Assembly: GCA_018267055.1 (NCBI GenBank)
Contig: JAFDZF010000184.1
Coordinates: 1-64,000, forward strand
DNA: 64,000 bases
Reading direction: 5' to 3'
From: Bacteroidota bacterium
GTDB lineage: Bacteria; Bacteroidota; Bacteroidia; Flavobacteriales_F; PHOS-HE28
Shown here: positions 1 through 64,000 of the stretch, piece by piece
Layout: each line of letters opens with the position of its first letter
Numbering within the stretch: position 1 is the first letter of the stretch
Made by a program: the position numbers and the translations under genes
Notes under the pieces: generated by a model
Told to the model about the DNA's origin: nothing
Seen by the model: the letters and a program-made list of their open reading frames with translations, nothing else
The model's database searches: none

Positions 1-681
1 CAGCGTGAAGCCTTCGCCGTAAGGCACCCCGATCAAGCGGCCCACATCGTGCGCACGGCCCTGGAGCGTGGGCAGGAACTCCGGCACGCTGATGGGCGAT
101 ACCGGCTCGGTGCTGGCCGGATCGTGGAACTGCGACCGGAAGCACTGCAGGGCCTCCAATTTCCGGGGCCAGTGCGGCGTGATGTCGATCACGATCTGCG
201 GATCGATCCAGCGGTCCTGCACCATGTGCAGTACGGTCACGGGGCGGAAGGCCTCCTGCTCCTTCCCTTCGTCGGTGGTGGCGATGCGCCGCAGCCCACT
301 GAGGAAGCAGGCCTCGGCCACCAAGGCGGCGGCGCGGCCGTGGTCGGGATGCCGGTCGCGCACGGCATTGGTGATGACCACGCGCGGCCGGTGGCGGCGG
401 ACGGACGTCACCACGGCGCGCAGGCTCTCTTCATCGGCGCGGAAGAACCCGTCGGGCAGGCCCAGCTGATAGCGGAAGCGGGCCCCCAGCACCTGCCGGG
501 CGGCCTCGGCCTCCTGCCGGCGGATCCCGGGGGTGCCGCGCGTGCCCAGCTCCCCGGCGGTCAGTTCCACCAGCCCCACGGCATGGCCCAGGGCGATGTG
601 GTGCAGCACCGTGCCCGCGCAGCCGATCTCCACGTCGTCGGGATGCGCGGTGATACAGAGGAGGTCGACGTGCCCGGCCAT
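1..681 (-). CDS. bshB1: Bacillithiol biosynthesis deacetylase BshB1 (PIG-L family), 3' end cut by window edge
   Basis: This gene encodes a LmbE/PIG-L zinc deacetylase, in this lineage most likely BshB1, which removes the acetyl group from GlcNAc-malate in bacillithiol synthesis in the cytoplasm. The zinc motif AHPDD is at residues 12-16 (His13, Asp16) and the second ligand/catalytic block DRHPDH at 109-114 (His114). 227 codons are visible; the family is about 240 residues, so only the extreme C-terminus is missing to the left of base 1. The ATG at 681-679 shares one base with the TGA of the upstream peroxidase gene, so the two are probably translationally coupled. The family call is secure; BshB1 rather than another PIG-L deacetylase is inferred from the short start and the motif context. 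Confidence 0.88.
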   Translation of the reverse strand, partial: MAGHVDLLCITAHPDDVEIGCAGTVLHHIALGHAVGLVELTAGELGTRGTPGIRRQEAEAARQVLGARFRYQLGLPDGFFRADEESLRAVVTSVRRHRPRVVITNAVRDRHPDHGRAAALVAEACFLSGLRRIATTDEGKEQEAFRPVTVLHMVQDRWIDPQIVIDITPHWPRKLEALQCFRSQFHDPASTEPVSPISVPEFLPTLQGRAHDVGRLIGVPYGEGFTL

Positions 682-1271
682 CAGTTCTTCCCGTCGAGCC
701 AGTTCAGCACGGGGTCGCTCAGGGGCTCGGTGGCGCTGGCGAGCACGGTGAAGAGGGTGCCGTCCTCGTTGATGAGGTACTTCTGGAAGTTCCACTGCAC
801 CTCGCTGTCCAGCCGGCCGTTCAGTTCCTTCCTGGTCAGCCACGCGTACACCGGGCTCTGGTCGGGCCCCTTGGTGCTCACCTTGCTCATCATCGGGAAG
901 GTGACGCCGTAGTTCTTCTGGCAGAACGCCGCGATGGCCTGCTCGTTGCCGGGCTCCTGCCCGCCGAAGTCGTTGCTGGGGAAACCCACGATCACCAGGC
1001 CCTTGCCCTTGTACTGTTCGTAGAGCTCCTCGAGCTGCTTGTACTGCGGGGTGAAGCCGCATTCGCTCGCGGTGTTCACCACCATCACCTTGTGGCCCTT
1101 GAGCTGGGCCATGGGAAAGGGGTTGCCGTTGATGTCGGTGGCGGAAAGGTCGAGGAAGCTCATGGCGGGCCGGGAGGCAGGCTGTTGGGTGGGGATCTTG
1201 ACCGGGCCCACGCGGACGTAGTCGCCGCAGGCGAGCAGGGCCGGTACGAGCAGGAGGGCGAAGGGGCGCAT
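681..1271 (-). CDS. Glutathione peroxidase-family lipoprotein
   Basis: A 196-residue thiol peroxidase of the GPx family that reduces peroxides. All four active-site residues are visible: Cys71 (TASECGF), Gln105 (FPSNDFGGQEP), Trp150 and Asn151 (VQWNFQKYL). The enzyme is the Cys form, not the selenocysteine form. The N-terminus is a lipoprotein signal with lipobox LLAC at Cys15, so it should be anchored to a membrane facing the periplasm. I chose ATG 1271 because it starts this signal; the open frame continues upstream to 1379 without a plausible leader. Its stop overlaps the bshB1 start by one base. Members of this family usually use thioredoxin rather than glutathione; a link to bacillithiol is only suggested by the gene pairing. 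Confidence 0.9.
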   Translation of the reverse strand: MRPFALLLVPALLACGDYVRVGPVKIPTQQPASRPAMSFLDLSATDINGNPFPMAQLKGHKVMVVNTASECGFTPQYKQLEELYEQYKGKGLVIVGFPSNDFGGQEPGNEQAIAAFCQKNYGVTFPMMSKVSTKGPDQSPVYAWLTRKELNGRLDSEVQWNFQKYLINEDGTLFTVLASATEPLSDPVLNWLDGKN

Positions 1272-1361
1272 GGGATGAAAGAACGGGCGAAGGTGCGCAT
1301 TGTTCGCGTGCGGGGCGAGCCTGGCCGCAGGGCATCCGCTGGAACCCAGGACCCCGGTATG

Positions 1362-1374
1362 CCGTTCACAACTC
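1362..1374 (+). repeat. 13-base repeated motif, copy 1
   Basis: CCGTTCACAACTC between the peroxidase gene and the divergent duplicated-module gene; the -7 box of the latter begins 38 bases downstream. Confidence 0.4.
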
Positions 1375-1412
1375 TTCACGGGAACGCCCGATGGGCGCCC
1401 CGCACCCGCGGA

Positions 1413-1420
1413 TACCTTTC
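1413..1420 (+). promoter_or_regulatory. Putative -7 promoter element
   Basis: TACCTTTC matches the Bacteroidota sigma-A -7 consensus TAnnTTTG except for the last base, 18 bases before the ATG at 1439. Confidence 0.5.
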
Positions 1421-1438
1421 GACCACAGCCATCGGACC

Positions 1439-2266
1439 ATGCGGACCCTCCTCCTTTCCCTCTGCCTCGTGACGGCCACGGTGGGCGCCTTCGCGCAGCA
1501 GCACGTGAAGATCGACGACCCCAAAGCCCTGGACGCGGCGCCGGACGTGCATAAGGTGAAGGGGGCCGTGGCAGGCCTCCAGGCGGCGGGGATCACGGGC
1601 GAGCAGCAGGACCTGGTGCTGAAGTACGGCGACCGCACCTACTGGCCCGAGGGCATCCGCAACGACAGCGCCCGCGCAGCCAATGCCCCTTATATCCGCA
1701 ACTACGCCTGCTTCCGCGTATGCACCTTCCTGCAGGACAGCCTGCCCTGGGCAGTGCTGATGGTGCCGGCGCGGGAGAACATCCACATGCCGGAGGGGAT
1801 GCGGCCGGTGGCCGACTTCTACCTGGCGCTGCCCGAGAGCAAGCTGACCGCCGCCAACACCGGCAAAGCACGGCCCGAGATCAGCCGGGGCCCGCGCTGG
1901 AAGGACCGGCCCACGGCCCGGATCATCAAGCCCGACGACCTCTACGCCACCTACGACCTGGCCCGCGACAGCACCGGGCTGGCCACCCTGCGGCAACGCG
2001 GCATGAGCCCGGCCGAGGTGGACGCGGTGATCTTCCGCAGCCACGAGCGCAACTGGCCCGAGGGCATCGACGGCTTCGACAAGCGCTACCCGCGCATCCA
2101 GCAATTCAAGAAGTACAAGGCCTACCTGGGCGCGCGCTGGGACGACAAGGTGCTGCTGATCGTGCCGGTGGAGAAGAACAAAAAGATGCCCGCGGCGATG
2201 CGCCCCTTCGTGGACCTTTACTTCGTGTACGCGGCCCCGGCCGTGGAGGTGAAGCAGAAGAAATAG
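1439..2266 (+). CDS. Secreted protein with two internal repeats, unknown function
   Basis: A 275-residue protein with a signal peptide ending near AFA-QQ (residue 19). I do not recognise a named domain. The mature part consists of two copies of the same module, roughly residues 57-130 and 197-262. Each has the block WPEGI (69-73 and 206-210) followed about 50 residues later by MPxxMRP (117-123 and 250-256) and an aromatic D-x-Y/F strand. The first copy has extra Cys residues (91, 95) that the second lacks. ATG 1439 was chosen over the in-frame start at 1391 because it directly precedes the signal peptide and lies just after a -7 box. It stands alone, divergent from the peroxidase-bshB1 pair. 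Confidence 0.75.
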   Translation: MRTLLLSLCLVTATVGAFAQQHVKIDDPKALDAAPDVHKVKGAVAGLQAAGITGEQQDLVLKYGDRTYWPEGIRNDSARAANAPYIRNYACFRVCTFLQDSLPWAVLMVPARENIHMPEGMRPVADFYLALPESKLTAANTGKARPEISRGPRWKDRPTARIIKPDDLYATYDLARDSTGLATLRQRGMSPAEVDAVIFRSHERNWPEGIDGFDKRYPRIQQFKKYKAYLGARWDDKVLLIVPVEKNKKMPAAMRPFVDLYFVYAAPAVEVKQKK

Positions 2267-2343
2267 CGGCTTCCGATGCGCGCAGGACCATCGGGGCGCC
2301 AAGGGCGCACACACCGCCCGGACGGGAACATGGGCACAGGACC

Positions 2344-3111
2344 ATGGAGGCATCGCTGATCATCGTACCGGCCGTGGCATGTGCGGCCTCGCTGCTCACC
2401 CTGATCAGCGGTTTCGGCCTGGGCACCCTCCTGCTCCCCGTGTTCGCGCTGTTCTTCCCGCTGGAGATGGCCATCCTGCTCACCGCCGCGGTGCACCTGC
2501 TGAACAACCTCTTCAAGCTGGGCCTGCTGGCGGGCGCCATCCACTGGCCCACCGTGCTGCGCTTCGGGGTGCCGGGCATGCTCGGCGCATACGCCGGCGC
2601 GGCGGCCATGCAGGCCCTGGGCGGGCGGGCGGCCGTGTTCCAGGGGGTGCTGCATCCCGTGGACCCGTTGGACCTCGTCATCGCCGCCCTGATGGCGGTG
2701 TTCGGGGCGCTGGAACTGTCGCGCATCCTGGACCGGCTGTCCCTGCCATCGGCCTGGATGGTGCCCGGCGGGCTGGTCAGCGGCTTCTTCGGCGGGTTCA
2801 GCGGGCACCAGGGCGCGCTCCGAAGCCTGTTCCTGCTGCGGAGCGGCCTGGGCAAGGAAGCCTTCATCGCTTCGGGCGTCGCCATCGCCTGCCTGGTGGA
2901 CCTTACGCGGATCCCCGCCTACGTGGCCGGCGACCGGCACATGGCCCTGACGGATCGCTGGCCGCTGCTGCTGGCCACCACGCTGGCCGCGTTCGCGGGC
3001 GCCTGGTGGGGCCGCCTGCTGATCCCCAAGGTGACGATGCGCGGCGTGCAGGCCCTGGTGGGAGCACTGATGCTGGCCATCGCCGGGATGCTCGCCACCG
3101 GGACCATCTGA
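2344..3111 (+). CDS. Sulfite exporter TauE/SafE family permease
   Basis: A 255-residue hydrophobic protein with about eight predicted membrane helices, of the TauE/SafE (DUF81) family of anion permeases. The first helix contains the family-typical glycine-rich stretch LISGFGLGTLLLP, and the second half has the matching VSGFFGGFSGHQGALRS loop followed by paired helices, as expected for the inverted-repeat fold of this family. The substrate (sulfite, sulfoacetate or another organic anion) cannot be read from the sequence. The start at 2344 is the first ATG after the preceding gene and is immediately followed by helix 1. It lies 71 bases before ccmB on the same strand, but ccmB has its own promoter-like box, so co-transcription is uncertain. 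Confidence 0.82.
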   Translation: MEASLIIVPAVACAASLLTLISGFGLGTLLLPVFALFFPLEMAILLTAAVHLLNNLFKLGLLAGAIHWPTVLRFGVPGMLGAYAGAAAMQALGGRAAVFQGVLHPVDPLDLVIAALMAVFGALELSRILDRLSLPSAWMVPGGLVSGFFGGFSGHQGALRSLFLLRSGLGKEAFIASGVAIACLVDLTRIPAYVAGDRHMALTDRWPLLLATTLAAFAGAWWGRLLIPKVTMRGVQALVGALMLAIAGMLATGTI

Positions 3112-3170
3112 GCCCCTTCCACGTGCTCCTTGCGCAGGACGAACGGGCCGAGGCGAGACCCGCCCGCGGA

Positions 3171-3178
3171 TACCTTCG
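3171..3178 (+). promoter_or_regulatory. Putative -7 promoter element before ccmB
   Basis: TACCTTCG ends only 4 bases before the ccmB ATG at 3183. If transcription starts 5-7 bases downstream of the box, the mRNA would be leaderless. Confidence 0.5.
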
Positions 3179-3182
3179 CGCC

Positions 3183-3851
3183 ATGCGGACCGCGGAGATT
3201 GGGCACCTGCTGCGGCTGGAGTGGCAGCTGGACCGCCGGCAGAAGCATGCCTGGGGCAGCATGGCGCTCTATGTGGTGAGCACGGTGTACGTGTGCTACC
3301 AAGGCGTGCGCCACCTGTCGGACGTGCCGGTATGGAACGCGCTCTTCTGGATCGTGGTGCTCTTCGCCGCCTTCAATGCGCTGGCGCGCTCGTTCCAGCG
3401 GGAGGACGCGGGACGGCAGCTCTACCTGCACACCCTGGCCTCGCCGCGCAGCGTCATCCTGGCGCGCACGCTGTACAATGCCCTCACCATGGTGGCGCTG
3501 AGCCTGCTGAGCCTCGGGGCCTATGCGCTCTTCATCGGCGACCGGCCGCTGGAGCAAGCACAGCTGGGCACGTTCGTGGCCACGGTGCTGCTCGGCGGCA
3601 TCGGCTTCGCGATGGTGCTCACCTTGATCGCCGCACTGGCCGCCCGGGCCGGCAACGGCATCGGGCTGATGGCCATCCTGGGGCTGCCGATCGTGCTGCC
3701 GATGCTGCTCAGCGTGATGAAGGCGAGCAAGCTGGCGCTGGACGGCCTGCCCCTCAGCGTCACCGGCCAGTACCTCGGCTGGCTGGTGGCGATCGATGCC
3801 ATCGCGGTGGCCTTGGCCTGGTTGCTCTTCCCCTACCTTTGGCGCGACTGA
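3183..3851 (+). CDS. ccmB: Heme exporter/cytochrome c maturation membrane protein CcmB
   Basis: A 222-residue membrane protein with six hydrophobic segments, matching the CcmB permease subunit of the CcmABC complex that releases holo-CcmE during cytochrome c maturation. The soluble N-terminal start (EWQLDRRQKHAWGSM) and the cytoplasmic loop FQREDAGRQLYLHTLASPR, where the ABC ATPase docks, are typical. Length agrees with the family (about 220). The ATP-binding partner CcmA is not in this cluster. The stop TGA overlaps the ccmC ATG (TGATG), indicating translational coupling. Within its operon the order is ccmB-ccmC-ccmD-ccmE-ccmF. Confidence 0.9.
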   Translation: MRTAEIGHLLRLEWQLDRRQKHAWGSMALYVVSTVYVCYQGVRHLSDVPVWNALFWIVVLFAAFNALARSFQREDAGRQLYLHTLASPRSVILARTLYNALTMVALSLLSLGAYALFIGDRPLEQAQLGTFVATVLLGGIGFAMVLTLIAALAARAGNGIGLMAILGLPIVLPMLLSVMKASKLALDGLPLSVTGQYLGWLVAIDAIAVALAWLLFPYLWRD

Positions 3852-4873
3852 TGAAAGGCGGATGGTGGAAGATCGGGACCGTACTGCTGCTGCTGTACGT
3901 GGTGATCGTCGGCCTCCGCACGCCCCTCGCCCCCGCCCTCGTCCACGCCTCGGTGGACCGCATCGCCCCGGGTCCGGTCAGCTTCGACATCAAGGGGTAT
4001 AACACGCACTTCACGGAAGGCTCCGTCACGGCCTGGCTGGAGAACGACGGCCAGCAGGTGTGCAGCGCCCCGGTAGAGGTCTTGGCCGATGACCGCGCCC
4101 GCGTGACCGTCACCGTACCGCAGGGCTTCCGCAAGCCGCTCACCTCGGTGTGGGTCTTCACCGCGAAGGACGGCCCGATCGCCCTGCACGACGCCTTCTT
4201 CACCGAGGGGCTCGGCGACGGCATCACCGGGACGCCCTGCCGGCCGGGCGGCAAATACCTCCGCTCCGGCCTCGCGTTCCCCGACCGCGCCATCCTGAAC
4301 GAGACCATCCGCAACCTCTTCTTCCACGTGCCGATGTGGTTCGCCATGATGGCCCTGATGACCATCGCGGTGTGGCAGAGCGTGCGCGTGCTGCGTTCGG
4401 GCAGCCTGGAGGCCGACCGCTCGGCCCTGAGCGCCGTGCACACGAGCCTGCTCTTCGCCGCGCTGGGCCTGACCACCGGCAGCCTGTGGGCGCGCGTCAC
4501 CTGGGGCGGCTGGTGGACCAGCGATCCCAAGCTGAACGGGTCGGCGGTGACGGTGCTGATCTATGCGGCCTACCTGGTGCTGCGCGGCTCCATCCCCGAT
4601 GCGCACAAGCGCGCCCGCCTGGCCGCGGTGTACAACGTGTTCGCCTACGCCCTGATGCTCGTGTTCCTGATGGTGCTGCCGCGGCTCACCGACTCGCTGC
4701 ATCCCGGCAACGGTGGCAACCCCGCCTTCAGCACCTACGACCTGGACAGCAGCCTGCGCGCCGTGTTCTACCCGGCCGTGCTGGGCTGGATCGGGCTGGC
4801 CTGCTGGGCCTACACCCTCACCGACCGCACCGAACGCCTCAACGCCCTCGCCCATGAAGCGCACGATCGCTAA
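3851..4873 (+). CDS. ccmC: Cytochrome c biogenesis protein CcmC/CcsA-type, with extra extracytoplasmic domain
   Basis: This 340-residue protein is the heme-handling membrane protein that loads heme onto CcmE. The heme-ligand helix FFHVPMW is at 157-163 (His159) and the tryptophan-rich periplasmic motif WGGWWTSDPKLNG starts at 218, in the position of the WWD domain. Unlike the usual CcmC of about 230-250 residues it has a soluble stretch of about 120 residues (30-150) between the first helix (about 8-23) and the conserved core, predicted outside the membrane and containing two cysteines (71 and 130). The start overlaps the ccmB stop by one base, and its last 20 bases overlap ccmD. Confidence 0.9.
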   Translation: MKGGWWKIGTVLLLLYVVIVGLRTPLAPALVHASVDRIAPGPVSFDIKGYNTHFTEGSVTAWLENDGQQVCSAPVEVLADDRARVTVTVPQGFRKPLTSVWVFTAKDGPIALHDAFFTEGLGDGITGTPCRPGGKYLRSGLAFPDRAILNETIRNLFFHVPMWFAMMALMTIAVWQSVRVLRSGSLEADRSALSAVHTSLLFAALGLTTGSLWARVTWGGWWTSDPKLNGSAVTVLIYAAYLVLRGSIPDAHKRARLAAVYNVFAYALMLVFLMVLPRLTDSLHPGNGGNPAFSTYDLDSSLRAVFYPAVLGWIGLACWAYTLTDRTERLNALAHEAHDR

Positions 4874-5087
4874 TGCCGCCCTGCTGGTCCTGGCGGCCGC
4901 CCTGCCCGCCCGTACCTTTGCGGAGACCAGCGCGCCGAACTGGCTGGTGGACACGATGTACGGCTCCGGGAAGATCAACACCGTGGTGGTGGTGGTGAGC
5001 GTGGTGCTCATCGGCCTCGGGGCCTGGATGTTCACCCTCGACCGCCGGCTCGGCAGGCTGGAACGCGACCAGAAGAGCAGACCATGA
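4854..5087 (+). CDS. ccmD: CcmD-family small membrane protein
   Basis: A 77-residue protein with an N-terminal signal-like helix (residues 5-23) and one strongly hydrophobic helix (about 40-60) followed by the basic, coiled tail LDRRLGRLERDQ. This helix-plus-charged-tail layout, the block GSGKINTVV before the helix, and the position between ccmC and ccmE fit the CcmD proteins that join the CcmABC complex and help release heme-loaded CcmE. It overlaps the end of ccmC by 20 bases in another frame. Sequence conservation in CcmD is low, so the call rests on topology and neighbourhood. Confidence 0.78.
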   Translation: MKRTIANAALLVLAAALPARTFAETSAPNWLVDTMYGSGKINTVVVVVSVVLIGLGAWMFTLDRRLGRLERDQKSRP

Positions 5088-5112
5088 GCCGACCGGCCGA
5101 CCCCAGCACGAC

Positions 5113-5520
5113 ATGAAACGAAGCCACCTCATCGCCCTAGTGATCATCGCCGTCGCCGTGGCCGCGCTGATCGGGTCGCTGAACGACAGCAGCAGCTATG
5201 CCGACCTCAACGAGGCCTTCGCCCAGCCGGGCGAGGAGTTCCACGTGGTGGGCACCCTGGACCGCTCGCAGCCCATCGTGTACGAGCCCAGTGTGAACGC
5301 CAGCCTCACGCGGTTCACCATGACCGACCTGAAGGGCCGGAGCTGCGAGGTGAAGCTGGCCATGGCCAAGCCGGCCGACCTGGAGCGGTCCGAGCGGCTG
5401 GTCCTCATCGGCGAAGCCTCGGCGGACGGTGCCTTCCACGCCAAGGACATGCTGCTGAAGTGCCCCAGCAAGTACAACGAGGAGAACAAGGTGACCGCCG
5501 GCATCGGATCGGACAACTAG
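5113..5520 (+). CDS. ccmE: Heme chaperone CcmE, Cys (CxxxY) variant
   Basis: A 135-residue periplasmic heme chaperone: one N-terminal anchor helix (about 6-21) then an OB-fold beta-barrel (FHVVGTLDRSQPIVYEP..., LVLIGEASADGAFHAKDMLLKCP). Classical CcmE binds heme covalently through His in an HxxxY motif. Here the position is occupied by Cys117 in CPSKY, giving C117-x3-Y121. Cys-type CcmE proteins are known from archaea and Desulfovibrio. The gene sits between ccmD and ccmF on the same strand. The family assignment is firm; that Cys117 carries heme is inferred from motif position. Confidence 0.88.
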   Translation: MKRSHLIALVIIAVAVAALIGSLNDSSSYADLNEAFAQPGEEFHVVGTLDRSQPIVYEPSVNASLTRFTMTDLKGRSCEVKLAMAKPADLERSERLVLIGEASADGAFHAKDMLLKCPSKYNEENKVTAGIGSDN

Positions 5521-5604
5521 CCCGTTCGCCCATCGGCCGACCCACCTCCCCATGACATCCCTGCTCTTCATCGTCCGGTCGGCTGATCGGTTGACCGTCG
5601 GATC

Positions 5605-8364
5605 GTGAGCTACATCGGCGAACACACCTGGGCGGGGCAACTGGGCCATTTCCTGGCGCTGGTCTCCTTCGCCGGGGCGCTCCTGGCGCTCGCCGGCTAC
5701 GTCCTCTTCACCCGCGGCAACGACCCGGGCTGGCGCACGGTGGGCCGCATCGGCTTCCGCGCGCACTCGGTGGCGGTGGTGGGCATCGTGGTGACGCTGT
5801 TCACCATGCTGTTCAACCACTGGTTCGAGTTCGACTACGTGTGGAAGCACAGCAACACGGAGATGCCGCTGCGCTACATCGCCAGCTGCTTCTGGGAAGG
5901 CCAGGAAGGCTCGTTCCTGCTGTGGACCTTCTGGAACGTGGTGCTGGGCAACCTGCTCATCCGCCGCGCGAAGGAGTGGGAAGGCCCGGTGCTGGCGGTG
6001 TTCGCCCTGGTGCAGGGGTTCCTGGCCACCATGCTGCTGGGCGTCCACATCGGCGACGTGCGCATCGGCAGCAGCCCCTTCCTGCTGGTGCGCGAACTGC
6101 CGGAGAACATCGGCCTGCCGTGGACCCACATCACCGATTACCTGCAGAAGATCCCCCAGTTCAAGGACGGCCGCGGCCTGAACCCGCTGCTGCAGAACTA
6201 CTGGATGGTGATCCACCCGCCCACGCTCTTCCTGGGCTTCGCCTGCACGCTAGTGCCCTTCGCCTACGCGATCGCCGGCCTGTGGACGCGGCGCCTGAAG
6301 GACTGGATGGCCCCCGCCCTCCCCTGGACCTTCGTCGGGGTGATGGTGCTCGGCACGGGCATCCTCATGGGCGGGGCCTGGGCCTATGAGGCCTTGAGCT
6401 TCGGCGGGTTCTGGGCGTGGGATCCCGTGGAGAACGCCTCGCTGGTGCCCTGGCTCACCCTGGTGGGCGCCGGCCACCTGATGCTGATCAACAAGCGGAA
6501 GGAGACCTCGCTCTTCACCACCTTCCTGCTGGCGCTGGGCACCTTCCTGCTGGTGCTCTACAGCACCTTCCTTACGCGCAGCGGCGTGCTGGGCGACACC
6601 AGCGTGCACAGCTTCACCGGCGAGGGCATGCTGCCGGGCCTGCTGGTGTTCATGCTCGCGTTCGTGGCGCTCAGCGTGGCGATGCTGAACACGGTAGCGT
6701 CCAACCGGCGTTTCTACCTGGGCCTGTGCGTGGTGATGCTCGCGTTGGGGGTCGGCCTCCGGGTGCAGGTGCCCGCGATCCTGCTCTTCGGCGCGGTGAG
6801 CCTGGTGATGACGGTGGCGGCCTACCGCACGGGCCCCTTCCATGTGGAGGCCGAGGAGAAGCTGATGAGCCGCGAGTTCTGGATCTTCATCGGCTCGCTG
6901 GTGCTGCTGCTCAGCGCGCTGCAGGTGAGCTTCAGCACGTCGGTGCCGGTGTTCAACCTGCTGCTGGAGCCCTTCCACGGGGTGCTGGCCCCGCTGGCGG
7001 AACGCACGGGCTGGGGCTGGCTGAACGACCTGGCGCAGGCCAAGCTGGCCCCGCCGGCCAATGCCAGGGCCCACTACAACAAGTGGCAGATCCCCTTCGC
7101 CTTCATCGTGGCGTTGCTGGTGGCCGTGGGGCAGTACTTCCGCTACAAGGACACCGACCGCCGCCGCTTCCTGCGGGAGCTCTCGCTCGCGCTGGCCGGC
7201 GCCGTGGCGCTCACCGCCCTGGGCACCTGGCTGCTGGGCTACCGCTTCACCGAGCTCGACCTCATCGCCCTCTTCTTCGCCACCACGTTCGCGGCGCTGG
7301 CCAACGCCTTCTACATCCCGAAGGTGCTGAAGGGCTCCCTGGCCAAGGCCGGGCCGTCCATCGCGCACGTGGGCTTCGCGCTGGTACTGCTGGGCGCACT
7401 GATCAGCACCTCGCGCCAGCACGAGATCAGCCGCAACACGAAGGGGCCGGTGCTGAGCCTGCTGAACGAGGACTTCAACGACAGCAAGGACATGCTCCTC
7501 TACCAGGGCGACACCCTGCCGATGGGCGAGCACTTCGTGACCTTCACCGGCAAGCGGCAGGAGGGCGTGAACCTCTACTTCGACATGGACTATCTGTCCG
7601 CCGAGCCCAACCGCTACCACGCGGGCGACACGGTGCGGGTCCGCAACAGCCTCTTCCGCGCGAAGGACGACCACACGCCCGGCCCCGAGTTCCTGGCGGA
7701 CCAGCCCGCGCACTGGGAGCCGGTGGAGACCTTCTCCCGCTCCGCGCTCTGGCGCACCCCGCGCTGGACGGCCCGCAGGCCGGGCGGACGCACCTTCGCC
7801 CTGGCGCCGCTGGTGCAGCTGAACCCGCGCTTCGGCAACGTGGCCGAGCCCAGCACCAAGCACTGGCCGCAGCGCGACCTCTACACGCACATCCGCTACG
7901 CCAAGCTGGACACCCTGGGCGACGGCTTCATGCCCGCCCGCCTCTACGAGCGCAACGTGGGCGACACCATCGTGACACCGACCTGCGTGGTGCTCATCGA
8001 CAGCGTGCGCGCCGTGCGCGACAGCGTGACCATCGCCCGCCTGGGCCCCGACTACACCGTGTACCTGCTGAACATGAAGGTGCGCGACCTGTACGACGAC
8101 AGCCGCTGGTTCGAGGCGCGGCCGGTGGTGATCTACCGTTTCGACCAGCCGGTGGGCAGCAAGGGCTTCGCCATCCCCCAGCTGAACGTGAAGTTCGACC
8201 TGGCCACCGTGAAGGGCCGGCAGGTGGGCCTCAACGTGAGCGAGCGTGAGTTCGTGATCATGCAGGCCATCGTCTTCCCGGGCATCAACATCCTGTGGAT
8301 CGGCTGCATCCTGATGGCCGCGGGCACCTTCGTCGCCATCCGGCAGCGGATGCGGGGCCGGTGA
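5605..8364 (+). CDS. ccmF: Cytochrome c heme lyase CcmF/CcsA-type
   Basis: A 919-residue membrane protein that ligates heme to apocytochrome c in the periplasm. It has about 14 hydrophobic helices and the WWD heme-handling motif FGGFWAWDPVENASLVPW around residues 267-284. A soluble periplasmic domain follows near 610-870, and the last helix is at about 890-912. The length is longer than proteobacterial CcmF (about 650) but such long forms are usual in Bacteroidota. The start is GTG at 5605, directly before the first helix; no in-frame ATG precedes the conserved part. It is the last ccm gene of the run. No ccmG or ccmH follows, so partner thioredoxin-like proteins must be encoded elsewhere if present. 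Confidence 0.9.
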   Translation: MSYIGEHTWAGQLGHFLALVSFAGALLALAGYVLFTRGNDPGWRTVGRIGFRAHSVAVVGIVVTLFTMLFNHWFEFDYVWKHSNTEMPLRYIASCFWEGQEGSFLLWTFWNVVLGNLLIRRAKEWEGPVLAVFALVQGFLATMLLGVHIGDVRIGSSPFLLVRELPENIGLPWTHITDYLQKIPQFKDGRGLNPLLQNYWMVIHPPTLFLGFACTLVPFAYAIAGLWTRRLKDWMAPALPWTFVGVMVLGTGILMGGAWAYEALSFGGFWAWDPVENASLVPWLTLVGAGHLMLINKRKETSLFTTFLLALGTFLLVLYSTFLTRSGVLGDTSVHSFTGEGMLPGLLVFMLAFVALSVAMLNTVASNRRFYLGLCVVMLALGVGLRVQVPAILLFGAVSLVMTVAAYRTGPFHVEAEEKLMSREFWIFIGSLVLLLSALQVSFSTSVPVFNLLLEPFHGVLAPLAERTGWGWLNDLAQAKLAPPANARAHYNKWQIPFAFIVALLVAVGQYFRYKDTDRRRFLRELSLALAGAVALTALGTWLLGYRFTELDLIALFFATTFAALANAFYIPKVLKGSLAKAGPSIAHVGFALVLLGALISTSRQHEISRNTKGPVLSLLNEDFNDSKDMLLYQGDTLPMGEHFVTFTGKRQEGVNLYFDMDYLSAEPNRYHAGDTVRVRNSLFRAKDDHTPGPEFLADQPAHWEPVETFSRSALWRTPRWTARRPGGRTFALAPLVQLNPRFGNVAEPSTKHWPQRDLYTHIRYAKLDTLGDGFMPARLYERNVGDTIVTPTCVVLIDSVRAVRDSVTIARLGPDYTVYLLNMKVRDLYDDSRWFEARPVVIYRFDQPVGSKGFAIPQLNVKFDLATVKGRQVGLNVSEREFVIMQAIVFPGINILWIGCILMAAGTFVAIRQRMRGR

Positions 8365-8395
8365 ACGGATCGCCGATCGCCTGATCTTCGCTTCC

Positions 8396-9178
8396 ATGCG
8401 CATCCTCCTCATCGGCACCGGCCGGGCGGCCTACCACCTGGGCCATGCGCTGAAGCGCAGCGGCGCGGCGATCGCCGGCGTGGCGGGGCGGAACCGGGAA
8501 CATGCGGCGACGCTCGCCGCGGACCTGGGAACGGCGCCCTTCGTACCGGGCGACGACCTGCCCCCGAGCGACCTGCGGCTGGTGGCCGTGAGCGACGACG
8601 CCATCGCCGATGTGGCCGCTGCGCTCCCGATGGCGGACACCGTCACCGCCCACCTCAGCGGCGCCAAGCCCTATGCGCTTCTCGGCGCGCACGCGCACCG
8701 GGGCGTGCTATGGCCCATCCAGAGCCTGAGCCCCGGCGCGCCCATCGACCTGCGCACCGTGCCCCTGGTGATCGAAGGCGAGGACGAACGGGCACGGACC
8801 CTGCTGCGCACGGTGGCCGGTACGCTTTCCGGACAGGTGATCGAGCTGCCGCATGAACAGCGCCAGCTGGTGCACGTGGCCGCGGCGGTGGCCGGGAACC
8901 TGCCCGTGTTCCTGCTCTACGAGGCGCAGGAACTGCTCAGGAAGCACGGCCTGCCGCCGGAGCTCGTCGTGCCGCTCTGGAACGCCACCACGGCGAAGGC
9001 CGCCGCGGGCGCCGCGCAGGCGCTCACCGGTCCCGCCCGGCGCGGCGATACGGAGACCTTGCGCATGCACCTCGATCGGTTGACGGACGATGGCGATCTT
9101 CGCCGCGCCTATGCGGTCCTGAGCGAGCTCATCCTCAAGACCTGGCATCCTGAGAAGCGTGGCCCACAAGACCTATAA
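8396..9178 (+). CDS. DUF2520 Rossmann-like oxidoreductase
   Basis: A 260-residue protein with an N-terminal NAD(P)-binding Rossmann motif GTGRAAYHLG (7-16) and a C-terminal helical domain containing HEQRQLVHVAAAVAGN, both diagnostic of the F420/ketopantoate-reductase-like DUF2520 family. Members are widespread in Bacteroidota but their substrate is not established. The gene lies 31 bases after ccmF and its last 20 bases overlap the KdsC-like gene, so it belongs to a packed run 8396-11306 with KdsC-like, UbiA-like and Maf genes. Pathway role cannot be read from the sequence. Confidence 0.8.
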   Translation: MRILLIGTGRAAYHLGHALKRSGAAIAGVAGRNREHAATLAADLGTAPFVPGDDLPPSDLRLVAVSDDAIADVAAALPMADTVTAHLSGAKPYALLGAHAHRGVLWPIQSLSPGAPIDLRTVPLVIEGEDERARTLLRTVAGTLSGQVIELPHEQRQLVHVAAAVAGNLPVFLLYEAQELLRKHGLPPELVVPLWNATTAKAAAGAAQALTGPARRGDTETLRMHLDRLTDDGDLRRAYAVLSELILKTWHPEKRGPQDL

Positions 9179-9686
9179 GGAACTCCTCGCCGGCATCGAC
9201 ACCTTCCTGTTCGATGTGGACGGCGTGTTCACGGACAACAAAGTGCTCCTCTTCCCCGGCGAGCACCCGGTGCGGTCCTTCCATTCGCGCGACGCCTACG
9301 CGGTGCAGCATGCGCTGAAGGAGGGCCTGCGGATCATCATCACCACGGGCGGCCGCTCGGAGGGCGTGTCGGAGAGCTTCGCGCGGCTCGGGGTGAAGGA
9401 GTTCCACAGCTCGGTGCCGGACAAGAGCGCGAAGCTGGACGAGCTGATCGCGCGGCTGGGCATCGACCCGCAGCGCACGGCCTACATGGGCGACGACATC
9501 CCCGACCTGCGCGTGATGCAGCGCGTGGGCCTGCCCTGCTGCCCCAGCGACGCCGCGGAGGAGATCAAGGCCATCAGCGCGTACGTGTCGCGGTTCCCCG
9601 GCGGGGGCGGCTGCGTGCGCGACCTGCTGGAGCAGGCCATGAAGGTGCAGGGCAAGTGGCTCACGGAGAACGCCCACACCTGGTAG
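9159..9686 (+). CDS. HAD-family KdsC-like phosphatase
   Basis: A 175-residue member of the KdsC class of HAD phosphatases, which in its best-known form hydrolyses KDO-8-phosphate for lipopolysaccharide core synthesis. The HAD motif I DVDGVFTD is at 19-26 (Asp19 nucleophile, Asp21), motif II Thr62/63, motif III Lys89 and motif IV GDDIPDL at 111-117. There is no cap domain, as expected for this tetrameric C0 group. The start is GTG at 9159, inside the end of the DUF2520 gene; no ATG lies before motif I. The next gene starts one base after its stop. Substrate could be KDO-8-P or another sugar phosphate. Confidence 0.85.
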   Translation: MAHKTYKELLAGIDTFLFDVDGVFTDNKVLLFPGEHPVRSFHSRDAYAVQHALKEGLRIIITTGGRSEGVSESFARLGVKEFHSSVPDKSAKLDELIARLGIDPQRTAYMGDDIPDLRVMQRVGLPCCPSDAAEEIKAISAYVSRFPGGGGCVRDLLEQAMKVQGKWLTENAHTW

Positions 9687-9687
9687 C

Positions 9688-10713
9688 ATGGCCTTCCTGC
9701 GGCTCACGCGACCGCTCAACCTGCTGATCATCATCTTCACCATGGTGGCGATGCGCTACGGCGTGATCGGCGCCTTCCTGGACGTGAGCACGGCCGAGCT
9801 GCGGCAGGGCGCGCCCGACCCCGCGGTCACCGTGTTCAGCGAGATCCCCGGCAACGTGTTCCGGCACGCCTTCAGCGCGCTGCACTTCTGGCTCCTGGTG
9901 GCCAGCACGGTGCTGATCGCGGCGGGCGGCAACGTGATCAACGACTATTTCGACACGCGCATCGACCGGGTGAACAAGCCGGAGGCCGTGATCGTGGGGC
10001 GCACCGTGAAGCGGCGCGTGGCCATGGTGGGGCACCTGGTGCTGAGCGGCCTGGGCCTCGCCATCGGCCTATTCGTGGCGTGGCGCAGCGGCGCGCTGAA
10101 ATGGGCGCTGATCCCGGCCTTCGCGGTGGGCTCGCTCTGGACCTACAGCACCACGCTGAAACGCACGTTCCTCCTGGGCAACGGCCTGGTGGCCCTGCTC
10201 AGCGCGCTGGTGCCGCTCACCGTGGGGCTGTACGAGATCCCCGCGCTGGTGAAGGCCTATTCGGTGGCCACCGCCGTGGACCCGCGGGCCGGCGTGGAGC
10301 GGATCGTCTTCCACTTCGAGGTGCTCTGGCCCTGGATCCTGGGCTACGCCTTCTTCGCCTTCCTCACCACCCTGGTGCGCGAGCTACAGAAGGACATGGC
10401 CGACATCAAGGGCGACCAGGCCGACGGCTGCCGCACCGTGCCCATCGTCTGGGGCATGAAGTGGGCGCGCGCGCTGGCGCTCTTCTACCTGGCGGTGGCC
10501 GTCGTTTCGCTGCTGCTGGTGCGGGCCATCGCGCTGCGCGACCCGCTCTCCTACTGGTACATCGGCATCGCCATCATCGGCCCGCTCCTGCTTTCGGCCG
10601 GCTTCACCTACAACGCCCATACGCGCCGCGGCTTCAACACGGCGGGCAACATCCTGAAGGCCGGCATGGCCATCGCGATCGCCTTCGCCTTCCTGGTGCG
10701 CTACACGCTATGA
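9688..10713 (+). CDS. UbiA-family prenyltransferase (geranylgeranylglycerol-phosphate geranylgeranyltransferase-like)
   Basis: A 341-residue integral membrane prenyltransferase with about nine helices. Both Asp-rich prenyl-diphosphate/Mg sites are visible: NDYFDTRID at 85-93 and DMADIKGD at 236-243. The motif pattern and the large extra loop (about 40-60) resemble the Bacteroidota proteins usually named geranylgeranylglycerol-phosphate geranylgeranyltransferase, although bacterial members may have other acceptors (menaquinone-like or lipid). The ATG follows the KdsC-like stop by one base, and its own stop overlaps the maf start (ATGA). Confidence 0.8.
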   Translation: MAFLRLTRPLNLLIIIFTMVAMRYGVIGAFLDVSTAELRQGAPDPAVTVFSEIPGNVFRHAFSALHFWLLVASTVLIAAGGNVINDYFDTRIDRVNKPEAVIVGRTVKRRVAMVGHLVLSGLGLAIGLFVAWRSGALKWALIPAFAVGSLWTYSTTLKRTFLLGNGLVALLSALVPLTVGLYEIPALVKAYSVATAVDPRAGVERIVFHFEVLWPWILGYAFFAFLTTLVRELQKDMADIKGDQADGCRTVPIVWGMKWARALALFYLAVAVVSLLLVRAIALRDPLSYWYIGIAIIGPLLLSAGFTYNAHTRRGFNTAGNILKAGMAIAIAFAFLVRYTL

Positions 10714-11306
10714 CCCCCGCTCCTCCCCTGTTCCCCTGGCGCCTGGTGCTGGCGTCGGCCTCCCCGCGCCGCCGGCAGCTGCTCCAAGGCTTCGACCTGC
10801 CCGTGGAGATCACCCAGGTGGACGTGGACGAGACCCCGCCGCCCGGCATGCCCGCTCCCGACGTCGCCGAACACCTCGCACGCCTGAAGGCCCAGGCCTG
10901 GACCGGCACGCTCGCCGACGACCAGGTGCTGGTGACCGCCGACACCACCGTGCTGCTCGGCGACCTCCTGCTGAACAAGCCCGTGGACGCCGCCGACGCC
11001 CGGCGCATGCTGCGGCTGCTGGCCGGGCGCGAGCACCGGGTGGTCACCGGCGTCTGCCTGCGCACGGCGCAAGGCCTGCACAGCTTCGCCGACACCGCCA
11101 CGGTACGCTTCCGCGCGCTGAGCGATGCGGAGATCGCCTACTACGTGGAGCGCCACGCCCCGCTGGACCGCGCCGGCGCCTATGGCGTGCAGGACTGGAT
11201 CGGCTACACCGCCGTGGAACGCATCGAAGGCAGCTTCTACACCGTGATGGGCCTCCCCATGCACCGGGTGTACACCGCCCTGGCCGCCCTGCCGCCTCCC
11301 CGCTGA
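10710..11306 (+). CDS. maf: Maf-family nucleoside triphosphate pyrophosphatase
   Basis: A 198-residue Maf/YhdE protein, a cytoplasmic house-cleaning enzyme that hydrolyses dTTP/UTP or modified nucleotides to monophosphates. It has the N-terminal phosphate-binding loop SASPRRRQLL (16-25), the catalytic VTADTTV segment (about 72-78), NKPVDAADARRML, and the C-terminal AGAYGVQDWIGY signature. Length is normal. It starts inside the stop of the prenyltransferase gene (ATGA overlap) and closes the packed run that began at 8396. Confidence 0.9.
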   Translation: MTPAPPLFPWRLVLASASPRRRQLLQGFDLPVEITQVDVDETPPPGMPAPDVAEHLARLKAQAWTGTLADDQVLVTADTTVLLGDLLLNKPVDAADARRMLRLLAGREHRVVTGVCLRTAQGLHSFADTATVRFRALSDAEIAYYVERHAPLDRAGAYGVQDWIGYTAVERIEGSFYTVMGLPMHRVYTALAALPPPR

Positions 11307-11401
11307 GGGAAGCAAGTGTGAAGGCGGACGGGTGAAGGGGCCTGCCTTCCGCACCGAGCGCCTTGCACGCCGCACGTTCCACGCGGCATACCGCGGTCCT
11401 G

Positions 11402-11409
11402 TAACTTGA
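11402..11409 (+). promoter_or_regulatory. Putative -7 promoter element
   Basis: TAACTTGA resembles TAnnTTTG and lies directly before the 5'-leader hairpin of the gene at 11448. Confidence 0.35.
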
Positions 11410-11444
11410 GGGGGCTCCGCCCGTCCCATGATCAAAGCCCCCTC
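11408..11444 (+). promoter_or_regulatory. 5'-leader inverted repeat immediately upstream of the start codon
   Basis: A perfect 9-bp inverted repeat, GAGGGGGCT (11408-11416) and AGCCCCCTC (11436-11444), encloses a 19-base loop and ends 3 bases before the ATG at 11448. The loop contains CATGATCAA, which is repeated exactly at the true start (11447-11455). It could fold in the mRNA leader and control ribosome access; no known riboswitch family is recognised. Confidence 0.45.
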
Positions 11445-11447
11445 GTC

Positions 11448-12209
11448 ATGATCAAGGTCCACTTCCTGGCCGCCCTGCTCGCGGCATGCCCGCTCCTGGC
11501 CTCCGCCCAATCCGGTGGAACGCTGGAACGGAAGGCCCCGCCCGTGCACGACTGGTACCTCACCAGCGGCGGTGAATGGATCTTCTCCATGCCGATCCTC
11601 GACGTGAACGGCAGCGACAAAGGCGCCATCGTGCGCTTCTCGCCCTTCTTCAACCTGCAGGGACTGGCCAACTACGACCTGAGCTCCCATTTCGGCGTCT
11701 TCACCGGCCTCACGGTGCGCAACCTCGGCTTCATCTACGACGTGCCGGACAGCGAGCTGCGCTACAAGTTCCGCACCTACAACGTGGGCGTGCCCGTGGG
11801 GATCAAGGTGGGCCGCATGAACCATGCGCTCGTCTTCGTGGGCTACGAGCTGGAGCTGCCCTTCAACTACAAGGAGAAGCGCTTCGCCAACGAGAAGAAG
11901 GAGGACAAGTTCGATGCGTGGTTCAGCAGCCGCAACGAACTGCTCTTCCACTCGGTGATGCTGGGGTTGCAAGGCCCGCGGGGCACCACCATCAAGTTCA
12001 AGTACTACCTCTCCAACTTCCACAACACCGATTTCACCGAGACGGTGAACGGCGTGGAGACCAAGCCCTACGCGGGCCTGAAGGCCAACATCTTCTACGT
12101 CAGCCTTGCGTTCGACCTGTTCGATGGGGAGCGGTTCGTGTACACGCCGGCCCACCGGACCGAAGAGAAGCACGCCTGGCTGGCGCCACAGGACCGGCGC
12201 CGCGGCTGA
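11448..12209 (+). CDS. Secreted protein, probable outer-membrane beta-barrel, unknown function
   Basis: A 253-residue protein with a clear signal peptide (cleavage after ASA, about residue 20). The mature part alternates polar and aromatic residues in short strands (for example FSPFFNLQGLANYDL, YKFRTYNVGVPVGIKVG, FYVSLAFDLFDG), the pattern of a small outer-membrane barrel. No named family is recognised. ATG 11448 was chosen over 11406 because it begins the signal peptide. A hairpin covers its leader. It converges with the adhesin-like gene at 12220, only 10 bases away. Confidence 0.7.
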   Translation: MIKVHFLAALLAACPLLASAQSGGTLERKAPPVHDWYLTSGGEWIFSMPILDVNGSDKGAIVRFSPFFNLQGLANYDLSSHFGVFTGLTVRNLGFIYDVPDSELRYKFRTYNVGVPVGIKVGRMNHALVFVGYELELPFNYKEKRFANEKKEDKFDAWFSSRNELLFHSVMLGLQGPRGTTIKFKYYLSNFHNTDFTETVNGVETKPYAGLKANIFYVSLAFDLFDGERFVYTPAHRTEEKHAWLAPQDRRRG

Positions 12210-12219
12210 CGTTCCGGTC

Positions 12220-14616
12220 CTACCGGAGCAGCACGACGTGGCCCATGCGCTCGTGGCCGCGGTCCTCCACGTCGGTGACGCGCACCTTCCACACGTACAC
12301 CCCTGCCGGCACACCGTCCCCGTCCCAGGTGCGGTCCACCTCGCCGGAGCTGAACCGCACCTGGCCCCAGCGGTCGAACACCTGCAGGCTGAAGTCCCGC
12401 GGCCGCCGCACGGACGTGACCACCCCGAACCGGTCGTTGATGCCGTCGTTGTCGGGCGTGAAGCTGTTCGGCACATAGAGCATGAAGGGGTCCTCCACGC
12501 AGACCTCGCCCGTGGCCTCGTCGCTGCAGCCTTCCGCCGTGGTGGCCACCAGCCGCACAGGGAAGCAGCCCACGGTGCCGTAGGTGAAGTCCGGCGCGCG
12601 CTCCGTGGACGTGGACGAGTCCGGGTCGCCGAAATGCCACAGCCATTGGTCGCCGCCGATGGAGCCGTTGGCGAAATGCACCAGCGGATCGTCCACCGTG
12701 ACCGTGGGCGGTTGGGCGCTGAACAAGGCGATGGGCGTTGAACGGATATCGGCATAGTCCGGCACCGTGGCCGTGGCGGTGCATCCGGCGGCATCCGCGA
12801 TGGTGAGCGTCACCGGGAAAAGGCCGCCGGACGCATAGCAATGCGCCGGGCCTTCCCCGGCCCCCACGTTCCCGTCACCGAAATCCCAGGTGTAAACGGC
12901 TAGGCCCGGCGGGGCCGCCGTGAAGGTGATGCAATGCGGCGCGCAGCCCTGCACGTCCGTGGAGGTGAACGTCGGCGCCACGACCGTGGAGACCGTGACG
13001 GTGACCTCGTCCGATGCGGACACGCAGCCGTTGTCGTCCGTGGCGGTGACGGTATAGGTGGTCGTGGCCGCGGGGGTCACCGCGGGCCCTTCCGGCGCCC
13101 AGGAAAGGGCGTACGGCGGCGTTCCGCCCTGCGCCTCGGCCGCGAGCGTCACCGATGTGCCGGCGCAGATGGTCGCGTCCGCTTGGGCGGCCAGGGTCAG
13201 CGGGGGCGGCTCGGCGATGGTCACCGAGGCGTCCGCCGTGCAGTGCTGGTCATCGGTCACCGTGCAGGTATAGGTCCCGGCTGCCAGGCCCGTGGCCGTG
13301 GCGTTCGTGCCGGCACCGTCCGACCAGGCGTACTGATAGGGCTCCACCCCGCCGGTGGCCAGCGCCACGGCATTGCCATCGGCCAGCCCCGCACAGCTCA
13401 CGTCGTGCCCCTGCAGCGCGAGCGCCAGCGTGGACGGGGAGCCGGTCAGCGTGGCCGTCGCGTTCGCCGCGCAGGCACCGGGCGCGCTCACCGTCACGGA
13501 ATAGGTGCCGGGCCCCACGCCGGTCAAGGAGGACGTGATGGCCCCGCCCGGGGTCCAGAAATAGTTCACCGTACCGCTGGTGCCCGAAGGCACGGCCGTG
13601 AGCGAGCCGTTGTCCTGCCCGCACACGGGATCCTGCGTGGTGATGTCCACCGCCAGGATGCTGATGTCCTGCTGCGTGGTGGCCGTGGCCCCGCAGGCAT
13701 CGGTGGCCGTGAAGGTGACCGTGTAGGTGCCCGCCCCCGGGTAGGTGTGCGAGGGGTTCTGCTGCGGCGACTGGTCCAGCACCCCCGACGGCGGGTCGCC
13801 GAAGTTCCACGCGAAGGTGTTCGGGCAGGGCGAAGCGAAGCTGGTGAAGTCGATGGTGTTGCCGTTGCAGGCGAAGTCGAACTGGGCCACCACCGGGTCG
13901 GACTCCTCGATGCGGATGTCGTCCACGGCGATACCATCGTAGTCGTTGCAGGTCCCGCCCGAGCCGAAGAAGAACCGGAAGCGCACGCTCGGCTGGTGCG
14001 CCAGCCAGCCCAGGCAGTGCTTGGCGGTGACCCATGCCTGGCTGCCATTGCCGCCCAGGCAGGACCCTTGCGTAGAGCCCTGCCGCCCGCTCCAGCCCTG
14101 GGTGGGGCTGATCCCCAGTGCGCCCGAGACGTCGTTGGTATTGAACCAGTAGGCCGTGAGACAATCGGTGGCATCGCCGAAGGCGCCCACGTTGGCATAG
14201 GTGGCCCCCTGGTCCAGGGAATACTGGAAGACCAGGGCGTCCCACTTCCGCTCCACCTCCCAGAACAGCTTGAAGGAGATGCGCGGATTGTTCAGCGTGG
14301 TGAAATCGAAACAGGGGCTTTCGAGGTACGACCGCTCATTGAGCGCGTACGAGGTGCCGGACAGGCCGCCCACGCACCAGCTCTTGGTACCACCGCCCGC
14401 GGAGCTGATCAGCGGATGGGCGGGCGTGCCCCACGCCCAGTCGCTGTTCACCCCGCCGCTCGTCCAGGCCGGGCCGGCCTCGAAGCCTTCGGTGTACGGG
14501 AAGGCGGCGATGGGCGCACCGCATTGGGCGTGCAGCACCGACGGGCCGAGCAGGCCTGCGGACACCAGCACGACCGCGATGCGCGGCCTGAGGGCTATGG
14601 ACCTGTCGGGGGCCAT
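12220..14616 (-). CDS. PKD-domain secreted protein with gliding-associated (type B) C-terminal domain
   Basis: A 798-residue T9SS cargo protein. A signal peptide (to about residue 30) is followed by a jelly-roll-like N-domain (about 35-250; FEAGPAWTSGG..., YDGIAVDDIRIEE). Several PKD/SprB-like Ig modules come next (AWNFGDPPSG..HTYPGAGTYTVTF, YTWDFGDGN). The C-terminus is of the CHU_C/TIGR04131 type, beginning at YVPNSFTPDNDGINDRFG near 710 and containing VFDRWGQVRFSS. Such proteins are exported by the type IX system and stay at the cell surface as adhesins or enzymes; no catalytic domain is seen. A GATCTTTG box lies 13 bases before the ATG. Confidence 0.88.
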   Translation of the reverse strand: MAPDRSIALRPRIAVVLVSAGLLGPSVLHAQCGAPIAAFPYTEGFEAGPAWTSGGVNSDWAWGTPAHPLISSAGGGTKSWCVGGLSGTSYALNERSYLESPCFDFTTLNNPRISFKLFWEVERKWDALVFQYSLDQGATYANVGAFGDATDCLTAYWFNTNDVSGALGISPTQGWSGRQGSTQGSCLGGNGSQAWVTAKHCLGWLAHQPSVRFRFFFGSGGTCNDYDGIAVDDIRIEESDPVVAQFDFACNGNTIDFTSFASPCPNTFAWNFGDPPSGVLDQSPQQNPSHTYPGAGTYTVTFTATDACGATATTQQDISILAVDITTQDPVCGQDNGSLTAVPSGTSGTVNYFWTPGGAITSSLTGVGPGTYSVTVSAPGACAANATATLTGSPSTLALALQGHDVSCAGLADGNAVALATGGVEPYQYAWSDGAGTNATATGLAAGTYTCTVTDDQHCTADASVTIAEPPPLTLAAQADATICAGTSVTLAAEAQGGTPPYALSWAPEGPAVTPAATTTYTVTATDDNGCVSASDEVTVTVSTVVAPTFTSTDVQGCAPHCITFTAAPPGLAVYTWDFGDGNVGAGEGPAHCYASGGLFPVTLTIADAAGCTATATVPDYADIRSTPIALFSAQPPTVTVDDPLVHFANGSIGGDQWLWHFGDPDSSTSTERAPDFTYGTVGCFPVRLVATTAEGCSDEATGEVCVEDPFMLYVPNSFTPDNDGINDRFGVVTSVRRPRDFSLQVFDRWGQVRFSSGEVDRTWDGDGVPAGVYVWKVRVTDVEDRGHERMGHVVLLR

Positions 14617-14629
14617 CTCTCCGAAGACG

Positions 14630-14637
14630 CAAAGATC
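14630..14637 (-). promoter_or_regulatory. Putative -7 element (GATCTTTG) before PKD protein gene
   Basis: On the minus strand GATCTTTG, one mismatch from TAnnTTTG, ends 13 bases before the ATG at 14616. The same octamer occurs upstream of the other PKD protein (17803-17810). Confidence 0.4.
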
Positions 14638-14703
14638 GGTCGGCGCGACGCTCCCCGCGCGGGCGTAAGGGATCGTTCATACCGGTGTAATATCCGGACC
14701 GCC

Positions 14704-14711
14704 TACCTTCA
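14704..14711 (+). promoter_or_regulatory. Putative -7 promoter element
   Basis: TACCTTCA, 20 bases before the ATG at 14732. Confidence 0.4.
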
Positions 14712-14731
14712 TGCTCCGAAACCGACCGACC

Positions 14732-15337
14732 ATGAGGAACCTCCTGCTTTCCCTGGCCCTGGGCCTATCGACCACCGCCGCCGTGGCGCAATTGCAGGTG
14801 AACCCGCAGCTCGGGGCCACCTTCGTGGACCTCACCGACGACGGCAACGGTGTCACCACCAAGGCCGCCTTCGGCTTCCAGCTGGGGGTGGACCTCCGCC
14901 TGGGCGAGCGGCTGTACTTCCAGCCGGGGGCCTATTTCGGCCGCAACGCCACCGTGGTGAAGATCTCCGCGCTGGACACCAATGTGATCGAGGACAACCT
15001 GATCCGCACCACCGCCAAGGTGAAGGCCCTCGTGGGCTACAACCTCATCCACAACGAGGGCTTCAAGCTGCGCGTGAACGCCGGCCCCACCTACGAGGCC
15101 CTGCTGAGCGTGGACAACAAGGACAACAAGATCGACTTCAACAAGGACGACTACAACGGCGGCTCCTTCAACATGGACGCCGGCGTGGGCGTGGACATCG
15201 CCTTGTTCACCGTGGAGGCGGGCGTGAGCTACGGCATCACCAATGCCTACAAGGACAGGTCCGAGTTCTCCTCGGACGCCAAGTACTTCACCTTCTATGC
15301 CACCATCGGCCTGGTCTTCGGCAGCGGGATGAAGTGA
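14732..15337 (+). CDS. Outer-membrane beta-barrel protein (porin-like, OMP_b-brl family)
   Basis: A 201-residue protein with a signal peptide (cleavage near AVA-QL, residue 18). The mature chain consists of about eight amphipathic strands (LQVNPQLGATFVDL, AFGFQLGVDLRLGERLYFQPGAYFG, ..., KYFTFYATIGLVFG) ending in an aromatic-rich last strand, typical of small 8-stranded PorT/OmpX-like barrels in Bacteroidota. Specific function unknown. ATG 14732 is used because the in-frame ATG at 14711 lies inside the promoter-like box. It sits between the two divergently placed PKD proteins and converges on the second, with 10 bases between the stops. Confidence 0.78.
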   Translation: MRNLLLSLALGLSTTAAVAQLQVNPQLGATFVDLTDDGNGVTTKAAFGFQLGVDLRLGERLYFQPGAYFGRNATVVKISALDTNVIEDNLIRTTAKVKALVGYNLIHNEGFKLRVNAGPTYEALLSVDNKDNKIDFNKDDYNGGSFNMDAGVGVDIALFTVEAGVSYGITNAYKDRSEFSSDAKYFTFYATIGLVFGSGMK

Positions 15338-15347
15338 GCCCGGGCGT

Positions 15348-17711
15348 TCAGCGCACCAGCGTGAACGCGCCGTGCAGGTCGTAGTGCCGCCCGTCGATCC
15401 CCTCGGCCTTCAGCACATAGAAGTAGGTGCCTTCAGGCACCTCGTTGCCGCTGGGCGTGCGGCCACCCCAGCCCATGCCCACCTGGCGGATGTCGCCCAC
15501 CTGCTGGCCCCAGCGGTTGAAGATGTCCACCGACAGGCCGGTCAAGCCGTTGGATGATACCCGGAACGCGTCGTTGCGTCCGTCGTTGTTGGGGCTGATC
15601 ACGTTCGGCACCACCACCCAGGAGCTGTCCACCGTCGGCAACCCATCGTTCACCACGATGTAGAGCGTGTCCCTGTCGGAGCAGCCGGTGGTGGACTCCA
15701 GCACCACCATGTAGGTGCCCGGGGCGGTGTACACATGCGTGGGGTCGGGGTCCGTGGAGGCGGTCTGGTCGCCGAAGTCCCAGGACGACGTCGCGGAAGA
15801 AGGCGTGGACGCATCGGTGAACGACACGGTGAGCGGTGCCAGGCCGACAGTGGGCACGGCAACGATGGCGGCCACGGGTGCGGGCAATACCTGTACCAGG
15901 TCCGTCATGGACACGAAGGCCGGGCAATCCGCGCCGTCCACGGCCACGGTGAGCGACACATCGTACGATCCCTCCGCGGTGTAGCAATGCTCCGCGGTGG
16001 AGCCGCTTCCCCCCTGCCCATCACCGAACTGCCAGGTGTAGGTGCTGCCCGGCGTGCCGGAGGTGAAGGTGACGCAGAGCGGACCGCAACCTTCGGTATC
16101 CGTGGACGTGAAGATGGCCGCGCCGCCGCCGACGTTCACCGTCATCTCTTGGGCAGGCAAGGTGCAACCGTGCTGGTCGGTGATCACCACGGAATAGGTC
16201 GTGGTCGTGGTGGGGTACACCAGCGGCCCTTCGGGCGACCACGTGAACGTGTAGGCCGGTGAGCCGCCGGAGCCCTCGGCCAGCAGGACCGCATAGCCGC
16301 CTGCGCAGATGGTGGTGTCGTTGCCCACGCTGAGCACCAGCGGTGTCGGCTCGGTGATGGTGAAGCCGCCACCCGAGCTGCATCCTTCAGCATCCGCTAT
16401 CGTGTAGGTATAGGTGCCGGGTGCCAGCCCGCTGATCGTCGCGGTCTCCTCCCCGTTGGACCAGCTGTAGGTGTAGGGCTCCGCCCCGCCCTGCGCCACG
16501 ATCTCGAGCTGGCCGTCCGCCGCTCCGTGGCAGGAGACATTGGTGTAATGGAGGGTCTGGTGCATCACGGTCACCGTGATGTAGGCCGTGTCGCTGCCGC
16601 AGGCCGACGTGCCCACCACCCAGTAGGGGCCCGCCTGCATCACGCCGACCGTGATCGAGGGGGTGAGGGCGCCCGTGCTCCATTCGTAGGAATCGGCACC
16701 GGAGGCGGTGAGCACCGTGGTGGCCAGGGAACCGCACAAGGTGGCATCCCCTTGGATCGTCACCTCCGTTCCATCCAAGGTCACCGACACCTGGTCGCAG
16801 ACCGTATCACCGCAGGCGCTCACGGCGCAGAACGAGAGGCTGAAGGTGCCGCCGTCGCCTGGGCCCGGGGTGTAGGTGGTGCTGAACGCGTTCGGGTCGC
16901 TGAACGTGCCGTGGCCCCCTTCCCAGAAATAGGTCACCGCCTCACCCGTGAGCTGCCCCACCAGGGCCGTGGACGCACCACAGGCCAGGGGGCCTCCGCC
17001 GGATACGATGGCGGGCTGCAGCGGGATGAAAGGTGCCTGGCAGCCATCATTGGTATAGGTCACCGTGGGGGTGCCCGGCCAGGTGAAGTTCACGGTCGCA
17101 CCATCCTGCGCGCTGTGACCGCCGCTCATATCCACCAACTGGCTCCGATCATAGACCGCGGTATCAGCACAGGCCGTAGGCGTATAGCGCATGATCAAGG
17201 TGCGGTCCATCGGTGAACTGCCATAGTTGGCGAAGTGGCCCGTGATATTGCCCGCCTGCTGATAGATGATGTACAGTGTATCCGAGAGCTGGGCGAAGGA
17301 GTTGCCCGTGGGACACATCGTAGTGCTCGTGACTGCGATCACAGTGGCCCCCAACGGGATGATGCCGCCTGGCGGCTCCAGCAGATGACCGCATCCCTCG
17401 ATGGAGGCATTGATCGCAGCGGTGGTCGTCGCCGTGGTCGCATTCTGCACAAAGCCGAGGAACGGGTCCTGCAATCCGCCCGTGCTGAGATATGTAGGCC
17501 ACACCACGCTGAACCCGCTGATGCTCAATGGGGCCGGTCCAACAGTGAACCGGACCATCTCATTGTTCCACTCCTCACCTCCACCCGGGCAATTACCGTT
17601 GCAAGCGTCCACCAGGATGCTCTCGATCTCGAAGCACTTCGTGGGGATCTGGGCCTGCACGGCCGGTGCCAGCACGAGCAGGAAGAGCCCGCAGGTCAGG
17701 GAACGGAGCAT
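15348..17711 (-). CDS. Multi-domain PKD secreted protein with gliding-associated (type B) C-terminal domain
   Basis: A 787-residue surface protein, second of its kind here. The signal peptide runs MLRSLTCGLFLL to AVQAQ (about residue 20). The N-domain (20-225, CFEIESILVDACNG... with several Cys) resembles a lamin-tail-like domain. Ig/SprB-type modules follow (SYEWSTGALTPS, YSWSNGEETATISGLAPGTY), then PKD repeats (YTWQFGDGQGG, SSWDFGDQTAS), and the type B sorting domain from about 700 (VVPNVISPNNDGRNDAF; IFNRWGQQVG). An in-frame ATG at 17747 would add 12 residues before the signal; I prefer 17711. Exported by T9SS, surface role unknown. A GATCTTTG box lies at 17803-17810 on the same strand. 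Confidence 0.87.
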   Translation of the reverse strand: MLRSLTCGLFLLVLAPAVQAQIPTKCFEIESILVDACNGNCPGGGEEWNNEMVRFTVGPAPLSISGFSVVWPTYLSTGGLQDPFLGFVQNATTATTTAAINASIEGCGHLLEPPGGIIPLGATVIAVTSTTMCPTGNSFAQLSDTLYIIYQQAGNITGHFANYGSSPMDRTLIMRYTPTACADTAVYDRSQLVDMSGGHSAQDGATVNFTWPGTPTVTYTNDGCQAPFIPLQPAIVSGGGPLACGASTALVGQLTGEAVTYFWEGGHGTFSDPNAFSTTYTPGPGDGGTFSLSFCAVSACGDTVCDQVSVTLDGTEVTIQGDATLCGSLATTVLTASGADSYEWSTGALTPSITVGVMQAGPYWVVGTSACGSDTAYITVTVMHQTLHYTNVSCHGAADGQLEIVAQGGAEPYTYSWSNGEETATISGLAPGTYTYTIADAEGCSSGGGFTITEPTPLVLSVGNDTTICAGGYAVLLAEGSGGSPAYTFTWSPEGPLVYPTTTTTYSVVITDQHGCTLPAQEMTVNVGGGAAIFTSTDTEGCGPLCVTFTSGTPGSTYTWQFGDGQGGSGSTAEHCYTAEGSYDVSLTVAVDGADCPAFVSMTDLVQVLPAPVAAIVAVPTVGLAPLTVSFTDASTPSSATSSWDFGDQTASTDPDPTHVYTAPGTYMVVLESTTGCSDRDTLYIVVNDGLPTVDSSWVVVPNVISPNNDGRNDAFRVSSNGLTGLSVDIFNRWGQQVGDIRQVGMGWGGRTPSGNEVPEGTYFYVLKAEGIDGRHYDLHGAFTLVR

Positions 17712-18003
17712 GGACCAAGGACGCGGCGGGAGGACGGGAGGTGGCATGGGACGCTGTTTTAGGTCGTTCCGCAAGGGGGAGGTCCCTGCGAAAAAACGGG
17801 CGCAAAGATCGCCCGATCCGGCGGACCCCATGCTAAGAGATCGTTTCGCATGCCTCCCCTCCGTTCGACCGCGCTGGGGTTCCGATCCTGACGCCGGATA
17901 TGCGGGCGGGCCGATCGCTCGATGATCACGCCGCCGCCCATCTTCGTATGGAGGCCCTCCCTCCCGCCTCACGGTCGTTCATCTTCCATAAACCTGCAAT
18001 AAG

Positions 18004-21000
18004 ATGAGAGCCTTTTATCCCTTGGGCCTGTGCGCCCTGCTATCGACCGGCCCCGCATGGGGCCAGCCCGCCTTCACCGATCGCCCGGACCTGCTGCCCC
18101 TGGCCACCCATAGCGCGGTGTGCATGGGGGTGACCGACATGAACGGCGATGGCCGGGACGACCTCGGGGTCCTGGACGGGAGCAACCACTTCCGGGTGTT
18201 CTACCAGAACCCCGACGGGCGCTTCGTCGCGTACGACTATGGGCTGATGGAGGGCAGCCAGGAATGGGGCATGGCCCTGGCCGACATGGACCAGGACGGC
18301 CACAAGGACGTCCTCTCCGGCTCGTTCCAGATGAACTACCTGCGGATCGCCGTCCCCGGCCAGGCGCAGCCGGTGAGCATACTGGACAACAGCGGCTTCT
18401 TCGTCCAATGCGTGAGCATCGGCGACATGGACAACGACGGCTGGCTGGACGGCTTCGCCTGCAACGACAACGGAGCGCCCGGCACCTGGCGCAACGACCA
18501 GAGCGGCGCCCTGACGTATGCCGCCCTGGTGGATTTCGCCACCAACCCCGCCAGCGACATGAGCGGGAACTACGGCAGCGTGTTCACCGATTTCGACCTG
18601 GACGGCGACATCGACTTCTACCTGGCCCACTGCCGCCAGGGCGTGAACGACCCGAACGACCCGCGGCGCTGGGACCGCCTCTTCGTGAACGACGGCACCG
18701 GCCACTTCACCGACGAGGCCACCGTCCGCGGTGTGCAGAACAACTGGCAGACCTGGGCGGCGGACTTCGGCGACTGGGACAATGACGGCGACCTGGACCT
18801 GGTGACCGTGAACCACGACCGCGATGTGCAGTTCCTGGAGAACGACGGCACCGGCCATTTCACGGAGATCGACGACGGCGGCCTCAACCTCACGGGCTTC
18901 CTGCTGGAAGTGCACATGGAGGACTTCGACAACGACGGCTTCCTGGACATCCTGATCGGCGGAGGCTCCCAGTTCTACCTCCAAGGCCATGGGGACGGCA
19001 CCTTCACCCGCCGGAACGGCCTGTTCCCGTCGGACAAGGCGATCCAGGGCTTCGCGCTCGGCGACCTGAACAATGACGGCGCCATGGACGTGTGGGCGAG
19101 CTACGGCGACGGCTATACCTCGCCCGATCCCGCCCGTCCCGACCGGCTGTGGCTGAACAACGGCAACGCCAACCACTGGCTGAACGTGCGGCTGCGCGGG
19201 GTGCAGAGCAACCGCGACGCCATCGGCGCCCACGTGACGCTCACCACCGCCCTGGGCACGCAGGTGCGCGAGGTGCGCGCCGGGGAGAGCTATGGGATGA
19301 CCAACACGGCCATGTGCCACTTCGGCCTGGGCGCCAACACCACCATCCCCGCCCTGACGGTGCGCTGGCCCAGCGGGCAGGTGGACACCTATACCGATGT
19401 GGCCGCCGACCAGGCGATCACCCTGGTGGAGGGCGGATGCAACGCACCGGCGGTCACCATCACCTCGTCCACGGGCGCGTTCAACCTCTGCGGCGGCACG
19501 AGCAGCATCACGCTGACCGCCTCCGGGGCGGGTCCCTACCTCTGGAGCACCGGCGCCACCACCGCCTCGATCGACGTGGACCAGCCGGGGCAATACACCG
19601 TGGACATGGGCAGCGGCGGGTGCACGGGCACTGCGGCCACCCTTGTCGCCGCGACCTCGGTCCCCGTGGCCGTAGCCCTCAGCGGGGACAACAACCTGTG
19701 CCCGGGTGAGGAAGTGACCCTGACCGCGTCCGGCACGGGCCCCTACCTCTGGAGCACCGGCGCCACCGGCGCTTCCATCAACGTGGACCAGGCCGGGCAA
19801 TACACGGTGGAGACGCCGGGCGATCCCTGCTTCACACCGGGGACCGTGACCATCACCGCCGACGTGACGGTGCCCACGGTCACCTTGAGCGGCCGCAACA
19901 CCCTGTGCCCGGGCGAGGAGGTGACCCTGACCGCGTCCACCGCGAACGCCTACGCGTGGAGCACCGGCGCCACCACCCAGAGCATCATGGTGAGCGAAGC
20001 GGGCAGCTACACCGTGACCGTGGACAACAGCTGCCCGGGCGTGGTCTCGGCCCCGGTGGACGTGGAGATGCTGTCCGCCCCGGAAGCCCCCACCAGCGCC
20101 GACGTCTCGATCCCCGCTCCCGGAACCGCCGAGCTGGTGGCCAGCGACATCGGTGTGGTGTGGTACGACGTGGCCGAAGGCGGCTCCCCCATCGGCACCG
20201 GCTCCCCCTGGACCACCCCGTTCGTGGACAGCGATGCCACCTTCTGGTGCGCCGTTCCGGGCCCCACCTCCCTGGAGACCGCCTATGGCGGCATCTCCTT
20301 CATCAACCCCAACGCCAGTGAAGAGAACGATGATGGGTACTACCCGCTCTTCACGGCCACGGCACCGTTCACGCTGGTCAGCGTGAAGGTACATGCCGGT
20401 GCGGCCGGCGACCGGGTGATCGCCTTGGTGGACGGCCCTTCCGGCACCGTCATCAGCCAGGCCACGCACAGCCTCCCCGCCGGGGAGAGCCGCGTGCAGC
20501 TGGACCTATCCATCGCACCAGGAGCCTACGGCCTGCGGGTCATCGGTACCCCGGGCCTCACGTGGGAGAACACCAACGGCTATCCGTTCGCGCTGGGTGC
20601 CGTGGGCGAGATCACCGGCGTGCGCACGCCCGGAGGCGGAACGAGCACGAACTTCTGGGAGGACTTCTACGATTGGGAGATCGAGGTGGGGACCCGCGGA
20701 TGCGAGAGCGCCCGGACACCCGTCCAGGTCCTCGTCGGCCCCACGGCGATCACGGAGGCCGGCGCAGGCGATGGCCTGGCCGTCTACCCCAACCCGGCCC
20801 ACGGTGCGGTGAACATCGCGCTCGGCACCCTCGCCGGCACGGTGGACCTCGACCTGCTGGACGTCACCGGCCGCGTGGTGCGGACCGAGCGGACCGCCGC
20901 GGGCACCGTGCACCGGATGGACGTCTCCGCCCTGTCCCCCGGCGGATACAGCCTGCGCGTGCGTTGCGCCGGCGGCACGCTGGTGAAGCGCATCGTCGTG

Positions 21001-21006
21001 AACTGA
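18004..21006 (+). CDS. FG-GAP/VCBS-repeat CRTAC1-type protein with ASPIC domain and T9SS type A sorting tail (twin 1)
   Basis: A 1000-residue secreted protein with a signal peptide (to about residue 20). A seven-blade FG-GAP/VCBS propeller spans about 22-380, with many Ca-binding blocks such as DMNGDGRDDLG, DNDGDLDLVT and DNDGFLDIL. An ASPIC/UnbV domain follows (about 395-475; WPSGQVDTY). Three near-identical Ig-like modules come next (about 490-690, each with LWSTGATT or AWSTGATT and LCPGEEVTLTAS), then a further Ig-like unit and a jelly-roll. The tail is a type A sorting domain (YPNPAHGAVNI near 920 to the end). It probably binds glycans or acts at the surface. The gene at 22767 is a close paralogue. 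Confidence 0.88.
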   Translation: MRAFYPLGLCALLSTGPAWGQPAFTDRPDLLPLATHSAVCMGVTDMNGDGRDDLGVLDGSNHFRVFYQNPDGRFVAYDYGLMEGSQEWGMALADMDQDGHKDVLSGSFQMNYLRIAVPGQAQPVSILDNSGFFVQCVSIGDMDNDGWLDGFACNDNGAPGTWRNDQSGALTYAALVDFATNPASDMSGNYGSVFTDFDLDGDIDFYLAHCRQGVNDPNDPRRWDRLFVNDGTGHFTDEATVRGVQNNWQTWAADFGDWDNDGDLDLVTVNHDRDVQFLENDGTGHFTEIDDGGLNLTGFLLEVHMEDFDNDGFLDILIGGGSQFYLQGHGDGTFTRRNGLFPSDKAIQGFALGDLNNDGAMDVWASYGDGYTSPDPARPDRLWLNNGNANHWLNVRLRGVQSNRDAIGAHVTLTTALGTQVREVRAGESYGMTNTAMCHFGLGANTTIPALTVRWPSGQVDTYTDVAADQAITLVEGGCNAPAVTITSSTGAFNLCGGTSSITLTASGAGPYLWSTGATTASIDVDQPGQYTVDMGSGGCTGTAATLVAATSVPVAVALSGDNNLCPGEEVTLTASGTGPYLWSTGATGASINVDQAGQYTVETPGDPCFTPGTVTITADVTVPTVTLSGRNTLCPGEEVTLTASTANAYAWSTGATTQSIMVSEAGSYTVTVDNSCPGVVSAPVDVEMLSAPEAPTSADVSIPAPGTAELVASDIGVVWYDVAEGGSPIGTGSPWTTPFVDSDATFWCAVPGPTSLETAYGGISFINPNASEENDDGYYPLFTATAPFTLVSVKVHAGAAGDRVIALVDGPSGTVISQATHSLPAGESRVQLDLSIAPGAYGLRVIGTPGLTWENTNGYPFALGAVGEITGVRTPGGGTSTNFWEDFYDWEIEVGTRGCESARTPVQVLVGPTAITEAGAGDGLAVYPNPAHGAVNIALGTLAGTVDLDLLDVTGRVVRTERTAAGTVHRMDVSALSPGGYSLRVRCAGGTLVKRIVVN

Positions 21007-21025
21007 ACCATATATCCCTTGCGCA

Positions 21026-21051
21026 GCGAAGGCCCGGAAACGGGCCTTCGC
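21026..21051 (+). terminator. Hairpin terminator between convergent genes
   Basis: A perfect 11-bp stem, GCGAAGGCCCG (21026-21036) and CGGGCCTTCGC (21041-21051), with a GAAA tetraloop, 20 bases after the FG-GAP gene and 13 bases after the convergent DUF2490 gene. No long T-run follows on either strand; it may serve both directions. Confidence 0.75.
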
Positions 21052-21063
21052 TCGTTGGGGCCG

Positions 21064-21798
21064 TTACCGATCGCTGCGATCGGACGCCTTGCCGTGGTGG
21101 TAGCGCGGCTTGGTGATGTCCCACGCGAACCCGAGGGTGAGCGACGACATGTGCTTGCCGCCCTTCTCATGGTATTCCGGCTGGTAGAGGTATTCCGCCA
21201 GCACCTCCCGGCCGCCGCCCAACCGGCGCGCCAGCCCCGCGATCCAAGCCATGCGCTTCAGTTCCAGCCCTTGCACCTCGACCTTGGTGTACGCCTCCAC
21301 CGAGGCATAGCCCACCCAGTGCTTCGGCAGGTCGCGCCGGTAACGGAAACGGTTGCGCAGGTAGTTATTGGGAGCGGACTCCAAGCGGTCGTCCGGCGCC
21401 AGCTGCTTGCGCTCGTTGAACCAGCCGAGGCGGTACGAGAACAGGTCCTTGTGCGCGCGGTATCGATACTGGAGACCGGCCTCCAAGCGGAAGAGGTCCT
21501 GCCCGAAGGTGTTCACGTAGCGCACCTGCACATCGGGGTACCAATGCTTGCTGCTGGCGTAGCGCGCCTGGAGGTAGTAGTACGAGCCCTTGAACCGCTC
21601 GAAGAAGCCGTAGTTGCGCCACACGTACTGCGCCTGCAGGTCCAGGTGCCGCGAGGGGGCATAGCCCAGCTCCAGGCCGATCCACTGCTGGTACTCCTGG
21701 TGGCTGGTGGCGGCATCGCCCTGCGCACGGGCCGGCCGCATGGACGCCGCGCAACCGGCGAACACGAGGGCACGCAGGAGGAAGGTCGCGCAGCGCAC
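21064..21798 (-). CDS. DUF2490-family outer-membrane protein
   Basis: A 244-residue protein with a signal peptide (cleavage near ARA-QG, residue 26). The remainder is a run of aromatic, alternating beta strands with the typical block YLRNRFRYRRDL (about 150-161) and QWIGLELGYAP at the start, as in DUF2490 proteins predicted to form outer-membrane barrels. Function is unknown. It lies 5 bases downstream of mazG on the same strand and so is probably co-transcribed with it, an association that does not by itself explain its role. Confidence 0.75.
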   Translation of the reverse strand: MRCATFLLRALVFAGCAASMRPARAQGDAATSHQEYQQWIGLELGYAPSRHLDLQAQYVWRNYGFFERFKGSYYYLQARYASSKHWYPDVQVRYVNTFGQDLFRLEAGLQYRYRAHKDLFSYRLGWFNERKQLAPDDRLESAPNNYLRNRFRYRRDLPKHWVGYASVEAYTKVEVQGLELKRMAWIAGLARRLGGGREVLAEYLYQPEYHEKGGKHMSSLTLGFAWDITKPRYHHGKASDRSDR

Positions 21799-21803
21799 GG
21801 TGT

Positions 21804-22583
21804 TCAGTTCAGGTCCTTGGCCGCTTCCCAGTAGGCGTCCATCTCCGCCAGGCTCATCTCGCCGAGCACCTTCCCGTCCTTGCGGGCCTCCGTCTCCAAG
21901 TACTGGAACCGGCGGATGAACTTCCGGTTGGTGCGCTCCAGCGCCTCGTCAGGGTCCACGCCTAGGAAGCGCGCATAGTTCACGATGCTGAAGAGCAGGT
22001 CGCCCAGCTCGTCCGCTTGCTTGGGAGAGCCCTGGTCCACCTCGTGCTTCAGTTCGCCGAGCTCCTCCTGCACCTTGTCCCACACCTGGTCGCGATGCTC
22101 CCAATCGAAGCCTACGCCCCGCGCCTTGTCCTGGATGCGGATGGCCTTCACCAGCGACGGCAACCCGCGCGGCACACCCTCCAGCACGCTTTTGGCGCCT
22201 TCGTCCTTTCCCTTCTCCCCCAGCTTGATCCGCTCCCAGTTGGCCTTCACCTCCTCCTCATCGCGCACCTGGACGTCGCCATAGATGTGCGGATGCCGGC
22301 GCACCAGCTTGTCGCAGATGCCGTTGAGCACGTCGGTGATGGTGAAGGCACCCTGCTCCTCGCCGATCTTGGCATAGAAGACGTTGTGGAGCATGAGGTC
22401 GCCCAGCTCCTTCTTCACCTCCTCCAGGTCGTTCTCCAGGATGGCATCGCCCAGCTCGTAGGTCTCCTCGATGGTGAGCGGACGCAGCGTCGCCATCGTC
22501 TGCTTGCGGTCCCATGGGCATTTCTCCCGCAGGTCGTCCATGATGGTGAGCAGGCGTTGGAAGGCGGCAAGTCGGGCGTCCAT
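21804..22583 (-). CDS. mazG: Nucleoside triphosphate pyrophosphohydrolase MazG
   Basis: A 259-residue all-alpha NTP pyrophosphohydrolase that hydrolyses (d)NTPs to monophosphates in the cytoplasm. The two MazG domains are both present: KCPWDRKQT (about 20-28) with EETYELGDAI and EEVKKELGDLM in the first, and EELGELKHEV with ADELGDLLF in the second, supplying the Mg-binding EExxE and ExxD residues. Length is standard. ATG 22583 was chosen over a longer frame because a GATCTTTC box ends only 4 bases upstream. The gene sits between the two FG-GAP twins, followed by the DUF2490 gene. Confidence 0.93.
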   Translation of the reverse strand: MDARLAAFQRLLTIMDDLREKCPWDRKQTMATLRPLTIEETYELGDAILENDLEEVKKELGDLMLHNVFYAKIGEEQGAFTITDVLNGICDKLVRRHPHIYGDVQVRDEEEVKANWERIKLGEKGKDEGAKSVLEGVPRGLPSLVKAIRIQDKARGVGFDWEHRDQVWDKVQEELGELKHEVDQGSPKQADELGDLLFSIVNYARFLGVDPDEALERTNRKFIRRFQYLETEARKDGKVLGEMSLAEMDAYWEAAKDLN

Positions 22584-22587
22584 GGGT

Positions 22588-22595
22588 GAAAGATC
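22588..22595 (-). promoter_or_regulatory. Putative -7 element before mazG
   Basis: GATCTTTC on the minus strand, 4 bases before the ATG at 22583; consistent with a leaderless mazG transcript. Confidence 0.4.
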
Positions 22596-22766
22596 GCTGT
22601 TCCATGCGGTCATGTGCGCACATACCCTGGGCGGTGGGCATATGCACCCACGGCCCGAAGCCGCGCACGGACCTGCGGGCGCCGATCGGCCCGCTCGCTT
22701 CGTCACTACCGGCGGACGCGGCCGATCCACGTCCATACCCCTTCACCCATACGCTTCCGACCGACC

Positions 22767-25583
22767 ATGCGCCACGTATATGCGATCGCTACCCTTCCCT
22801 TGGGGCTGATGGCCGTCCAGGCCCTGGCCCAGCCCACCTTCACCAACCGCACCGACCTGGTGGCCGCCATGACGGCCAGCGGGGTATGCATGGGCGCCAC
22901 CGACATGAACGGTGACGGCCGGGACGATCTTCCCGTGCTCGACCAGAGCCGCAACCTGCGCGTGTTCTACCAGAACGCCGACGGCCGCTTCGCGCCGTTC
23001 GGATATGGCACGGTGAGCCCCTCCGAGGAACAATGGGGCATGGCCATCGCCGACCTGAACAACGACGGGCACAAGGACGTGTACTCCGGCGGCTACTACG
23101 ACGACGTGCACGTGCAATGGATCACGGCGCCGGGCACCTGGACCTCAGCGAACCTGGGCGGCTACCTCTACATGCAATGCGCCAGCCTGGGCGACATGGA
23201 CAACAACGGTTGGCTGGATGCCCTGGGCTGCGACGACAACTCCGCCCCGAAGATCTGGATGAACAACGCCGGCACCCTGGTCCCGAACATGTCGGTCGAC
23301 TTCAACACCAACCCGCCGAGCGACATGAGCGGGAACTACGGCAGCGTGTTCACCGACTTCGATGGCGACGGTGACATCGACTTCTACCTGGCGCACTGCC
23401 GCCAGGGCGTGAACGACCCGAACGATCCGCGCCGTTGGGACCGCCTCTTCGTGAACGACGGCACCGGCCACTTCACCGACCAGGCCGCCGCGCACGGCGT
23501 GCTCAACACCTGGCAGACCTGGGCCGTGGACTTCGGCGATTGGGACAATGACGGTGATCTGGACCTGGTGACCGTGAACCATGACCGCGACATGCAGTTC
23601 ATGGAGAACGACGGCGCGGGGTACTTCTCCGAGATCAGCGACAACGGCCTTGACCTCACGGGCTTCCTGCTGGAGGTGCACATGGAGGACCTGGACAACG
23701 ACGGCTTCCTGGACATCCTGGTCGCGGGAGGTACGCACTACGTCCTGCAAGGCCACGGCGACGGCACCTTCACGCGGGTCGAAGGCCTCTTCTTCAACAG
23801 CGGGAAGCCGATGCACAGCTTCGCCATCGGCGACCTGAACAACGACGGCGCGATGGACGTGTGGGCGAGCTACGGCAACGGTTACACCTCGCCCGACCCC
23901 GGCCACCCCGACCAGCTGTGGATCAACGACGGCAACGCCAACCACTGGATCAACGTGAGGCTGGAAGGCGTGGAGAGCAACCGTGACGCCATCGGCGCCC
24001 GCGTGGTGCTGACCACGCCGCTGGGCACCCAGGTGCGCGAGGTGCGCGCCGGCGAGAGCTACGGCCTCACCAATACGGCGATGTGCCACTTCGGGCTGGG
24101 CGCGAACACCGAGATCGACGCGGTCACCATCCACTGGCCCAGCGGGCAGGTGGACACTTACTCCGGCATCGAGGCCGATCGGAACATCACCTTCGTGGAA
24201 GGCCGCTGCATCGCGCCGGTGGTCGGCATCGCGAGCGTGGGCGGTTTCGCGATCTGCGACCAGAGCGGCAGCACCCTGACGCTGGACGCCTCCACCACCG
24301 CCGGCTCGCTGACCTGGAGCACGGGCGAGACCACCGCGGCCATCACCATCGACACGCCGGGCTACTACACGGTGACCGCCGACGCGGGCAACGGCTGCAC
24401 GGCGACGAACAGCGTGTTCATCTCCACGGCGGGCGGCGAGCTGCCCACCATCAGCGTGGCGGGCACCACGGACCTGTGCCCCGGCGACCAGGTGGTGCTC
24501 ACCTCCAGCCCGGCCGGCAGCTATGCCTGGAGCAACGGCGCCACCACGCAGAGCATCGAGGTGGATGCGCCCGGCGCTTACTACGTGACGGTGGTGGACG
24601 GCTGCCCCGACCTCACCTCCGGCACGGTGACGGTGACCCTCTTGTCCGCCCCCGAAGCGCCCACGAGCGCCGACGTGTCCATCCCCGCACCCGGCACGGC
24701 CGAGCTGATGGCCTCCTCGCCCGATGTGCTGTGGTACGACGTGGCCACCGGCGGCGATCCGGTGGGCACCGGCAGCCCGTGGACCACGCCCTTCGTGGCC
24801 GGCGATGCCTCGTTCTGGTGCGCCCAGCCGGGCGGGTCGACCACGGCCGTCCTGTTCGGCGGCATGACCGACCACGCCCCCAACGGGCCCACGGAAAGCT
24901 CCAACATGTACTTCCCCATCGTCGATGCCGCCGCGCCCTTCCTGCTGAAGAGCGTGAAGGTGTATGCCCAGACGCCGGGCGTGCGCACCATCGCCCTGGT
25001 GCAATGGCCGGGCGCGGCAGTGGTCTCGCAGGCCACCTATGACCTGCCGCTGGGCGAGAGCCGCGTGCAGCTGGACCTCGCCATCCCCGTGGGCACCTAC
25101 GGCCTGCGCGTGCTGGAGGACGATCCCCAGCTCACCTATGATTACAACACCAGCTACCCCTATCCCCTTGGTGACGAGGCCAGCATCATCGGCTGCAGCT
25201 CCGGCAACCTGAACACCACGTCCACCTTCTACTTCGAGCTCTTCTATGACTGGGAAGTGGAGGTGACCACCACCGGCTGCCCGAGCGCCCGCACCGAAGT
25301 GCACGTGTTCGTCGGCCCCACGGGCGTGGATGCCGTGGACGCGGCCGCACCGTCGGTGTACCCCGTGCCTGCGCATGACCGGCTCAGCATCCGCTTCGGC
25401 GCCCTCTCCGGCCCGGTGGACGTGGACCTGGTGGACCTCACCGGCCGCCAGGTGCGAAGCCGCCGCATGATCGCCGGCGCCGGCGTGCAACAGCTCGACC
25501 TCGCCGGGCTGGCACCGGGAGGCTACAGCCTGCGCATCCGCAGCACCACGGGCACCACCGTAAGGCATATCGTCGTGGATTGA
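22767..25583 (+). CDS. FG-GAP/VCBS-repeat CRTAC1-type protein with ASPIC domain and T9SS type A sorting tail (twin 2)
   Basis: A 938-residue paralogue of the protein at 18004, sharing domain order: signal peptide (to LAQ, about 20), FG-GAP propeller (about 22-380), ASPIC domain (about 395-475), Ig-like repeats (two rather than three LxWS(T/N)GxTT modules), Ig-like unit with LWYDVATGG, jelly-roll and type A tail (YPVPAHDRLSIRF near 860). Long stretches are identical between the twins, for example DMSGNYGSVFTDF and HCRQGVNDPNDPRRWDRLF. ATG 22767 starts the signal peptide and shares the preceding bases CCGACCGACC with the gene at 14732. Surface role unknown. Confidence 0.88.
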   Translation: MRHVYAIATLPLGLMAVQALAQPTFTNRTDLVAAMTASGVCMGATDMNGDGRDDLPVLDQSRNLRVFYQNADGRFAPFGYGTVSPSEEQWGMAIADLNNDGHKDVYSGGYYDDVHVQWITAPGTWTSANLGGYLYMQCASLGDMDNNGWLDALGCDDNSAPKIWMNNAGTLVPNMSVDFNTNPPSDMSGNYGSVFTDFDGDGDIDFYLAHCRQGVNDPNDPRRWDRLFVNDGTGHFTDQAAAHGVLNTWQTWAVDFGDWDNDGDLDLVTVNHDRDMQFMENDGAGYFSEISDNGLDLTGFLLEVHMEDLDNDGFLDILVAGGTHYVLQGHGDGTFTRVEGLFFNSGKPMHSFAIGDLNNDGAMDVWASYGNGYTSPDPGHPDQLWINDGNANHWINVRLEGVESNRDAIGARVVLTTPLGTQVREVRAGESYGLTNTAMCHFGLGANTEIDAVTIHWPSGQVDTYSGIEADRNITFVEGRCIAPVVGIASVGGFAICDQSGSTLTLDASTTAGSLTWSTGETTAAITIDTPGYYTVTADAGNGCTATNSVFISTAGGELPTISVAGTTDLCPGDQVVLTSSPAGSYAWSNGATTQSIEVDAPGAYYVTVVDGCPDLTSGTVTVTLLSAPEAPTSADVSIPAPGTAELMASSPDVLWYDVATGGDPVGTGSPWTTPFVAGDASFWCAQPGGSTTAVLFGGMTDHAPNGPTESSNMYFPIVDAAAPFLLKSVKVYAQTPGVRTIALVQWPGAAVVSQATYDLPLGESRVQLDLAIPVGTYGLRVLEDDPQLTYDYNTSYPYPLGDEASIIGCSSGNLNTTSTFYFELFYDWEVEVTTTGCPSARTEVHVFVGPTGVDAVDAAAPSVYPVPAHDRLSIRFGALSGPVDVDLVDLTGRQVRSRRMIAGAGVQQLDLAGLAPGGYSLRIRSTTGTTVRHIVVD

Positions 25584-25603
25584 TCGGTACGACGATGCAT
25601 CGC

Positions 25604-25629
25604 AAGGGCCGTCCTTCGGGGCGGCCCTT
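25604..25629 (+). terminator. Hairpin terminator after FG-GAP twin 2
   Basis: An 11-bp stem (AAGGGCCGTCC at 25604-25614 with GGGCGGCCCTT at 25619-25629, one G-T pair) closed by a TTCG tetraloop, 20 bases after the stop codon. Confidence 0.78.
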
Positions 25630-25730
25630 CGCGTTCCGGCCGGGCCCTTGTCCACCGTTCGTCCCTCCAACAATGGCCTGTTCATCGGCCACCGCATCCC
25701 CGACCGACAGGACCACCCATACCCGCACCT

Positions 25731-25821
25731 TTGTTGTGTTGTTGCTCCAACAACGCGAAAAGCGTCGGTCCGCTCCATGACCGCAGAAAGGCTCCGCAAG
25801 GGGCCTTTCTTGTCGACGCAC
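25731..25821 (+). ncRNA. Candidate small structured RNA ending in a terminator hairpin
   Basis: Between two hairpins on the same strand there is no plausible ORF. The segment starts after CACCTTTG (25724-25731), which resembles a -7 box. It folds into GTTGTTG-CTC-CAACAAC (25738-25754), a partly overlapping CGC-GAAAA-GCG (25754-25764), and the terminator at 25795-25820. A terminator without an upstream gene suggests a short transcript of about 85-90 bases. No known RNA family is recognised. Confidence 0.3.
25795..25820 (+). terminator. Orphan hairpin terminator with GCAA loop
   Basis: An 11-bp stem, AGAAAGGCTCC (25795-25805) and GGGGCCTTTCT (25810-25820, one T-G pair), with a GCAA tetraloop. 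No protein gene lies between it and the preceding terminator. Confidence 0.65.
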
Positions 25822-25954
25822 GCGGAAGGCGCGGTCCCGCCCGTACCCGCACCAACGTTCTCCCCCCAGCCGTGCGCGGATCCACCGGACCGCCACGTTC
25901 GATGAACCACGGCCCGCGGTGCGTGTACCGCTGACCGTACCCACCCTTCCCACC

Positions 25955-26914
25955 ATGCGCATACGGACGATCCTCCTGGGGAGCCTGCTGCTGGCCCTGG
26001 CCTGCCAACAAGCCCCCCGCGACGAAGCCACCGTGGAGTTCAAGCAGGCCGACCCACCGGAGACCTCCGCCCCGCTCAACGCGGAACGCCCCGGGGCGGG
26101 ATCGGGCCAGGCCCTGGCCGACAGCACCGCCATCGTCAGCAGCAATGCGGCCCGCGTGCGCACGACCGACACCACGCATCGCTTCATCCGCACGGCCGAC
26201 CTGCGCTTCCGCGTGAAGGACGTGGTGCAGGCCACCCTCGGCATCGAGGGCATCGTGGGCGCGCACAACGGCTGGGTGGAGCGCACGGAGCTGCGGAACA
26301 TGCCGGCGGGACAGCAGCGCATCCCGGTGAGCGCCGACAGCACCCTGGAGATCGTGCGCTACGACCTGGTGAACACGGTGACGCTCCGCGTGCCGGACAT
26401 CGAGCTGGACAGCACCCTGCGCGCCATTGGCCGGTGGGTGGACCTCTTCGACCACCGGACGGTCCAAGCCGATGACGTGCGGCTGCGCCTGATGGCCCAG
26501 GCGATGGAAGCGCGCCGCCAGCAGGTCCACGGCCGGCGCCTGGAGGAGGCCATCGGCGACCAGGGCCGCAAGCTGCGGGAGACCACGGCCGCCGAGGAGG
26601 CCCGGCTGCACAGCGCGGAGCGCGCCGATGAGGCCCGGCTGGCGAGCCTGGACCTGGAGGACCGCATCGCCTACAGCACGGTGAAGGTGGACATCCACCA
26701 GCCCACGCTGGTGCGCCGCGAGCTGGTGGCGAACGATCGCGACATCGAGGGCTACCGTCCGCCGCTGGCCGGCCGCATGGGTGCAGCGCTCGGACAAGGC
26801 TGGCGCCTGCTAGAGGGGCTGCTGCTGGCCTTGCTCAGCGTATGGCCCGTGCCGGTGCTGGCCGCGGCGGCGGTGGTCCTGTGGCGCAGGCGGCCGCGGC
26901 CGGCGAAAGCATAG
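25955..26914 (+). CDS. DUF4349 lipoprotein with coiled coil and C-terminal membrane helix
   Basis: A 319-residue protein with a lipobox (LALAC, Cys17), a conserved beta-rich region (about 75-165; RTADLRFRVKDV, VTLRVPDIELD), a long charged coiled coil (about 180-235), a second beta segment (RIAYSTVKVDI) and a C-terminal membrane helix (about 283-308) ending in a basic tail. This order is that of DUF4349 proteins. The interrupted coiled coil and the double anchor suggest an envelope-bound protein; function is unknown. ATG 25955 was chosen because it starts the lipoprotein signal. Confidence 0.82.
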   Translation: MRIRTILLGSLLLALACQQAPRDEATVEFKQADPPETSAPLNAERPGAGSGQALADSTAIVSSNAARVRTTDTTHRFIRTADLRFRVKDVVQATLGIEGIVGAHNGWVERTELRNMPAGQQRIPVSADSTLEIVRYDLVNTVTLRVPDIELDSTLRAIGRWVDLFDHRTVQADDVRLRLMAQAMEARRQQVHGRRLEEAIGDQGRKLRETTAAEEARLHSAERADEARLASLDLEDRIAYSTVKVDIHQPTLVRRELVANDRDIEGYRPPLAGRMGAALGQGWRLLEGLLLALLSVWPVPVLAAAAVVLWRRRPRPAKA

Positions 26915-27003
26915 GCCATGGGCCCATCCCTTCAGGAAGAAGCGCTCACAGCGGGCTGCGGATAACTGAAGGACGGCGCGGGCAGCCGGTCCGGCGGCGC
27001 CGG

Positions 27004-27011
27004 TACTTTCA
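27004..27011 (+). promoter_or_regulatory. Putative -7 promoter element before sugar transporter
   Basis: TACTTTCA, 4 bases before the ATG at 27016; predicts a leaderless transcript. Confidence 0.45.
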
Positions 27012-27015
27012 CCGC

Positions 27016-28335
27016 ATGCAGCGCAGCAGCTCGGACACCATAAGGGCCATGCTCATCCTGGCCCTGTTGTTCTTCCTCTTCGGTTTCGTCACCTGGCTGA
27101 ACGGCACGCTGGTGCCTTACCTGAAGCTGGCCTGTGAGCTCACCACGTTCGAGGCGCTGCTGGTGGCCACCGCCTTCTACATCGCCTATTTCGTGATGGC
27201 GCTGCCCGCGGGCAAGCTGCTGGAGCGTACCGGCTACAAGAACGGCATGACCCTGGGCCTGCTGGTGATGGCCGCGGGGGCGCTGACCTTCATCCCCGCC
27301 GCGATGCTGCGCGCCTATCCGCTCTTCCTCACGGGCCTGTTCATCATCGGCACCGGCCTGACGGTGCTGCAGACGGCCAGCAACCCGTACGCCACCATCG
27401 TGGGTCCCATCGAGAGCGCGGCGGCGCGCATCAGCATGCTGGGCATCTGCAACAAGCTGGCCGGGGTGATCGCGCCCATCGTGATGGGCGGCATCATCCT
27501 CAAGAACGCCGACGTCATCGAGCGGACACTGCCCACGCTGGACCCCGCCGGCCGGGCCGCGCTCCTGGACGAGCTCGCCGGCCGCGTCACCGGCCCCTAC
27601 CTGGCCATGGCGATCGCCCTGGTGGCCCTGGGCATCGCGCTGCGCCTGGCGCCCCTCCCGCCGATCCCCGAAGAAGCAGCGGGCCCGGAGGACGGAGCCG
27701 CCAAGGGCAGCATCGGGTCCCATCCGCGGCTGGTGCTGGGTGCCATCGCCCTGTTCCTGTACGTGGGCGTGGAAGTGATCGCCGTGGACACCATCGGTCT
27801 TTACGGGCAGGCGTTGGGCGTGCCGCTGGACAGCGCCAAGCTGCTGCCGAGCTATACCCTGCTGGCCATGGTGATCTGCTACGTCCTGGGCATCCTCACC
27901 ATCCCCCGCTTCGTCCGGCAGTCCACGGCGCTGTGGGTGTCGGCGGTGCTCGGCACCGTGCTCACCTTGCTGGTGGTGGCCGTGCCGCTTTCCACCGTAT
28001 GGCACGTGCCCGGCCTGGACCTGGAGCGCTTCACCGTGTCGATGATCGACCTGCCGGCGAGCGTGCTGCTCGTGGCGCTGCTGGGCCTGGCGAACGCGCT
28101 GATGTGGCCGGCGATCTGGCCCCTGGCCATCGATGGGCTGGGGTCGCTCACCAAGACGGGCAGCGCGGTGCTCATCATGGCCATCCTCGGCGGGGCGGTG
28201 CTGCCGCCGCTGTACGGGGCGCTGGCCGGTGAGAGCGGGGCCGGCCACCAGCAGGCCTACTGGATCATGGTGCCGTGCTACCTCTTCATCCTGTGGTACG
28301 GCGTGAAAGGGCACCGGCGGAAGCGCTGGGCGTAG
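27016..28335 (+). CDS. Sugar MFS transporter, FucP/GluP type
   Basis: A 439-residue permease with 12 predicted helices, of the FucP (fucose/glucose/galactose:H+) subgroup of the major facilitator superfamily. Family signatures are FFLFGFVTWLNGTLVPYLK in the first helix (about 18-36), the loop AGKLLERTGYKNGM, and TGLTVLQTASNPYATIVGP in helix 4 with the sugar-binding N-P region. The C-half begins near 240 (FLYVGVEVIAVDTI). Glucose or galactose uptake is likely but the exact sugar is not readable. The start ATG 27016 lies 4 bases after the -7 box. The next gene is 20 bases downstream but has its own box. Confidence 0.88.
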   Translation: MQRSSSDTIRAMLILALLFFLFGFVTWLNGTLVPYLKLACELTTFEALLVATAFYIAYFVMALPAGKLLERTGYKNGMTLGLLVMAAGALTFIPAAMLRAYPLFLTGLFIIGTGLTVLQTASNPYATIVGPIESAAARISMLGICNKLAGVIAPIVMGGIILKNADVIERTLPTLDPAGRAALLDELAGRVTGPYLAMAIALVALGIALRLAPLPPIPEEAAGPEDGAAKGSIGSHPRLVLGAIALFLYVGVEVIAVDTIGLYGQALGVPLDSAKLLPSYTLLAMVICYVLGILTIPRFVRQSTALWVSAVLGTVLTLLVVAVPLSTVWHVPGLDLERFTVSMIDLPASVLLVALLGLANALMWPAIWPLAIDGLGSLTKTGSAVLIMAILGGAVLPPLYGALAGESGAGHQQAYWIMVPCYLFILWYGVKGHRRKRWA

Positions 28336-28343
28336 CGCCGTGC

Positions 28344-28351
28344 TAGCTTTC
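28344..28351 (+). promoter_or_regulatory. Putative -7 promoter element
   Basis: TAGCTTTC, 4 bases before the ATG at 28356. Confidence 0.45.
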
Positions 28352-28355
28352 GGCC

Positions 28356-29006
28356 ATGAGCAAGCCCAAGATCGGCATCCTGGGAAGCGGCATGGTGGGC
28401 CAGGTGCTCGCCTCCGGCTTCCTCCAGCACGGCCACGAAGTGATGATCGGCACACGCACGCCGGCCAAGCTGGCCGAGTGGCAGGACAAAAACCCAGACG
28501 GGAAGGTGGGCGACCACCGGACGACAGCGGCCTTCGGCGACATCGTGGTGCTGGCCACCAAGGGCACCGCGGCGGAGACCGTGCTGCGCCTGTGCGAGAG
28601 CAAGGACCTGGCGGGCAAGGTGGTGATCGACACCACCAACCCCATCGCCGACGCGCCGCCCGAGAACGGGGTGCTGAAATACTTCACCTCCCTGGATGAA
28701 AGCCTGATGGAGCGCCTGCAGCGCGTGGCACCCGCTGCGCGGTTCGTGAAGGCCTTCAACAGCGTGGGGAACGCCTTCATGGTGGACCCGGTCTTCAAGG
28801 AAGGCCGCCCCACCATGTTCATCTGCGGGGCGGACACCGCGGCCAAGCGGACCGTCGCCGGCCTGCTGGACGCTTTCGGGTGGGACGCCGAGGACATGGG
28901 TGGTGTCGAGGCCGCACGCGCCATCGAGCCGCTGTGCATGCTGTGGTGCCTGCCGGGCTTCCTCCGCAACCAGTGGACCCATGCCTTCAAGCTGGTGAAG
29001 GCCTGA
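28356..29006 (+). CDS. NADPH-dependent F420 reductase-like / NAD(P)-binding protein
   Basis: A 216-residue protein of the F420H2:NADP oxidoreductase-like Rossmann family (COG2085). The dinucleotide-binding loop GSGMVGQVLASGF is at 9-21, followed by GTRTPAKLAEW at the end of strand 2 (Arg/Thr suggests NADP preference), VVLATKGTAAE, and VIDTTNPIADAPP. The C-terminal part RFVKAFNSVGNAFM (about 129-142) is typical for family members in organisms without F420. The physiological substrate is unknown. Own promoter-like box immediately upstream. Confidence 0.83.
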   Translation: MSKPKIGILGSGMVGQVLASGFLQHGHEVMIGTRTPAKLAEWQDKNPDGKVGDHRTTAAFGDIVVLATKGTAAETVLRLCESKDLAGKVVIDTTNPIADAPPENGVLKYFTSLDESLMERLQRVAPAARFVKAFNSVGNAFMVDPVFKEGRPTMFICGADTAAKRTVAGLLDAFGWDAEDMGGVEAARAIEPLCMLWCLPGFLRNQWTHAFKLVKA

Positions 29007-29083
29007 GCACCGCCAGGACCCCGTCCTCCGAACGAGGTACTACGAGCGGGCCATCCCCGTTATTTTGCCGCCCCTCGCGCCGC

Positions 29084-31597
29084 ATGCGGTATCTGCTTCC
29101 GTTCCTCCTTCTCGGCATCCCCGCCCTGTTGCGGGCGCAGACGGCCACCGTGAGCGGCGTGGTGCGCGATGAGGACGGCAAGGCCCTGCCGGACGCCAGC
29201 ATCCGCGTGGTGGACGACAAGGCCTCCACCCTTTCCGGCGCGAACGGCGCCTACCAGCTGGAGGTGCCCGCCGAGCGGCCCATCGTGCTGCGCTTCGCCT
29301 ATCCGGGCATCCAGCCCGTGGAGCGCCCGCTGCAGCTGAAGGCCGGCGAGCAGCAGAAGCTGGACATCGCGCTGCGGGCCGTGACGATGGCCGTGCTGCC
29401 GGTGACCAACGACCGCCTGCGCGATGCGCCCATCGACAAGCTCGATCCCCGCGTGGCGCATTTCCAGCCCTCGCTCGGCGACGTGAACAGCCTGCTCCAG
29501 GGCAGCCTGGGCGTGATGACGCGCAACGAGCTGAGCAGCGGCTACAACGTGCGGGGCGGCAACTTCGACGAGAACCTGGTGTACGTGAACGACATCGAGG
29601 TGTACCGGCCGTTCCTCGTGCGCGCAGGCCAGCAGGAAGGCCTGAGCTTCCCGAACCCGGACATGATCGAGCGCATCCGCTTCAGCGCCGGGGGCTTCGA
29701 GGCACGCTACGGCGACAAGATGAGCAGCGTGCTCGACATCACCTACAAGCGCCCGCGCGAGTTCGCCGCCATCGCCACCGCCAGCCTGCTCGGGGGCTCC
29801 CTGAGCGTGGAGGCGCCCCTGCTCAAGCAGCGCCTGCGCCAGGTCACCGGCTTCCGCTACCGCACGCTGAACACCGTGCTGAAGGGCCTGGACACGAAGG
29901 GTACCTACGCGCCCATCTATACCGACCTGCAGAGCTACTGGACCTATGACATCAGCGACAAGGTGGAGCTGGGCTTCCTGGGCGTGTACTCGCGCAACAA
30001 GTACAACGTGGTGCCGCAGGACCGGGAGACCGAGCTGGGCAACTTCAACCAGGCGCTGCGCTACACCGTGTATTTCGACGGCCAGGAGCGGACGGCCTAC
30101 GAGACCTTCTTCGGCGCGCTGAACCTGAACGTGCGTCCGCACCGCGACCTGCTGCTGAAGTTCACCGGCAGTGCCTTCCGCACCTACGAGAGCGAGAAGA
30201 TGGACATCCAGGGCCAGTACCGCCTGAGCGAGCTGGACCGCGACCTGGGCAGCGACCAGTTCGGCCAGGTGGTGCGCGACCTCGGCATCGGCACCTACCT
30301 GGACCACGCGCGGAACAACCTCGAGGCCACGGTGCTCTCCTTCACGCACAAGGGCTCGCTCAACCACGGCAATGGCGGCAACCTGCAGTGGGGCGCCGAA
30401 GTGCGGGGCGAGACCATCCAGGACAGGCTGAGCGAGTGGTACATGGTGGACAGCGCGGACTACAGCATCCCGCGGAGCAGCGGCGACCGGCTGGAGCTGA
30501 TGAGCAGCGTGAAGAGCCGGATCGACCTGGAGAGCGTGCGCACCTCGGCCTACGTGCAGAACGCCTGGGAATGGAAGACCGGGCCCGACCGCACCTGGGC
30601 CCTGGTGGCCGGCGTGCGCGCCCAGAACTGGAGCTACAACGAGCAGACCGTGGTGAGCCCGCGGGTGCGCCTGGCCTACCACCCGGGCTGGAAGAAGGCG
30701 ATCGCCCCGGGCGACACCGTGGCACGCGACTACAGCTTCTGGTTCGCCACCGGCCTCTACTACCAGCCGCCGTTCTACCGCGAGCTGCGCGACCGCTTCG
30801 GCATGCTCAACCCCGAGCTGCGGGCCCAGCGCAGCATCCATTTCATCCTGGGCATGGACCGCCTCTTCAAGCTGTGGGACCGCCCCTTCAAGTTCACCAC
30901 CGAGGCCTACTACAAGAAGCTGGACGACCTGATCCCCTACGAGCTGGACAACGTGCGCATCCGCTACTACGCGAAGAACATGGCCACGGGCTATGCGGCG
31001 GGGATCGACATGAAGCTGAACGGCGAGTTCATCAAGGGCGTGGAGTCGTGGGCCTCGCTCTCCGTGATGAGCACGCGGGAGGACCTCGAAGGCGACTTCT
31101 ATTACCACTACTACAACGCCAAGGGCGAGCGCACCGACGCGCCGGAGACCACCGACCGGCGCGCCGTGGACAGCGTGTACGTGAGCGCCGGCAGCATCCC
31201 GCGGCCCACGGACCAGCGCGTGAGCTTCGCGCTCTTCTTCCAGGACGAGATGCCGCGCTGGCCCACCTTCAAGGTGCACCTCAACCTCGTCTTCGGCACC
31301 AGCCTGCCCTACGGCCCGCCCAACTACACGCGCTATGCGGACACCCTGCGCACCAGCCTCTACCGCCGGGTGGACGTGGGCTTCAGCAAGCAGCTGCTCG
31401 GCGCCCCGGGCCAGGAGAAGACCAACGCCCTGCGCCACATCAAGGACCTCTGGCTCTCGCTGGAGGTGTTCAACCTGATCAACCTGAACAACACGGTGGA
31501 CTTCACCTGGGTCCAGGACGTGCAAGGGCGCTACTACGGCATCCCGGAGTTCCTGACGCCGCGCCGGATCAACGTGAAGCTGATCGCGTGGTTCTGA
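29084..31597 (+). CDS. TonB-dependent outer-membrane receptor with carboxypeptidase-like domain
   Basis: An 837-residue outer-membrane receptor. Domains in order are: signal peptide (to ALLRAQ, about 19), a carboxypeptidase-regulatory-like Ig domain (20-100; VSGVVRDEDGKALPDASI), a TonB plug (about 140-230; SGYNVRGGNFDENLVYVND, GFEARYGDKMSSVLDI) and a 22-strand barrel ending in RRINVKLIAWF. Such proteins import large or chelated nutrients using TonB. No SusD partner or specific ligand gene is adjacent, so the substrate is unknown. ATG 29084 starts the signal peptide; a TATTTTG box lies about 16 bases upstream. It is followed by the small YwqK-like gene 70 bases later. Confidence 0.88.
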   Translation: MRYLLPFLLLGIPALLRAQTATVSGVVRDEDGKALPDASIRVVDDKASTLSGANGAYQLEVPAERPIVLRFAYPGIQPVERPLQLKAGEQQKLDIALRAVTMAVLPVTNDRLRDAPIDKLDPRVAHFQPSLGDVNSLLQGSLGVMTRNELSSGYNVRGGNFDENLVYVNDIEVYRPFLVRAGQQEGLSFPNPDMIERIRFSAGGFEARYGDKMSSVLDITYKRPREFAAIATASLLGGSLSVEAPLLKQRLRQVTGFRYRTLNTVLKGLDTKGTYAPIYTDLQSYWTYDISDKVELGFLGVYSRNKYNVVPQDRETELGNFNQALRYTVYFDGQERTAYETFFGALNLNVRPHRDLLLKFTGSAFRTYESEKMDIQGQYRLSELDRDLGSDQFGQVVRDLGIGTYLDHARNNLEATVLSFTHKGSLNHGNGGNLQWGAEVRGETIQDRLSEWYMVDSADYSIPRSSGDRLELMSSVKSRIDLESVRTSAYVQNAWEWKTGPDRTWALVAGVRAQNWSYNEQTVVSPRVRLAYHPGWKKAIAPGDTVARDYSFWFATGLYYQPPFYRELRDRFGMLNPELRAQRSIHFILGMDRLFKLWDRPFKFTTEAYYKKLDDLIPYELDNVRIRYYAKNMATGYAAGIDMKLNGEFIKGVESWASLSVMSTREDLEGDFYYHYYNAKGERTDAPETTDRRAVDSVYVSAGSIPRPTDQRVSFALFFQDEMPRWPTFKVHLNLVFGTSLPYGPPNYTRYADTLRTSLYRRVDVGFSKQLLGAPGQEKTNALRHIKDLWLSLEVFNLINLNNTVDFTWVQDVQGRYYGIPEFLTPRRINVKLIAWF

Positions 31598-31653
31598 ACA
31601 GGCGGGTGCTGGTGATCCGCCGGACCGCACTTCCCGCACGCGGGACCGCACCC

Positions 31654-31661
31654 TAACTTGC
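31654..31661 (+). promoter_or_regulatory. Putative -7 promoter element
   Basis: TAACTTGC, 6 bases before the ATG at 31668. Confidence 0.4.
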
Positions 31662-31667
31662 CCCGTG

Positions 31668-32048
31668 ATGAAGCGCCTGTCCCCGCTGCTCCTGGTGGCC
31701 CTGCTGGCCGGATGCTCCACGCACCGCTACGTGGCCAGTACGCACCCCAACGGCAAGCCCGAGGTGGTGGTGTACCTGAAGGGCAAGGGCGAAGAGGCCG
31801 TGAAGGTGATGGAGAAGGTGTACTACCCCAACGGCCGCATGGAGTACGTGGGCCGGTTCGAGAACGGCGTGGAGCAGGGCGAGTGGACCTACTACTACGA
31901 GAACGGCACGAAGAAATTCGTGGAGCACTGGGACAAGGGCCTGGAGCATGGCCTCCAGATCGACTACGCCCCGGACGGCCAGGTGTACCGGGAGATGCGG
32001 TACGACCGCGGCAAGCTGGTCGAGACCATCGACCGCACCAAGCAATAG
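31668..32048 (+). CDS. MORN-repeat (YwqK-like) lipoprotein
   Basis: A 126-residue lipoprotein (lipobox LLAGC, Cys16). After the signal it contains three MORN/YwqK-type beta-hairpin repeats: YYPNGRMEYVGRFENGVEQG, YYENGTKKFVEHWDKGLEHG and YAPDGQVYREMRYDRGKL. Such repeats are common in Bacteroidota lipoproteins and are often labelled YwqK-family antitoxin, but no toxin partner is adjacent. A GTG at 31665 is also in frame; ATG 31668 was chosen. Function unknown. Confidence 0.75.
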   Translation: MKRLSPLLLVALLAGCSTHRYVASTHPNGKPEVVVYLKGKGEEAVKVMEKVYYPNGRMEYVGRFENGVEQGEWTYYYENGTKKFVEHWDKGLEHGLQIDYAPDGQVYREMRYDRGKLVETIDRTKQ

Positions 32049-32067
32049 GATCGATCGGCCGGACCGG

Positions 32068-33339
32068 CTAATCGAACTGCTGGAGGCTGAGCGCGATGAT
32101 GCGCACGCACTCCATCAGCTGCTCCTCGGTGATCACCAGGGGCGGCGCGAAACGGATGATGTCGCCGTGGGTCGGCTTGGCCAGCAGGCCGTTGTCGCGC
32201 AGGAGCAGGCAGAGCTCCCAGGCGGTCCGCGGGGTCCCGTCCGGGCCGGTGCGCGGCTCGATCACCAGGGCGTTCAACAGGCCCTTGCCCCGGACGAGCG
32301 TCAGGAAGTCGTAGCGGTCCACCAGTTTTTGCACCTCCGCGCGGAAGACCCGGCCGAGGCGTTCGGCGTTGGCGGCGAGGCCTTCGTCCTGCACGATGGC
32401 CAGGGCCTCGATGGCCAGCCGCGCCCCCATCGGATTGCCGCCGTAGGTGCTGCCGTGCGTGCCGGGGGTGAACACGTCCATGATGGACGCATCAGCCAGC
32501 ACCGCGCTCACCGGGTACATGCCGCCGCTGAGGGCCTTGGCCAGGATCACCGCGTCGGGCCGCTTCGCCGGATCGGTCACGTCGTCGGGTACGCTGCACA
32601 GCATCCGGCCCGTGCGGGCGATGCCGGTCTGGATCTCGTCCGCGATGAAGAGCACGTTGCGCGCCTTGCACAGCGCGATGGCCCGCGCGATGTAATCGTC
32701 CGCCGGGGTGTACACGCCGCGCTCGCCCTGGATGGGCTCCACCAGGAAGGCGCATACCTCGGGATCGTCCAGGGCCTTCTCCAGCGCCGGCAGATCGTCG
32801 TAAGGGATCACCTCGAAGCCCGGCGTGAACGGCCCGAAACCGCCCTGGCTGTCCGGATCGGTGCTCATGCTGATGATGCTGATGGTGCGGCCGTGGAAGT
32901 TGCCTTCGCACACGACGATCCTCGCCCGGTCCTTCGCGATGCCCTTCCGCTCATAGCCCCACTTGCGGGCCATCTTCAGGGCGGTCTCCACCGCCTCGGC
33001 GCCCGTGTTCATCGGCAGCATCCGGCCGTAGCCGAAGGTGGTGCACACCACGCGCGCGTATTCGCCCAGCACGCTGTTGTAGAAGGCCCGGCTCGTCAGC
33101 GTCATGCGTTCGGCCTGCTCCTGCATCGCCTTCACCAGGCGCGGATGGCAGTGACCCTGGTTCACCGCGCTGTAGGCGCTGAGGAAATCGTAGTAGCGCT
33201 TGCCCTCCACGTCCCACACGAACACGCCCTTGCCGCTGTCCAGCACCACCGGCAGCGGATGGTAGTTGTGCGCGCCGTAGCGCTCCTCCAACGCGATGGC
33301 CTGCTGGGTCCGGCCCTGGGTGCTCCTGGTGATGCTCAT
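32068..33339 (-). CDS. rocD: Ornithine--oxo-acid transaminase
   Basis: A 423-residue PLP-dependent class III aminotransferase that converts ornithine and 2-oxoglutarate to glutamate semialdehyde and glutamate (arginine/ornithine catabolism or proline supply). Diagnostic parts are [14 protein letters not shown] at the N-terminus, the [17 protein letters not shown] block, the PLP-lysine motif [16 protein letters not shown] followed by [19 protein letters not shown] (Schiff-base Lys in AKAL), and TFGYGR. Length matches RocD (about 400-425). ATG 33339 was chosen because a TACCTTCG box lies 6 bases upstream; the open frame continues to 33414 into the neighbouring hairpin. Confidence 0.93.
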
Positions 33340-33345
33340 GGTACG

Positions 33346-33353
33346 CGAAGGTA
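33346..33353 (-). promoter_or_regulatory. Putative -7 promoter element before rocD
   Basis: TACCTTCG on the minus strand, 6 bases before the ATG at 33339. Confidence 0.5.
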
Positions 33354-33381
33354 GGCCGCCGTCGGGGGGGCGGTAGAACGC

Positions 33382-33426
33382 GGAAGGTGCAAGGCGGAAC
33401 GTGCGTTCCGGCACCTTGCACCTTCC
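33382..33426 (-). terminator. Long hairpin between the NagZ fusion gene and rocD
   Basis: A 13-bp perfect inverted repeat, GGAAGGTGCAAGG (33382-33394) and CCTTGCACCTTCC (33414-33426), encloses a second stem CGGAAC-GTGC-GTTCCG (33395-33410) with a 3-base bulge, 19 bp in all. It lies 10 bases after the fusion gene stop and 29 bases before the rocD promoter box. It probably terminates the fusion transcript, though no T-run follows. Confidence 0.6.
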
Positions 33427-33436
33427 CTGTGGACGG

Positions 33437-36403
33437 CTACTTCCCCCTGGCCGCCACCGCGCCGTGCACCACTTCCTGGATGCGCGTGCGGATGCTGAGG
33501 TCCGCGAGCTTCTTGTTGCTCGCGTCGGGGTATACGCGGTTGCTCAGGAAGACATAGAGCGTGCGGTCCTGCGGGTCGGCCCAGACCATGGTGCCGGTGA
33601 AGCCCGTGTGACCGAAGCTGGCGTAGCTCACACAGTCGCAAGTAGGCCCCTTCTGGCCCTGCGGCTGGGGCTTGTCCCATCCGAGGGCCCGGCGGTTGCC
33701 ACTACCATCATTCTTGCAGAACCGGCACTTGGTGAACATGGCCACGGTGCTGTCGCTCAGGTAGCGCACGCCGCCGTAGGTGCCGCCGTTCAGCAGCAGC
33801 TGCAGCACCACGGCGAGGTCATTGGCATCGCCGAAAAGCCCGGCATGGCCCGCCACCCCGCCCATGAGCGCAGCGCCCGGGTCGTGCACGTCGCCCTGCA
33901 ACTGCTGGCGGCGGAACTCCGCCTCGTTCTCGGTGGGCATGATCCGGTCCTTCGGGAAGCGCTCCAGCGGATTGAAGCCGATGGTGGACAGGCCCAACGG
34001 GCGGTAGTAGGTGGCCGCCATGTAGCGGTCCACCGGCAGGCCCGCCACCCGCTCGATCACGCGCTGCAACAGGTACATGCCCATGTCGCTGTAGACGTAT
34101 TCGCCACGGGTGCCCAGCGGGGTGGCCACCACCCAGGCGTAGAGCGAATCGCGGTAGCTGGCGGGCAGGTAGATGCGGTCGGCCACGCGCAGGGTGTGCC
34201 CGGCGTCGGGCGTGTCGGTGGCCAGGCCCGGGCGGACACGGCCATCGGCCAGCAGGCGCTTGTAGAACGGCACGAAGGGCTTCAGCCCCGCCTGGTGCGT
34301 CAGGATCTCGCTGATGGTCATCGACGCATGCACCGATGAGCGCTTCGCCAGGTCGGGCAGGTAGTCGCCCAGGGTGCGGTCCACGTCGATCTTCCGCTCG
34401 TCCACCAGCTTCATCAGCGCCAGGGTGGTGCTGGCCACCTTGGTCACGCTGGCCAGGTCGTAGATGTCGTCCAGGCGCACCGGCCGCTGCTTCGCATAGG
34501 TGGGCGAGCCGTAGGCCTTGTTCCAGACCACGTCCCCGTCGTGCGCCACCAGCACCTGGCAGCCCGGGTATGCGCCGGCCTGCAGGCCTTCGTTCACGAT
34601 GGCGTCGATGCGGGCCAGGTCGGCCGTGCGGATGCCGTCCTCTTCGGGCAGGCCGTAGCGCAGGCGGTGCGCGTCGGCCATCTCCAGGCCGTCGCCCTTG
34701 GCGAAGAACGACGAGGCGGTGACCGGCAGCTTCCCTTTCGCAGGGATGGCGCCGAAGAGCAGCTGGGCGGCGAGGTCCTGGGTATCCTCGTTCTCTTCAT
34801 AGGCCACCACGAGGCCGTTCCAGCGCTGGGCGCCGTAGGCCATGGTGAGGCGGTAGGGATTGGCGAAGAGCACGAAGGCCATGGGGCTCTGGTCGTCGAG
34901 GCGGCGCAGGAAGTCGAGGGTGAGCTGCGGCACGCCGAACTCCTTCTCCACGCGGAAGGAGGTGCCGTGCACCGAGGCGATCACCAGGTCGAAACCCTTG
35001 AGCTGGGCCAGGAGGGCGTTCGCGCTGTCGCGGTTGAGCACCTTGTCGCAACGGAACTCCCGCACGGTGGCGTAGCGCCCGAGGGCACGCTGGAAGGCAT
35101 TGTGCATCGAGTCGCCGATCACCAGCGAGGCGATCTTCAGCGAGTCGAGGCGCTTCACCGGGAAGGTGCCGTCGTTGCGCAGGAGCGTGAGCGCGTCGCC
35201 GAAGAGCTGGCGGCGGAGGGCCTTCGCGGCGGGCGTGTTCAGGTCGTCCGTCAGGCCCTTCGTCACCACGGGGGCCACGCGGGCGAGGCCGGCCCACTCC
35301 TTGGCGCGGAGCAGCTTCAGGCACTTGTGGTCGATCATCTCGCGGGGCACCAGGCCGCTGTCCACCGCCTGGCGGATGCGGTCGATCGCCTTCACCGGGT
35401 CCAGCGGGAAGAGCAGCACGTCGTTGCCGGCGAGCAGGGCACGCAGCTCGATCTCGCCCGGCTTGTCCGCGTTGGCCACGCCTTTCATGTTCAAGGCGTC
35501 GGTGAACACCAGGCCCTTGAAGCCGAACTCGCGCTCCAGCAGGTCGCTCACGATGGGCCGGCTCAGCGTGCTGGGCAGGCCCTTGGTCGTGTCCAACGCG
35601 GGCACTTCGAGGTGGCCCACCATGATGGCGCTGAGCCCTTCCTCCACCATCCGCTGGAACGGGTACAGCTCCAGCGAGTCCAGGCGGGCGCGGGTCTGCG
35701 CGATCACCGGCAGGTTCTTGTGGCTGTCCACGTCGGTGTCGCCGTGGCCCGGGAAATGCTTCGCCGTGGCGATGACGCCGCCGTTCTGCAGCCCCTTCAT
35801 GTAGGCGATGGCCTTGCGCGTCACCAGCTCGCGGTCCTCGCCGAAGCTCCGGTCGTTGATCACCGGGTTCGCCGGGTTGTTGTTCACGTCGGCCACGGGG
35901 CTGAAGCTCACCTGCACGCCGAGCCGCTTCATCTGCCGGGCGATCTCCTCGCCCATCCGTTCGATGCCGCTGTCGTCGGTGAGCGCCCCCAGGGTCATCT
36001 GCCTGGGAAAGCGCATCGTGCTGTCGAGCCGCATCCCCAGGCCCCACTCGAGGTCCATGCCGATGAGCAGCGGCGTGCGCGCCAGCGCCTGGTAACGGTT
36101 GGTGAGGTTCGCCTGGCGCACGGGACCGCCCTGGAAGAAGATGAGGCCGCCGATGTTGCGCTCCTTCACCAGCTTCGCGATCTCGTTCGTGTGCTTGGCG
36201 TCCTTGTTGCTCCAGGCCGCCACCATCATCAGCTGGGCGATGCGCTCGTCGAGGCTGAGGGTGGAGAACACGGAATCGGCCCACGGCGTGGCGGCCTCCA
36301 GGAAGGCGGGCCGCATCGCGGCGCGTTCATGCGGCGGGCTCCCGCCGAGCGACAGCAGGCCCAAAGCCGCGACAGGAGCGGCAAGCAGGGTTCGTCTCAT
36401 CAT
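33437..36403 (-). CDS. GH3 beta-N-acetylglucosaminidase (NagZ-like) fused to beta-lactamase-family serine hydrolase
   Basis: A 988-residue exported protein with two enzyme domains. Residues about 40-370 form a glycoside hydrolase family 3 NagZ-type barrel: [14 protein letters not shown] at 215-228 (His228 acid/base dyad) and [10 protein letters not shown] with nucleophile Asp302. A GH3 C-domain follows (about 400-575). Residues about 590-985 are a class C beta-lactamase/transpeptidase-like domain: SVTK at 652-655 (Ser652, Lys655), YSD at 771-773 and HTG at 932-934. The protein probably acts on cell-wall muropeptides. ATG 36403 was chosen because a TAGTTTTG box ends 6 bases upstream; MM then begins a signal peptide. 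Such fusions are known in Bacteroidota. Confidence 0.9.
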
Positions 36404-36409
36404 TGCGGC

Positions 36410-36417
36410 CAAAACTA
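36410..36417 (-). promoter_or_regulatory. Putative -7 promoter element before NagZ fusion
   Basis: TAGTTTTG on the minus strand is a full match to TAnnTTTG and lies 6 bases before the ATG at 36403. Confidence 0.6.
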
Positions 36418-36559
36418 CCGGCACGTCCAGGGGGCCTTCGCCACGATCCGTGCCAGTTTTGAACAGAACGCGCAGCATAGCGCGCCCGCATGCGGACCCT
36501 CGATCGGCCCATCCCGCAACGGCACGGTAATTTCACCGCGCCCCGCCCGTTCCCCTTCC

Positions 36560-37405
36560 ATGCGTCCGGCCACCCTCCTGCTCGCCTGCTCCCTCGCCCT
36601 TGGCGCGGCCGGACAGGTCTCCCCCGGACACCAGGCGCTGGCCGGGCAGCTCCAAGCCCTCACCGCCGCCCGCACCGATGCGCAGCGCGACAGCCTGAGC
36701 GGCCGGATCAAGGAGGAACTGCGCACGCTGCTCGATGCCGACGATGCCTTCACCGCCTCGTTCACCGATGTGCCCATGAGCCGGGTGGACGCGCCCGACG
36801 GCCGGTTCCGCCTGTTCACCTGGAACGTGCCGCACGACGACGGCACCCACCTTTACGAGGGCTTCCTGCTTGTACGGAACAAGGACCGCCGCGTGCTCTA
36901 CGAGCTGCGCGACATGACCGACCACCTCGCCGTACCGGCCACCAAGAAGCTCAGCCCCGAGAACTGGTACGGCGCGCTTTACTACGCGGTGATCGCCAAG
37001 GAGAAAGGCGACGTCACCTACTACACCCTTTTAGGCTGGAAGGGCTATAGCAAGGTGGAAACGCGCAAGGTGATCGAGGTGCTCAGCTTCAACGGGCCGG
37101 TGCCCACCTTCGGCGCGATGATCTTCGACGAAGGAAAGATCAAACACCTGCGCAAAGTGTACGGATACAACTTCCAGAGCACCATGAGCTTGAAATGGGA
37201 TGCAGCTAACAATGCCATCGTGCTCGACCACCTCGCGCCCCTGAACCCCGAATTCTCGGGAGAGAACGCCCTGATGGGACCGGACCTGAGCTTCGATGCC
37301 TACGTTTGGTACAAGGAGCGCTGGACCTTCATGCGCGATGTGGATGCGCGGAACCTGCAGCAGACCAAGCCGAGCAAGCGGCCTCCCCCGCCTCCCCGGC
37401 CTTGA
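36560..37405 (+). CDS. Secreted protein of unknown function
   Basis: A 281-residue protein with a signal peptide (cleavage near GAAG-QV, residue 19). I recognise no named domain. The mature chain has an N-terminal helical part (about 25-60) and then a mixed beta region with many aromatic residues (FRLFTWNVPHDDGTHLYEG, NWYGALYYAVIAKEKGDVTYYTLLGWKGY). The C-terminus is a basic-proline tail (KPSKRPPPPPRP). Highly similar layouts are common in Bacteroidota hypothetical exported proteins. It is divergent from the NagZ fusion; TAATTTCA at 36528-36535 may be its -7 element, 24 bases before the ATG. Confidence 0.75.
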   Translation: MRPATLLLACSLALGAAGQVSPGHQALAGQLQALTAARTDAQRDSLSGRIKEELRTLLDADDAFTASFTDVPMSRVDAPDGRFRLFTWNVPHDDGTHLYEGFLLVRNKDRRVLYELRDMTDHLAVPATKKLSPENWYGALYYAVIAKEKGDVTYYTLLGWKGYSKVETRKVIEVLSFNGPVPTFGAMIFDEGKIKHLRKVYGYNFQSTMSLKWDAANNAIVLDHLAPLNPEFSGENALMGPDLSFDAYVWYKERWTFMRDVDARNLQQTKPSKRPPPPPRP

Positions 37406-37516
37406 AAGCGGCTCCTTCACGGAACGTCCTTCGCTTCGCTTTCCTTCTTCGGTCCGGAACACCTTCGTTCGCTACCCGTGCCTATCGGAACGACCGTTCG
37501 CGGTCGATGGGCGCCC

Positions 37517-37843
37517 ATGACCTTCCCCATGGACAAGACCGTACACGTGGTGCGCCGGCAGACCCAGGGGCGGGTGACCTATGGCCCAGCCTTCACCAGC
37601 CGCGACCTGCTCGATCGCCATTTCCCCAACGTGGACGTGCAGGCCGTTCCGGTCCGGGGCTCCGCCGAGGTGGACCTGACAGGCTGCAAGAAGCTCTTCG
37701 GCCGCATCACGCCCGGTGAGCGCTCCCAGCAGCTCCTCGGCGTGTTCGCCTCGCTGGAGGCCTTGAACGCTGATGCCGCGGCACCGGGGGCGGTCGGCCC
37801 ACCGGTGCCGGCGGCGATCATCGAGATCCGGCTGGAGGCCTGA
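37517..37843 (+). CDS. Hypothetical protein, about 108 residues
   Basis: A small open frame after the previous gene. Starting at ATG 37517 gives 108 residues; ATG 37529 (MDKTVHVV) is equally possible. The sequence has no signal peptide, membrane helix or recognised motif. It has a basic N-part (VRRQTQGRVTYGPAF), a central DLTGCKKLFGRITPGERS block and a proline/alanine-rich end. Codon pattern resembles its neighbours, but I cannot rule out a non-coding frame. It converges with the PepSY-like gene. Confidence 0.4.
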   Translation: MTFPMDKTVHVVRRQTQGRVTYGPAFTSRDLLDRHFPNVDVQAVPVRGSAEVDLTGCKKLFGRITPGERSQQLLGVFASLEALNADAAAPGAVGPPVPAAIIEIRLEA

Positions 37844-37887
37844 GGCCGCGGGCACGTCACCCCCGGGCGCTCATGCTCCCCCTAGTC

Positions 37888-38373
37888 CTAGTCCTCGTCC
37901 TCTTCTTTCTTCTTCTTTTCCGTCTCGACCTTCGTGCCCAGCACGGTGCCGGTCCCTGAAAGGCGCACTTCCGAGACCTGCCCGCCGCTGAGGACCTCCA
38001 CTTCATAGATCGTGCCCTCCGTCGGGGTCTCCACGCGCTCGCACTCCTTCAGCTTCTGGCCGGCGTGATCGCGGGCCAGGGTGGCGCGCACCGGCGCGGG
38101 GAGCTCCGCCTCCTTGATCTCCGTCTCCGTTTCGGTCCAGGTGCCTTTCCCGTCGAAGTTCGCCGAGCGTTCGATGCCCTGGTCCTTGAACTCCGCTTCA
38201 TACGTGGTGGCGTTCTCCTGCTCCCATTTCACGGCCGTCGCGTGGGGGAAGCGGGTGGTGAACGCGGTGCGCACGGCGGCAGGCACTTGGTCTTCCGCCA
38301 GTTCCTGGGCCTGGCCGGTGCTGGCCAGGCCGATCGGGAGGAGCAGGACAATGGTCCGGATGATCGTCTTCAT
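37888..38373 (-). CDS. PepSY-like periplasmic protein
   Basis: A 161-residue exported protein (signal peptide to GQAQ, about 22) with two PepSY-like (DUF2874-type) modules: VPAAVRTAFTTRFPHATAVKWE (about 30-85) and LPAPVRATLARDHAGQKLKE (about 90-145). It ends in an unusual charged tail, EKKKKEEDED. PepSY-like domains bind and often inhibit or modulate partner proteins in the envelope. The gene is the downstream member of the two-component/TonB-receptor unit, 79 bases after the receptor stop, with its own copy of the shared operator at 38413-38447. The partner and signal are unknown. Confidence 0.8.
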   Translation of the reverse strand: MKTIIRTIVLLLPIGLASTGQAQELAEDQVPAAVRTAFTTRFPHATAVKWEQENATTYEAEFKDQGIERSANFDGKGTWTETETEIKEAELPAPVRATLARDHAGQKLKECERVETPTEGTIYEVEVLSGGQVSEVRLSGTGTVLGTKVETEKKKKEEDED

Positions 38374-38412
38374 GATCGTTGGTTTCAAGGCCCGTGTAAA
38401 GCCCGGGCACCA

Positions 38413-38447
38413 CAAGGCTAGCGGGCGATCCTGAAGGTTTTCGGAAG
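38413..38447 (-). promoter_or_regulatory. Operator-promoter copy A, upstream of PepSY-like gene
   Basis: On the minus strand: CTTCCG (38447-38442), 5 bases, CTTCAG (38436-38431), 10 bases, then TAGCCTTG (38420-38413), a -7-like box. Half-sites are 11 bases apart, the geometry of OmpR/PmrA-type response-regulator sites. It matches copy B (40642-40676) base for base in spacing. Confidence 0.65.
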
Positions 38448-38452
38448 GCGGC

Positions 38453-40636
38453 CTAGCCGAAGCGGTAGAGCACGCTCAGGTTGATGGCACGGCCGTCGAT
38501 GGGCGCCCACAAGGGCACGAACACGGGCCGCGACAGGGTGCCCAGCACCACCCGCTCCTCGCGCGTCTGCCGCACGTCCAGCAGGTTCTCGCCGTTGAGC
38601 ACGATGTTCCAGGGCCCGGTGGTGTAGCCCACCATGGCGGCCGTGGCCCACTGGTCGCCCGTGCGGGTCCCGTCGAAGCTGTCCTGCCGTCCGCTGTACG
38701 ATGCCTCGATGCCCGCGCGCCAATGCGGCCCGAACACCCGGCTCAGGGTGGCCGCCGCGCGGTGCTCGGGCGTATAGGCCACCAGCATCCGCTCACGGCC
38801 CGCCACCTGTTGCGGCACCGTCCAAGTGTAGCCGAGGTACAGTTCGGCGTCGCCGTGGGTGATGCGGATGTAGTTGTCGATGCCGCGCGTGAGCGTGTGC
38901 CCCGGCGCGTTGACGAGCGATGCGTCCCCGTTCACCGGCACGACGGCGAGCGGGTCCGAGATCCGCGTGAGGAAGAACGTCTGGTCGATGAATACCGCGT
39001 ACTGCTCCGACACCACGGCCCGCCAGGTCCATTCCGCCGTGCCCCCGAACGAACGCTCCGCCCCGACACCGGTCCCCAGCACGGGCGTGGGGTCCTGTTC
39101 CGCCACAAGGCCGTAAGGCTGGCTGCGATCGGGCAACTGGTAGCCCGTGCCGGCATTGGCGCGCAGCACCAGCCGCGCCCCCGCCTTGTAGAGCGCCGCG
39201 ATGGAAGGCAGCACGAAGGTGCCGTAGCGGGCGTTGTGGTCGGTGCGCAGCCCCAGCTCGATGTTCGGCCATCGCTCCCGGTGCAGGGCGTATTGCGCGA
39301 AGGCCCCCACGGTGCCGAGCGACTGCGTCGCGCTGTCCGGGCCGGACAGCCGCATGCCCCAGAAGTTGGCGCCCACCACCCAGGTGCGGCGTGCATCGGC
39401 CGCTTTCCAATAGGCCTCTCCGTACAGGTTGTCCTGCATCGATCGGGGCGCATCCGGTGCGAGCGTGGACCGGGCCTGTTGCCAGTAGCGCCCCACGCTG
39501 CCCTTCACGGTGAGCGCATGCCCGGCGTCCACGCGGTGCTCGCCGATCAGGTCCAGCGCCAGGCGCCGGCCCTCGCGGTGCTCCACGAAGGCGGCCGTGT
39601 CGTCCAGGGCGTCCAGGGCCGAGAGGCGCCCGCCGCACCGCCGCTCGTCCTGCGCCAGCAGCCCGACGCGCACCGTGCTGCGTGCCGAGGGCTTCAGGAA
39701 GAGCTGCGGATGCACCTGCACCTGGCGGAGCGCCGGCACATCGGTCCAGCCGTCGCCGTCCACGTCCATGGCCTGCTGCCCCGTGGCACCGGCGAACAGG
39801 GTGAACGCCGCCTTGCCCAAAGGACCGCTCAGGTAGGCGTTCATGTTGCCTTCGCGGAGCGTGGTCGCGTTCACCATCACCAGGCCGGTGAGGCTGTCGG
39901 TGGGCTCCTTGGTCACGAAATCGATGGCCCCCGCGATGGCGCCGCCCCCGTGGAAGGTGGACGAAGGCCCCTTCAGCACTTCGATGCGCGCGAGGTCCAG
40001 CGGCGGCAGGCGGAGGATGTCGAAGCCCCCGCTCAATCCGCCATAGGCCGGCAGGCCGTCGCGGAGCAACAGGGTATGGCGGCCCTGGAGGCCCTGCATG
40101 CGCACCTGGCTCGCCCCGCTCACCGCGCTGAGCTGCTGGACCTGCACCGAGCTGATGTCGCCCAGCAGGCCCATGACGTTCCCCGGCTCCAGCGAGCCTT
40201 CCTCCAGCAGCTCGTCCGCACCGAGCACCTCGATCTTCTGCGGCACGTCGTCGATGCGCGAGCCGGTGCGCGTGGCCGTTACCACCGCTTCCTGCAGTTC
40301 CTCGTTCGCGCTCGCCAGCCGCACCACCAGGTCCGGCGTGCTCCGGGGCAGCGTCACCGTCACCTCACGGCCGCGATAGCCCACCAGCGCGAAGCGGAAC
40401 ACCTGCGGTCCGTCGGCAAGGTCGCGGAAGGTCATCCGTCCATCGGCATCGGCCGTGGCCGCCCGCGGGGTGCCCACCAGCACGGCGCTGGTCCCGGGCA
40501 AAGGCTCCGCGGTGGCGCTGTCCTGCACCAGGATGTTCAAGGTGTGCTGCGCGCCGGCCTGGAAGGCGGCACCGGACAGGACGACCAGTGCAAGCGCGCG
40601 GAGCGCATGCCGGAGCAACGGAACGGGGCTCGTCAT
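38453..40636 (-). CDS. TonB-dependent outer-membrane receptor with carboxypeptidase-like domain
   Basis: A 727-residue receptor. Parts in order: signal peptide (to FQAGAQ, about 29), carboxypeptidase-like Ig domain (30-115; ILVQDSATAEPLPGTSAVLVG), TonB-box/plug (about 120-245; AVVTATRTGSRIDDVP, QVRMQGLQGRHTLLLRDG, GPSSTFHGGGAIAGAIDFV) and a barrel closing with GRAINLSVLYRFG. The plug and the QDERRCGG strand resemble siderophore/cobalamin/metal receptors, but the ligand cannot be read. Its ATG overlaps the histidine kinase stop by 4 bases, and operator copy B lies 5 bases before the ATG inside the kinase gene. Function is thus tied to the sensor system. Confidence 0.88.
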   Translation of the reverse strand: MTSPVPLLRHALRALALVVLSGAAFQAGAQHTLNILVQDSATAEPLPGTSAVLVGTPRAATADADGRMTFRDLADGPQVFRFALVGYRGREVTVTLPRSTPDLVVRLASANEELQEAVVTATRTGSRIDDVPQKIEVLGADELLEEGSLEPGNVMGLLGDISSVQVQQLSAVSGASQVRMQGLQGRHTLLLRDGLPAYGGLSGGFDILRLPPLDLARIEVLKGPSSTFHGGGAIAGAIDFVTKEPTDSLTGLVMVNATTLREGNMNAYLSGPLGKAAFTLFAGATGQQAMDVDGDGWTDVPALRQVQVHPQLFLKPSARSTVRVGLLAQDERRCGGRLSALDALDDTAAFVEHREGRRLALDLIGEHRVDAGHALTVKGSVGRYWQQARSTLAPDAPRSMQDNLYGEAYWKAADARRTWVVGANFWGMRLSGPDSATQSLGTVGAFAQYALHRERWPNIELGLRTDHNARYGTFVLPSIAALYKAGARLVLRANAGTGYQLPDRSQPYGLVAEQDPTPVLGTGVGAERSFGGTAEWTWRAVVSEQYAVFIDQTFFLTRISDPLAVVPVNGDASLVNAPGHTLTRGIDNYIRITHGDAELYLGYTWTVPQQVAGRERMLVAYTPEHRAAATLSRVFGPHWRAGIEASYSGRQDSFDGTRTGDQWATAAMVGYTTGPWNIVLNGENLLDVRQTREERVVLGTLSRPVFVPLWAPIDGRAINLSVLYRFG

Positions 40637-41958
40637 GGCCGCAAGGCTAGCCGGGCTTCCTGAAGGCTTTCGGAAGGCGATCGGAACGACAGCGTGAAGG
40701 AGTGCCATCCCTCGCGATGGGCGTAGGCGAGCCGTGCCCCGTGCAGGTCGGCGATGCGCTTGGCGATGGAGAGCCCCAGCCCGTGGCCCTTGTGCCGCGC
40801 ATCGAAGGTGCGGAAGCGCTGGAAGAGCAGGGCCGGGTCCAGCGGCGGCGTATCGCCGGTGTTGGCCACCACCAGCGTGCCGGGCTCCAGGTCGATGCGG
40901 ATGCGCCCGCCGGGCCGGTTGTGCCGGAGCGCATTGGAGAGCAGGTTGCCCACGAGCGAAGCCGCCAGCGTGGCGTGGACGGCGAGCTGGATCCCCGGCC
41001 GCACGTGCTGTTCCACGATGATGCCTTGCAGGGCCGCCTGTTCCGCGAGCGCGTCGGCGCTCCGGGCCACGAGGGCCGAAAGGTCGATGGGCGCCTCCGC
41101 GGGCCACTGTCCGTTCTCGATCCGGCTGAGCAGCAACAGGTCCTGGTGCAGGTGCGCCAGGCGGTCCACCGTGCGCTTCGCCCCTTCCACCAGTTCCGCC
41201 TGTTCCTCGGTGAGCCCGGGCGATTGCAGCAGCAGGTCCATGCGGCTCTGCAGCAGGGCCAGCGGGGTCTGCATCTCGTGCGCGGCGTTCTCGGTGAACT
41301 CCTTCTGCTCGCGGTAGGTGGCCAGGGCGCGGTCGGCCAATCGGACGAGGGTGGTGTTCAGCTCGTTGAGCTCGGCCACGTCGGAAGCCGCCGGCACCAG
41401 GGGCCGCTGCGCCGAAAGGTCGAACGCGCGCAAGCGGGCCAGCGTGTCCTCGAAAGGGCGCCACACCCGGCGGCCCAGGCGCTTGTTCAGCAGCACGAAG
41501 CCGACCAGCAGCACCGCCAGGAACGCGGCCGTGACCGTCACCAGGGCCCCCACCACCTCGTCGGTCTCCTCCACTTCCTCTTCCAGCACCACGGCCCACG
41601 TGGTGCCGTTGGCCTGCACCGTGCCCGCGAGGCAGCGGAACTGCTCATCGCCCCCGCCCGGCTCGTCGGGATGCAATGCCGTGTAGATGCTGTCCGGGCG
41701 CGCAGGCCCCGCGATGGGCGTCAGCACCAGGCCGGGTTGTAAGCGCTCGGCCAGGCGGGCGGCCTGCAGCAAGGTGTCGCCCGTGAGGCCTGTCCGCGCC
41801 AGGCCCTCCTCCAACGCGTCGCGCCGATCGGTCAGGCCCTCGTCCACGCTGCCCATCCAGAGCGACCGCACCATCAGGTAATAGCCCGGCACGCTCAATA
41901 GCAGCACCGCCACCGCATACAGCGACAGCCTCCGGAGCGAGCGATCGAGCAGCCTCAC
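40633..41958 (-). CDS. Sensor histidine kinase
   Basis: A 441-residue membrane kinase. Two helices (about 12-30 and 137-157) flank a periplasmic sensor of about 105 residues. A HAMP-like linker and dimerisation helices carry the phospho-acceptor His227 in FTENAAHEMQTPL. The HATPase part has NLLSNALRHN (338-347) and GHGLGLSIAK (391-400). The start is GTG at 41958, overlapping the response-regulator stop (GTGA). Its stop overlaps the receptor start (ATGA). It phosphorylates the adjacent OmpR-type regulator; the signal is unknown. Confidence 0.93.
   Translation of the reverse strand: MRLLDRSLRRLSLYAVAVLLLSVPGYYLMVRSLWMGSVDEGLTDRRDALEEGLARTGLTGDTLLQAARLAERLQPGLVLTPIAGPARPDSIYTALHPDEPGGGDEQFRCLAGTVQANGTTWAVVLEEEVEETDEVVGALVTVTAAFLAVLLVGFVLLNKRLGRRVWRPFEDTLARLRAFDLSAQRPLVPAASDVAELNELNTTLVRLADRALATYREQKEFTENAAHEMQTPLALLQSRMDLLLQSPGLTEEQAELVEGAKRTVDRLAHLHQDLLLLSRIENGQWPAEAPIDLSALVARSADALAEQAALQGIIVEQHVRPGIQLAVHATLAASLVGNLLSNALRHNRPGGRIRIDLEPGTLVVANTGDTPPLDPALLFQRFRTFDARHKGHGLGLSIAKRIADLHGARLAYAHREGWHSFTLSFRSPSESLQEARLALRP
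40642..40676 (-). promoter_or_regulatory. Operator-promoter copy B, upstream of TonB receptor, inside the kinase gene
   Basis: On the minus strand: CTTCCG (40676-40671), 5 bases, CTTCAG (40665-40660), 10 bases, TAGCCTTG (40649-40642), then 5 bases to the receptor ATG at 40636. It lies within the last codons of the kinase gene and would give a leaderless receptor transcript independent of the upstream genes. Confidence 0.65.
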
Positions 41959-42629
41959 GCCTCGAACTTGTATCCGGTGGCGTAGATGGTGCGGATGTGG
42001 TCCGTGCACCCCGCCTCCGCGAGCTTGCGCTTCAGGTTCTTCATGTGCGCGTACACCAGGTCGAAGCTGCCCAGCAGGTCCGCGCGGTCGCCGACGATGT
42101 ACTCCGCCAGCGCGGTCTTCGACAGCACCTTGCCCGCCGAGGCCACCAGGTAGTGCAGCAGCCGGTATTCCGTGGGGGTGAGCGGGAGCGGCCGCCCTCC
42201 ATGGCTGGCGGTGTGGGCCAGCAGGTCCAGGGTGAGGCCGCCCGCCTCCACCACGTTCCGCCCCTGGAACTGGTTGCGGCGCGTGATGGCGAGGATGCGC
42301 ACCGCCAGCTCGGCCAGGTGGAACGGCTTGGGCAGGTAATCGTCCGCGCCGATGCGGATGCCTTCGATGCGGTCGTCCACCGAATCGCGGGCGCTGAGGA
42401 TGATCACCCCGTCGGTCCGGCCCAGCCGCTTCAGCTCCCGCAGTACCTCCAGGCCGCTGCCATCGGGCAGGGTGATGTCCAGCAGGATGCAGTCGTAGGG
42501 ATACAGCTGAACGCGCTCCAGCGCTTCGGCCACGGTGGCGGCCCGCTCGCACAGGGTGTTCGCGTCGCTGAAATAGCGGGCGATATCGGCGGCGAGCTCG
42601 GCCTCGTCCTCAACGATGAGCAGCTTCAT
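41955..42629 (-). CDS. OmpR-family response regulator
   Basis: A 224-residue two-domain regulator. The receiver has acidic Glu7/Asp8, phospho-acceptor Asp51 (ILLDITLPDGSG), Ser79 and Lys101 (DDYLPKPF). The C-terminal winged-helix DNA-binding domain (about 125-224) has LTPTEYRLLHYL and IRTIYATGYKFEA. It is the first gene of the minus-strand unit regulator-kinase-receptor(-PepSY), coupled by GTGA overlap to the kinase. An operator-like copy C just before its ATG suggests autoregulation. ATG 42629 is the start because it opens the receiver fold. Confidence 0.94.
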   Translation of the reverse strand: MKLLIVEDEAELAADIARYFSDANTLCERAATVAEALERVQLYPYDCILLDITLPDGSGLEVLRELKRLGRTDGVIILSARDSVDDRIEGIRIGADDYLPKPFHLAELAVRILAITRRNQFQGRNVVEAGGLTLDLLAHTASHGGRPLPLTPTEYRLLHYLVASAGKVLSKTALAEYIVGDRADLLGSFDLVYAHMKNLKRKLAEAGCTDHIRTIYATGYKFEA

Positions 42630-42635
42630 CGGGCG

Positions 42636-42670
42636 GGAAGCAACGGCACGAAGTTGAAGGGAAACTGAAC
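42636..42670 (-). promoter_or_regulatory. Operator-promoter copy C, upstream of response regulator
   Basis: On the minus strand: GTTCAG (42670-42665), 5 bases, CTTCAA (42659-42654), 10 bases, TTGCTTCC (42643-42636), 6 bases to the ATG at 42629. Spacing is identical to copies A and B, the half-sites slightly degenerate, as often seen at an autoregulated promoter. Confidence 0.5.
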
Positions 42671-42692
42671 GTGCACCAAAGGCGCGGATGCC

Positions 42693-42700
42693 GATCTTCA
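42693..42700 (+). promoter_or_regulatory. Putative -7 element before EamA-like gene
   Basis: GATCTTCA, 4 bases before the ATG at 42705, divergent from the response-regulator promoter. Confidence 0.35.
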
Positions 42701-42704
42701 CCGC

Positions 42705-43127
42705 ATGGACCGCGCGGTGGCCTATGCCCTCCTCTCCATGGTCTTCGCCGGCGTCACCGCGGTGATCGCCAAGGCGGGCATGCGCAACGTGGGCGGCGAC
42801 ACCGCGCTCGCCGTCCGCACCAGCCTCATCTTCCTCCTGGTCTGGGCCAACGTGCTCGCCTACCGGCGCGTGGAGGAGCTGCGGCTGTTGACCCGGTCGG
42901 ACCTCCTGTTCCTCGGCCTTTCCGGCGCCACCACCTTCCTCTCCTGGCTCTTCTACTACCGCGCGATGAAGGTGGGCGACGTCTCGTTGGTGGCCGTCAT
43001 CGACAAGGCCAGCATCGTGGTCACCCTGGTGCTGTGCTTCTGGCTGCTGAAGGAACCCTTCACCTGGCGGATCGCCCTGGGCGCCATCCTCATCCTCGCC
43101 GGCCTGCTGGTGCTCATCTGGAGGTGA
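42705..43127 (+). CDS. Half-length EamA-family transporter
   Basis: A 140-residue membrane protein with one EamA domain (four to five helices: YALLSMVFAGVTAVIAKAGM, RTSLIFLLVWANVLAY, LFLGLSGATTFLSWLFYYRAM, KASIVVTLVLCFWLL, IALGAILILAGLLVLIW). Typical DMT exporters have two such repeats and about 300 residues. The conserved features (KAGMRNVGGD, YYRAMKVGDVSLVAVIDK) are those of the C-terminal EamA half. Single-repeat members exist and would need to dimerise, like SMR proteins. Substrate unknown. It is divergent from the two-component operon. Confidence 0.85.
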   Translation: MDRAVAYALLSMVFAGVTAVIAKAGMRNVGGDTALAVRTSLIFLLVWANVLAYRRVEELRLLTRSDLLFLGLSGATTFLSWLFYYRAMKVGDVSLVAVIDKASIVVTLVLCFWLLKEPFTWRIALGAILILAGLLVLIWR

Positions 43128-43417
43128 TGGACGGCTGGTCGCTACCGGAAGCGGACCTCCTGGAGCGGCCGCCGGGGGCCGCCCGGGGCGTGATGTGCGT
43201 TCTGCTCATCTGGATGCTTCGGGCGTACGTCCCGGAACACGCGCTCCTCCCTGCCGCCTCCCACCGCCGGTCTCCGGGGCTTCCTCCTGCCGTGGGTGCG
43301 GTCCTGAAGCATTGAGCGGACCGTCCTTCCCTTTTCTCCCTGATCGGCGGCCTGGGGCGCATGTCGGTCCAGTGCACCGCTGCCCCGTTCACAACTCGGC
43401 ATGTCCGGCCCCGGTGC
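43128..43417 (+). other. Intergenic stretch without recognised gene
   Basis: About 290 bases between the convergent EamA-like and DUF4476 genes. Apart from the 13-base motif copy at 43385 I see no coding frame with a plausible start or protein-like sequence, and no strong hairpin. Confidence 0.6.
43385..43397 (+). repeat. 13-base repeated motif, copy 2
   Basis: CCGTTCACAACTC, also at 1362-1374 and 44098-44110, all in intergenic DNA; this copy lies 20 bases beyond the 3' end of the DUF4476 gene. Confidence 0.4.
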
Positions 43418-43978
43418 CTAACGGGACCTCAGGTATTCGTTGAGATCGTCCACCGAGCTCTCGAAGCCGAAGGCATCGTTGATCTTGTAATAGTCCTTGC
43501 GGTCGTAGGTGCGATCATACGCGTACTTGGCGAAGGTGAGCTTGGTCTCCTCGAAGCCGAAGAGGCCCATCACCTGCTTCACCTGGGCCGTGGTCAGGCA
43601 ATTGTTGTCGGCCACCTGCTTGGCCACGGTGAGCTTCGTTTCCTCGAAGCCCTTGCCTGCGATGCTGGTGCGGGCCTCGTTGAAGTCCCCGGCGTCCATC
43701 GGCGCACCGCAGGGCGAACCGGGGTGGGCGGCCGGTACCGGCACGGGCTCCGCTGCGGGCGGGTCGGAAGTGACCGTCGTGGTGGTCGTGGTCGTGCGGG
43801 TGGTGGTGGTCGTGCTGTTGCCGCTCACCTGCATGTTCATGTTCAGTTGCTGCCCGTTCACATCGATGTGCATGTTCACGTTCTCCTCGTCGGAGGCCGG
43901 GGTGTCGGGCTCGGTCTGCGACCAGGCGGGCAGGGTGGCAAGAAGGCAGAGGGCGAAAGCGGTGGAGAGACGTTCCAT
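43418..43978 (-). CDS. DUF4476 domain protein
   Basis: A 186-residue exported protein (signal peptide to AWSQ, about 20). A low-complexity Thr-rich linker (about 50-75, a run of alternating Thr/Ser) separates it from a C-terminal DUF4476 domain (about 93-183). This domain has two helical repeats with matching blocks GFEETKLTVAKQV and GFEETKLTFAKYA, and YDRKDYYKINDAFGFESSVDDLNEYL at its end. The domain is common in Bacteroidota; its function is unknown. ATG 43978 starts the signal peptide; a TAAGTTCG box lies at 44002-44009. Confidence 0.83.
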   Translation of the reverse strand: MERLSTAFALCLLATLPAWSQTEPDTPASDEENVNMHIDVNGQQLNMNMQVSGNSTTTTTRTTTTTTTVTSDPPAAEPVPVPAAHPGSPCGAPMDAGDFNEARTSIAGKGFEETKLTVAKQVADNNCLTTAQVKQVMGLFGFEETKLTFAKYAYDRTYDRKDYYKINDAFGFESSVDDLNEYLRSR

Positions 43979-44001
43979 GATAAGTGGGGTATTGGTGGGA
44001 T

Positions 44002-44009
44002 CGAACTTA
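44002..44009 (-). promoter_or_regulatory. Putative -7 element before DUF4476 gene
   Basis: TAAGTTCG on the minus strand, 23 bases before the ATG at 43978. Confidence 0.4.
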
Positions 44010-44097
44010 CGCGTCAAGGCAAGGCAACCGACGTGCCAGGAACGGGCCGTCCGATGCCGATCCGCCCGGCTTGCCGCACGCGGCGGCCCACCGGTCC

Positions 44098-44110
44098 CCG
44101 TTCACAACTC
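44098..44110 (+). repeat. 13-base repeated motif, copy 3
   Basis: CCGTTCACAACTC, 35 bases before the serC -7 box; copy 1 is placed similarly (38 bases) relative to its downstream box. Confidence 0.4.
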
Positions 44111-44145
44111 GATACCCGCGGCCCATGCCTCCCGGTCGAAGGATC

Positions 44146-44153
44146 TACCTTTG
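44146..44153 (+). promoter_or_regulatory. -7 promoter element of serC operon
   Basis: TACCTTTG is an exact TAnnTTTG match, 30 bases before the serC ATG at 44184. Confidence 0.6.
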
Positions 44154-44183
44154 CCGCGCCTTCGTGAAAAGAGGCATCCAGCC

Positions 44184-45272
44184 ATGCTCACCGACACCAA
44201 GATCAAGGTCCACAACTTCAGCGCCGGCCCCTGCATCCTGCCGCGGGAGGTCTTCGAACAGGCGGCCCAGGCGGTGCTCGACTTCGAGGGCAGCGGCCTC
44301 AGCATCCTGGAGATCAGCCACCGCAGCAAGCCCTTCGAGGCCGTGATGGCCAAGGCCCAGGCGCTGGTGAAGGAACTGCTGGGCGCACCGGACCACTACC
44401 AGGTGGTCTTCCTCGGTGGCGGCGCCAGCATGGGCTTCCACATGGTGCCCTTGAACTACCTGCGGCCGGGCGGCAAGGCGGCCTATGTCAATACAGGCGA
44501 GTGGGCCAGCCGCGCCATCAAGGAGGCCAAGGCCATCGGCGACACGGTGGTGGTGGCCAGCAGCGAGGACAAGAACTTCAGCTACATCCCCAAAGGATTT
44601 TCCATCCCCGCGGATGCCGACTTCTTCCACTTCACCAGCAACAACACCATCTTCGGCACGCAGTACAAGCAGTTCCCGAAGAGCCCGGTGCCGGTGGTGT
44701 GCGACATGAGCAGCGACATCTTCAGCCGCCCGGTGAACGTGGCCGACTTCGCCCTCATCTACGGAGGCGCGCAGAAGAACATGGGCCCGGCGGGCGCCAC
44801 GGTGTACCTGCTGGACCCGAACGCCCTCGGGAAGACCGGCCGCAAGCTCAGCCCCATGCTGGACCTGAAGAACCATGCCGACAAGGAGAGCATGTACAAC
44901 ACGCCGCCGGTGTATGCCGTGTACGTGAGCATGCTCACCATGGACTGGATGAAACGCCAGGGCGGCGTGGTGGAGATGGAGAAGCGCAACGCCGCCAAAG
45001 CGAGGCTCCTCTATGCCGCAGTGGACGCGCTGCCGGTGTTCCAGGGCACCACGGCCGTGGAGGACCGCTCGGTGATGAACGCCACCTTCGTGCTGAAGGA
45101 CAAAGCCCTGGAGCCCACGTTCGACGCGCTGTGGAAAGAGGCCGGCATCAGCGGCATCCGGGGCCACCGCAGCGTGGGCGGCTACCGCGCCAGCATGTAC
45201 AACGCCCTGCCCATCGAGAGCGTACAGGTCCTTGTGGACGTGATGAACGAATTCGCGAAGAAGCACGGATAA
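44184..45272 (+). CDS. serC: Phosphoserine aminotransferase
   Basis: A 362-residue class V PLP aminotransferase that converts 3-phosphohydroxypyruvate to phosphoserine (serine synthesis, step 2). Visible motifs are NFSAGPCILPREVF at 11-24, SHRSKPFEAVM at 45-55, GGGASMGFHMVPLNYL near 78-93, and the PLP-lysine Lys198 in YGGAQKNMGPAG. Length is standard. It heads the run serC-serA-DUF1015 with one base between serC and serA and a good -7 box upstream, so all three are probably one transcript. Confidence 0.95.
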   Translation: MLTDTKIKVHNFSAGPCILPREVFEQAAQAVLDFEGSGLSILEISHRSKPFEAVMAKAQALVKELLGAPDHYQVVFLGGGASMGFHMVPLNYLRPGGKAAYVNTGEWASRAIKEAKAIGDTVVVASSEDKNFSYIPKGFSIPADADFFHFTSNNTIFGTQYKQFPKSPVPVVCDMSSDIFSRPVNVADFALIYGGAQKNMGPAGATVYLLDPNALGKTGRKLSPMLDLKNHADKESMYNTPPVYAVYVSMLTMDWMKRQGGVVEMEKRNAAKARLLYAAVDALPVFQGTTAVEDRSVMNATFVLKDKALEPTFDALWKEAGISGIRGHRSVGGYRASMYNALPIESVQVLVDVMNEFAKKHG

Positions 45273-45273
45273 C

Positions 45274-46248
45274 ATGCGCATACACGCCAACGACGGCATC
45301 TCCGCCAAGGCCAAGGCACGCCTCCAGGAAGAAGGCTTCAGCGTCACCACCGACCACGTACCGCAGGACCAGCTCGCCCCCTACCTCGTGCAGGAGGGCG
45401 TGGAAGTGCTGCTGGTACGCAGCGCCACCAAGGTGCGGCAGGACCTCATGGACGCGGTGCCGGGCCTCAAGCTCATCGGGCGCGGCGGCGTGGGCCTGGA
45501 CAACATCGATACCGCCTATGCCAAGGGCAAGGGCATCCCGGTGATCAACACCCCGGCCAGCAGCAGCATCAGCGTGGCCGAGCTGGTGATGGCGCACCTC
45601 TTCGGGCTGATGCGCAACCTGCACCAGAGCAACCGCCGCATGCCGGCGGAAGGGCGCACGGCCTTCAAGGAACTGAAGAAGCAATACGAGAAGGGCACCG
45701 AGCTGCGCGGCAAGACGCTGGGCGTGATCGGCTTCGGCCGCATCGGCCAGTGGACCGCCAGGTACGCCCTGGGCTGCGGCATGAAGGTGATCTACACCGA
45801 CAACCACGCCACGGCCGAGAGTATTGAGCTGGAGATCGGCGGGCAGGCGGTGCGCGTGGGCGTGAAGCTGGTCTCGCTGGACGAGCTCCTGCAACAGAGC
45901 GACGCCATCAGCCTGCACGTGCCCGCGCAGGCCGACGGCCGGGCCGTGCTGGACACCGCAGCCCTGGCCAAGGTGAAGCCCGGCGTGGTGATCGTGAACA
46001 CCGCACGCGGGGGCAGCATCGATGAGGCCGCCCTGCTGACCGCGCTGGACGAAGGCCGCGTACGGGGCGCCGCCCTGGACGTGTTCATGAACGAGCCCGA
46101 GCCCCGCGCCGACGTGCTGGGGCACACCGGCCTCAGCCTGAGCCCGCACATCGGCGCCGCCACCGCGGAGGCCCAGGGCCGCGTGGGCGATGAGCTCGCC
46201 GACCTCATCATCGCCTGGCGCGACCAGGTGGCCGTGGACCGCGGATGA
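45274..46248 (+). CDS. serA: D-3-phosphoglycerate dehydrogenase (short form)
   Basis: A 324-residue NAD-dependent 2-hydroxyacid dehydrogenase performing step 1 of serine synthesis. The Rossmann motif GFGRIG is at 153-158 and the catalytic residues are Arg245 (NTARGG), Glu274 and His292 (PHIGAAT). No ACT domain follows, so feedback inhibition by serine through that domain is absent; this short form is common in Bacteroidota. It follows serC by one base and overlaps the DUF1015 start by 4 bases (ATGA). Confidence 0.93.
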   Translation: MRIHANDGISAKAKARLQEEGFSVTTDHVPQDQLAPYLVQEGVEVLLVRSATKVRQDLMDAVPGLKLIGRGGVGLDNIDTAYAKGKGIPVINTPASSSISVAELVMAHLFGLMRNLHQSNRRMPAEGRTAFKELKKQYEKGTELRGKTLGVIGFGRIGQWTARYALGCGMKVIYTDNHATAESIELEIGGQAVRVGVKLVSLDELLQQSDAISLHVPAQADGRAVLDTAALAKVKPGVVIVNTARGGSIDEAALLTALDEGRVRGAALDVFMNEPEPRADVLGHTGLSLSPHIGAATAEAQGRVGDELADLIIAWRDQVAVDRG

Positions 46249-47468
46249 TCCACCTCCGCCCGTTCCGCGCCTGGCGCCCGGTGGCCGACAAGGCCCACCT
46301 CGTCGGCTCGCGCTCCTTCGTCTCCTATTCCGACGAGCAGCTCCAGGAAAAACTCGCCGGGAACCCCTACTCCTACCTGCACGTCATCCACCCCGACCAC
46401 GGGGCCGACGCCCACCTCACGCGCGACGAGCGCTTCGACCGGGTGCGGCGGAAGTTCGCCGAGTTCGTGGCCGAGGGCCATTTCGTCCGCGACGAGGCCC
46501 CGAGCCTCTACCTGTACGAGCAGAGCCGCCAGGGGCTGCTGTCCCGCGGCCTGATCGCGGCGGTGAGCGTGGCCGACTACCGCGGTGGCCGCGTGAAGGT
46601 GCATGAGCACACCCTGCAGGCCCGCGAAGAGCTTTTCAAGGACTACCTCCGCATCACCGGGGTGAACGCCGAGCCCGTGCTGCTCGCCGCCCCCGACGCG
46701 CACGACGTGGAGGAGCTGCTGGAGGCCGTTCGGCACACCCGTCCCGCATACGACTTCAGCACCACCGACCGGGTGCGCCACCGCCTCTGGACCATCGGCG
46801 ATCCCGCGATGATCGCCGGCCTCCAGGAGCGCTTCCTCCGCATGGATGCCCTCTACATCGCCGACGGCCACCACCGCATGGCCAGCAGCGCCCGGCTGGC
46901 GGAAGCTTCCGGTTCTTTTTCCGACGACCCGAAGGCCTGGTGCCTGGCCTTCATCGTGCCCGAAGAGCACCTGCACATCCACAACTTCGACCGCGCGGTG
47001 ACCAGCCTGGGCGGCCTCGACACCGACGAGCTGCTGGCCGCCCTGGCCCAAGTGGGTCCCCTCACCCCGCTGGCCGATGCCCCCTCCGCCCCGCCCGCGC
47101 ACGGCGAAGTGGGCGTGATCACCCGGCAAGGCTGGTACACCCTCCGCCTGCCCGCTCCCTTCCCCACCGCCGACGCTTCCGAGCGCCTGGACGCCTCGGT
47201 GCTGAGCGCCGCCGTGCTCGGTCCCGTGCTGGGCATCCGCGACCTGCGCACCGATCCGCACGTCAAGTTCGTTCCCGGCACGCAAGGCCCGAAGGAGCTC
47301 GAGCGCATGGTGCGCGCCGGCGAGGCCGCGGTGGCCTTCCACCTGCGCCCGGTGAGCTTCGCCGAACTGAAGGCCGTGGCCGATAGCGGTGGATGCATGC
47401 CCCCCAAGAGCACCTGGATCGAGCCCAAGCTCCGGAGCGGGATCACGGTCTATCCGCTGGAGGAGTAG
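46245..47468 (+). CDS. DUF1015 family protein
   Basis: A 407-residue cytoplasmic protein of the DUF1015 family, often encoded with serA/serC. Motifs are FRAWRPV at the start, the DGHHRMASSARLAEAS block (about 206-221, conserved His pair), and the C-terminal GCMPPKSTWIEPKLRSG typical of the family. Family members have been proposed to act on serine or phosphoserine, but the exact reaction here is inference from context. Its ATG overlaps the serA stop by 4 bases. Confidence 0.88.
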   Translation: MIHLRPFRAWRPVADKAHLVGSRSFVSYSDEQLQEKLAGNPYSYLHVIHPDHGADAHLTRDERFDRVRRKFAEFVAEGHFVRDEAPSLYLYEQSRQGLLSRGLIAAVSVADYRGGRVKVHEHTLQAREELFKDYLRITGVNAEPVLLAAPDAHDVEELLEAVRHTRPAYDFSTTDRVRHRLWTIGDPAMIAGLQERFLRMDALYIADGHHRMASSARLAEASGSFSDDPKAWCLAFIVPEEHLHIHNFDRAVTSLGGLDTDELLAALAQVGPLTPLADAPSAPPAHGEVGVITRQGWYTLRLPAPFPTADASERLDASVLSAAVLGPVLGIRDLRTDPHVKFVPGTQGPKELERMVRAGEAAVAFHLRPVSFAELKAVADSGGCMPPKSTWIEPKLRSGITVYPLEE

Positions 47469-47549
47469 GATCCTTCGCGGAAGCACCCTGAGGTGCCGGA
47501 TGATGCCTGGATCACGGACCTTTGCACGGTGCACCTTCATCGATCGGGA

Positions 47550-48218
47550 ATGACGCTCGCTGACCGCTACGCCCGGGTGAACGCCTCCCTGCCCCCGCGG
47601 GTGAAGCTGATCGCGGTGAGCAAGACCCGCACGGTGGCCGAGATCCAGGCCCTGTACGACCTGGGGCACCGCGCCTTCGGCGAGAACTACCCGCAGGAGC
47701 TCCGCGACAAGCAGCCGCTGCTGCCGGCCGACATCGAATGGCACTTCATCGGTCACCTGCAGACCAACAAGGTGAAGTACATCGCGCCCTTCGTGCACCT
47801 GGTGCATGCGGTGGACAGCGAGCGCCTGCTCGATGAGCTGGAAAAGCGCGCCGCAGCGGCCGGCCGCACCATCGGCTTCCTGTGGCAGGCGCATGTGGCC
47901 CGCGAGACCACCAAGCACGGCCTGTTGCCCGACGAGCTGCGAGCAACGATCCAGCGGACCGCCGGCAGCGACCGCTGGCCCCACCTCCAGGCCCGGGGCC
48001 TCATGGGCATGTCCACCAACACCGACGACCACGGACAGGTGGAGCGCGAGTTCGCCGCGCTGGAAGCCTTGTTCCTGGAGCTTCGTGGTTCCGGTCACGC
48101 GGATGCGGCCCGGTTCACCGAGCTGTCCATGGGGATGAGCAGCGATGCCCAACTGGCGATCGCCCACGGCAGCACGATGGTGCGCATCGGCACCGCGCTC
48201 TTCGGGGAACGCCCGTAG
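47550..48218 (+). CDS. YggS-family PLP homeostasis protein
   Basis: A 222-residue PLP-binding protein with the alanine-racemase-like barrel fold of YggS/PLPBP, thought to manage PLP supply. The PLP Lys25 sits in LIAVSKTRT; HFIGHLQTNKVKYI, LSMGMSSDAQLAIAHGSTMVRIG and GTALFGER are the family's phosphate-binding blocks. Length is normal. ATG 47550 starts the fold; an upstream in-frame ATG at 47493 would add an unlikely leader. A GGACTTTG box lies 25 bases upstream. Confidence 0.9.
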   Translation: MTLADRYARVNASLPPRVKLIAVSKTRTVAEIQALYDLGHRAFGENYPQELRDKQPLLPADIEWHFIGHLQTNKVKYIAPFVHLVHAVDSERLLDELEKRAAAAGRTIGFLWQAHVARETTKHGLLPDELRATIQRTAGSDRWPHLQARGLMGMSTNTDDHGQVEREFAALEALFLELRGSGHADAARFTELSMGMSSDAQLAIAHGSTMVRIGTALFGERP

Positions 48219-48265
48219 GAGCAATGCTCCGGACAGGCTTCGGACGCGTCCGGTCCCCGCTGTCC
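48218..48265 (+). terminator. Possible terminator after YggS gene
   Basis: Two adjacent hairpins: GGAGC-AAT-GCTCC (48218-48230) and GGACAG (48231-48236) with CTGTCC (48260-48265), the latter enclosing the palindrome CGGACGCGTCCG (48241-48252). No T-run. Confidence 0.4.
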
Positions 48266-48329
48266 TAAGGGGGATCCGCACCGGTCCCGGCCGAAGGCAA
48301 CCCCTTCCCCCGCCCCCGTCTTCCTGGTG

Positions 48330-48337
48330 TAGCTTCG
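48330..48337 (+). promoter_or_regulatory. Putative -7 promoter element
   Basis: TAGCTTCG, 23 bases before the ATG at 48361. Confidence 0.4.
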
Positions 48338-48360
48338 ATGGACCTTCTCCCGGACCGCCC

Positions 48361-49371
48361 ATGACCACGTCACTCCCCCTTGCGGCCTGCGTGGCCGTGC
48401 TCTGCGCCCTCCCCGCGGCAGCCCAGCGCAACCTGGAGGTCGGCCTGTCCTCGGGCGTCACCCACTACTATGGCGACCTGGGCAACTGGGACGGCGCCAT
48501 GCAGTGGAACAGCGTGCGTCCCGCGATGGCCATCACCTTCCGCGACTACTTCAACAACCCGAAGCGCTACGTCACGCGGGCCATCACCATGGAGACCCGC
48601 CTGAGCTGGCACCGCATCGGCTACAACGAGGTGCAGCCCACCAACGGGCTTTCGGGCCTTGAGCTCCGCAACTTCCGCCGCGGGCTCAACTTCCGCAACG
48701 ACCTCTTCGGGATCAGCACCCACCTGGTGATGAACATGTACCGGGAGCCGTACCAGCCCCTGATGAAGCAGCGCTTCTTCGCCTACTGCTACATCGGCGT
48801 GGGCCTCTTCTACGGCCGGCCCAAGGGCGACCTCTTCCGCGGCGAACAGGACCTGGGCAACCGCTACTACTACTGGGACGACGGCACCATCCGCGACCAA
48901 CCCCGCGGCTCCGCGCACGGCAACATCATCGAGCAGGACGGCACCTACGAGACCGACCTCACCCGCTGGGTCACCGAAGGCGAAAGCCGCGGCGAACAGG
49001 CCGTGAGCCAGCGCCCCAGCCCCTGGCACGTGGGCTTCCCCATGGGCTTCGGCCTGCGCTACCTGGTGACGAAGAAGGTGTCCGTCGGGATGGAGTTCAG
49101 CTATTACACCTTCCTCACCGACATGCTGGACGCCGTGAGCGACCGATACGCCACCTACAGCGAGATCGGCAAGACCTACTCCGACAGCACGCAGCAATAC
49201 CTCGCACGCTACATCAGCGACCCCACCGGCTGGGGCACCGACGGCACCACGGGCTACCGCACCAGCAGGCGCGGCAATCCCGCGCTGCCCGATGCCTTCA
49301 GCTACTTCATGGTGGAGGTGAGCTACAAGTTCAAGCGCAGCCCCGCGCGCCGCTCCTTCGTGAGCCTTTGA
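48361..49371 (+). CDS. Outer-membrane protein, DUF6089/PorG-like
   Basis: A 336-residue exported protein (signal peptide to PAAAQ, about 21). The first strand region LEVGLSSGVTHYYGDLG is characteristic of DUF6089 proteins, the family of the T9SS accessory protein PorG, and the rest forms barrel-like strands ending in FMVEVSYKFK. A long hydrophilic insert (about 150-225) contains many Asp/Glu/Tyr residues. A role in outer-membrane assembly or T9SS is inferred from the family only. It converges with the FadL-like gene, 27 bases apart. Confidence 0.68.
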   Translation: MTTSLPLAACVAVLCALPAAAQRNLEVGLSSGVTHYYGDLGNWDGAMQWNSVRPAMAITFRDYFNNPKRYVTRAITMETRLSWHRIGYNEVQPTNGLSGLELRNFRRGLNFRNDLFGISTHLVMNMYREPYQPLMKQRFFAYCYIGVGLFYGRPKGDLFRGEQDLGNRYYYWDDGTIRDQPRGSAHGNIIEQDGTYETDLTRWVTEGESRGEQAVSQRPSPWHVGFPMGFGLRYLVTKKVSVGMEFSYYTFLTDMLDAVSDRYATYSEIGKTYSDSTQQYLARYISDPTGWGTDGTTGYRTSRRGNPALPDAFSYFMVEVSYKFKRSPARRSFVSL

Positions 49372-49398
49372 GCGTTCCCAAGGGAAGTCCCGGGGGGA

Positions 49399-50892
49399 TC
49401 AGGGCCGGAAGGCGATGGTGAGCAGGCCGTGCGTATCGGTGAGGCGCTCGCTCGTGGCCGCGACCAGGGCCGGATCGTACTGGAAGTACTTGATGTCGCG
49501 CGTGCCGTAGATCCCCGCAAGGTCCACGCTCACGTGCTCGCTCCGGAAACCGAACCCGGCGGTGTAACGCATGTAGGCCGTCCCCTGGCGGGCGTCGTTG
49601 TCGGCATAGGCATCGGGCCAGTAGCCCCAGCCTCCGCGGAAGTACCACGGCCCCGAGCGCCATTCCGTGCCCACGCGCACGCTGTGGGTGGAACGGAGGT
49701 CCTGGTGGATCACGTCGTTCTCCATGCTGAAATCATAATCGTCCGCGGCGTTCACCCCGCTGTTCAACTTGGACTGCCGGAAGTTGGTGTAGCCGTAGTC
49801 CACGCTCACCAGGCCATGCTTGCCGGCCACATAGGCGGCGGAGGCCACCACGCGCCACGGCGTGCGCACCCGGTAAGCGTAGGCCCCATCGGGCGAATCC
49901 CACGAGTAGCCCGTCTTCCCGTTCGCATCCGGCGTGCGGAAGCCGGTGTTCATGGAATACGTGTAGGCATCGTTCATCTGGAGCCACATCGGGCTGTGGA
50001 AGGCCAGGCCCAGCCGCAGGTTGTCCGTGGCACGGCCGATCACGCCCACCTTCAGGTCGATGCCGCTGCCGGTGGTGCGCAGGTTCTCCTGGTAGCTGAG
50101 GTCCTTCAGGTCCAGGGTCTCGTCCAATGTGGTCTCCCGGTGGGTGGTGCGCCGGTCGTAGCGGACGCCCACGATGCCCAGCGAACCGCCGATGTAGAGG
50201 CGGTCCATGTAGTTGGCGGCATAGAACAGGCTGGTGGTGTTCAACCGGCCGCTGGTGCTGATGGTGTGCTCCTGCCGCACATCGCTGCCGAACGGGATCG
50301 CGCTGTCATAGGTGTTCGCGATGGTGTCGCCCGTGGGGTTCAGCGCGTAGGTCTGATAGGCCAGGTCCGACGTGAAGGGAAAGGCGTCGGCCAGGTCCCC
50401 GGGAGCGGTGCCGTTGGCTTCGTTGACGAAGCGCTGCAGGATGGTGCTGTTCACATTATCGCCCACGGCGCGCTGCTCCCAATGGAAGCTGGCCTGCCGG
50501 TCGAAGGACACGCCGAACACACCGCCGCGCCAGTCGCTGCCGCTGCTGCCGGGGTAGCTCAGCATCAGGCTGAGGTTGTTGAAGCTGAAGCGGTTGTCGT
50601 TCCCCGTGGCGGAGGTGCCGTAGTGCTTCGCCTTCGCATCGTTCACCTCGAACCCGGGCGTGAAGGAGATCTCGCTCGTGTTGTACAGCCCGAAGCCCGC
50701 CGGATTGAGCGAGGCGCTGGCGGGGTCCGCCCCCACCGCACCGAAGGCGCTGCCCATCGCCCAACTGCGGGCGGTGCCGCCGGGCAGGGTCTGCGAATAG
50801 CGCAGCGCATCCTCCTCGTTCTGCCCGAGCACGAAAGTGCCCGACAGCATTCCCAGGCCGAACAGGGCCCATGACCGGTTCATCTTGCGCAT
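49399..50892 (-). CDS. Outer-membrane transport protein, OmpP1/FadL/TodX family
   Basis: A 497-residue outer-membrane barrel of the FadL family that takes up hydrophobic compounds (long-chain fatty acids, aromatics). After the signal peptide (to VLGQ, about 23) come the N-terminal hatch region [20 protein letters not shown] and [17 protein letters not shown], highly typical for Bacteroidota FadL-like proteins. The barrel ends with [17 protein letters not shown]. Start M1 (50892) or M4 (50883) both fit. It lies 12 bases downstream of the Gly/Tyr-rich lipoprotein gene, so the two may be one transcript. Confidence 0.85.
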
Positions 50893-50904
50893 GGTCGTCC
50901 GGGA

Positions 50905-51879
50905 TCAGCGTGGGCGCGGGCTGGTGACGCGTCCGCCCCCACCTCCACCACTATTGCCACCTCCTCCGCCCGAGCGCGAACCGCCATCGCCGCCGCTGCG
51001 CGAAGGCGCATCCCCGCTGCCGAAGCTCCAGTTGCGGGAGGGGCGCGTTTCACGACCCGGTGCCGGGCGGGTCTCCCGTCCGACCTCCCGTGCGGGACGC
51101 GTCCAGGGGGTGTTGTCGCGGCGCATCTGGGTATCGCGGGTGCCTGTGCGGCCGGGCCGCGTCACCGCCTGGCGGGTGCTCTCGGTCTGCGGCTGCTGGA
51201 TGAGCCCGGCCGGATTGCGGTACATCCGCCGCGCACCCGTTTGCGACGTGTTCATGTTGCCGGACGAGCCGGTCATCGAGGGCCGATGGCCGTACACCAC
51301 GCTGCTGTAGCCGATCGGTTCATAGCAGCCGTAGCAACCTCCCCACGGCCCCTGGTACGGGCTCCAGCCATACCCATAGCCGTAGCCCGGGTAGCCGTAG
51401 TTGCCATAACCGTAATAACCCCAAGGGTTGCCATAGCCATAGCCGCTCATCCAGCTATTGCCCCAATAGGGGTTGTAGCCCCAGGGGCTGTACCCCATGC
51501 CCATGCCATAGCCATAGCCGATGCTCATGCTCCCCCACGAGGTCGGCCAGCCGTAGCTGAGGCCCATTCCGTAGCCCGGTCCCCAGCTGTTCACGCTGGC
51601 CCCGAAGCCGAAGCGCCCGTAGTTGTAGTAGTACGGGTCGTTGTAGGTCATGTCGTAGTAGTCGCGGGACACGCCGGCGGCCTGGGACTCCTGGGCGTCG
51701 TAATAGTCCGTCTCCGCAGGGGCCGGGGCGGCGTCCGCGGGTGCGGTGGCCGCCGCGGAGGCCAGGGCGGCCCGGTCGGGGATGTCGTACACGTCGTCGC
51801 GCACCTGGGTGGTCTCCCGCATGGTTCCACAAGCGGCGAAGAGCAGGCCGAGCGGCAGGAATTTCGCGAAGGTGTTCAT
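50905..51879 (-). CDS. Gly/Tyr-rich lipoprotein of low complexity
   Basis: A 324-residue lipoprotein (lipobox FAACG, Cys17). After an Ala-rich acidic linker, residues about 75-195 are a Tyr/Gly/Trp/Asn-rich stretch with repeated [14 protein letters not shown] and MGMGY units. A basic Arg/Thr-rich region follows (about 200-290), then a Gly/Ser tail ([14 protein letters not shown]). No domain is recognised. Low-complexity proteins of this type occur in Bacteroidota envelopes. Start ATG 51879; a TATTTTTG box at 51962-51969 may drive it, 82 bases upstream. Confidence 0.75.
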
Positions 51880-51935
51880 CGTTCGTCGGATCGGTGGGAC
51901 GGCTTGGTAACGCTCCCCAAGGTGCTCGGGTTGTG

Positions 51936-51943
51936 TACCTTGC
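51936..51943 (+). promoter_or_regulatory. Putative -7 element before proS
   Basis: TACCTTGC, 44 bases before the proS ATG at 51988; it overlaps in region with the divergent box at 51962-51969. Confidence 0.4.
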
Positions 51944-51961
51944 GCGCCCTTTTGCGTGGAA

Positions 51962-51969
51962 CAAAAATA
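51962..51969 (-). promoter_or_regulatory. -7 element before Gly/Tyr-rich lipoprotein gene
   Basis: TATTTTTG on the minus strand, an exact TAnnTTTG match. Confidence 0.5.
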
Positions 51970-51987
51970 ATACCACGCCCAGCCCTC

Positions 51988-53457
51988 ATGAGCGACATCC
52001 TGACCAAGCGCGCGGACGATCATGCACAGTGGTACAACGACCTGGTGTTGAAAGCCGACCTGGCCGAGCACAGCGAGGTGCGGGGCTGCATGGTCATCAA
52101 GCCCCATGGTTACGCCATCTGGGAGAAGATGCAGGCCGCGCTGGACGGCATGTTCAAGGCCACCGGCCACGTCAACGCCTACTTCCCCCTCTTCATCCCC
52201 CGCAGCTACTTCGCCAAGGAGGCCAGCCACGTGGAGGGCTTCGCCAAGGAATGCGCGGTGGTGACGCACTACCGCCTGAAGAGCGATCCCGAAAAGGGCA
52301 TCGTGGTGGACCCCGAGGCCAAGCTGGAGGAAGAGCTCATCATCCGTCCCACCAGCGAGACCATCATCTGGAACACCTACCGCGGCTGGGTGAAGAGCTA
52401 CCGCGACCTGCCGCTGCTGGTGAACCAATGGGCCAACGTGGTCCGCTGGGAGATGCGTACGCGCCTCTTCCTGCGCACGGCCGAGTTCCTCTGGCAGGAA
52501 GGCCACACCGCCCACGCCACCAAGGCCGAGGCCATCGCCGAGACCGAGCGCATGCTCGAGGTGTACGCGCGCTTCGCCGAGGAATGGCTGGCCATGCCGG
52601 TCATCAAGGGCCTCAAGACGCCGAGCGAGCGCTTCGCCGGTGCGGAGGACACCTATTGCATCGAGGCGCTGATGCAGGACGGCAAGGCGCTGCAGGCCGG
52701 CACCTCGCATTTCCTGGGACAGAACTTCGCCAAGGCGTTCGACGTGGTGTTCACCAATAAGGAGAACAAGCAGGAGCACGTGTGGGCCACCAGCTGGGGG
52801 GTCTCCACCCGCCTGATCGGCGGCCTCATCATGACCCACAGCGACGACCACGGCCTGGTGCTGCCGCCGAAGCTGGCGCCCACGCAGGTGGTCATCGTGC
52901 CCATCGCCAAGAACGGCGAGCAGCTGGCGGCCATCAGCGCCTACGTGGAGCCCATCCTCCAGGGCCTGCGGGCGCGCGGCATCACCGTCAAGTTCGACGA
53001 TGACGACCAGAAGAAGCCCGGCTGGAAGTTCGCCGAGTACGAGTTCAAGGGCTACCCGGTGCGCATCGCCATCGGCCCGCGCGACATGGAGAACGGCACC
53101 GTGGAGGTGGCCCGCCGCGACACGCTGGAGAAGCAGGTGATGCAGGTGACCGACATCGTGGAGAAGGTGGAGCACCTGCTCCAGGCCATCCAGGACAACC
53201 TCTTCCAGAAGGCCCTGGCCATGCGCGAGCGCAGCACCCGCGTGGTGGACACCTACGCCGAGTTCAAGCAGGCGATCGAGGAGGGCGGCTTCATCCTGGC
53301 CCATTGGGACGGCACCGCGGAGACGGAGGAGAAGGTGAAGCAGGAGACCAAGGCCACCATCCGCTGCATCCCCCTGCACGGCGACCGCACGCCCGGCACC
53401 TGCATGGTGACCGGCGCGCCGAGCGCCCAACGCGTCATCTTCGCACGAGCCTACTAG
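51988..53457 (+). CDS. proS: Proline--tRNA ligase (eukaryotic/archaeal-like type)
   Basis: A 489-residue class II aminoacyl-tRNA synthetase that charges tRNA-Pro. It has [24 protein letters not shown] near the start, motif 2 in [15 protein letters not shown] (about 115-129), and motif 3/active-site block [25 protein letters not shown] (about 265-290). The C-terminal anticodon-binding and zinc-like region carries [20 protein letters not shown]. It lacks the bacterial insertion domain and so is the short archaeal/eukaryotic-like form usual in Bacteroidota. The next gene starts directly after its stop. Confidence 0.95.
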
Positions 53458-54171
53458 ATGAAGAAACCCGTCTCCCCCCCGCCCACGCCCGCCCCGCGGG
53501 ACATGATCCTGCGGCTGCTGCAGGTGAAGTCCGGCATGAAGCAGGACGTCTACGCCCGCACCATCACGCTCTTCGGTGAGCTGAAGCAGCTCCTCCAGGA
53601 GATCGCGAACGACCTGGAGGGCGGCATCACCGCGGTGGACGGCCGGATCCACGTGAAGTACGTGGACAAGGGCGAGATGGCGGCCGAGGTGAAGGTGGCG
53701 GGCGACACCATCATCTTCCACATGCACACCAACGTGTTCAAGCTGGACCAGAGCAACAGCCTGTGGAAGACCAGCTACCTGGAGGAGGACGAGCTGCGCG
53801 GCTATTTCGGGGTGATCAACATCTACAACTTCCTCAGCGACTCCTTCAAGTACAACCGCGAGCGCGACCTGGGCTACCTCGTGGCCCGGCTCTTCCTCAA
53901 CAAGGAGGGCCACTTCTTCGTGCAGGGCAAGCGCCAGCTGGGCTTCCTCTACAACGACCTGCCCGACAACACGCTGGACCACGACAAGCTGCGGCAGGTG
54001 CTGCACTCGGTCATCCTCTACGTGCTCGACTTCGACCTGCTGGCCCCGCCCTACGACCAGGTGAACCAGGTGACGGTGATGGAGATGAACGAGCTGAACG
54101 CCAACAGCCAGCTGAGCACCGGCAAGCGCCTGGGCTTCCGCTTCCACACCGACGTGGAGGACGTCAGTTGA
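53458..54171 (+). CDS. Conserved-looking hypothetical protein
   Basis: A 237-residue cytoplasmic-looking protein without signal peptide or membrane helix. A proline-rich start (PPPTPAPRD) is followed by an alpha/beta domain: MILRLLQVKSGMKQDVYARTI (about 16-36), DGRIHVKYVDKGEMAAEVKVAG, YFGVINIYNFLSDSFKYNRERDLGYLVARLFLN, and a C-terminal MNELNANSQLSTGKRLGFRFHT. I do not recognise the family. The ATG follows the proS stop with no spacing, so it is translated from the same message. Function unknown. Confidence 0.72.
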   Translation: MKKPVSPPPTPAPRDMILRLLQVKSGMKQDVYARTITLFGELKQLLQEIANDLEGGITAVDGRIHVKYVDKGEMAAEVKVAGDTIIFHMHTNVFKLDQSNSLWKTSYLEEDELRGYFGVINIYNFLSDSFKYNRERDLGYLVARLFLNKEGHFFVQGKRQLGFLYNDLPDNTLDHDKLRQVLHSVILYVLDFDLLAPPYDQVNQVTVMEMNELNANSQLSTGKRLGFRFHTDVEDVS

Positions 54172-54201
54172 AAACGGATTTGGAGGAATGCGAAAGACGC
54201 C

Positions 54202-54209
54202 TACTTTTG
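54202..54209 (+). promoter_or_regulatory. -7 promoter element of tRNA-Glu
   Basis: TACTTTTG, an exact TAnnTTTG match, 29 bases before the tRNA. Confidence 0.6.
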
Positions 54210-54238
54210 CGCTCCCTTCGCAAGAAGGTTGACACTGT

Positions 54239-54310
54239 GGCCCGTTCGTCTAGGGGTTAGGACGCGTCCCTTTCACGGATGAAACAGGGGTTCGATTCCC
54301 CTACGGGCTA
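54239..54310 (+). tRNA. tRNA-Glu (TTC anticodon)
   Basis: A 72-base cloverleaf: acceptor GGCCCGT/ACGGGCT (first pair G-U), D-arm with GTCTAGGGGTTAGGAC, anticodon loop CTTTCAC with TTC, T-arm AGGGGTTCGATTCCCCT. The final A at 54310 is the discriminator; CCA is not encoded. Followed by a terminator hairpin. Confidence 0.97.
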
Positions 54311-54317
54311 CTCTTCA

Positions 54318-54340
54318 AGACCCGGGCGCTGCCCGGGTCT
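54318..54340 (+). terminator. Terminator after tRNA-Glu
   Basis: A perfect 10-bp stem AGACCCGGGC (54318-54327), loop GCT, GCCCGGGTCT (54331-54340), followed by TT, 8 bases after the tRNA. Confidence 0.85.
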
Positions 54341-54394
54341 TTGCGTTCCACCGGGTGCCATCGTCCTGTTGGAAGGTGGGCATCGCCAGCACCC

Positions 54395-54402
54395 TACTTT
54401 CG
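54395..54402 (+). promoter_or_regulatory. Putative -7 element before HEAT-like gene
   Basis: TACTTTCG, 4 bases before the ATG at 54407. A TTG at 54369-54371 could be the -33 element (23 bases between). Confidence 0.5.
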
Positions 54403-54406
54403 TCCC

Positions 54407-54970
54407 ATGCCCGAAAAGAAGGACCCCAAGCTGGACCAGGCCTTCGCCGCCCTGCTGAGCGACGATGACGCAAAAGCCCTGCAAGCCCTGGCCACCATCC
54501 AGGAGCGCGGTGACGCGAGGGCGATCTTCCCCCTGCTGGAGGCGCTGACGAAGACCACCGACCACGCCCGCCAGCAGCGCATCCACGGGATGCTGTTCGA
54601 GGTGAAGGCCAAGGACGCCGCCGCTGAACTGGCCCGCGCGCTGGAGGCCCCTTCTCTGCGCACGGTGCGCAAGACGGTGATCGCCGCCTTCTGGAACGCC
54701 GGGCTGGACGCCCGCCCCTATACGGCCCAACTGATCCAGGCCGCCATCGATGGCGATGCGGAAGAGGCCTTCGAGGTGCTCACAGTGATCGAGAACCAGG
54801 AGCTGCTGAACGAGAAGGACGTGCTGCGCGGCATCAAGGCCGTGAGCGGGGCCATCACCAGGAACACCGACGAGTACAAGGGCGCCATGCTGGGCAGCCT
54901 GCTGGTGGAGCTGAAGGCCCGCGTGGGCAAGGACGAGCCGGCCACGGGGCAGGCCGACCTGTTCAGCTAA
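54407..54970 (+). CDS. HEAT-repeat-like alpha-helical protein
   Basis: A 187-residue cytoplasmic all-alpha protein with repeated helix pairs. Units such as ALQALATIQERGDARAIFPLLEAL, DAAAELARALEAPSLRTVRKTVIAAFWNAGLD and AQLIQAAIDGDAEEAFEVLTVIEN resemble HEAT/ARM solenoid repeats, a protein-binding fold. No enzyme motif is seen. ATG 54407 is 4 bases after a -7 box. Its TAA shares one base with the ATG of the next, lower-GC gene (TAATG). Confidence 0.72.
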   Translation: MPEKKDPKLDQAFAALLSDDDAKALQALATIQERGDARAIFPLLEALTKTTDHARQQRIHGMLFEVKAKDAAAELARALEAPSLRTVRKTVIAAFWNAGLDARPYTAQLIQAAIDGDAEEAFEVLTVIENQELLNEKDVLRGIKAVSGAITRNTDEYKGAMLGSLLVELKARVGKDEPATGQADLFS

Positions 54971-55505
54971 TGGGGACCCACTTCATGAAAGCATTCTCTC
55001 TAATGACATTTCTGGCCCTGAGCTATACAGCGCCGGCCCAGACGTGGAACCTGGACAAAGGTGAGGGCGATACGGAAGATCTACGAACAGCATTCACAGC
55101 GCTGGACCTGCTGGAACGCAATGACCCCGTCGAGCTCCTTCATTACTTCGCAGCTGGTCATAGGCCCGATAGCGTACTCCTTCACTCCTGGATCGCCCAC
55201 ATCCAGGCGCTGCATCCGACACTCAAAAATGACGGCGTCTCACCCTGCTTCTGCAATTACGCAGGCAAGGGGCTCTGGTATGAGCGCACCTACTTCAGCA
55301 TGGCGGACCGCTCTCCGAAAAGAAATACCTGCTACAGGTGCACATCGACTTGGAGAAGGTCGATGGCATCGTCCGGATAATGGATATCCATCTCCGCGAA
55401 AAGGATGAAATCGTGAAATGGGATGCGGAGCTCAAGGCCTTGGAAGAACGTACGGACGATGAACCACCGCCCCCACCGCCGCCCTTCGGGCTTCCTCCTC
55501 GGTAG
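54970..55505 (+). pseudogene. Frameshifted, lower-GC exported protein gene of unknown function
   Basis: The first frame (54970-55380) starts with a signal peptide (MKAFSLMTFLALSYTAPAQ from the in-frame ATG at 54985). It then turns into a dissimilar tail, SPKRNTCYRCTSTWRRS. From about 55302 the sequence instead makes sense in another frame, HGGPLSEKKYLLQVHIDLEK, continuing to PPPPPPPFGLPPR and a TAG at 55503-55505. Adding one C after AGC at 55298 restores a single frame of about 178 codons. This is either a recent one-base deletion or a sequencing error. The region is AT-richer than its surroundings (28 of 60 G+C at 54961-55020), which suggests recent acquisition. No family recognised. Confidence 0.65.
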
Positions 55506-55558
55506 CACCTCAATACCGGGCCCTCGACGAGCACAGGAACCCGGCCTGACAGTCCCGG

Positions 55559-56527
55559 TCAGGACTGCTTTCCCAGGTACGCATCCACGTTCCGCTGCAT
55601 GCGCCCGGCGATGTCCGAAGTGTCCGCCGGCACGAAGCGCTGGCCGGTGATGCGCTCGTACAGCTCGATGTAGCGGTCGCTCACGCTCTTCACGAAGGCA
55701 TCGTCCATCACGGGCACCTGCTGCCCCTCCTTCCCCATGAAATCATGGGCGATGAGCCATTGGCGGACGAACTCCTTGCTCAGCTGCTTCTGGGCCTCCC
55801 CGCGCTGCTGGCGTTCGGCATAGCCGTCGGCGTAGAAGTAGCGCGAGCTGTCGGGCGTGTGGATCTCGTCGATCAGCAGGATGCGGCCGTCCTTGCGGCC
55901 GAACTCGTACTTGGTGTCCACCAGGATGAGGCCGCGCGCGTTGGCGATGCGCTGGCCTTCGGCGAAGAGCGCGAGGGCATAGCGGCACATGGTGTCCCAC
56001 TCCTCGCGGGTGCAGAGGCCGCGCTCCAGAATCTCCGCGGGCGTGATGTCCTCGTCGTGCCCCGCGTCGGCCTTGGTGCTGGGCGTGATAATCGGCATCG
56101 GGAAGGCATCGCTTTCCCGCAGACCATCGGGCATGGGCGCCCCGCAGAGCAGGCGCGCGCCTTGCTGGTACTGGCGCCAGGCGTGGCCGCTCAGGTAGCC
56201 GCGGACCACCATCTCCACCTTCACCGGATCGCAGCGGTGGCCCACCACGACGCAGGGGTCGGGCGAGGCCAGGGCCCAGTTGGGCGCCACCTGGGCGGTG
56301 CCGGTGAGCATGTGCCAGCTGAGCTGGTTGAGCACCTGGCCCTTGTGCGGGATGCCGCGGGGCAGCACCACGTCGAACGCGCTGATGCGGTCGCTGGCCA
56401 CCATCACGCTGCGGCCGTCGGCCAGGTGGTACACATCGCGCACCTTGCCGCGGTAGACCTCGGTGACACCGGGCAACTGGAGGTCGGAACGCGTGAGGGT
56501 GGCGGGGAGCGTCGTCGTCGTGCTCAT
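55559..56527 (-). CDS. purC: Phosphoribosylaminoimidazole-succinocarboxamide synthase
   Basis: A 322-residue SAICAR synthetase joining CAIR and aspartate in purine synthesis. Signatures are [15 protein letters not shown] near the start (phosphate-binding), [30 protein letters not shown] (about 201-215) and [14 protein letters not shown] (about 220-233), which form the ATP and substrate site. The longer form of about 300-320 residues is usual in Bacteroidota. Its ATG overlaps the phoH stop by 4 bases. Confidence 0.95.
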
Positions 56528-57492
56528 CGCTGGGGATCGTTGTCGGGGTACCGGGCCTCGATGTCCTTGAAGGCGGCGAGCACGCGGGTCACCAGCTCGT
56601 GGCGGATCACGTCCTTCTCATCGAGGTCGATCACCGCGATGCCTTCCACGCCCCGCAGGCGCTCGGCCGTGGGCGCCAGGCCGCTGCGCTGGTAGCGCGG
56701 CAGGTCCACCTGGGTGACGTCGCCGGTGATGACGAACTTGGCGGTGCGGCCCATGCGGGTGAGGAACATCTTCAGCTGCGGCAGCGTGGCGTTCTGGGCC
56801 TCGTCGAGGATGACGAAGGCGTTGTCGAGGGTGCGGCCGCGCATGAAGGCCAGCGGCGCGATCTGGATGGTGTTGGACTCGAGGTGCTCGGCCAGGCGCT
56901 GGGCGGGGATCATGTCGCGCAGCGCGTCGTACAGCGGCTGCAGGTAGGGATCGAGCTTCTCGCGCATGTCGCCGGGCAGGAAGCCGAGGTTCTCCCCGGC
57001 TTCCACGGCCGGGCGCGTGAGGATGATGCGCTTCACCTGGCGATCGCGCAGCGCCCGGACGGCGAGGGCCACGGCGGTGTAGGTCTTGCCGGTGCCGGCA
57101 GGGCCCACGGCGAACACCATGTCGTTGGTGGCCACGGCGTCCACCAGGCGCTGCTGGTTCTTGGTGCGGGCCTTCACGCGCAGGCCGGCGTTGCCGTGCA
57201 CGATCACGTCCGCCTCATCGGGCGAGGCCACGGTCTGGTCGCCATTGCCCATGATGTCGTCCAGCACCTTGCGGGGCAGTTCGTTGTACTTGAGCACGTG
57301 GGCCAGCAGCTGCTCGAAGCGGTCCACGAAGACCTCCACCTGCTCGCCGGGGCCGATCACCCGCACGCTGTCGCCACGGGCCACCAGGTTGAGCTGGGGA
57401 AAGAGTTCGCGGATGATCCGCAGGTTCTGGTCGTTGGGGCCCAGCACCGCGACGGGGTCGGCGGTGGTGATGTGGATGGTGCGTTCGCTCAA
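56524..57492 (-). CDS. phoH: PhoH-family ATPase
   Basis: A 322-residue PhoH-like protein (PhoL-type) with an N-terminal KH-like part (about 10-75) and a C-terminal P-loop ATPase. Walker A GPAGTGKT is at 130-137, Walker [12 protein letters not shown] near 222, and the sensor [12 protein letters not shown] near 257. Such proteins are implicated in RNA metabolism with YbeY. The best start is TTG at 57492 (no in-frame ATG before residue 20 conservation); this is unusual in the window. It is followed by purC with ATGA overlap. A -7 box at 57553-57560 lies upstream. Confidence 0.9.
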
Positions 57493-57538
57493 AGGGAAGA
57501 AGTGCGTGCGGTGGCCGGGCCGATGGCGCTGCGGCCGT

Positions 57539-57546
57539 TATTTTTG
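57539..57546 (+). promoter_or_regulatory. -7 promoter element of SAM hydrolase gene
   Basis: TATTTTTG, an exact TAnnTTTG match, 44 bases before ATG 57591, interleaved with the divergent phoH element. Confidence 0.5.
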
Positions 57547-57552
57547 ACCGGT

Positions 57553-57560
57553 CGAAGGTA
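57553..57560 (-). promoter_or_regulatory. Putative -7 element before phoH
   Basis: TACCTTCG on the minus strand, 60 bases before the phoH TTG at 57492; only 6 bases separate it from the plus-strand box. Confidence 0.4.
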
Positions 57561-57590
57561 ACGTGCGACCGGCACGTGACCGCTTCCGCG

Positions 57591-58415
57591 ATGGCGATCA
57601 TCACCCTCACCACCGACATGGGCCTGCGCGACCACTATGTGGCCGCGGTGAAAGGCGCCATCCTGAGCCAGCACCCCGAGGCGGTGATCGTGGACGTGAG
57701 CCATTCCATCACCCCGTTCGACAATGCGCAGGCGGCCTTCGTGCTGCGCAACGCCTACCCGGAGTTCCCGCGCGGCACCATCCACATCATCGGGGTGAAC
57801 CCCGAGGCCGACGGCCAAACGGTCCACCTGGTGGTGCGGCACGACGGCCACTACTTCGTGGGCGCGGACAACGGCATCTTCCCCCTGCTCTTCGACGGCA
57901 AGCCGCACGAGGCCTTCGAGCTGACGATCAAGCTGGACACCGACCACCTGGCCTTCCCCACCAAGAACATCTTCGTGAAGGCCGCCTGCCACATCGCGCG
58001 GGGCGGCACGCCGGAGGTGATCGGGCGCAAAGTGACGACGGTGCGCGAGCAGATCGGCTTCCGGCCGGTGGTCGTCGGCGACGCCATCAAGGGCGCGGTG
58101 ATCCACATCGACGGCTATGGGAACGTGGTGACGAACATCACCCGGCCGCAGTACGACGAAGTGATCAAGGGGCGCCCCTTCCGCATCTCCTTCGGCCGCG
58201 CGATGCACGACATCACGCAGCTGAACAATACCTACACCGACGTGCCCCCGGGCGAGCGCGTGGCCTTCTTCGGCGCCACGGGCTACCTGGAGATCGCCGT
58301 GAACAAGGGCGTGGCCGGGGCCGGCGGGGGTGCGGCGCAGCTGCTGGGCCTGCGCGTGGCCGACGCCGTGCGGGTGGAGCTGGTGGGCGTGCCCCGAACC
58401 GTGGTGACCGCATGA
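57591..58415 (+). CDS. SAM hydroxide adenosyltransferase (DUF62 family)
   Basis: A 274-residue enzyme of the SAM hydrolase/fluorinase-like family, which cleaves S-adenosylmethionine with water to adenosine and methionine. The N-terminal active-site segment TTDMGLRDHYVAAVKG (residues 7-22; Asp9) and VDVSHSITPFDNAQAAFVL, the central DNGIFPLLF, and the C-terminal GYGNVVTNI (adenine-binding) are conserved. ATG 57591 starts the fold; a GTG at 57576 is an alternative. The next gene overlaps its stop by 4 bases. Confidence 0.9.
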   Translation: MAIITLTTDMGLRDHYVAAVKGAILSQHPEAVIVDVSHSITPFDNAQAAFVLRNAYPEFPRGTIHIIGVNPEADGQTVHLVVRHDGHYFVGADNGIFPLLFDGKPHEAFELTIKLDTDHLAFPTKNIFVKAACHIARGGTPEVIGRKVTTVREQIGFRPVVVGDAIKGAVIHIDGYGNVVTNITRPQYDEVIKGRPFRISFGRAMHDITQLNNTYTDVPPGERVAFFGATGYLEIAVNKGVAGAGGGAAQLLGLRVADAVRVELVGVPRTVVTA

Positions 58416-58732
58416 TCGTTCGCCTGGTGAAGCTCACCCTGCGTCCCGAGGAGGCCGAGCGGTTCCGCACCCTCTTCGAGGGCTGGCGCCACCGCATCAT
58501 CGCGTTCCCCGGCTGCACGCACCTGGAGCTCCTGCACGACATGCACAAGAAGGGCGTCTTCTTCACTTACAGCGTCTGGCGCTCACCCGACGACCTGGAG
58601 GCCTACCGTAACTCGGAGGTGTTCGCTTCCGTATGGCCCACGGTGAAAGGGCTGTTCGCCGCCCCCGCCCAGGCCTGGTCGATGGACCGCGAGCACAGCA
58701 TGGACGCGCCTTCCCTGTCCCCCACCCCTTGA
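58412..58732 (+). CDS. Antibiotic biosynthesis monooxygenase (ABM)-fold protein
   Basis: A 106-residue protein with the dimeric ferredoxin-like ABM fold: VRLVKLTLRPEEAERFRTLFEGW, PGCTHLELLHDMHKKGVFFTYSVW and LEAYRNSEVFASVWPTVKGLF. Similar small proteins include quinol monooxygenases and heme-degrading or stress proteins; no cofactor site can be identified. Its ATG lies inside the stop of the SAM hydrolase gene (ATGA), implying coupled expression, but no biochemical link is evident. Confidence 0.82.
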   Translation: MIVRLVKLTLRPEEAERFRTLFEGWRHRIIAFPGCTHLELLHDMHKKGVFFTYSVWRSPDDLEAYRNSEVFASVWPTVKGLFAAPAQAWSMDREHSMDAPSLSPTP

Positions 58733-58745
58733 ACCTGCTTCCCCG

Positions 58746-59651
58746 ATGAGGAACCGCTCCCTGATCTTCGGCCTGCTCCTGATGCACATCGGGATCGCCG
58801 GAGGCCTTTCCGCCCAGCCCGGCACCGGACCGGCGGACGCCCAACAGCACCTGGACGCCGCCCGGAACGCCTACACCGCCGGGCGGCTGGACAGCGCCCT
58901 GGCGCTGGTGGACCACGCCATCCGCATCGACCCCAAGCTGGCCAAGGCCTACAAGCTGCGCGGCGACGTGTACCAGCGCTCGAAGGAGTTCGAGCCCGCC
59001 CTGGCGGACTACAAGACCGCCGAGAACCTGGACCCGAGCGACGCCCGGCTGTACGTGAGCCGCAGCGCGCTGCGCATCACCGACGGCAACCTCAAGGGCG
59101 CCCTGCGCGACGCCGACAAGGCGGTGGACCTGGACCCCACCGATGCCGACGCCTGGTACAACCGCGGCTGCGCCCTCTACCTGAGCGGCAACATCGAAGC
59201 GTCCCTGAAGGACGCCAACAAGGCCATCCGCCTGCGACCCGCCTTCGCCGACGCCATCTACCTGCGCGGGGTGATCAAGGGCGAGCAGTACCACGAGGAA
59301 GAAGGCGTGGGCGACATCGAAGAAGCGCTGAAGCTGGACCCGCACATCCCCGGCGGGCTGATGAGCCTGGCGATCCTGCTCTTCGAGGGCGAGCGCTACG
59401 AGGAGGCCATCACGAAGTTCACCGAGGTGCTCGCCAAGGACACCACCGAGCTGGCGGCGGCGCACTACTACCGCGGCGACAGTTACTACCACCTGCAGGA
59501 CAAGGAGCACGCCTGCATCGACTGGACCGAGAGCGCCCGCCTGGGCGACAAGGACGCGGTGTTCATCAAGAAGAACTACTGCGAGACCGACGCCACCACC
59601 ATCCCGAAGAAGCCGAAGAAGGCCCCGCGGAAGTCGACGATCCAGTTCTAG
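58746..59651 (+). CDS. Exported TPR-repeat protein
   Basis: A 301-residue protein with a signal peptide (to LSAQ, about 22) and about seven tetratricopeptide repeats (about 28-265), each with the W/L-G-Y-A/P pattern, for example YKLRGDVYQRSKEFEPALADY, AWYNRGCALYLSGNIEASLKDAN, AIYLRGVIKGEQYHEEEGVGDI and AHYYRGDSYYHLQDKEHACIDW. It ends in a basic tail KKPKKAPRKS. TPRs bind partner proteins; the role is unknown. It starts 13 bases after the ABM gene. Confidence 0.85.
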   Translation: MRNRSLIFGLLLMHIGIAGGLSAQPGTGPADAQQHLDAARNAYTAGRLDSALALVDHAIRIDPKLAKAYKLRGDVYQRSKEFEPALADYKTAENLDPSDARLYVSRSALRITDGNLKGALRDADKAVDLDPTDADAWYNRGCALYLSGNIEASLKDANKAIRLRPAFADAIYLRGVIKGEQYHEEEGVGDIEEALKLDPHIPGGLMSLAILLFEGERYEEAITKFTEVLAKDTTELAAAHYYRGDSYYHLQDKEHACIDWTESARLGDKDAVFIKKNYCETDATTIPKKPKKAPRKSTIQF

Positions 59652-59695
59652 CGGCCTCCCGCTGCGAGCCATAGGCCGCCGGCTGGATACCGTTG

Positions 59696-59721
59696 CTCAA
59701 GCCGGCGGCTTGCGGCTTGAG
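59696..59721 (+). terminator. Possible terminator hairpin after TPR gene
   Basis: CTCAAGCC (59696-59703), 10-base loop, GGCTTGAG (59714-59721): an 8-bp perfect stem between the TPR gene and gldF. Confidence 0.5.
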
Positions 59722-59742
59722 GACCGTGGCTCCCCGCGCGAT

Positions 59743-59750
59743 TACCTTCG
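59743..59750 (+). promoter_or_regulatory. Putative -7 element before gldF
   Basis: TACCTTCG, 11 bases before the ATG at 59762. Confidence 0.45.
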
Positions 59751-59761
59751 CCGCCGTTCGC

Positions 59762-60487
59762 ATGCGCGCACTGATCGTCAAAGAGGTCCGGGGCTTCCTG
59801 GGGTCGCTCATCGGCCACATCGTCATCGTGGTCTTCCTGCTGATCACCGGCCTGTTCCTCTGGGTGTTCCCCGACAACATCCTGGACCTGGGCTATGCCG
59901 ACCTGGGACCGCTGTTCTTCATCGCGCCATGGGTCTTCCTGTTCCTGGTGCCGGCGATCACCATGCGCAGCTTCAGCGAGGAGCGGCGCACGGGCACCAT
60001 CGAGCTGCTGCTGACCAAGCCCATCACCGAGCTGCGGCTGGTGCTGGCGAAATACGTGGCCGCCGTATTGCTGGTGGCGCTGGCGCTGCTGCCCACGCTG
60101 GTGTACTACTGGAGCGTGGGCGACCTGGCGGAACCGAAATGGAACATCGACACGGGCGGCACCTGGGGCAGCTACATCGGCCTGTTCTTCCTGGCGGCCT
60201 GTTTCGCGGCCATCGGGCTGTTCGCCTCGGCGCTCACCGAGAGCCAGATCGTGGCCTTCCTCATCGCGGTGGTATTGTGCTTCACGCTCTTCATCGGCCT
60301 GCAGCTGGTGGCCGACTTCAACGTGCTGGGGGCGCTGGAAGGCCCCATCAAGGGCGTCAGCATCCAGCAGCATTATGAGAGCATGAGCCGCGGGGTGATC
60401 GACGGCCGCGACGTGCTGTACTTCCTCGGCGTCATCGGCATCTTCCTGCTGCTGACGCGCGCGGTGATCCAAAGCCGCACCTGGTGA
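59762..60487 (+). CDS. gldF: Gliding-associated ABC transporter permease GldF
   Basis: A 241-residue ABC-2-type permease with six helices. It begins with the short cytoplasmic VKEVRGFLGSLIGHIV and contains the family block LFLVPAITMRSFSEERRTGTIELLLTKPIT (about 60-89), the ATPase-coupling loop of ABC-2 permeases. With the next gene this gives the GldFG pair of the Bacteroidota gliding/T9SS-linked ABC transporter; the ATPase GldA is not adjacent. The stop TGA shares one base with the gldG ATG. Confidence 0.9.
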   Translation: MRALIVKEVRGFLGSLIGHIVIVVFLLITGLFLWVFPDNILDLGYADLGPLFFIAPWVFLFLVPAITMRSFSEERRTGTIELLLTKPITELRLVLAKYVAAVLLVALALLPTLVYYWSVGDLAEPKWNIDTGGTWGSYIGLFFLAACFAAIGLFASALTESQIVAFLIAVVLCFTLFIGLQLVADFNVLGALEGPIKGVSIQQHYESMSRGVIDGRDVLYFLGVIGIFLLLTRAVIQSRTW

Positions 60488-62226
60488 TGGCCCGGAAACG
60501 CTCCTCCCGCAAGGCCGCCGGCCTCACCGAACTGCTGATCGGCATCGGCTGCATCGGGCTGGTGCTCTTCATCGGCTCGTTCACCCGGCTGCGCGCCGAC
60601 CTCACCAGCGAGAAGCGCTACACGCTGACGCCCGCCACCCGCGACCTGGTGGACAGCCTGGAGGACGTGGTCTTCGTGAAGGTCTACCTCAGCGGCGAGC
60701 TGCCCGCCGACCTGCGGCAGCTGGGCCAGAGCACCCGCGACCTGCTGGACGAGATGCGGGTGCGCAACCCGGAGATGCTGCAGTACGAGTTCGTGGACCC
60801 CAACGCCAGCCCGGACGAGAAGCAGCGCCTGGACGTGTACCACCAGCTGGAGGAGCAGGGGCTCCGCTACTCGAGCATCCGCCTGCGGGAGAAGGGCGGA
60901 CAGAGCGAGCTGATCGTGTGGCCGGGCGCGCTGATCACCTACCGCAACAAGACCCTGCCGCTCCAGCTGCTGAAGACGCAGTTCCGCGCCCCCGACGCGG
61001 AGATGGTGAACCGCTCGATCAACAACCTGGAGTACGAGCTGGCGAGCAGCATCCGGCAGATCACCACCACCTACCGGCCGCGCATCGCCTTCCTGGAGGG
61101 CCAGGGCGAGCTGGACCAGCTGGCCGTGAAGGACATCACGAAGGCCCTGGAAGAGCGCTACACGGTGAGCCGCGTCCGCATCGACGGCCGGCTGGACGCC
61201 CTGAGCACCAGGGTGGAGGGCGGCCGCTACCGCACGAACGACTTCGAGGCCCTCGTCATCGCCAAGCCCGACACGGCCTTCACCCCGAAGGACGCGTACA
61301 TCCTCGACCAGTTCGTGATGAACGGCGGCCGGGTGCTCTGGGTGCTGGACCCCATGGACGCACACCTCGACAGCCTGCGCCTGAAGCAGTTCTCCATCGC
61401 CACGCCCTATGACCTGGGCATCGACAAGCTGCTCTTCGCCTACGGCGTGCGGATGAACAAGGACCTGCTGCTGGACAAGCAGTGCGCGCCGATCCAGATC
61501 ACCACCACGCCCTACGGCAACCAGCCGAAGATCGAGAGCCTGCCCTTCCCCTTCGAGCCCATCGTGATCCCGCGCAGCACGCACCCCATCGTGAACAACC
61601 TGGACCCGGTGCACCTGAAGTTCGTGAGCAGCATCGACACCATCGGGCTGGACAGCGCCCGCAGCACCATCCTGCTCACCTCCTCGCCCTACACCCGCGT
61701 GCTGCGCAACCCGGTCCGCATCAGCCTGGCCGTGGTGGACATGGACCTGAAGCTGGACCGCAACAACTCGCCGGACCGCCCGGTGGCCGTGCTGACCGAA
61801 GGGGTGTTCCGCTCGGCCTATGCGGACAAGCTGGCCATGCCCGACAGCGTGACCAAGGCCATGGGCTTCCGGCCGGTGAGCCGCCGCACGGCGCAGCTCT
61901 TCGTGAGCGACGGCGACGCCATCGAGAACTACGTGGACCGCACGAAGAACATGTACTACATGCTCGGCTTCGACCGGTACGCCGGCACCAAGGTGTACGG
62001 CAACCGCGAGTTCTTCGTGAACGCCATGGACTACCTGCTGAACGACCGGAGCCTGATCAGCCTCCGCTCACGCGCCATCACCCTGCGGCAGCTGGACGCC
62101 CAGCGGGTGGAGCGCGACCGCCGCTCGCTGCAGGTGGCCAATGTGGTGCTGCCCATCGTGATCAGCATCGCCGCCGGCACGGTGTTCTTCCTCCTCCGCC
62201 GTCGCCGCTACGCCCACGCCGCATGA
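60487..62226 (+). CDS. gldG: Gliding-associated ABC transporter substrate-binding-like protein GldG
   Basis: A 579-residue protein with an N-terminal anchor helix (about 13-33), a large extracytoplasmic region (35-545) and a C-terminal helix (about 555-573). LTSEKRYTLTPATRDLVDSLEDVVFVKVYLSG (about 38-69) is the characteristic start of GldG. RPRIAFLEGQGELDQL and VLWVLDPMDAHLDSL are further conserved segments. It works with GldF; the transported substrate is not established. GTG 60484 is also in frame; ATG 60487 was chosen because it overlaps the gldF stop by one base. Confidence 0.9.
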   Translation: MARKRSSRKAAGLTELLIGIGCIGLVLFIGSFTRLRADLTSEKRYTLTPATRDLVDSLEDVVFVKVYLSGELPADLRQLGQSTRDLLDEMRVRNPEMLQYEFVDPNASPDEKQRLDVYHQLEEQGLRYSSIRLREKGGQSELIVWPGALITYRNKTLPLQLLKTQFRAPDAEMVNRSINNLEYELASSIRQITTTYRPRIAFLEGQGELDQLAVKDITKALEERYTVSRVRIDGRLDALSTRVEGGRYRTNDFEALVIAKPDTAFTPKDAYILDQFVMNGGRVLWVLDPMDAHLDSLRLKQFSIATPYDLGIDKLLFAYGVRMNKDLLLDKQCAPIQITTTPYGNQPKIESLPFPFEPIVIPRSTHPIVNNLDPVHLKFVSSIDTIGLDSARSTILLTSSPYTRVLRNPVRISLAVVDMDLKLDRNNSPDRPVAVLTEGVFRSAYADKLAMPDSVTKAMGFRPVSRRTAQLFVSDGDAIENYVDRTKNMYYMLGFDRYAGTKVYGNREFFVNAMDYLLNDRSLISLRSRAITLRQLDAQRVERDRRSLQVANVVLPIVISIAAGTVFFLLRRRRYAHAA

Positions 62227-63236
62227 CCAAACGCTGGCCCCTCCTCGTCCTGTTCGTCGTGCTCGCCGCTGTGGCCTTCTGGCTATGGCGCTCGAACCGG
62301 CCCACCACACTGGCAGGCGACATCGCCGACTTCGTCGTCCCCGACACCGCGGCGGTCTCCCGCATCTTCATTGCCGACAAGGCCGGGGCGAGCGTGGACC
62401 TGCGCCGCGCGGCGCAGGGATGGACGGTCAATGGCATGCCGGCGGACAAGCAGCAGGTGATCACCCTGCTGAAGACCTTCCTGCTGGTGGAAGTGCGCTC
62501 GCCGGTGCCCAAGAGCGCGGTGGAGAACGTGCTGAAGGTGATGGCCAGCACCGGCAAGAAGGTGGAGATCTACGAGGGCGGCGCGAAGCCGGCGAAGATC
62601 TGGTGGGTGGGCCACGCCACCAAGGACCACCTGGGCACCTACATGCTGCTGGAAAAGCCGGGGCTCGGGCGCAGCAGCTCCCCCTTCGTGGTCGGCATGG
62701 CCGGGTTCATCGGAGTGCTCCCCCCCCGCTTCCACACCCGCGTGGACGACTGGCGCAGCCTGGAGCTCACCCGTTACCCCGACCTGGCACGGATCGCCAA
62801 GGTGCAGGTGACGCACCCCACCGCCGACAGCGCGGATTTCACCGTGACCTACAAGGGCGGCAACGACCTGGCCCTGCTCGACGGCCACGGCGCGGCGGTG
62901 CCCATGGACAGCCTGTTCGTGAAGGACATGATGCTGGGCCTGCGGAACGGCAACTTCGAGTACATCGAGCGGGGCATCACCAAGGCCCAGCGCGATTCGG
63001 TGCTGTCCACCCCGCCCTGGCACGTGCTCACCATCACCACTACCGCCGGCGGCGAGCAGCGCATCCCCTTCTGGAAGAAGAACCCGCGGCCCGGTGAGCG
63101 GGACATGGACATGAACCTGCTGGTGGACGACCGCGACCGGATGTACGCCCTGGCCGACGACACCCTGCTGGTGGTGGTGCAGCGCATGAAGTTCGACCGC
63201 ATCGTGACCTCCCTCGGGCGCCTCCGCGCCAAGTGA
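62223..63236 (+). CDS. DUF4340-like membrane-anchored protein
   Basis: A 337-residue protein with one N-terminal helix (about 5-21) and a periplasmic domain of beta segments similar to DUF4340 proteins: AVSRIFIADKAGASVDLRRAAQGWTVNG, PVPKSAVENVLKVMASTGKKVEIY, VGMAGFIGVLPPRF and a C-terminal MNLLVDDRDRMYALADDTLLVVV. It overlaps the gldG stop by 4 bases (ATGA) and probably completes a three-gene gldF-gldG unit; DUF4340 proteins often accompany ABC-2/GldG-like systems. Confidence 0.83.
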   Translation: MTKRWPLLVLFVVLAAVAFWLWRSNRPTTLAGDIADFVVPDTAAVSRIFIADKAGASVDLRRAAQGWTVNGMPADKQQVITLLKTFLLVEVRSPVPKSAVENVLKVMASTGKKVEIYEGGAKPAKIWWVGHATKDHLGTYMLLEKPGLGRSSSPFVVGMAGFIGVLPPRFHTRVDDWRSLELTRYPDLARIAKVQVTHPTADSADFTVTYKGGNDLALLDGHGAAVPMDSLFVKDMMLGLRNGNFEYIERGITKAQRDSVLSTPPWHVLTITTTAGGEQRIPFWKKNPRPGERDMDMNLLVDDRDRMYALADDTLLVVVQRMKFDRIVTSLGRLRAK

Positions 63237-63254
63237 GGGGAACAGGGGGCGGGA

Positions 63255-63263
63255 TGTGGATAA
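63255..63263 (+). promoter_or_regulatory. DnaA box, perfect
   Basis: TGTGGATAA is the exact complement of the consensus TTATCCACA, in the gap between DUF4340 and dnaN. Confidence 0.65.
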
Positions 63264-63274
63264 ACCCGCGTCCC

Positions 63275-63283
63275 TGTTGATAA
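63275..63283 (+). promoter_or_regulatory. DnaA box, one mismatch
   Basis: TGTTGATAA, same orientation, starting 20 bases after the first box. Confidence 0.5.
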
Positions 63284-63312
63284 AACGGCCGGCCGCCCGG
63301 AAGCCACCCCGG

Positions 63313-63320
63313 TATATTTG
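63313..63320 (+). promoter_or_regulatory. -7 promoter element of dnaN
   Basis: TATATTTG, an exact TAnnTTTG match, 30 bases after the second DnaA box and 79 bases before dnaN. Confidence 0.65.
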
Positions 63321-63325
63321 CCCGC

Positions 63326-63403
63326 ATGCCTCCCCGCCGGTCCGGCCAGCGATCGGACGGCACGCATACCCCCGCATACCCACGAACCGACCTACCACGA
63401 TGA
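63326..63403 (+). CDS. Possible 25-codon leader ORF overlapping the dnaN start
   Basis: The first ATG after the promoter box (5 bases away) opens a 25-codon frame beginning MPPRRSGQRS and rich in Pro and Arg. Its TGA (63401-63403) overlaps the dnaN ATG (63400-63402). If transcription starts near 63326 this would be a leaderless, translationally coupled leader peptide. The frame could be chance in GC-rich DNA. Confidence 0.3.
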   Translation: MPPRRSGQRSDGTHTPAYPRTDLPR

Positions 63404-64000
63404 AGTTCATTGTGTCCAGCAGCGCGCTGCTGAAGCAACTGCAAACCCTGCAAGGCGTGCTCGCCAGCAGCAACACGCTGCCCATCCTGGACAATTTCCT
63501 GTTCGAGATCGACGGCAAGCAGCTGACGGTGACCGCCAGCGACCTGGAGACCACGATCACGGCCACCATGGCGGTGGAGGCGAAGGACAAAGGCAGCGTG
63601 GCCATCCCGGCCCGCCTGCTGCTGGACACCCTGAAGGCCTTCCCCGAGCAGCCGCTCACCTTCAGCGTGGACACCAAGCATTTCGGCATCGAGATCAGCA
63701 GCGACCAGGGCAAGTACAAGATGACCGGCCACAGCGGCGTGGAGTTCCCCAAGAGCCCCGTGCTGGAGCAGCCGAGCACCTTCGTGCTGCCCGCCGGCAC
63801 CCTGGCCACGGCGATCAACAAGACCATCTTCGCCACCGGCAACGACGACCTGCGCCCGGTGATGAGCGGCATCTTCTTCGAGCTGGCCGATGACGGCGTG
63901 CGCTTCGTGGCCACCGACGCCCACAAGCTGGTGCGCTACACCCGCACCGACATCAAGTCGCCGAAGACCGCCAGCTTCATCGTGCCGAAGAAGCCGCTGA
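63400..64000 (+). CDS. dnaN: DNA polymerase III sliding clamp (beta subunit), 3' end cut by window edge
   Basis: The visible 200 residues match the N-terminal domain (about 1-120) and start of the middle domain of the beta clamp, which encircles DNA and tethers replicative polymerase. Blocks are MKFIVSSSALLKQLQTLQGVL, LDNFLFEIDGKQLTVTASDLET, IPARLLLDTLKAFP, and FATGNDDLRPVMSGIFFEL with FVATDAHKLVRY. The full protein should be about 370-375 residues, so roughly half lies beyond base 64000. ATG 63400 is the only start that fits the fold. Confidence 0.95.
   Translation, partial: MKFIVSSSALLKQLQTLQGVLASSNTLPILDNFLFEIDGKQLTVTASDLETTITATMAVEAKDKGSVAIPARLLLDTLKAFPEQPLTFSVDTKHFGIEISSDQGKYKMTGHSGVEFPKSPVLEQPSTFVLPAGTLATAINKTIFATGNDDLRPVMSGIFFELADDGVRFVATDAHKLVRYTRTDIKSPKTASFIVPKKPL

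Follow-up and report, generated by a model that had tools for sequence, protein, structure and literature searches.

We describe a four-gene locus that probably constitutes a self-contained, autoregulated two-component regulon, in which the response regulator would activate three promoters and a secreted PepSY_like protein would feed back on the sensor kinase. The locus lies within a 64,000-nucleotide stretch of DNA (hereafter the window) from a Bacteroidota genome assembly of 3.86 Mb in 203 contigs. Judged from sequence, the recurrence of the gene set together with its control site in many relatives marks a real, testable regulon and no chance pattern. The core of the regulon is strongly supported because phylogenetic footprinting recovers its sites in other genomes and because further sites are nearly absent from its own. 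A first-pass annotation of the window had proposed that the regulator acts on itself, on a TonB-dependent receptor and on the PepSY-like gene; the sites and their conservation hold up on these same two lines of evidence, and binding by the regulator is predicted.

The locus and its four proteins

All four genes lie on the minus strand, in the order regulator (42629-41955), kinase (41958-40633), receptor (40636-38453) and PepSY_like (38373-37888), with a GC content of 65-71% in a window of 67.5%. The 4-base overlaps noted in the first-pass annotation are present between regulator and kinase (41958-41955) and between kinase and receptor (40636-40633). The PepSY_like gene sits just beyond the coordinates given there and does not overlap the receptor gene, from which a gap of ~80 bases separates it.

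The regulator (224 aa) combines a receiver with a winged-helix output domain (Pfam Response_reg and Trans_reg_C), the architecture of OmpR/PhoB-type regulators. Its best NCBIfam model is PmrA, at 154 bits against a cut-off of 330, which leaves it outside the PmrA equivalog group and an OmpR/PmrA-type protein in the broad sense. The kinase (441 aa, GTG start) carries HisKA and HATPase_c domains and belongs to the NCBI PorY family (NF052314, 374 bits against a cut-off of 350); its AlphaFold model contains a single periplasmic sensor region roughly 100 residues long (~residues 33-131). The third gene encodes a TonB-dependent receptor with a signal peptide, plug and barrel, and an N-terminal carboxypeptidase-regulatory-like domain (Pfam Plug, barrel, CarbopepD_reg_2), for which neither an NCBIfam substrate model over its cut-off nor a sufficiently close PDB relative was found. 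A YncE-like beta-propeller gene adjoins relatives of this receptor in about 13 loci; in one of the loci compared (L243), which has no kinase nearby, a YncE-like gene stands between PepSY_like and receptor. We claim no ligand for the receptor, because this neighbor is absent here.

The last protein is a secreted member of the PepSY_like family (DUF2874), with two PepSY-type repeats and an acidic tail. It matches PF11396 at 48.9 bits (cut-off 28.3) and no other PepSY family, and its AlphaFold model (pLDDT 87.7) consists of two helix-plus-four-strand repeats. Foldseek relates this model to 3u1w, 4fr9 and 4k61, solved DUF2874/BLIP-like proteins of Bacteroides and Parabacteroides, placing the protein in PF11396 by both gathering score and BLIP-like fold. 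The DUF2874/PepSY_like family is centered on Bacteroidota, and several of its solved structures were deposited as periplasmic, with a function given as unknown or putative. In PADLOC, the receiver part of the regulator drew two weak partial matches and the remaining three proteins drew none; with no full match to a PADLOC protein model, the earlier suggestion of a defence system finds no support.

A shared operator before three transcription units

Three sites on the minus strand share a geometry of two 6-base half-sites separated by 5 bases, a 10-base spacer and an 8-base -7 box (6-5-6-10-8), and re-reading the sequence places them exactly where the first-pass annotation had put them. Operator-promoter A (38447-38413; CTTCCG-AAAAC-CTTCAG, spacer GATCGCCCGC, -7 box TAGCCTTG) lies upstream of the PepSY_like gene, with 39 bases between box and ATG. 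Operator-promoter B (40676-40642; CTTCCG-AAAGC-CTTCAG, spacer GAAGCCCGGC, again with the box TAGCCTTG) falls within the 3' end of the kinase gene, and its box ends 5 bases before the receptor ATG. Operator C (42670-42636; GTTCAG-TTTCC-CTTCAA, spacer CTTCGTGCCG, weak box TTGCTTCC) has its box end 6 bases before the regulator ATG. Sites A and B show 85% similarity across 41 bases, flank the receptor gene exactly and have boxes close to consensus. Beyond site C lies a divergent EamA-type transporter gene (window 42705-43127); as its start is only 75 bases from that of the regulator, C could also affect this gene.

The pattern is rare in its own genome, which was scanned by pattern search with mismatches and not with a motif matrix. 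In the whole 3.86-Mb genome, the paired half-sites CTTCNG-N5-CTTCAG occur twice, at A and B; the full pattern likewise occurs twice here and is absent from the 44 genus relatives searched. A relaxed pattern with one mismatch adds to A, B and C only a single match inside a coding frame, which resembles rpoB by our own reading of its translation, is rejected by the motif matrix described below and is deemed a chance occurrence. The genome-wide search suggested in the first-pass annotation thus finds the motif to be infrequent. Dinucleotide-shuffled versions of the window gave a mean of 0.14 matches even at three mismatches. The second PepSY_like gene of this genome (on contig C24) has no such site nearby.

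The same operator emerges from other genomes without reference to this one. We took regulator and kinase relatives from other families of the class, with gene starts in those genomes guessed by rule, and scanned their upstream regions for exact 6-mer repeats at periods of 7 to 25. An 11-bp peak appeared before regulator genes (22/67 against 3.7 expected) and before PepSY genes (18/51 against 3.8), with a weaker one before receptor genes (10/61 against 4.1). De novo expectation maximisation from random starts, applied to 81 regions upstream of regulator and PepSY genes, all from outside the genus, yielded TTCAGAATTTCTTCAGAATTGnnnCnTAAnTTTG, that is, 6-5-6 half-sites followed by 10 bases and a Bacteroidota -7 box. 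In its short form, TTCAGAATTTCTTCAGAAT-N7-TAAnTTTG, the geometry equals that of A, B and C. Conservation points to a direct-repeat operator with the 10-11-bp period typical of OmpR/PhoB-type regulators.

Applied to the ~128,000 positions of the window, the motif matrix ranks A first (23.1 bits), C second (19.0) and B third (9.7), compared with best scores in shuffled windows averaging 4.8 with a 95th percentile of 9.8. Site B is borderline by this measure, and the case for it also draws on its position and on its being nearly identical to A. Site C had been called degenerate, which is true of its poor -7 box and not of its half-sites, since these match the class motif well and score above B. 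When retrained on half of the kinase-selected loci, the procedure returned the same motif and the same three top sites in the window, and 24/31 held-out regions exceeded the 1% shuffle threshold. Among kinase-selected loci, 30/39 regulators and 21/26 PepSY genes carry a site, against 20/318 other gene starts. Furthermore, across 22 loci outside the training set, an operator stands before the regulator gene in 15/22 cases, before the PepSY gene in 15/18 and before the receptor gene in 14/22, and regulator operators in other genomes are placed as C is. Chance repeats were considered as a source of these sites and ruled out by genome rarity, shuffles, top matrix ranks and held-out retraining.

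The position of the box also bears on how translation may begin. In Flavobacterium psychrophilum, the box TAnnTTTG occupies positions -12 to -5, and leaderless transcripts make up only 5.5% of the mapped mRNAs (PMC9723704). With box-to-ATG distances of 5 bases at B and 6 at C, the predicted 5' leaders are therefore 0-3 bases long, and the regulator and receptor mRNAs are predicted from sequence to be leaderless or nearly so. In the class, 16/32 operator-bearing regulator genes show a box-to-ATG gap of 4-7 bases (a binomial test, run with 15/32, gave p ~3e-11), and among new loci the same gap was found for 7/15 regulators.

Recurrence of the gene set and the proposed circuit

The trio of regulator, kinase and PepSY_like is common in the class, occurring in 23/40 kinase-selected loci; in these, at most 3.5 kb separate PepSY_like from the kinase, and ~0.04 such loci would be expected using a PepSY frequency from a rough count. 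An OmpR-type regulator adjoins every sampled kinase relative, usually with overlap. Receptor relatives occur in 61/395 class genomes, and a search of named genomes gave 80 receptor loci, 23 of them with an adjoining kinase pair. A strong operator stands directly before the receptor in 15/23 kinase-linked loci versus 9/52 without a kinase (odds ratio 9, p ~1e-4), and in one compared set receptor operators were present in 6/6 other kinase-linked loci. In the named set, 8/23 kinase-linked receptors are without a strong operator of their own, and some of these may simply be cotranscribed. The synteny search proposed in the first-pass annotation also bears fruit: besides the window, eleven fetched loci show the order regulator-kinase-receptor-PepSY, and they represent ten other genomes since L042 and L235 are the same contig. 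Flavihumibacter profundi (L237), a harmless and cultivable relative, has this gene order too. In several loci, as in the window, each of the three transcription units is preceded by an operator (for example, L042/L235, L222, L240, L257, L262 and L275). Other gene orders exist too.

Within the genus, the receptor was not found in the other 44 genomes; it may have been gained by the host species or lost by other members, and its regulation here may accordingly be recent. Two loci of the same genus (L150 and L151), with regulators 54-55% identical to this one, carry PepSY_like ahead of the regulator-kinase pair, and we could find no receptor in them; the PepSY operator of L151, CTTCCG-N5-CTTCCG, resembles A and B. 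Elsewhere, in L035/L220, L040/L280 and L037, the pair of regulator and kinase that follows the receptor is a more distant one (regulator match 1e-23 or weaker), and the same operator lies just before the open frame of the receptor; the motif may thus be common to a second subgroup of regulators. Another locus, L065, has three strong operators (1875-1910, 5147-5182 and 5955-5990), one before PepSY_like and two elsewhere, which suggests a wider regulon in that genome.

Gene families, operator, geometry and conservation before all three genes are read from sequence, and from them we infer binding, activation, feedback, signal and receptor ligand. In the proposed circuit, an envelope signal would cause the PorY-type kinase to phosphorylate the adjacent OmpR/PmrA-type regulator, which would bind the 11-bp-period direct repeats one helical turn upstream of the -7 box, the repeats standing in for a -33 element. 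The regulator would thereby activate its own operon through C, the TonB receptor through B and the PepSY_like gene through A. The secreted PepSY_like protein would most likely act on the periplasmic sensor region of the kinase as negative feedback, like DbfQ on DbfS. In V. cholerae, binding of DbfQ to the DbfS sensor domain turns this kinase toward phosphatase activity (PMC12714742), which makes PepSY_like the natural candidate for such feedback and, by analogy, modulation of the sensor plausible. The receptor would import, or help to report on, the compound or metal watched by the kinase, a metal or metal chelate being a leading guess only.

Instead of regulating the kinase, PepSY_like could be an effector of the same regulon, for example an envelope metal or calcium buffer, a possible reading that we nonetheless doubt. 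Its relatives 3u1w and 3db7 are titled calcium binding and calcium-regulated, respectively, its tail is acidic, and PepSY domains have been linked to the binding of metals (PMC12714742); however, the tight class-wide linkage to the kinase and the DbfQ precedent fit a kinase partner, and an effector needs no such closeness. It is unlikely that the regulator represses all or some of the three promoters. A regulator bound immediately ahead of the -7 box could obstruct polymerase just as it could recruit it, and the boxes of A and B are near consensus, yet the repeat takes the place of the -33 region with a constant spacer of 10 bp, the arrangement of class II activation, BqsR, whose geometry is similar, is an activator, and dbfQRS is positively autoregulated. 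Very improbable, despite the NF052314 score, is a kinase that is a true PorY feeding PorX and the type IX secretion system, with the adjacent regulator incidental: every sampled relative has its own adjacent OmpR-type regulator, and porX and porY of P. gingivalis are far apart and not autoregulated (PMC8050853). We reject this link as the main reading because the regulator is of OmpR type and adjacent. That A and B arose as a duplication when the receptor gene was inserted, and are devoid of regulatory meaning, is scarcely credible and largely refuted: their likeness, their exact flanking of the gene and its absence from 44 genus relatives invite the idea, but the resemblance ends close to the borders of the motif, a third and diverged copy exists in C, and many unrelated genomes whose flanking sequences differ have the motif before the same genes.

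Beyond the autoregulated circuit that we favor for this locus, we offer a broader proposal, serious but tentative, in which DUF2874/PepSY_like proteins are dedicated periplasmic partners of PorY-type kinases and, together with the repeat-plus-box operator, make up a hitherto unnamed sensing module spanning the class; its regulator mRNA would often be leaderless, and a TonB receptor would repeatedly have been recruited into it. The circuit favored for this locus would give a testable role to a periplasmic family with structures but no known function, provide a regulator group common across Bacteroidota with an operator matrix ready for use, and extend the principle of PepSY-controlled kinases, described in 2025, to a phylum that the survey did not name. 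Moreover, the predicted leaderless starts bear on how Bacteroidota begin translation, and the whole circuit is open to bench dissection because the regulon is tiny (three sites).

Comparison with known systems

The regulator shares its domain make-up with PmrA/QseB, PmrA being the nearest NCBIfam model, and the PmrA box is a 6-5-6 direct repeat like the operator here. Unlike PmrA, however, this regulator scores far below the PmrA cut-off, and its regulon contains no lipid A genes. The kinase links the locus to PorXY of Porphyromonas gingivalis through the PorY family, whereas its adjacent partner is an OmpR-type regulator with Trans_reg_C and PorX is a REC-PglZ protein; predicted autoregulation and linkage to a receptor and a PepSY_like gene further set the locus apart. 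The NF052314 model catches kinases paired with an adjacent OmpR-type regulator of their own, and its PorY name is probably over-extended. CrtA and other TonB receptor operons with PepSY_TM (PMC12914433) also place a receptor beside a PepSY-named protein, but PepSY_TM is a membrane protein (a FoxB-like reductase) of another family, and those operons have no kinase and a different regulation.

BqsRS (CarRS) of P. aeruginosa is closer, with the PepSY genes PA2658/PA2659 beside the pair and direct repeats of 11-bp period. BqsR is an activator at TTAAG-N6-TTAAG, with an 11-bp period and one pentamer over the -35 (PMC4682146). Its half-site TTAAG differs from the TTC(A/C)G found here, and BqsR has 432 consensus-like sites (with up to two mutations) compared with seemingly three in the present genome.

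The first-pass annotation did not recognize the combination as a described system, which stands in part. PepSY modules with two-component systems were described in 2025 across phyla, in a survey whose text names Proteobacteria, Terrabacteria and Fusobacteria and does not name Bacteroidota (PMC12714742). In the open-access literature, we found no description of the Bacteroidota PF11396 version with its operator and receptor, nor any paper on PorY with PepSY or on PepSY with direct-repeat regulators. The likeness to DbfQRS lies in a small secreted PepSY-fold protein encoded beside an OmpR-type regulator and kinase, within four genes of the pair. The dbfQRS operon is positively autoregulated (PMC12714742), and operator C predicts that the present operon may be so too. 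In contrast to the single IPR025711 PepSY domain of the surveyed proteins, PepSY_like has two repeats of PF11396, a related fold in a different family; its gene lies downstream with an operator of its own, a TonB receptor is added and the promoters are those of Bacteroidota. As PF11396 falls outside the surveyed family and kinase binding is proposed by analogy only, we regard the module as a variant of DbfQRS and not as a member.
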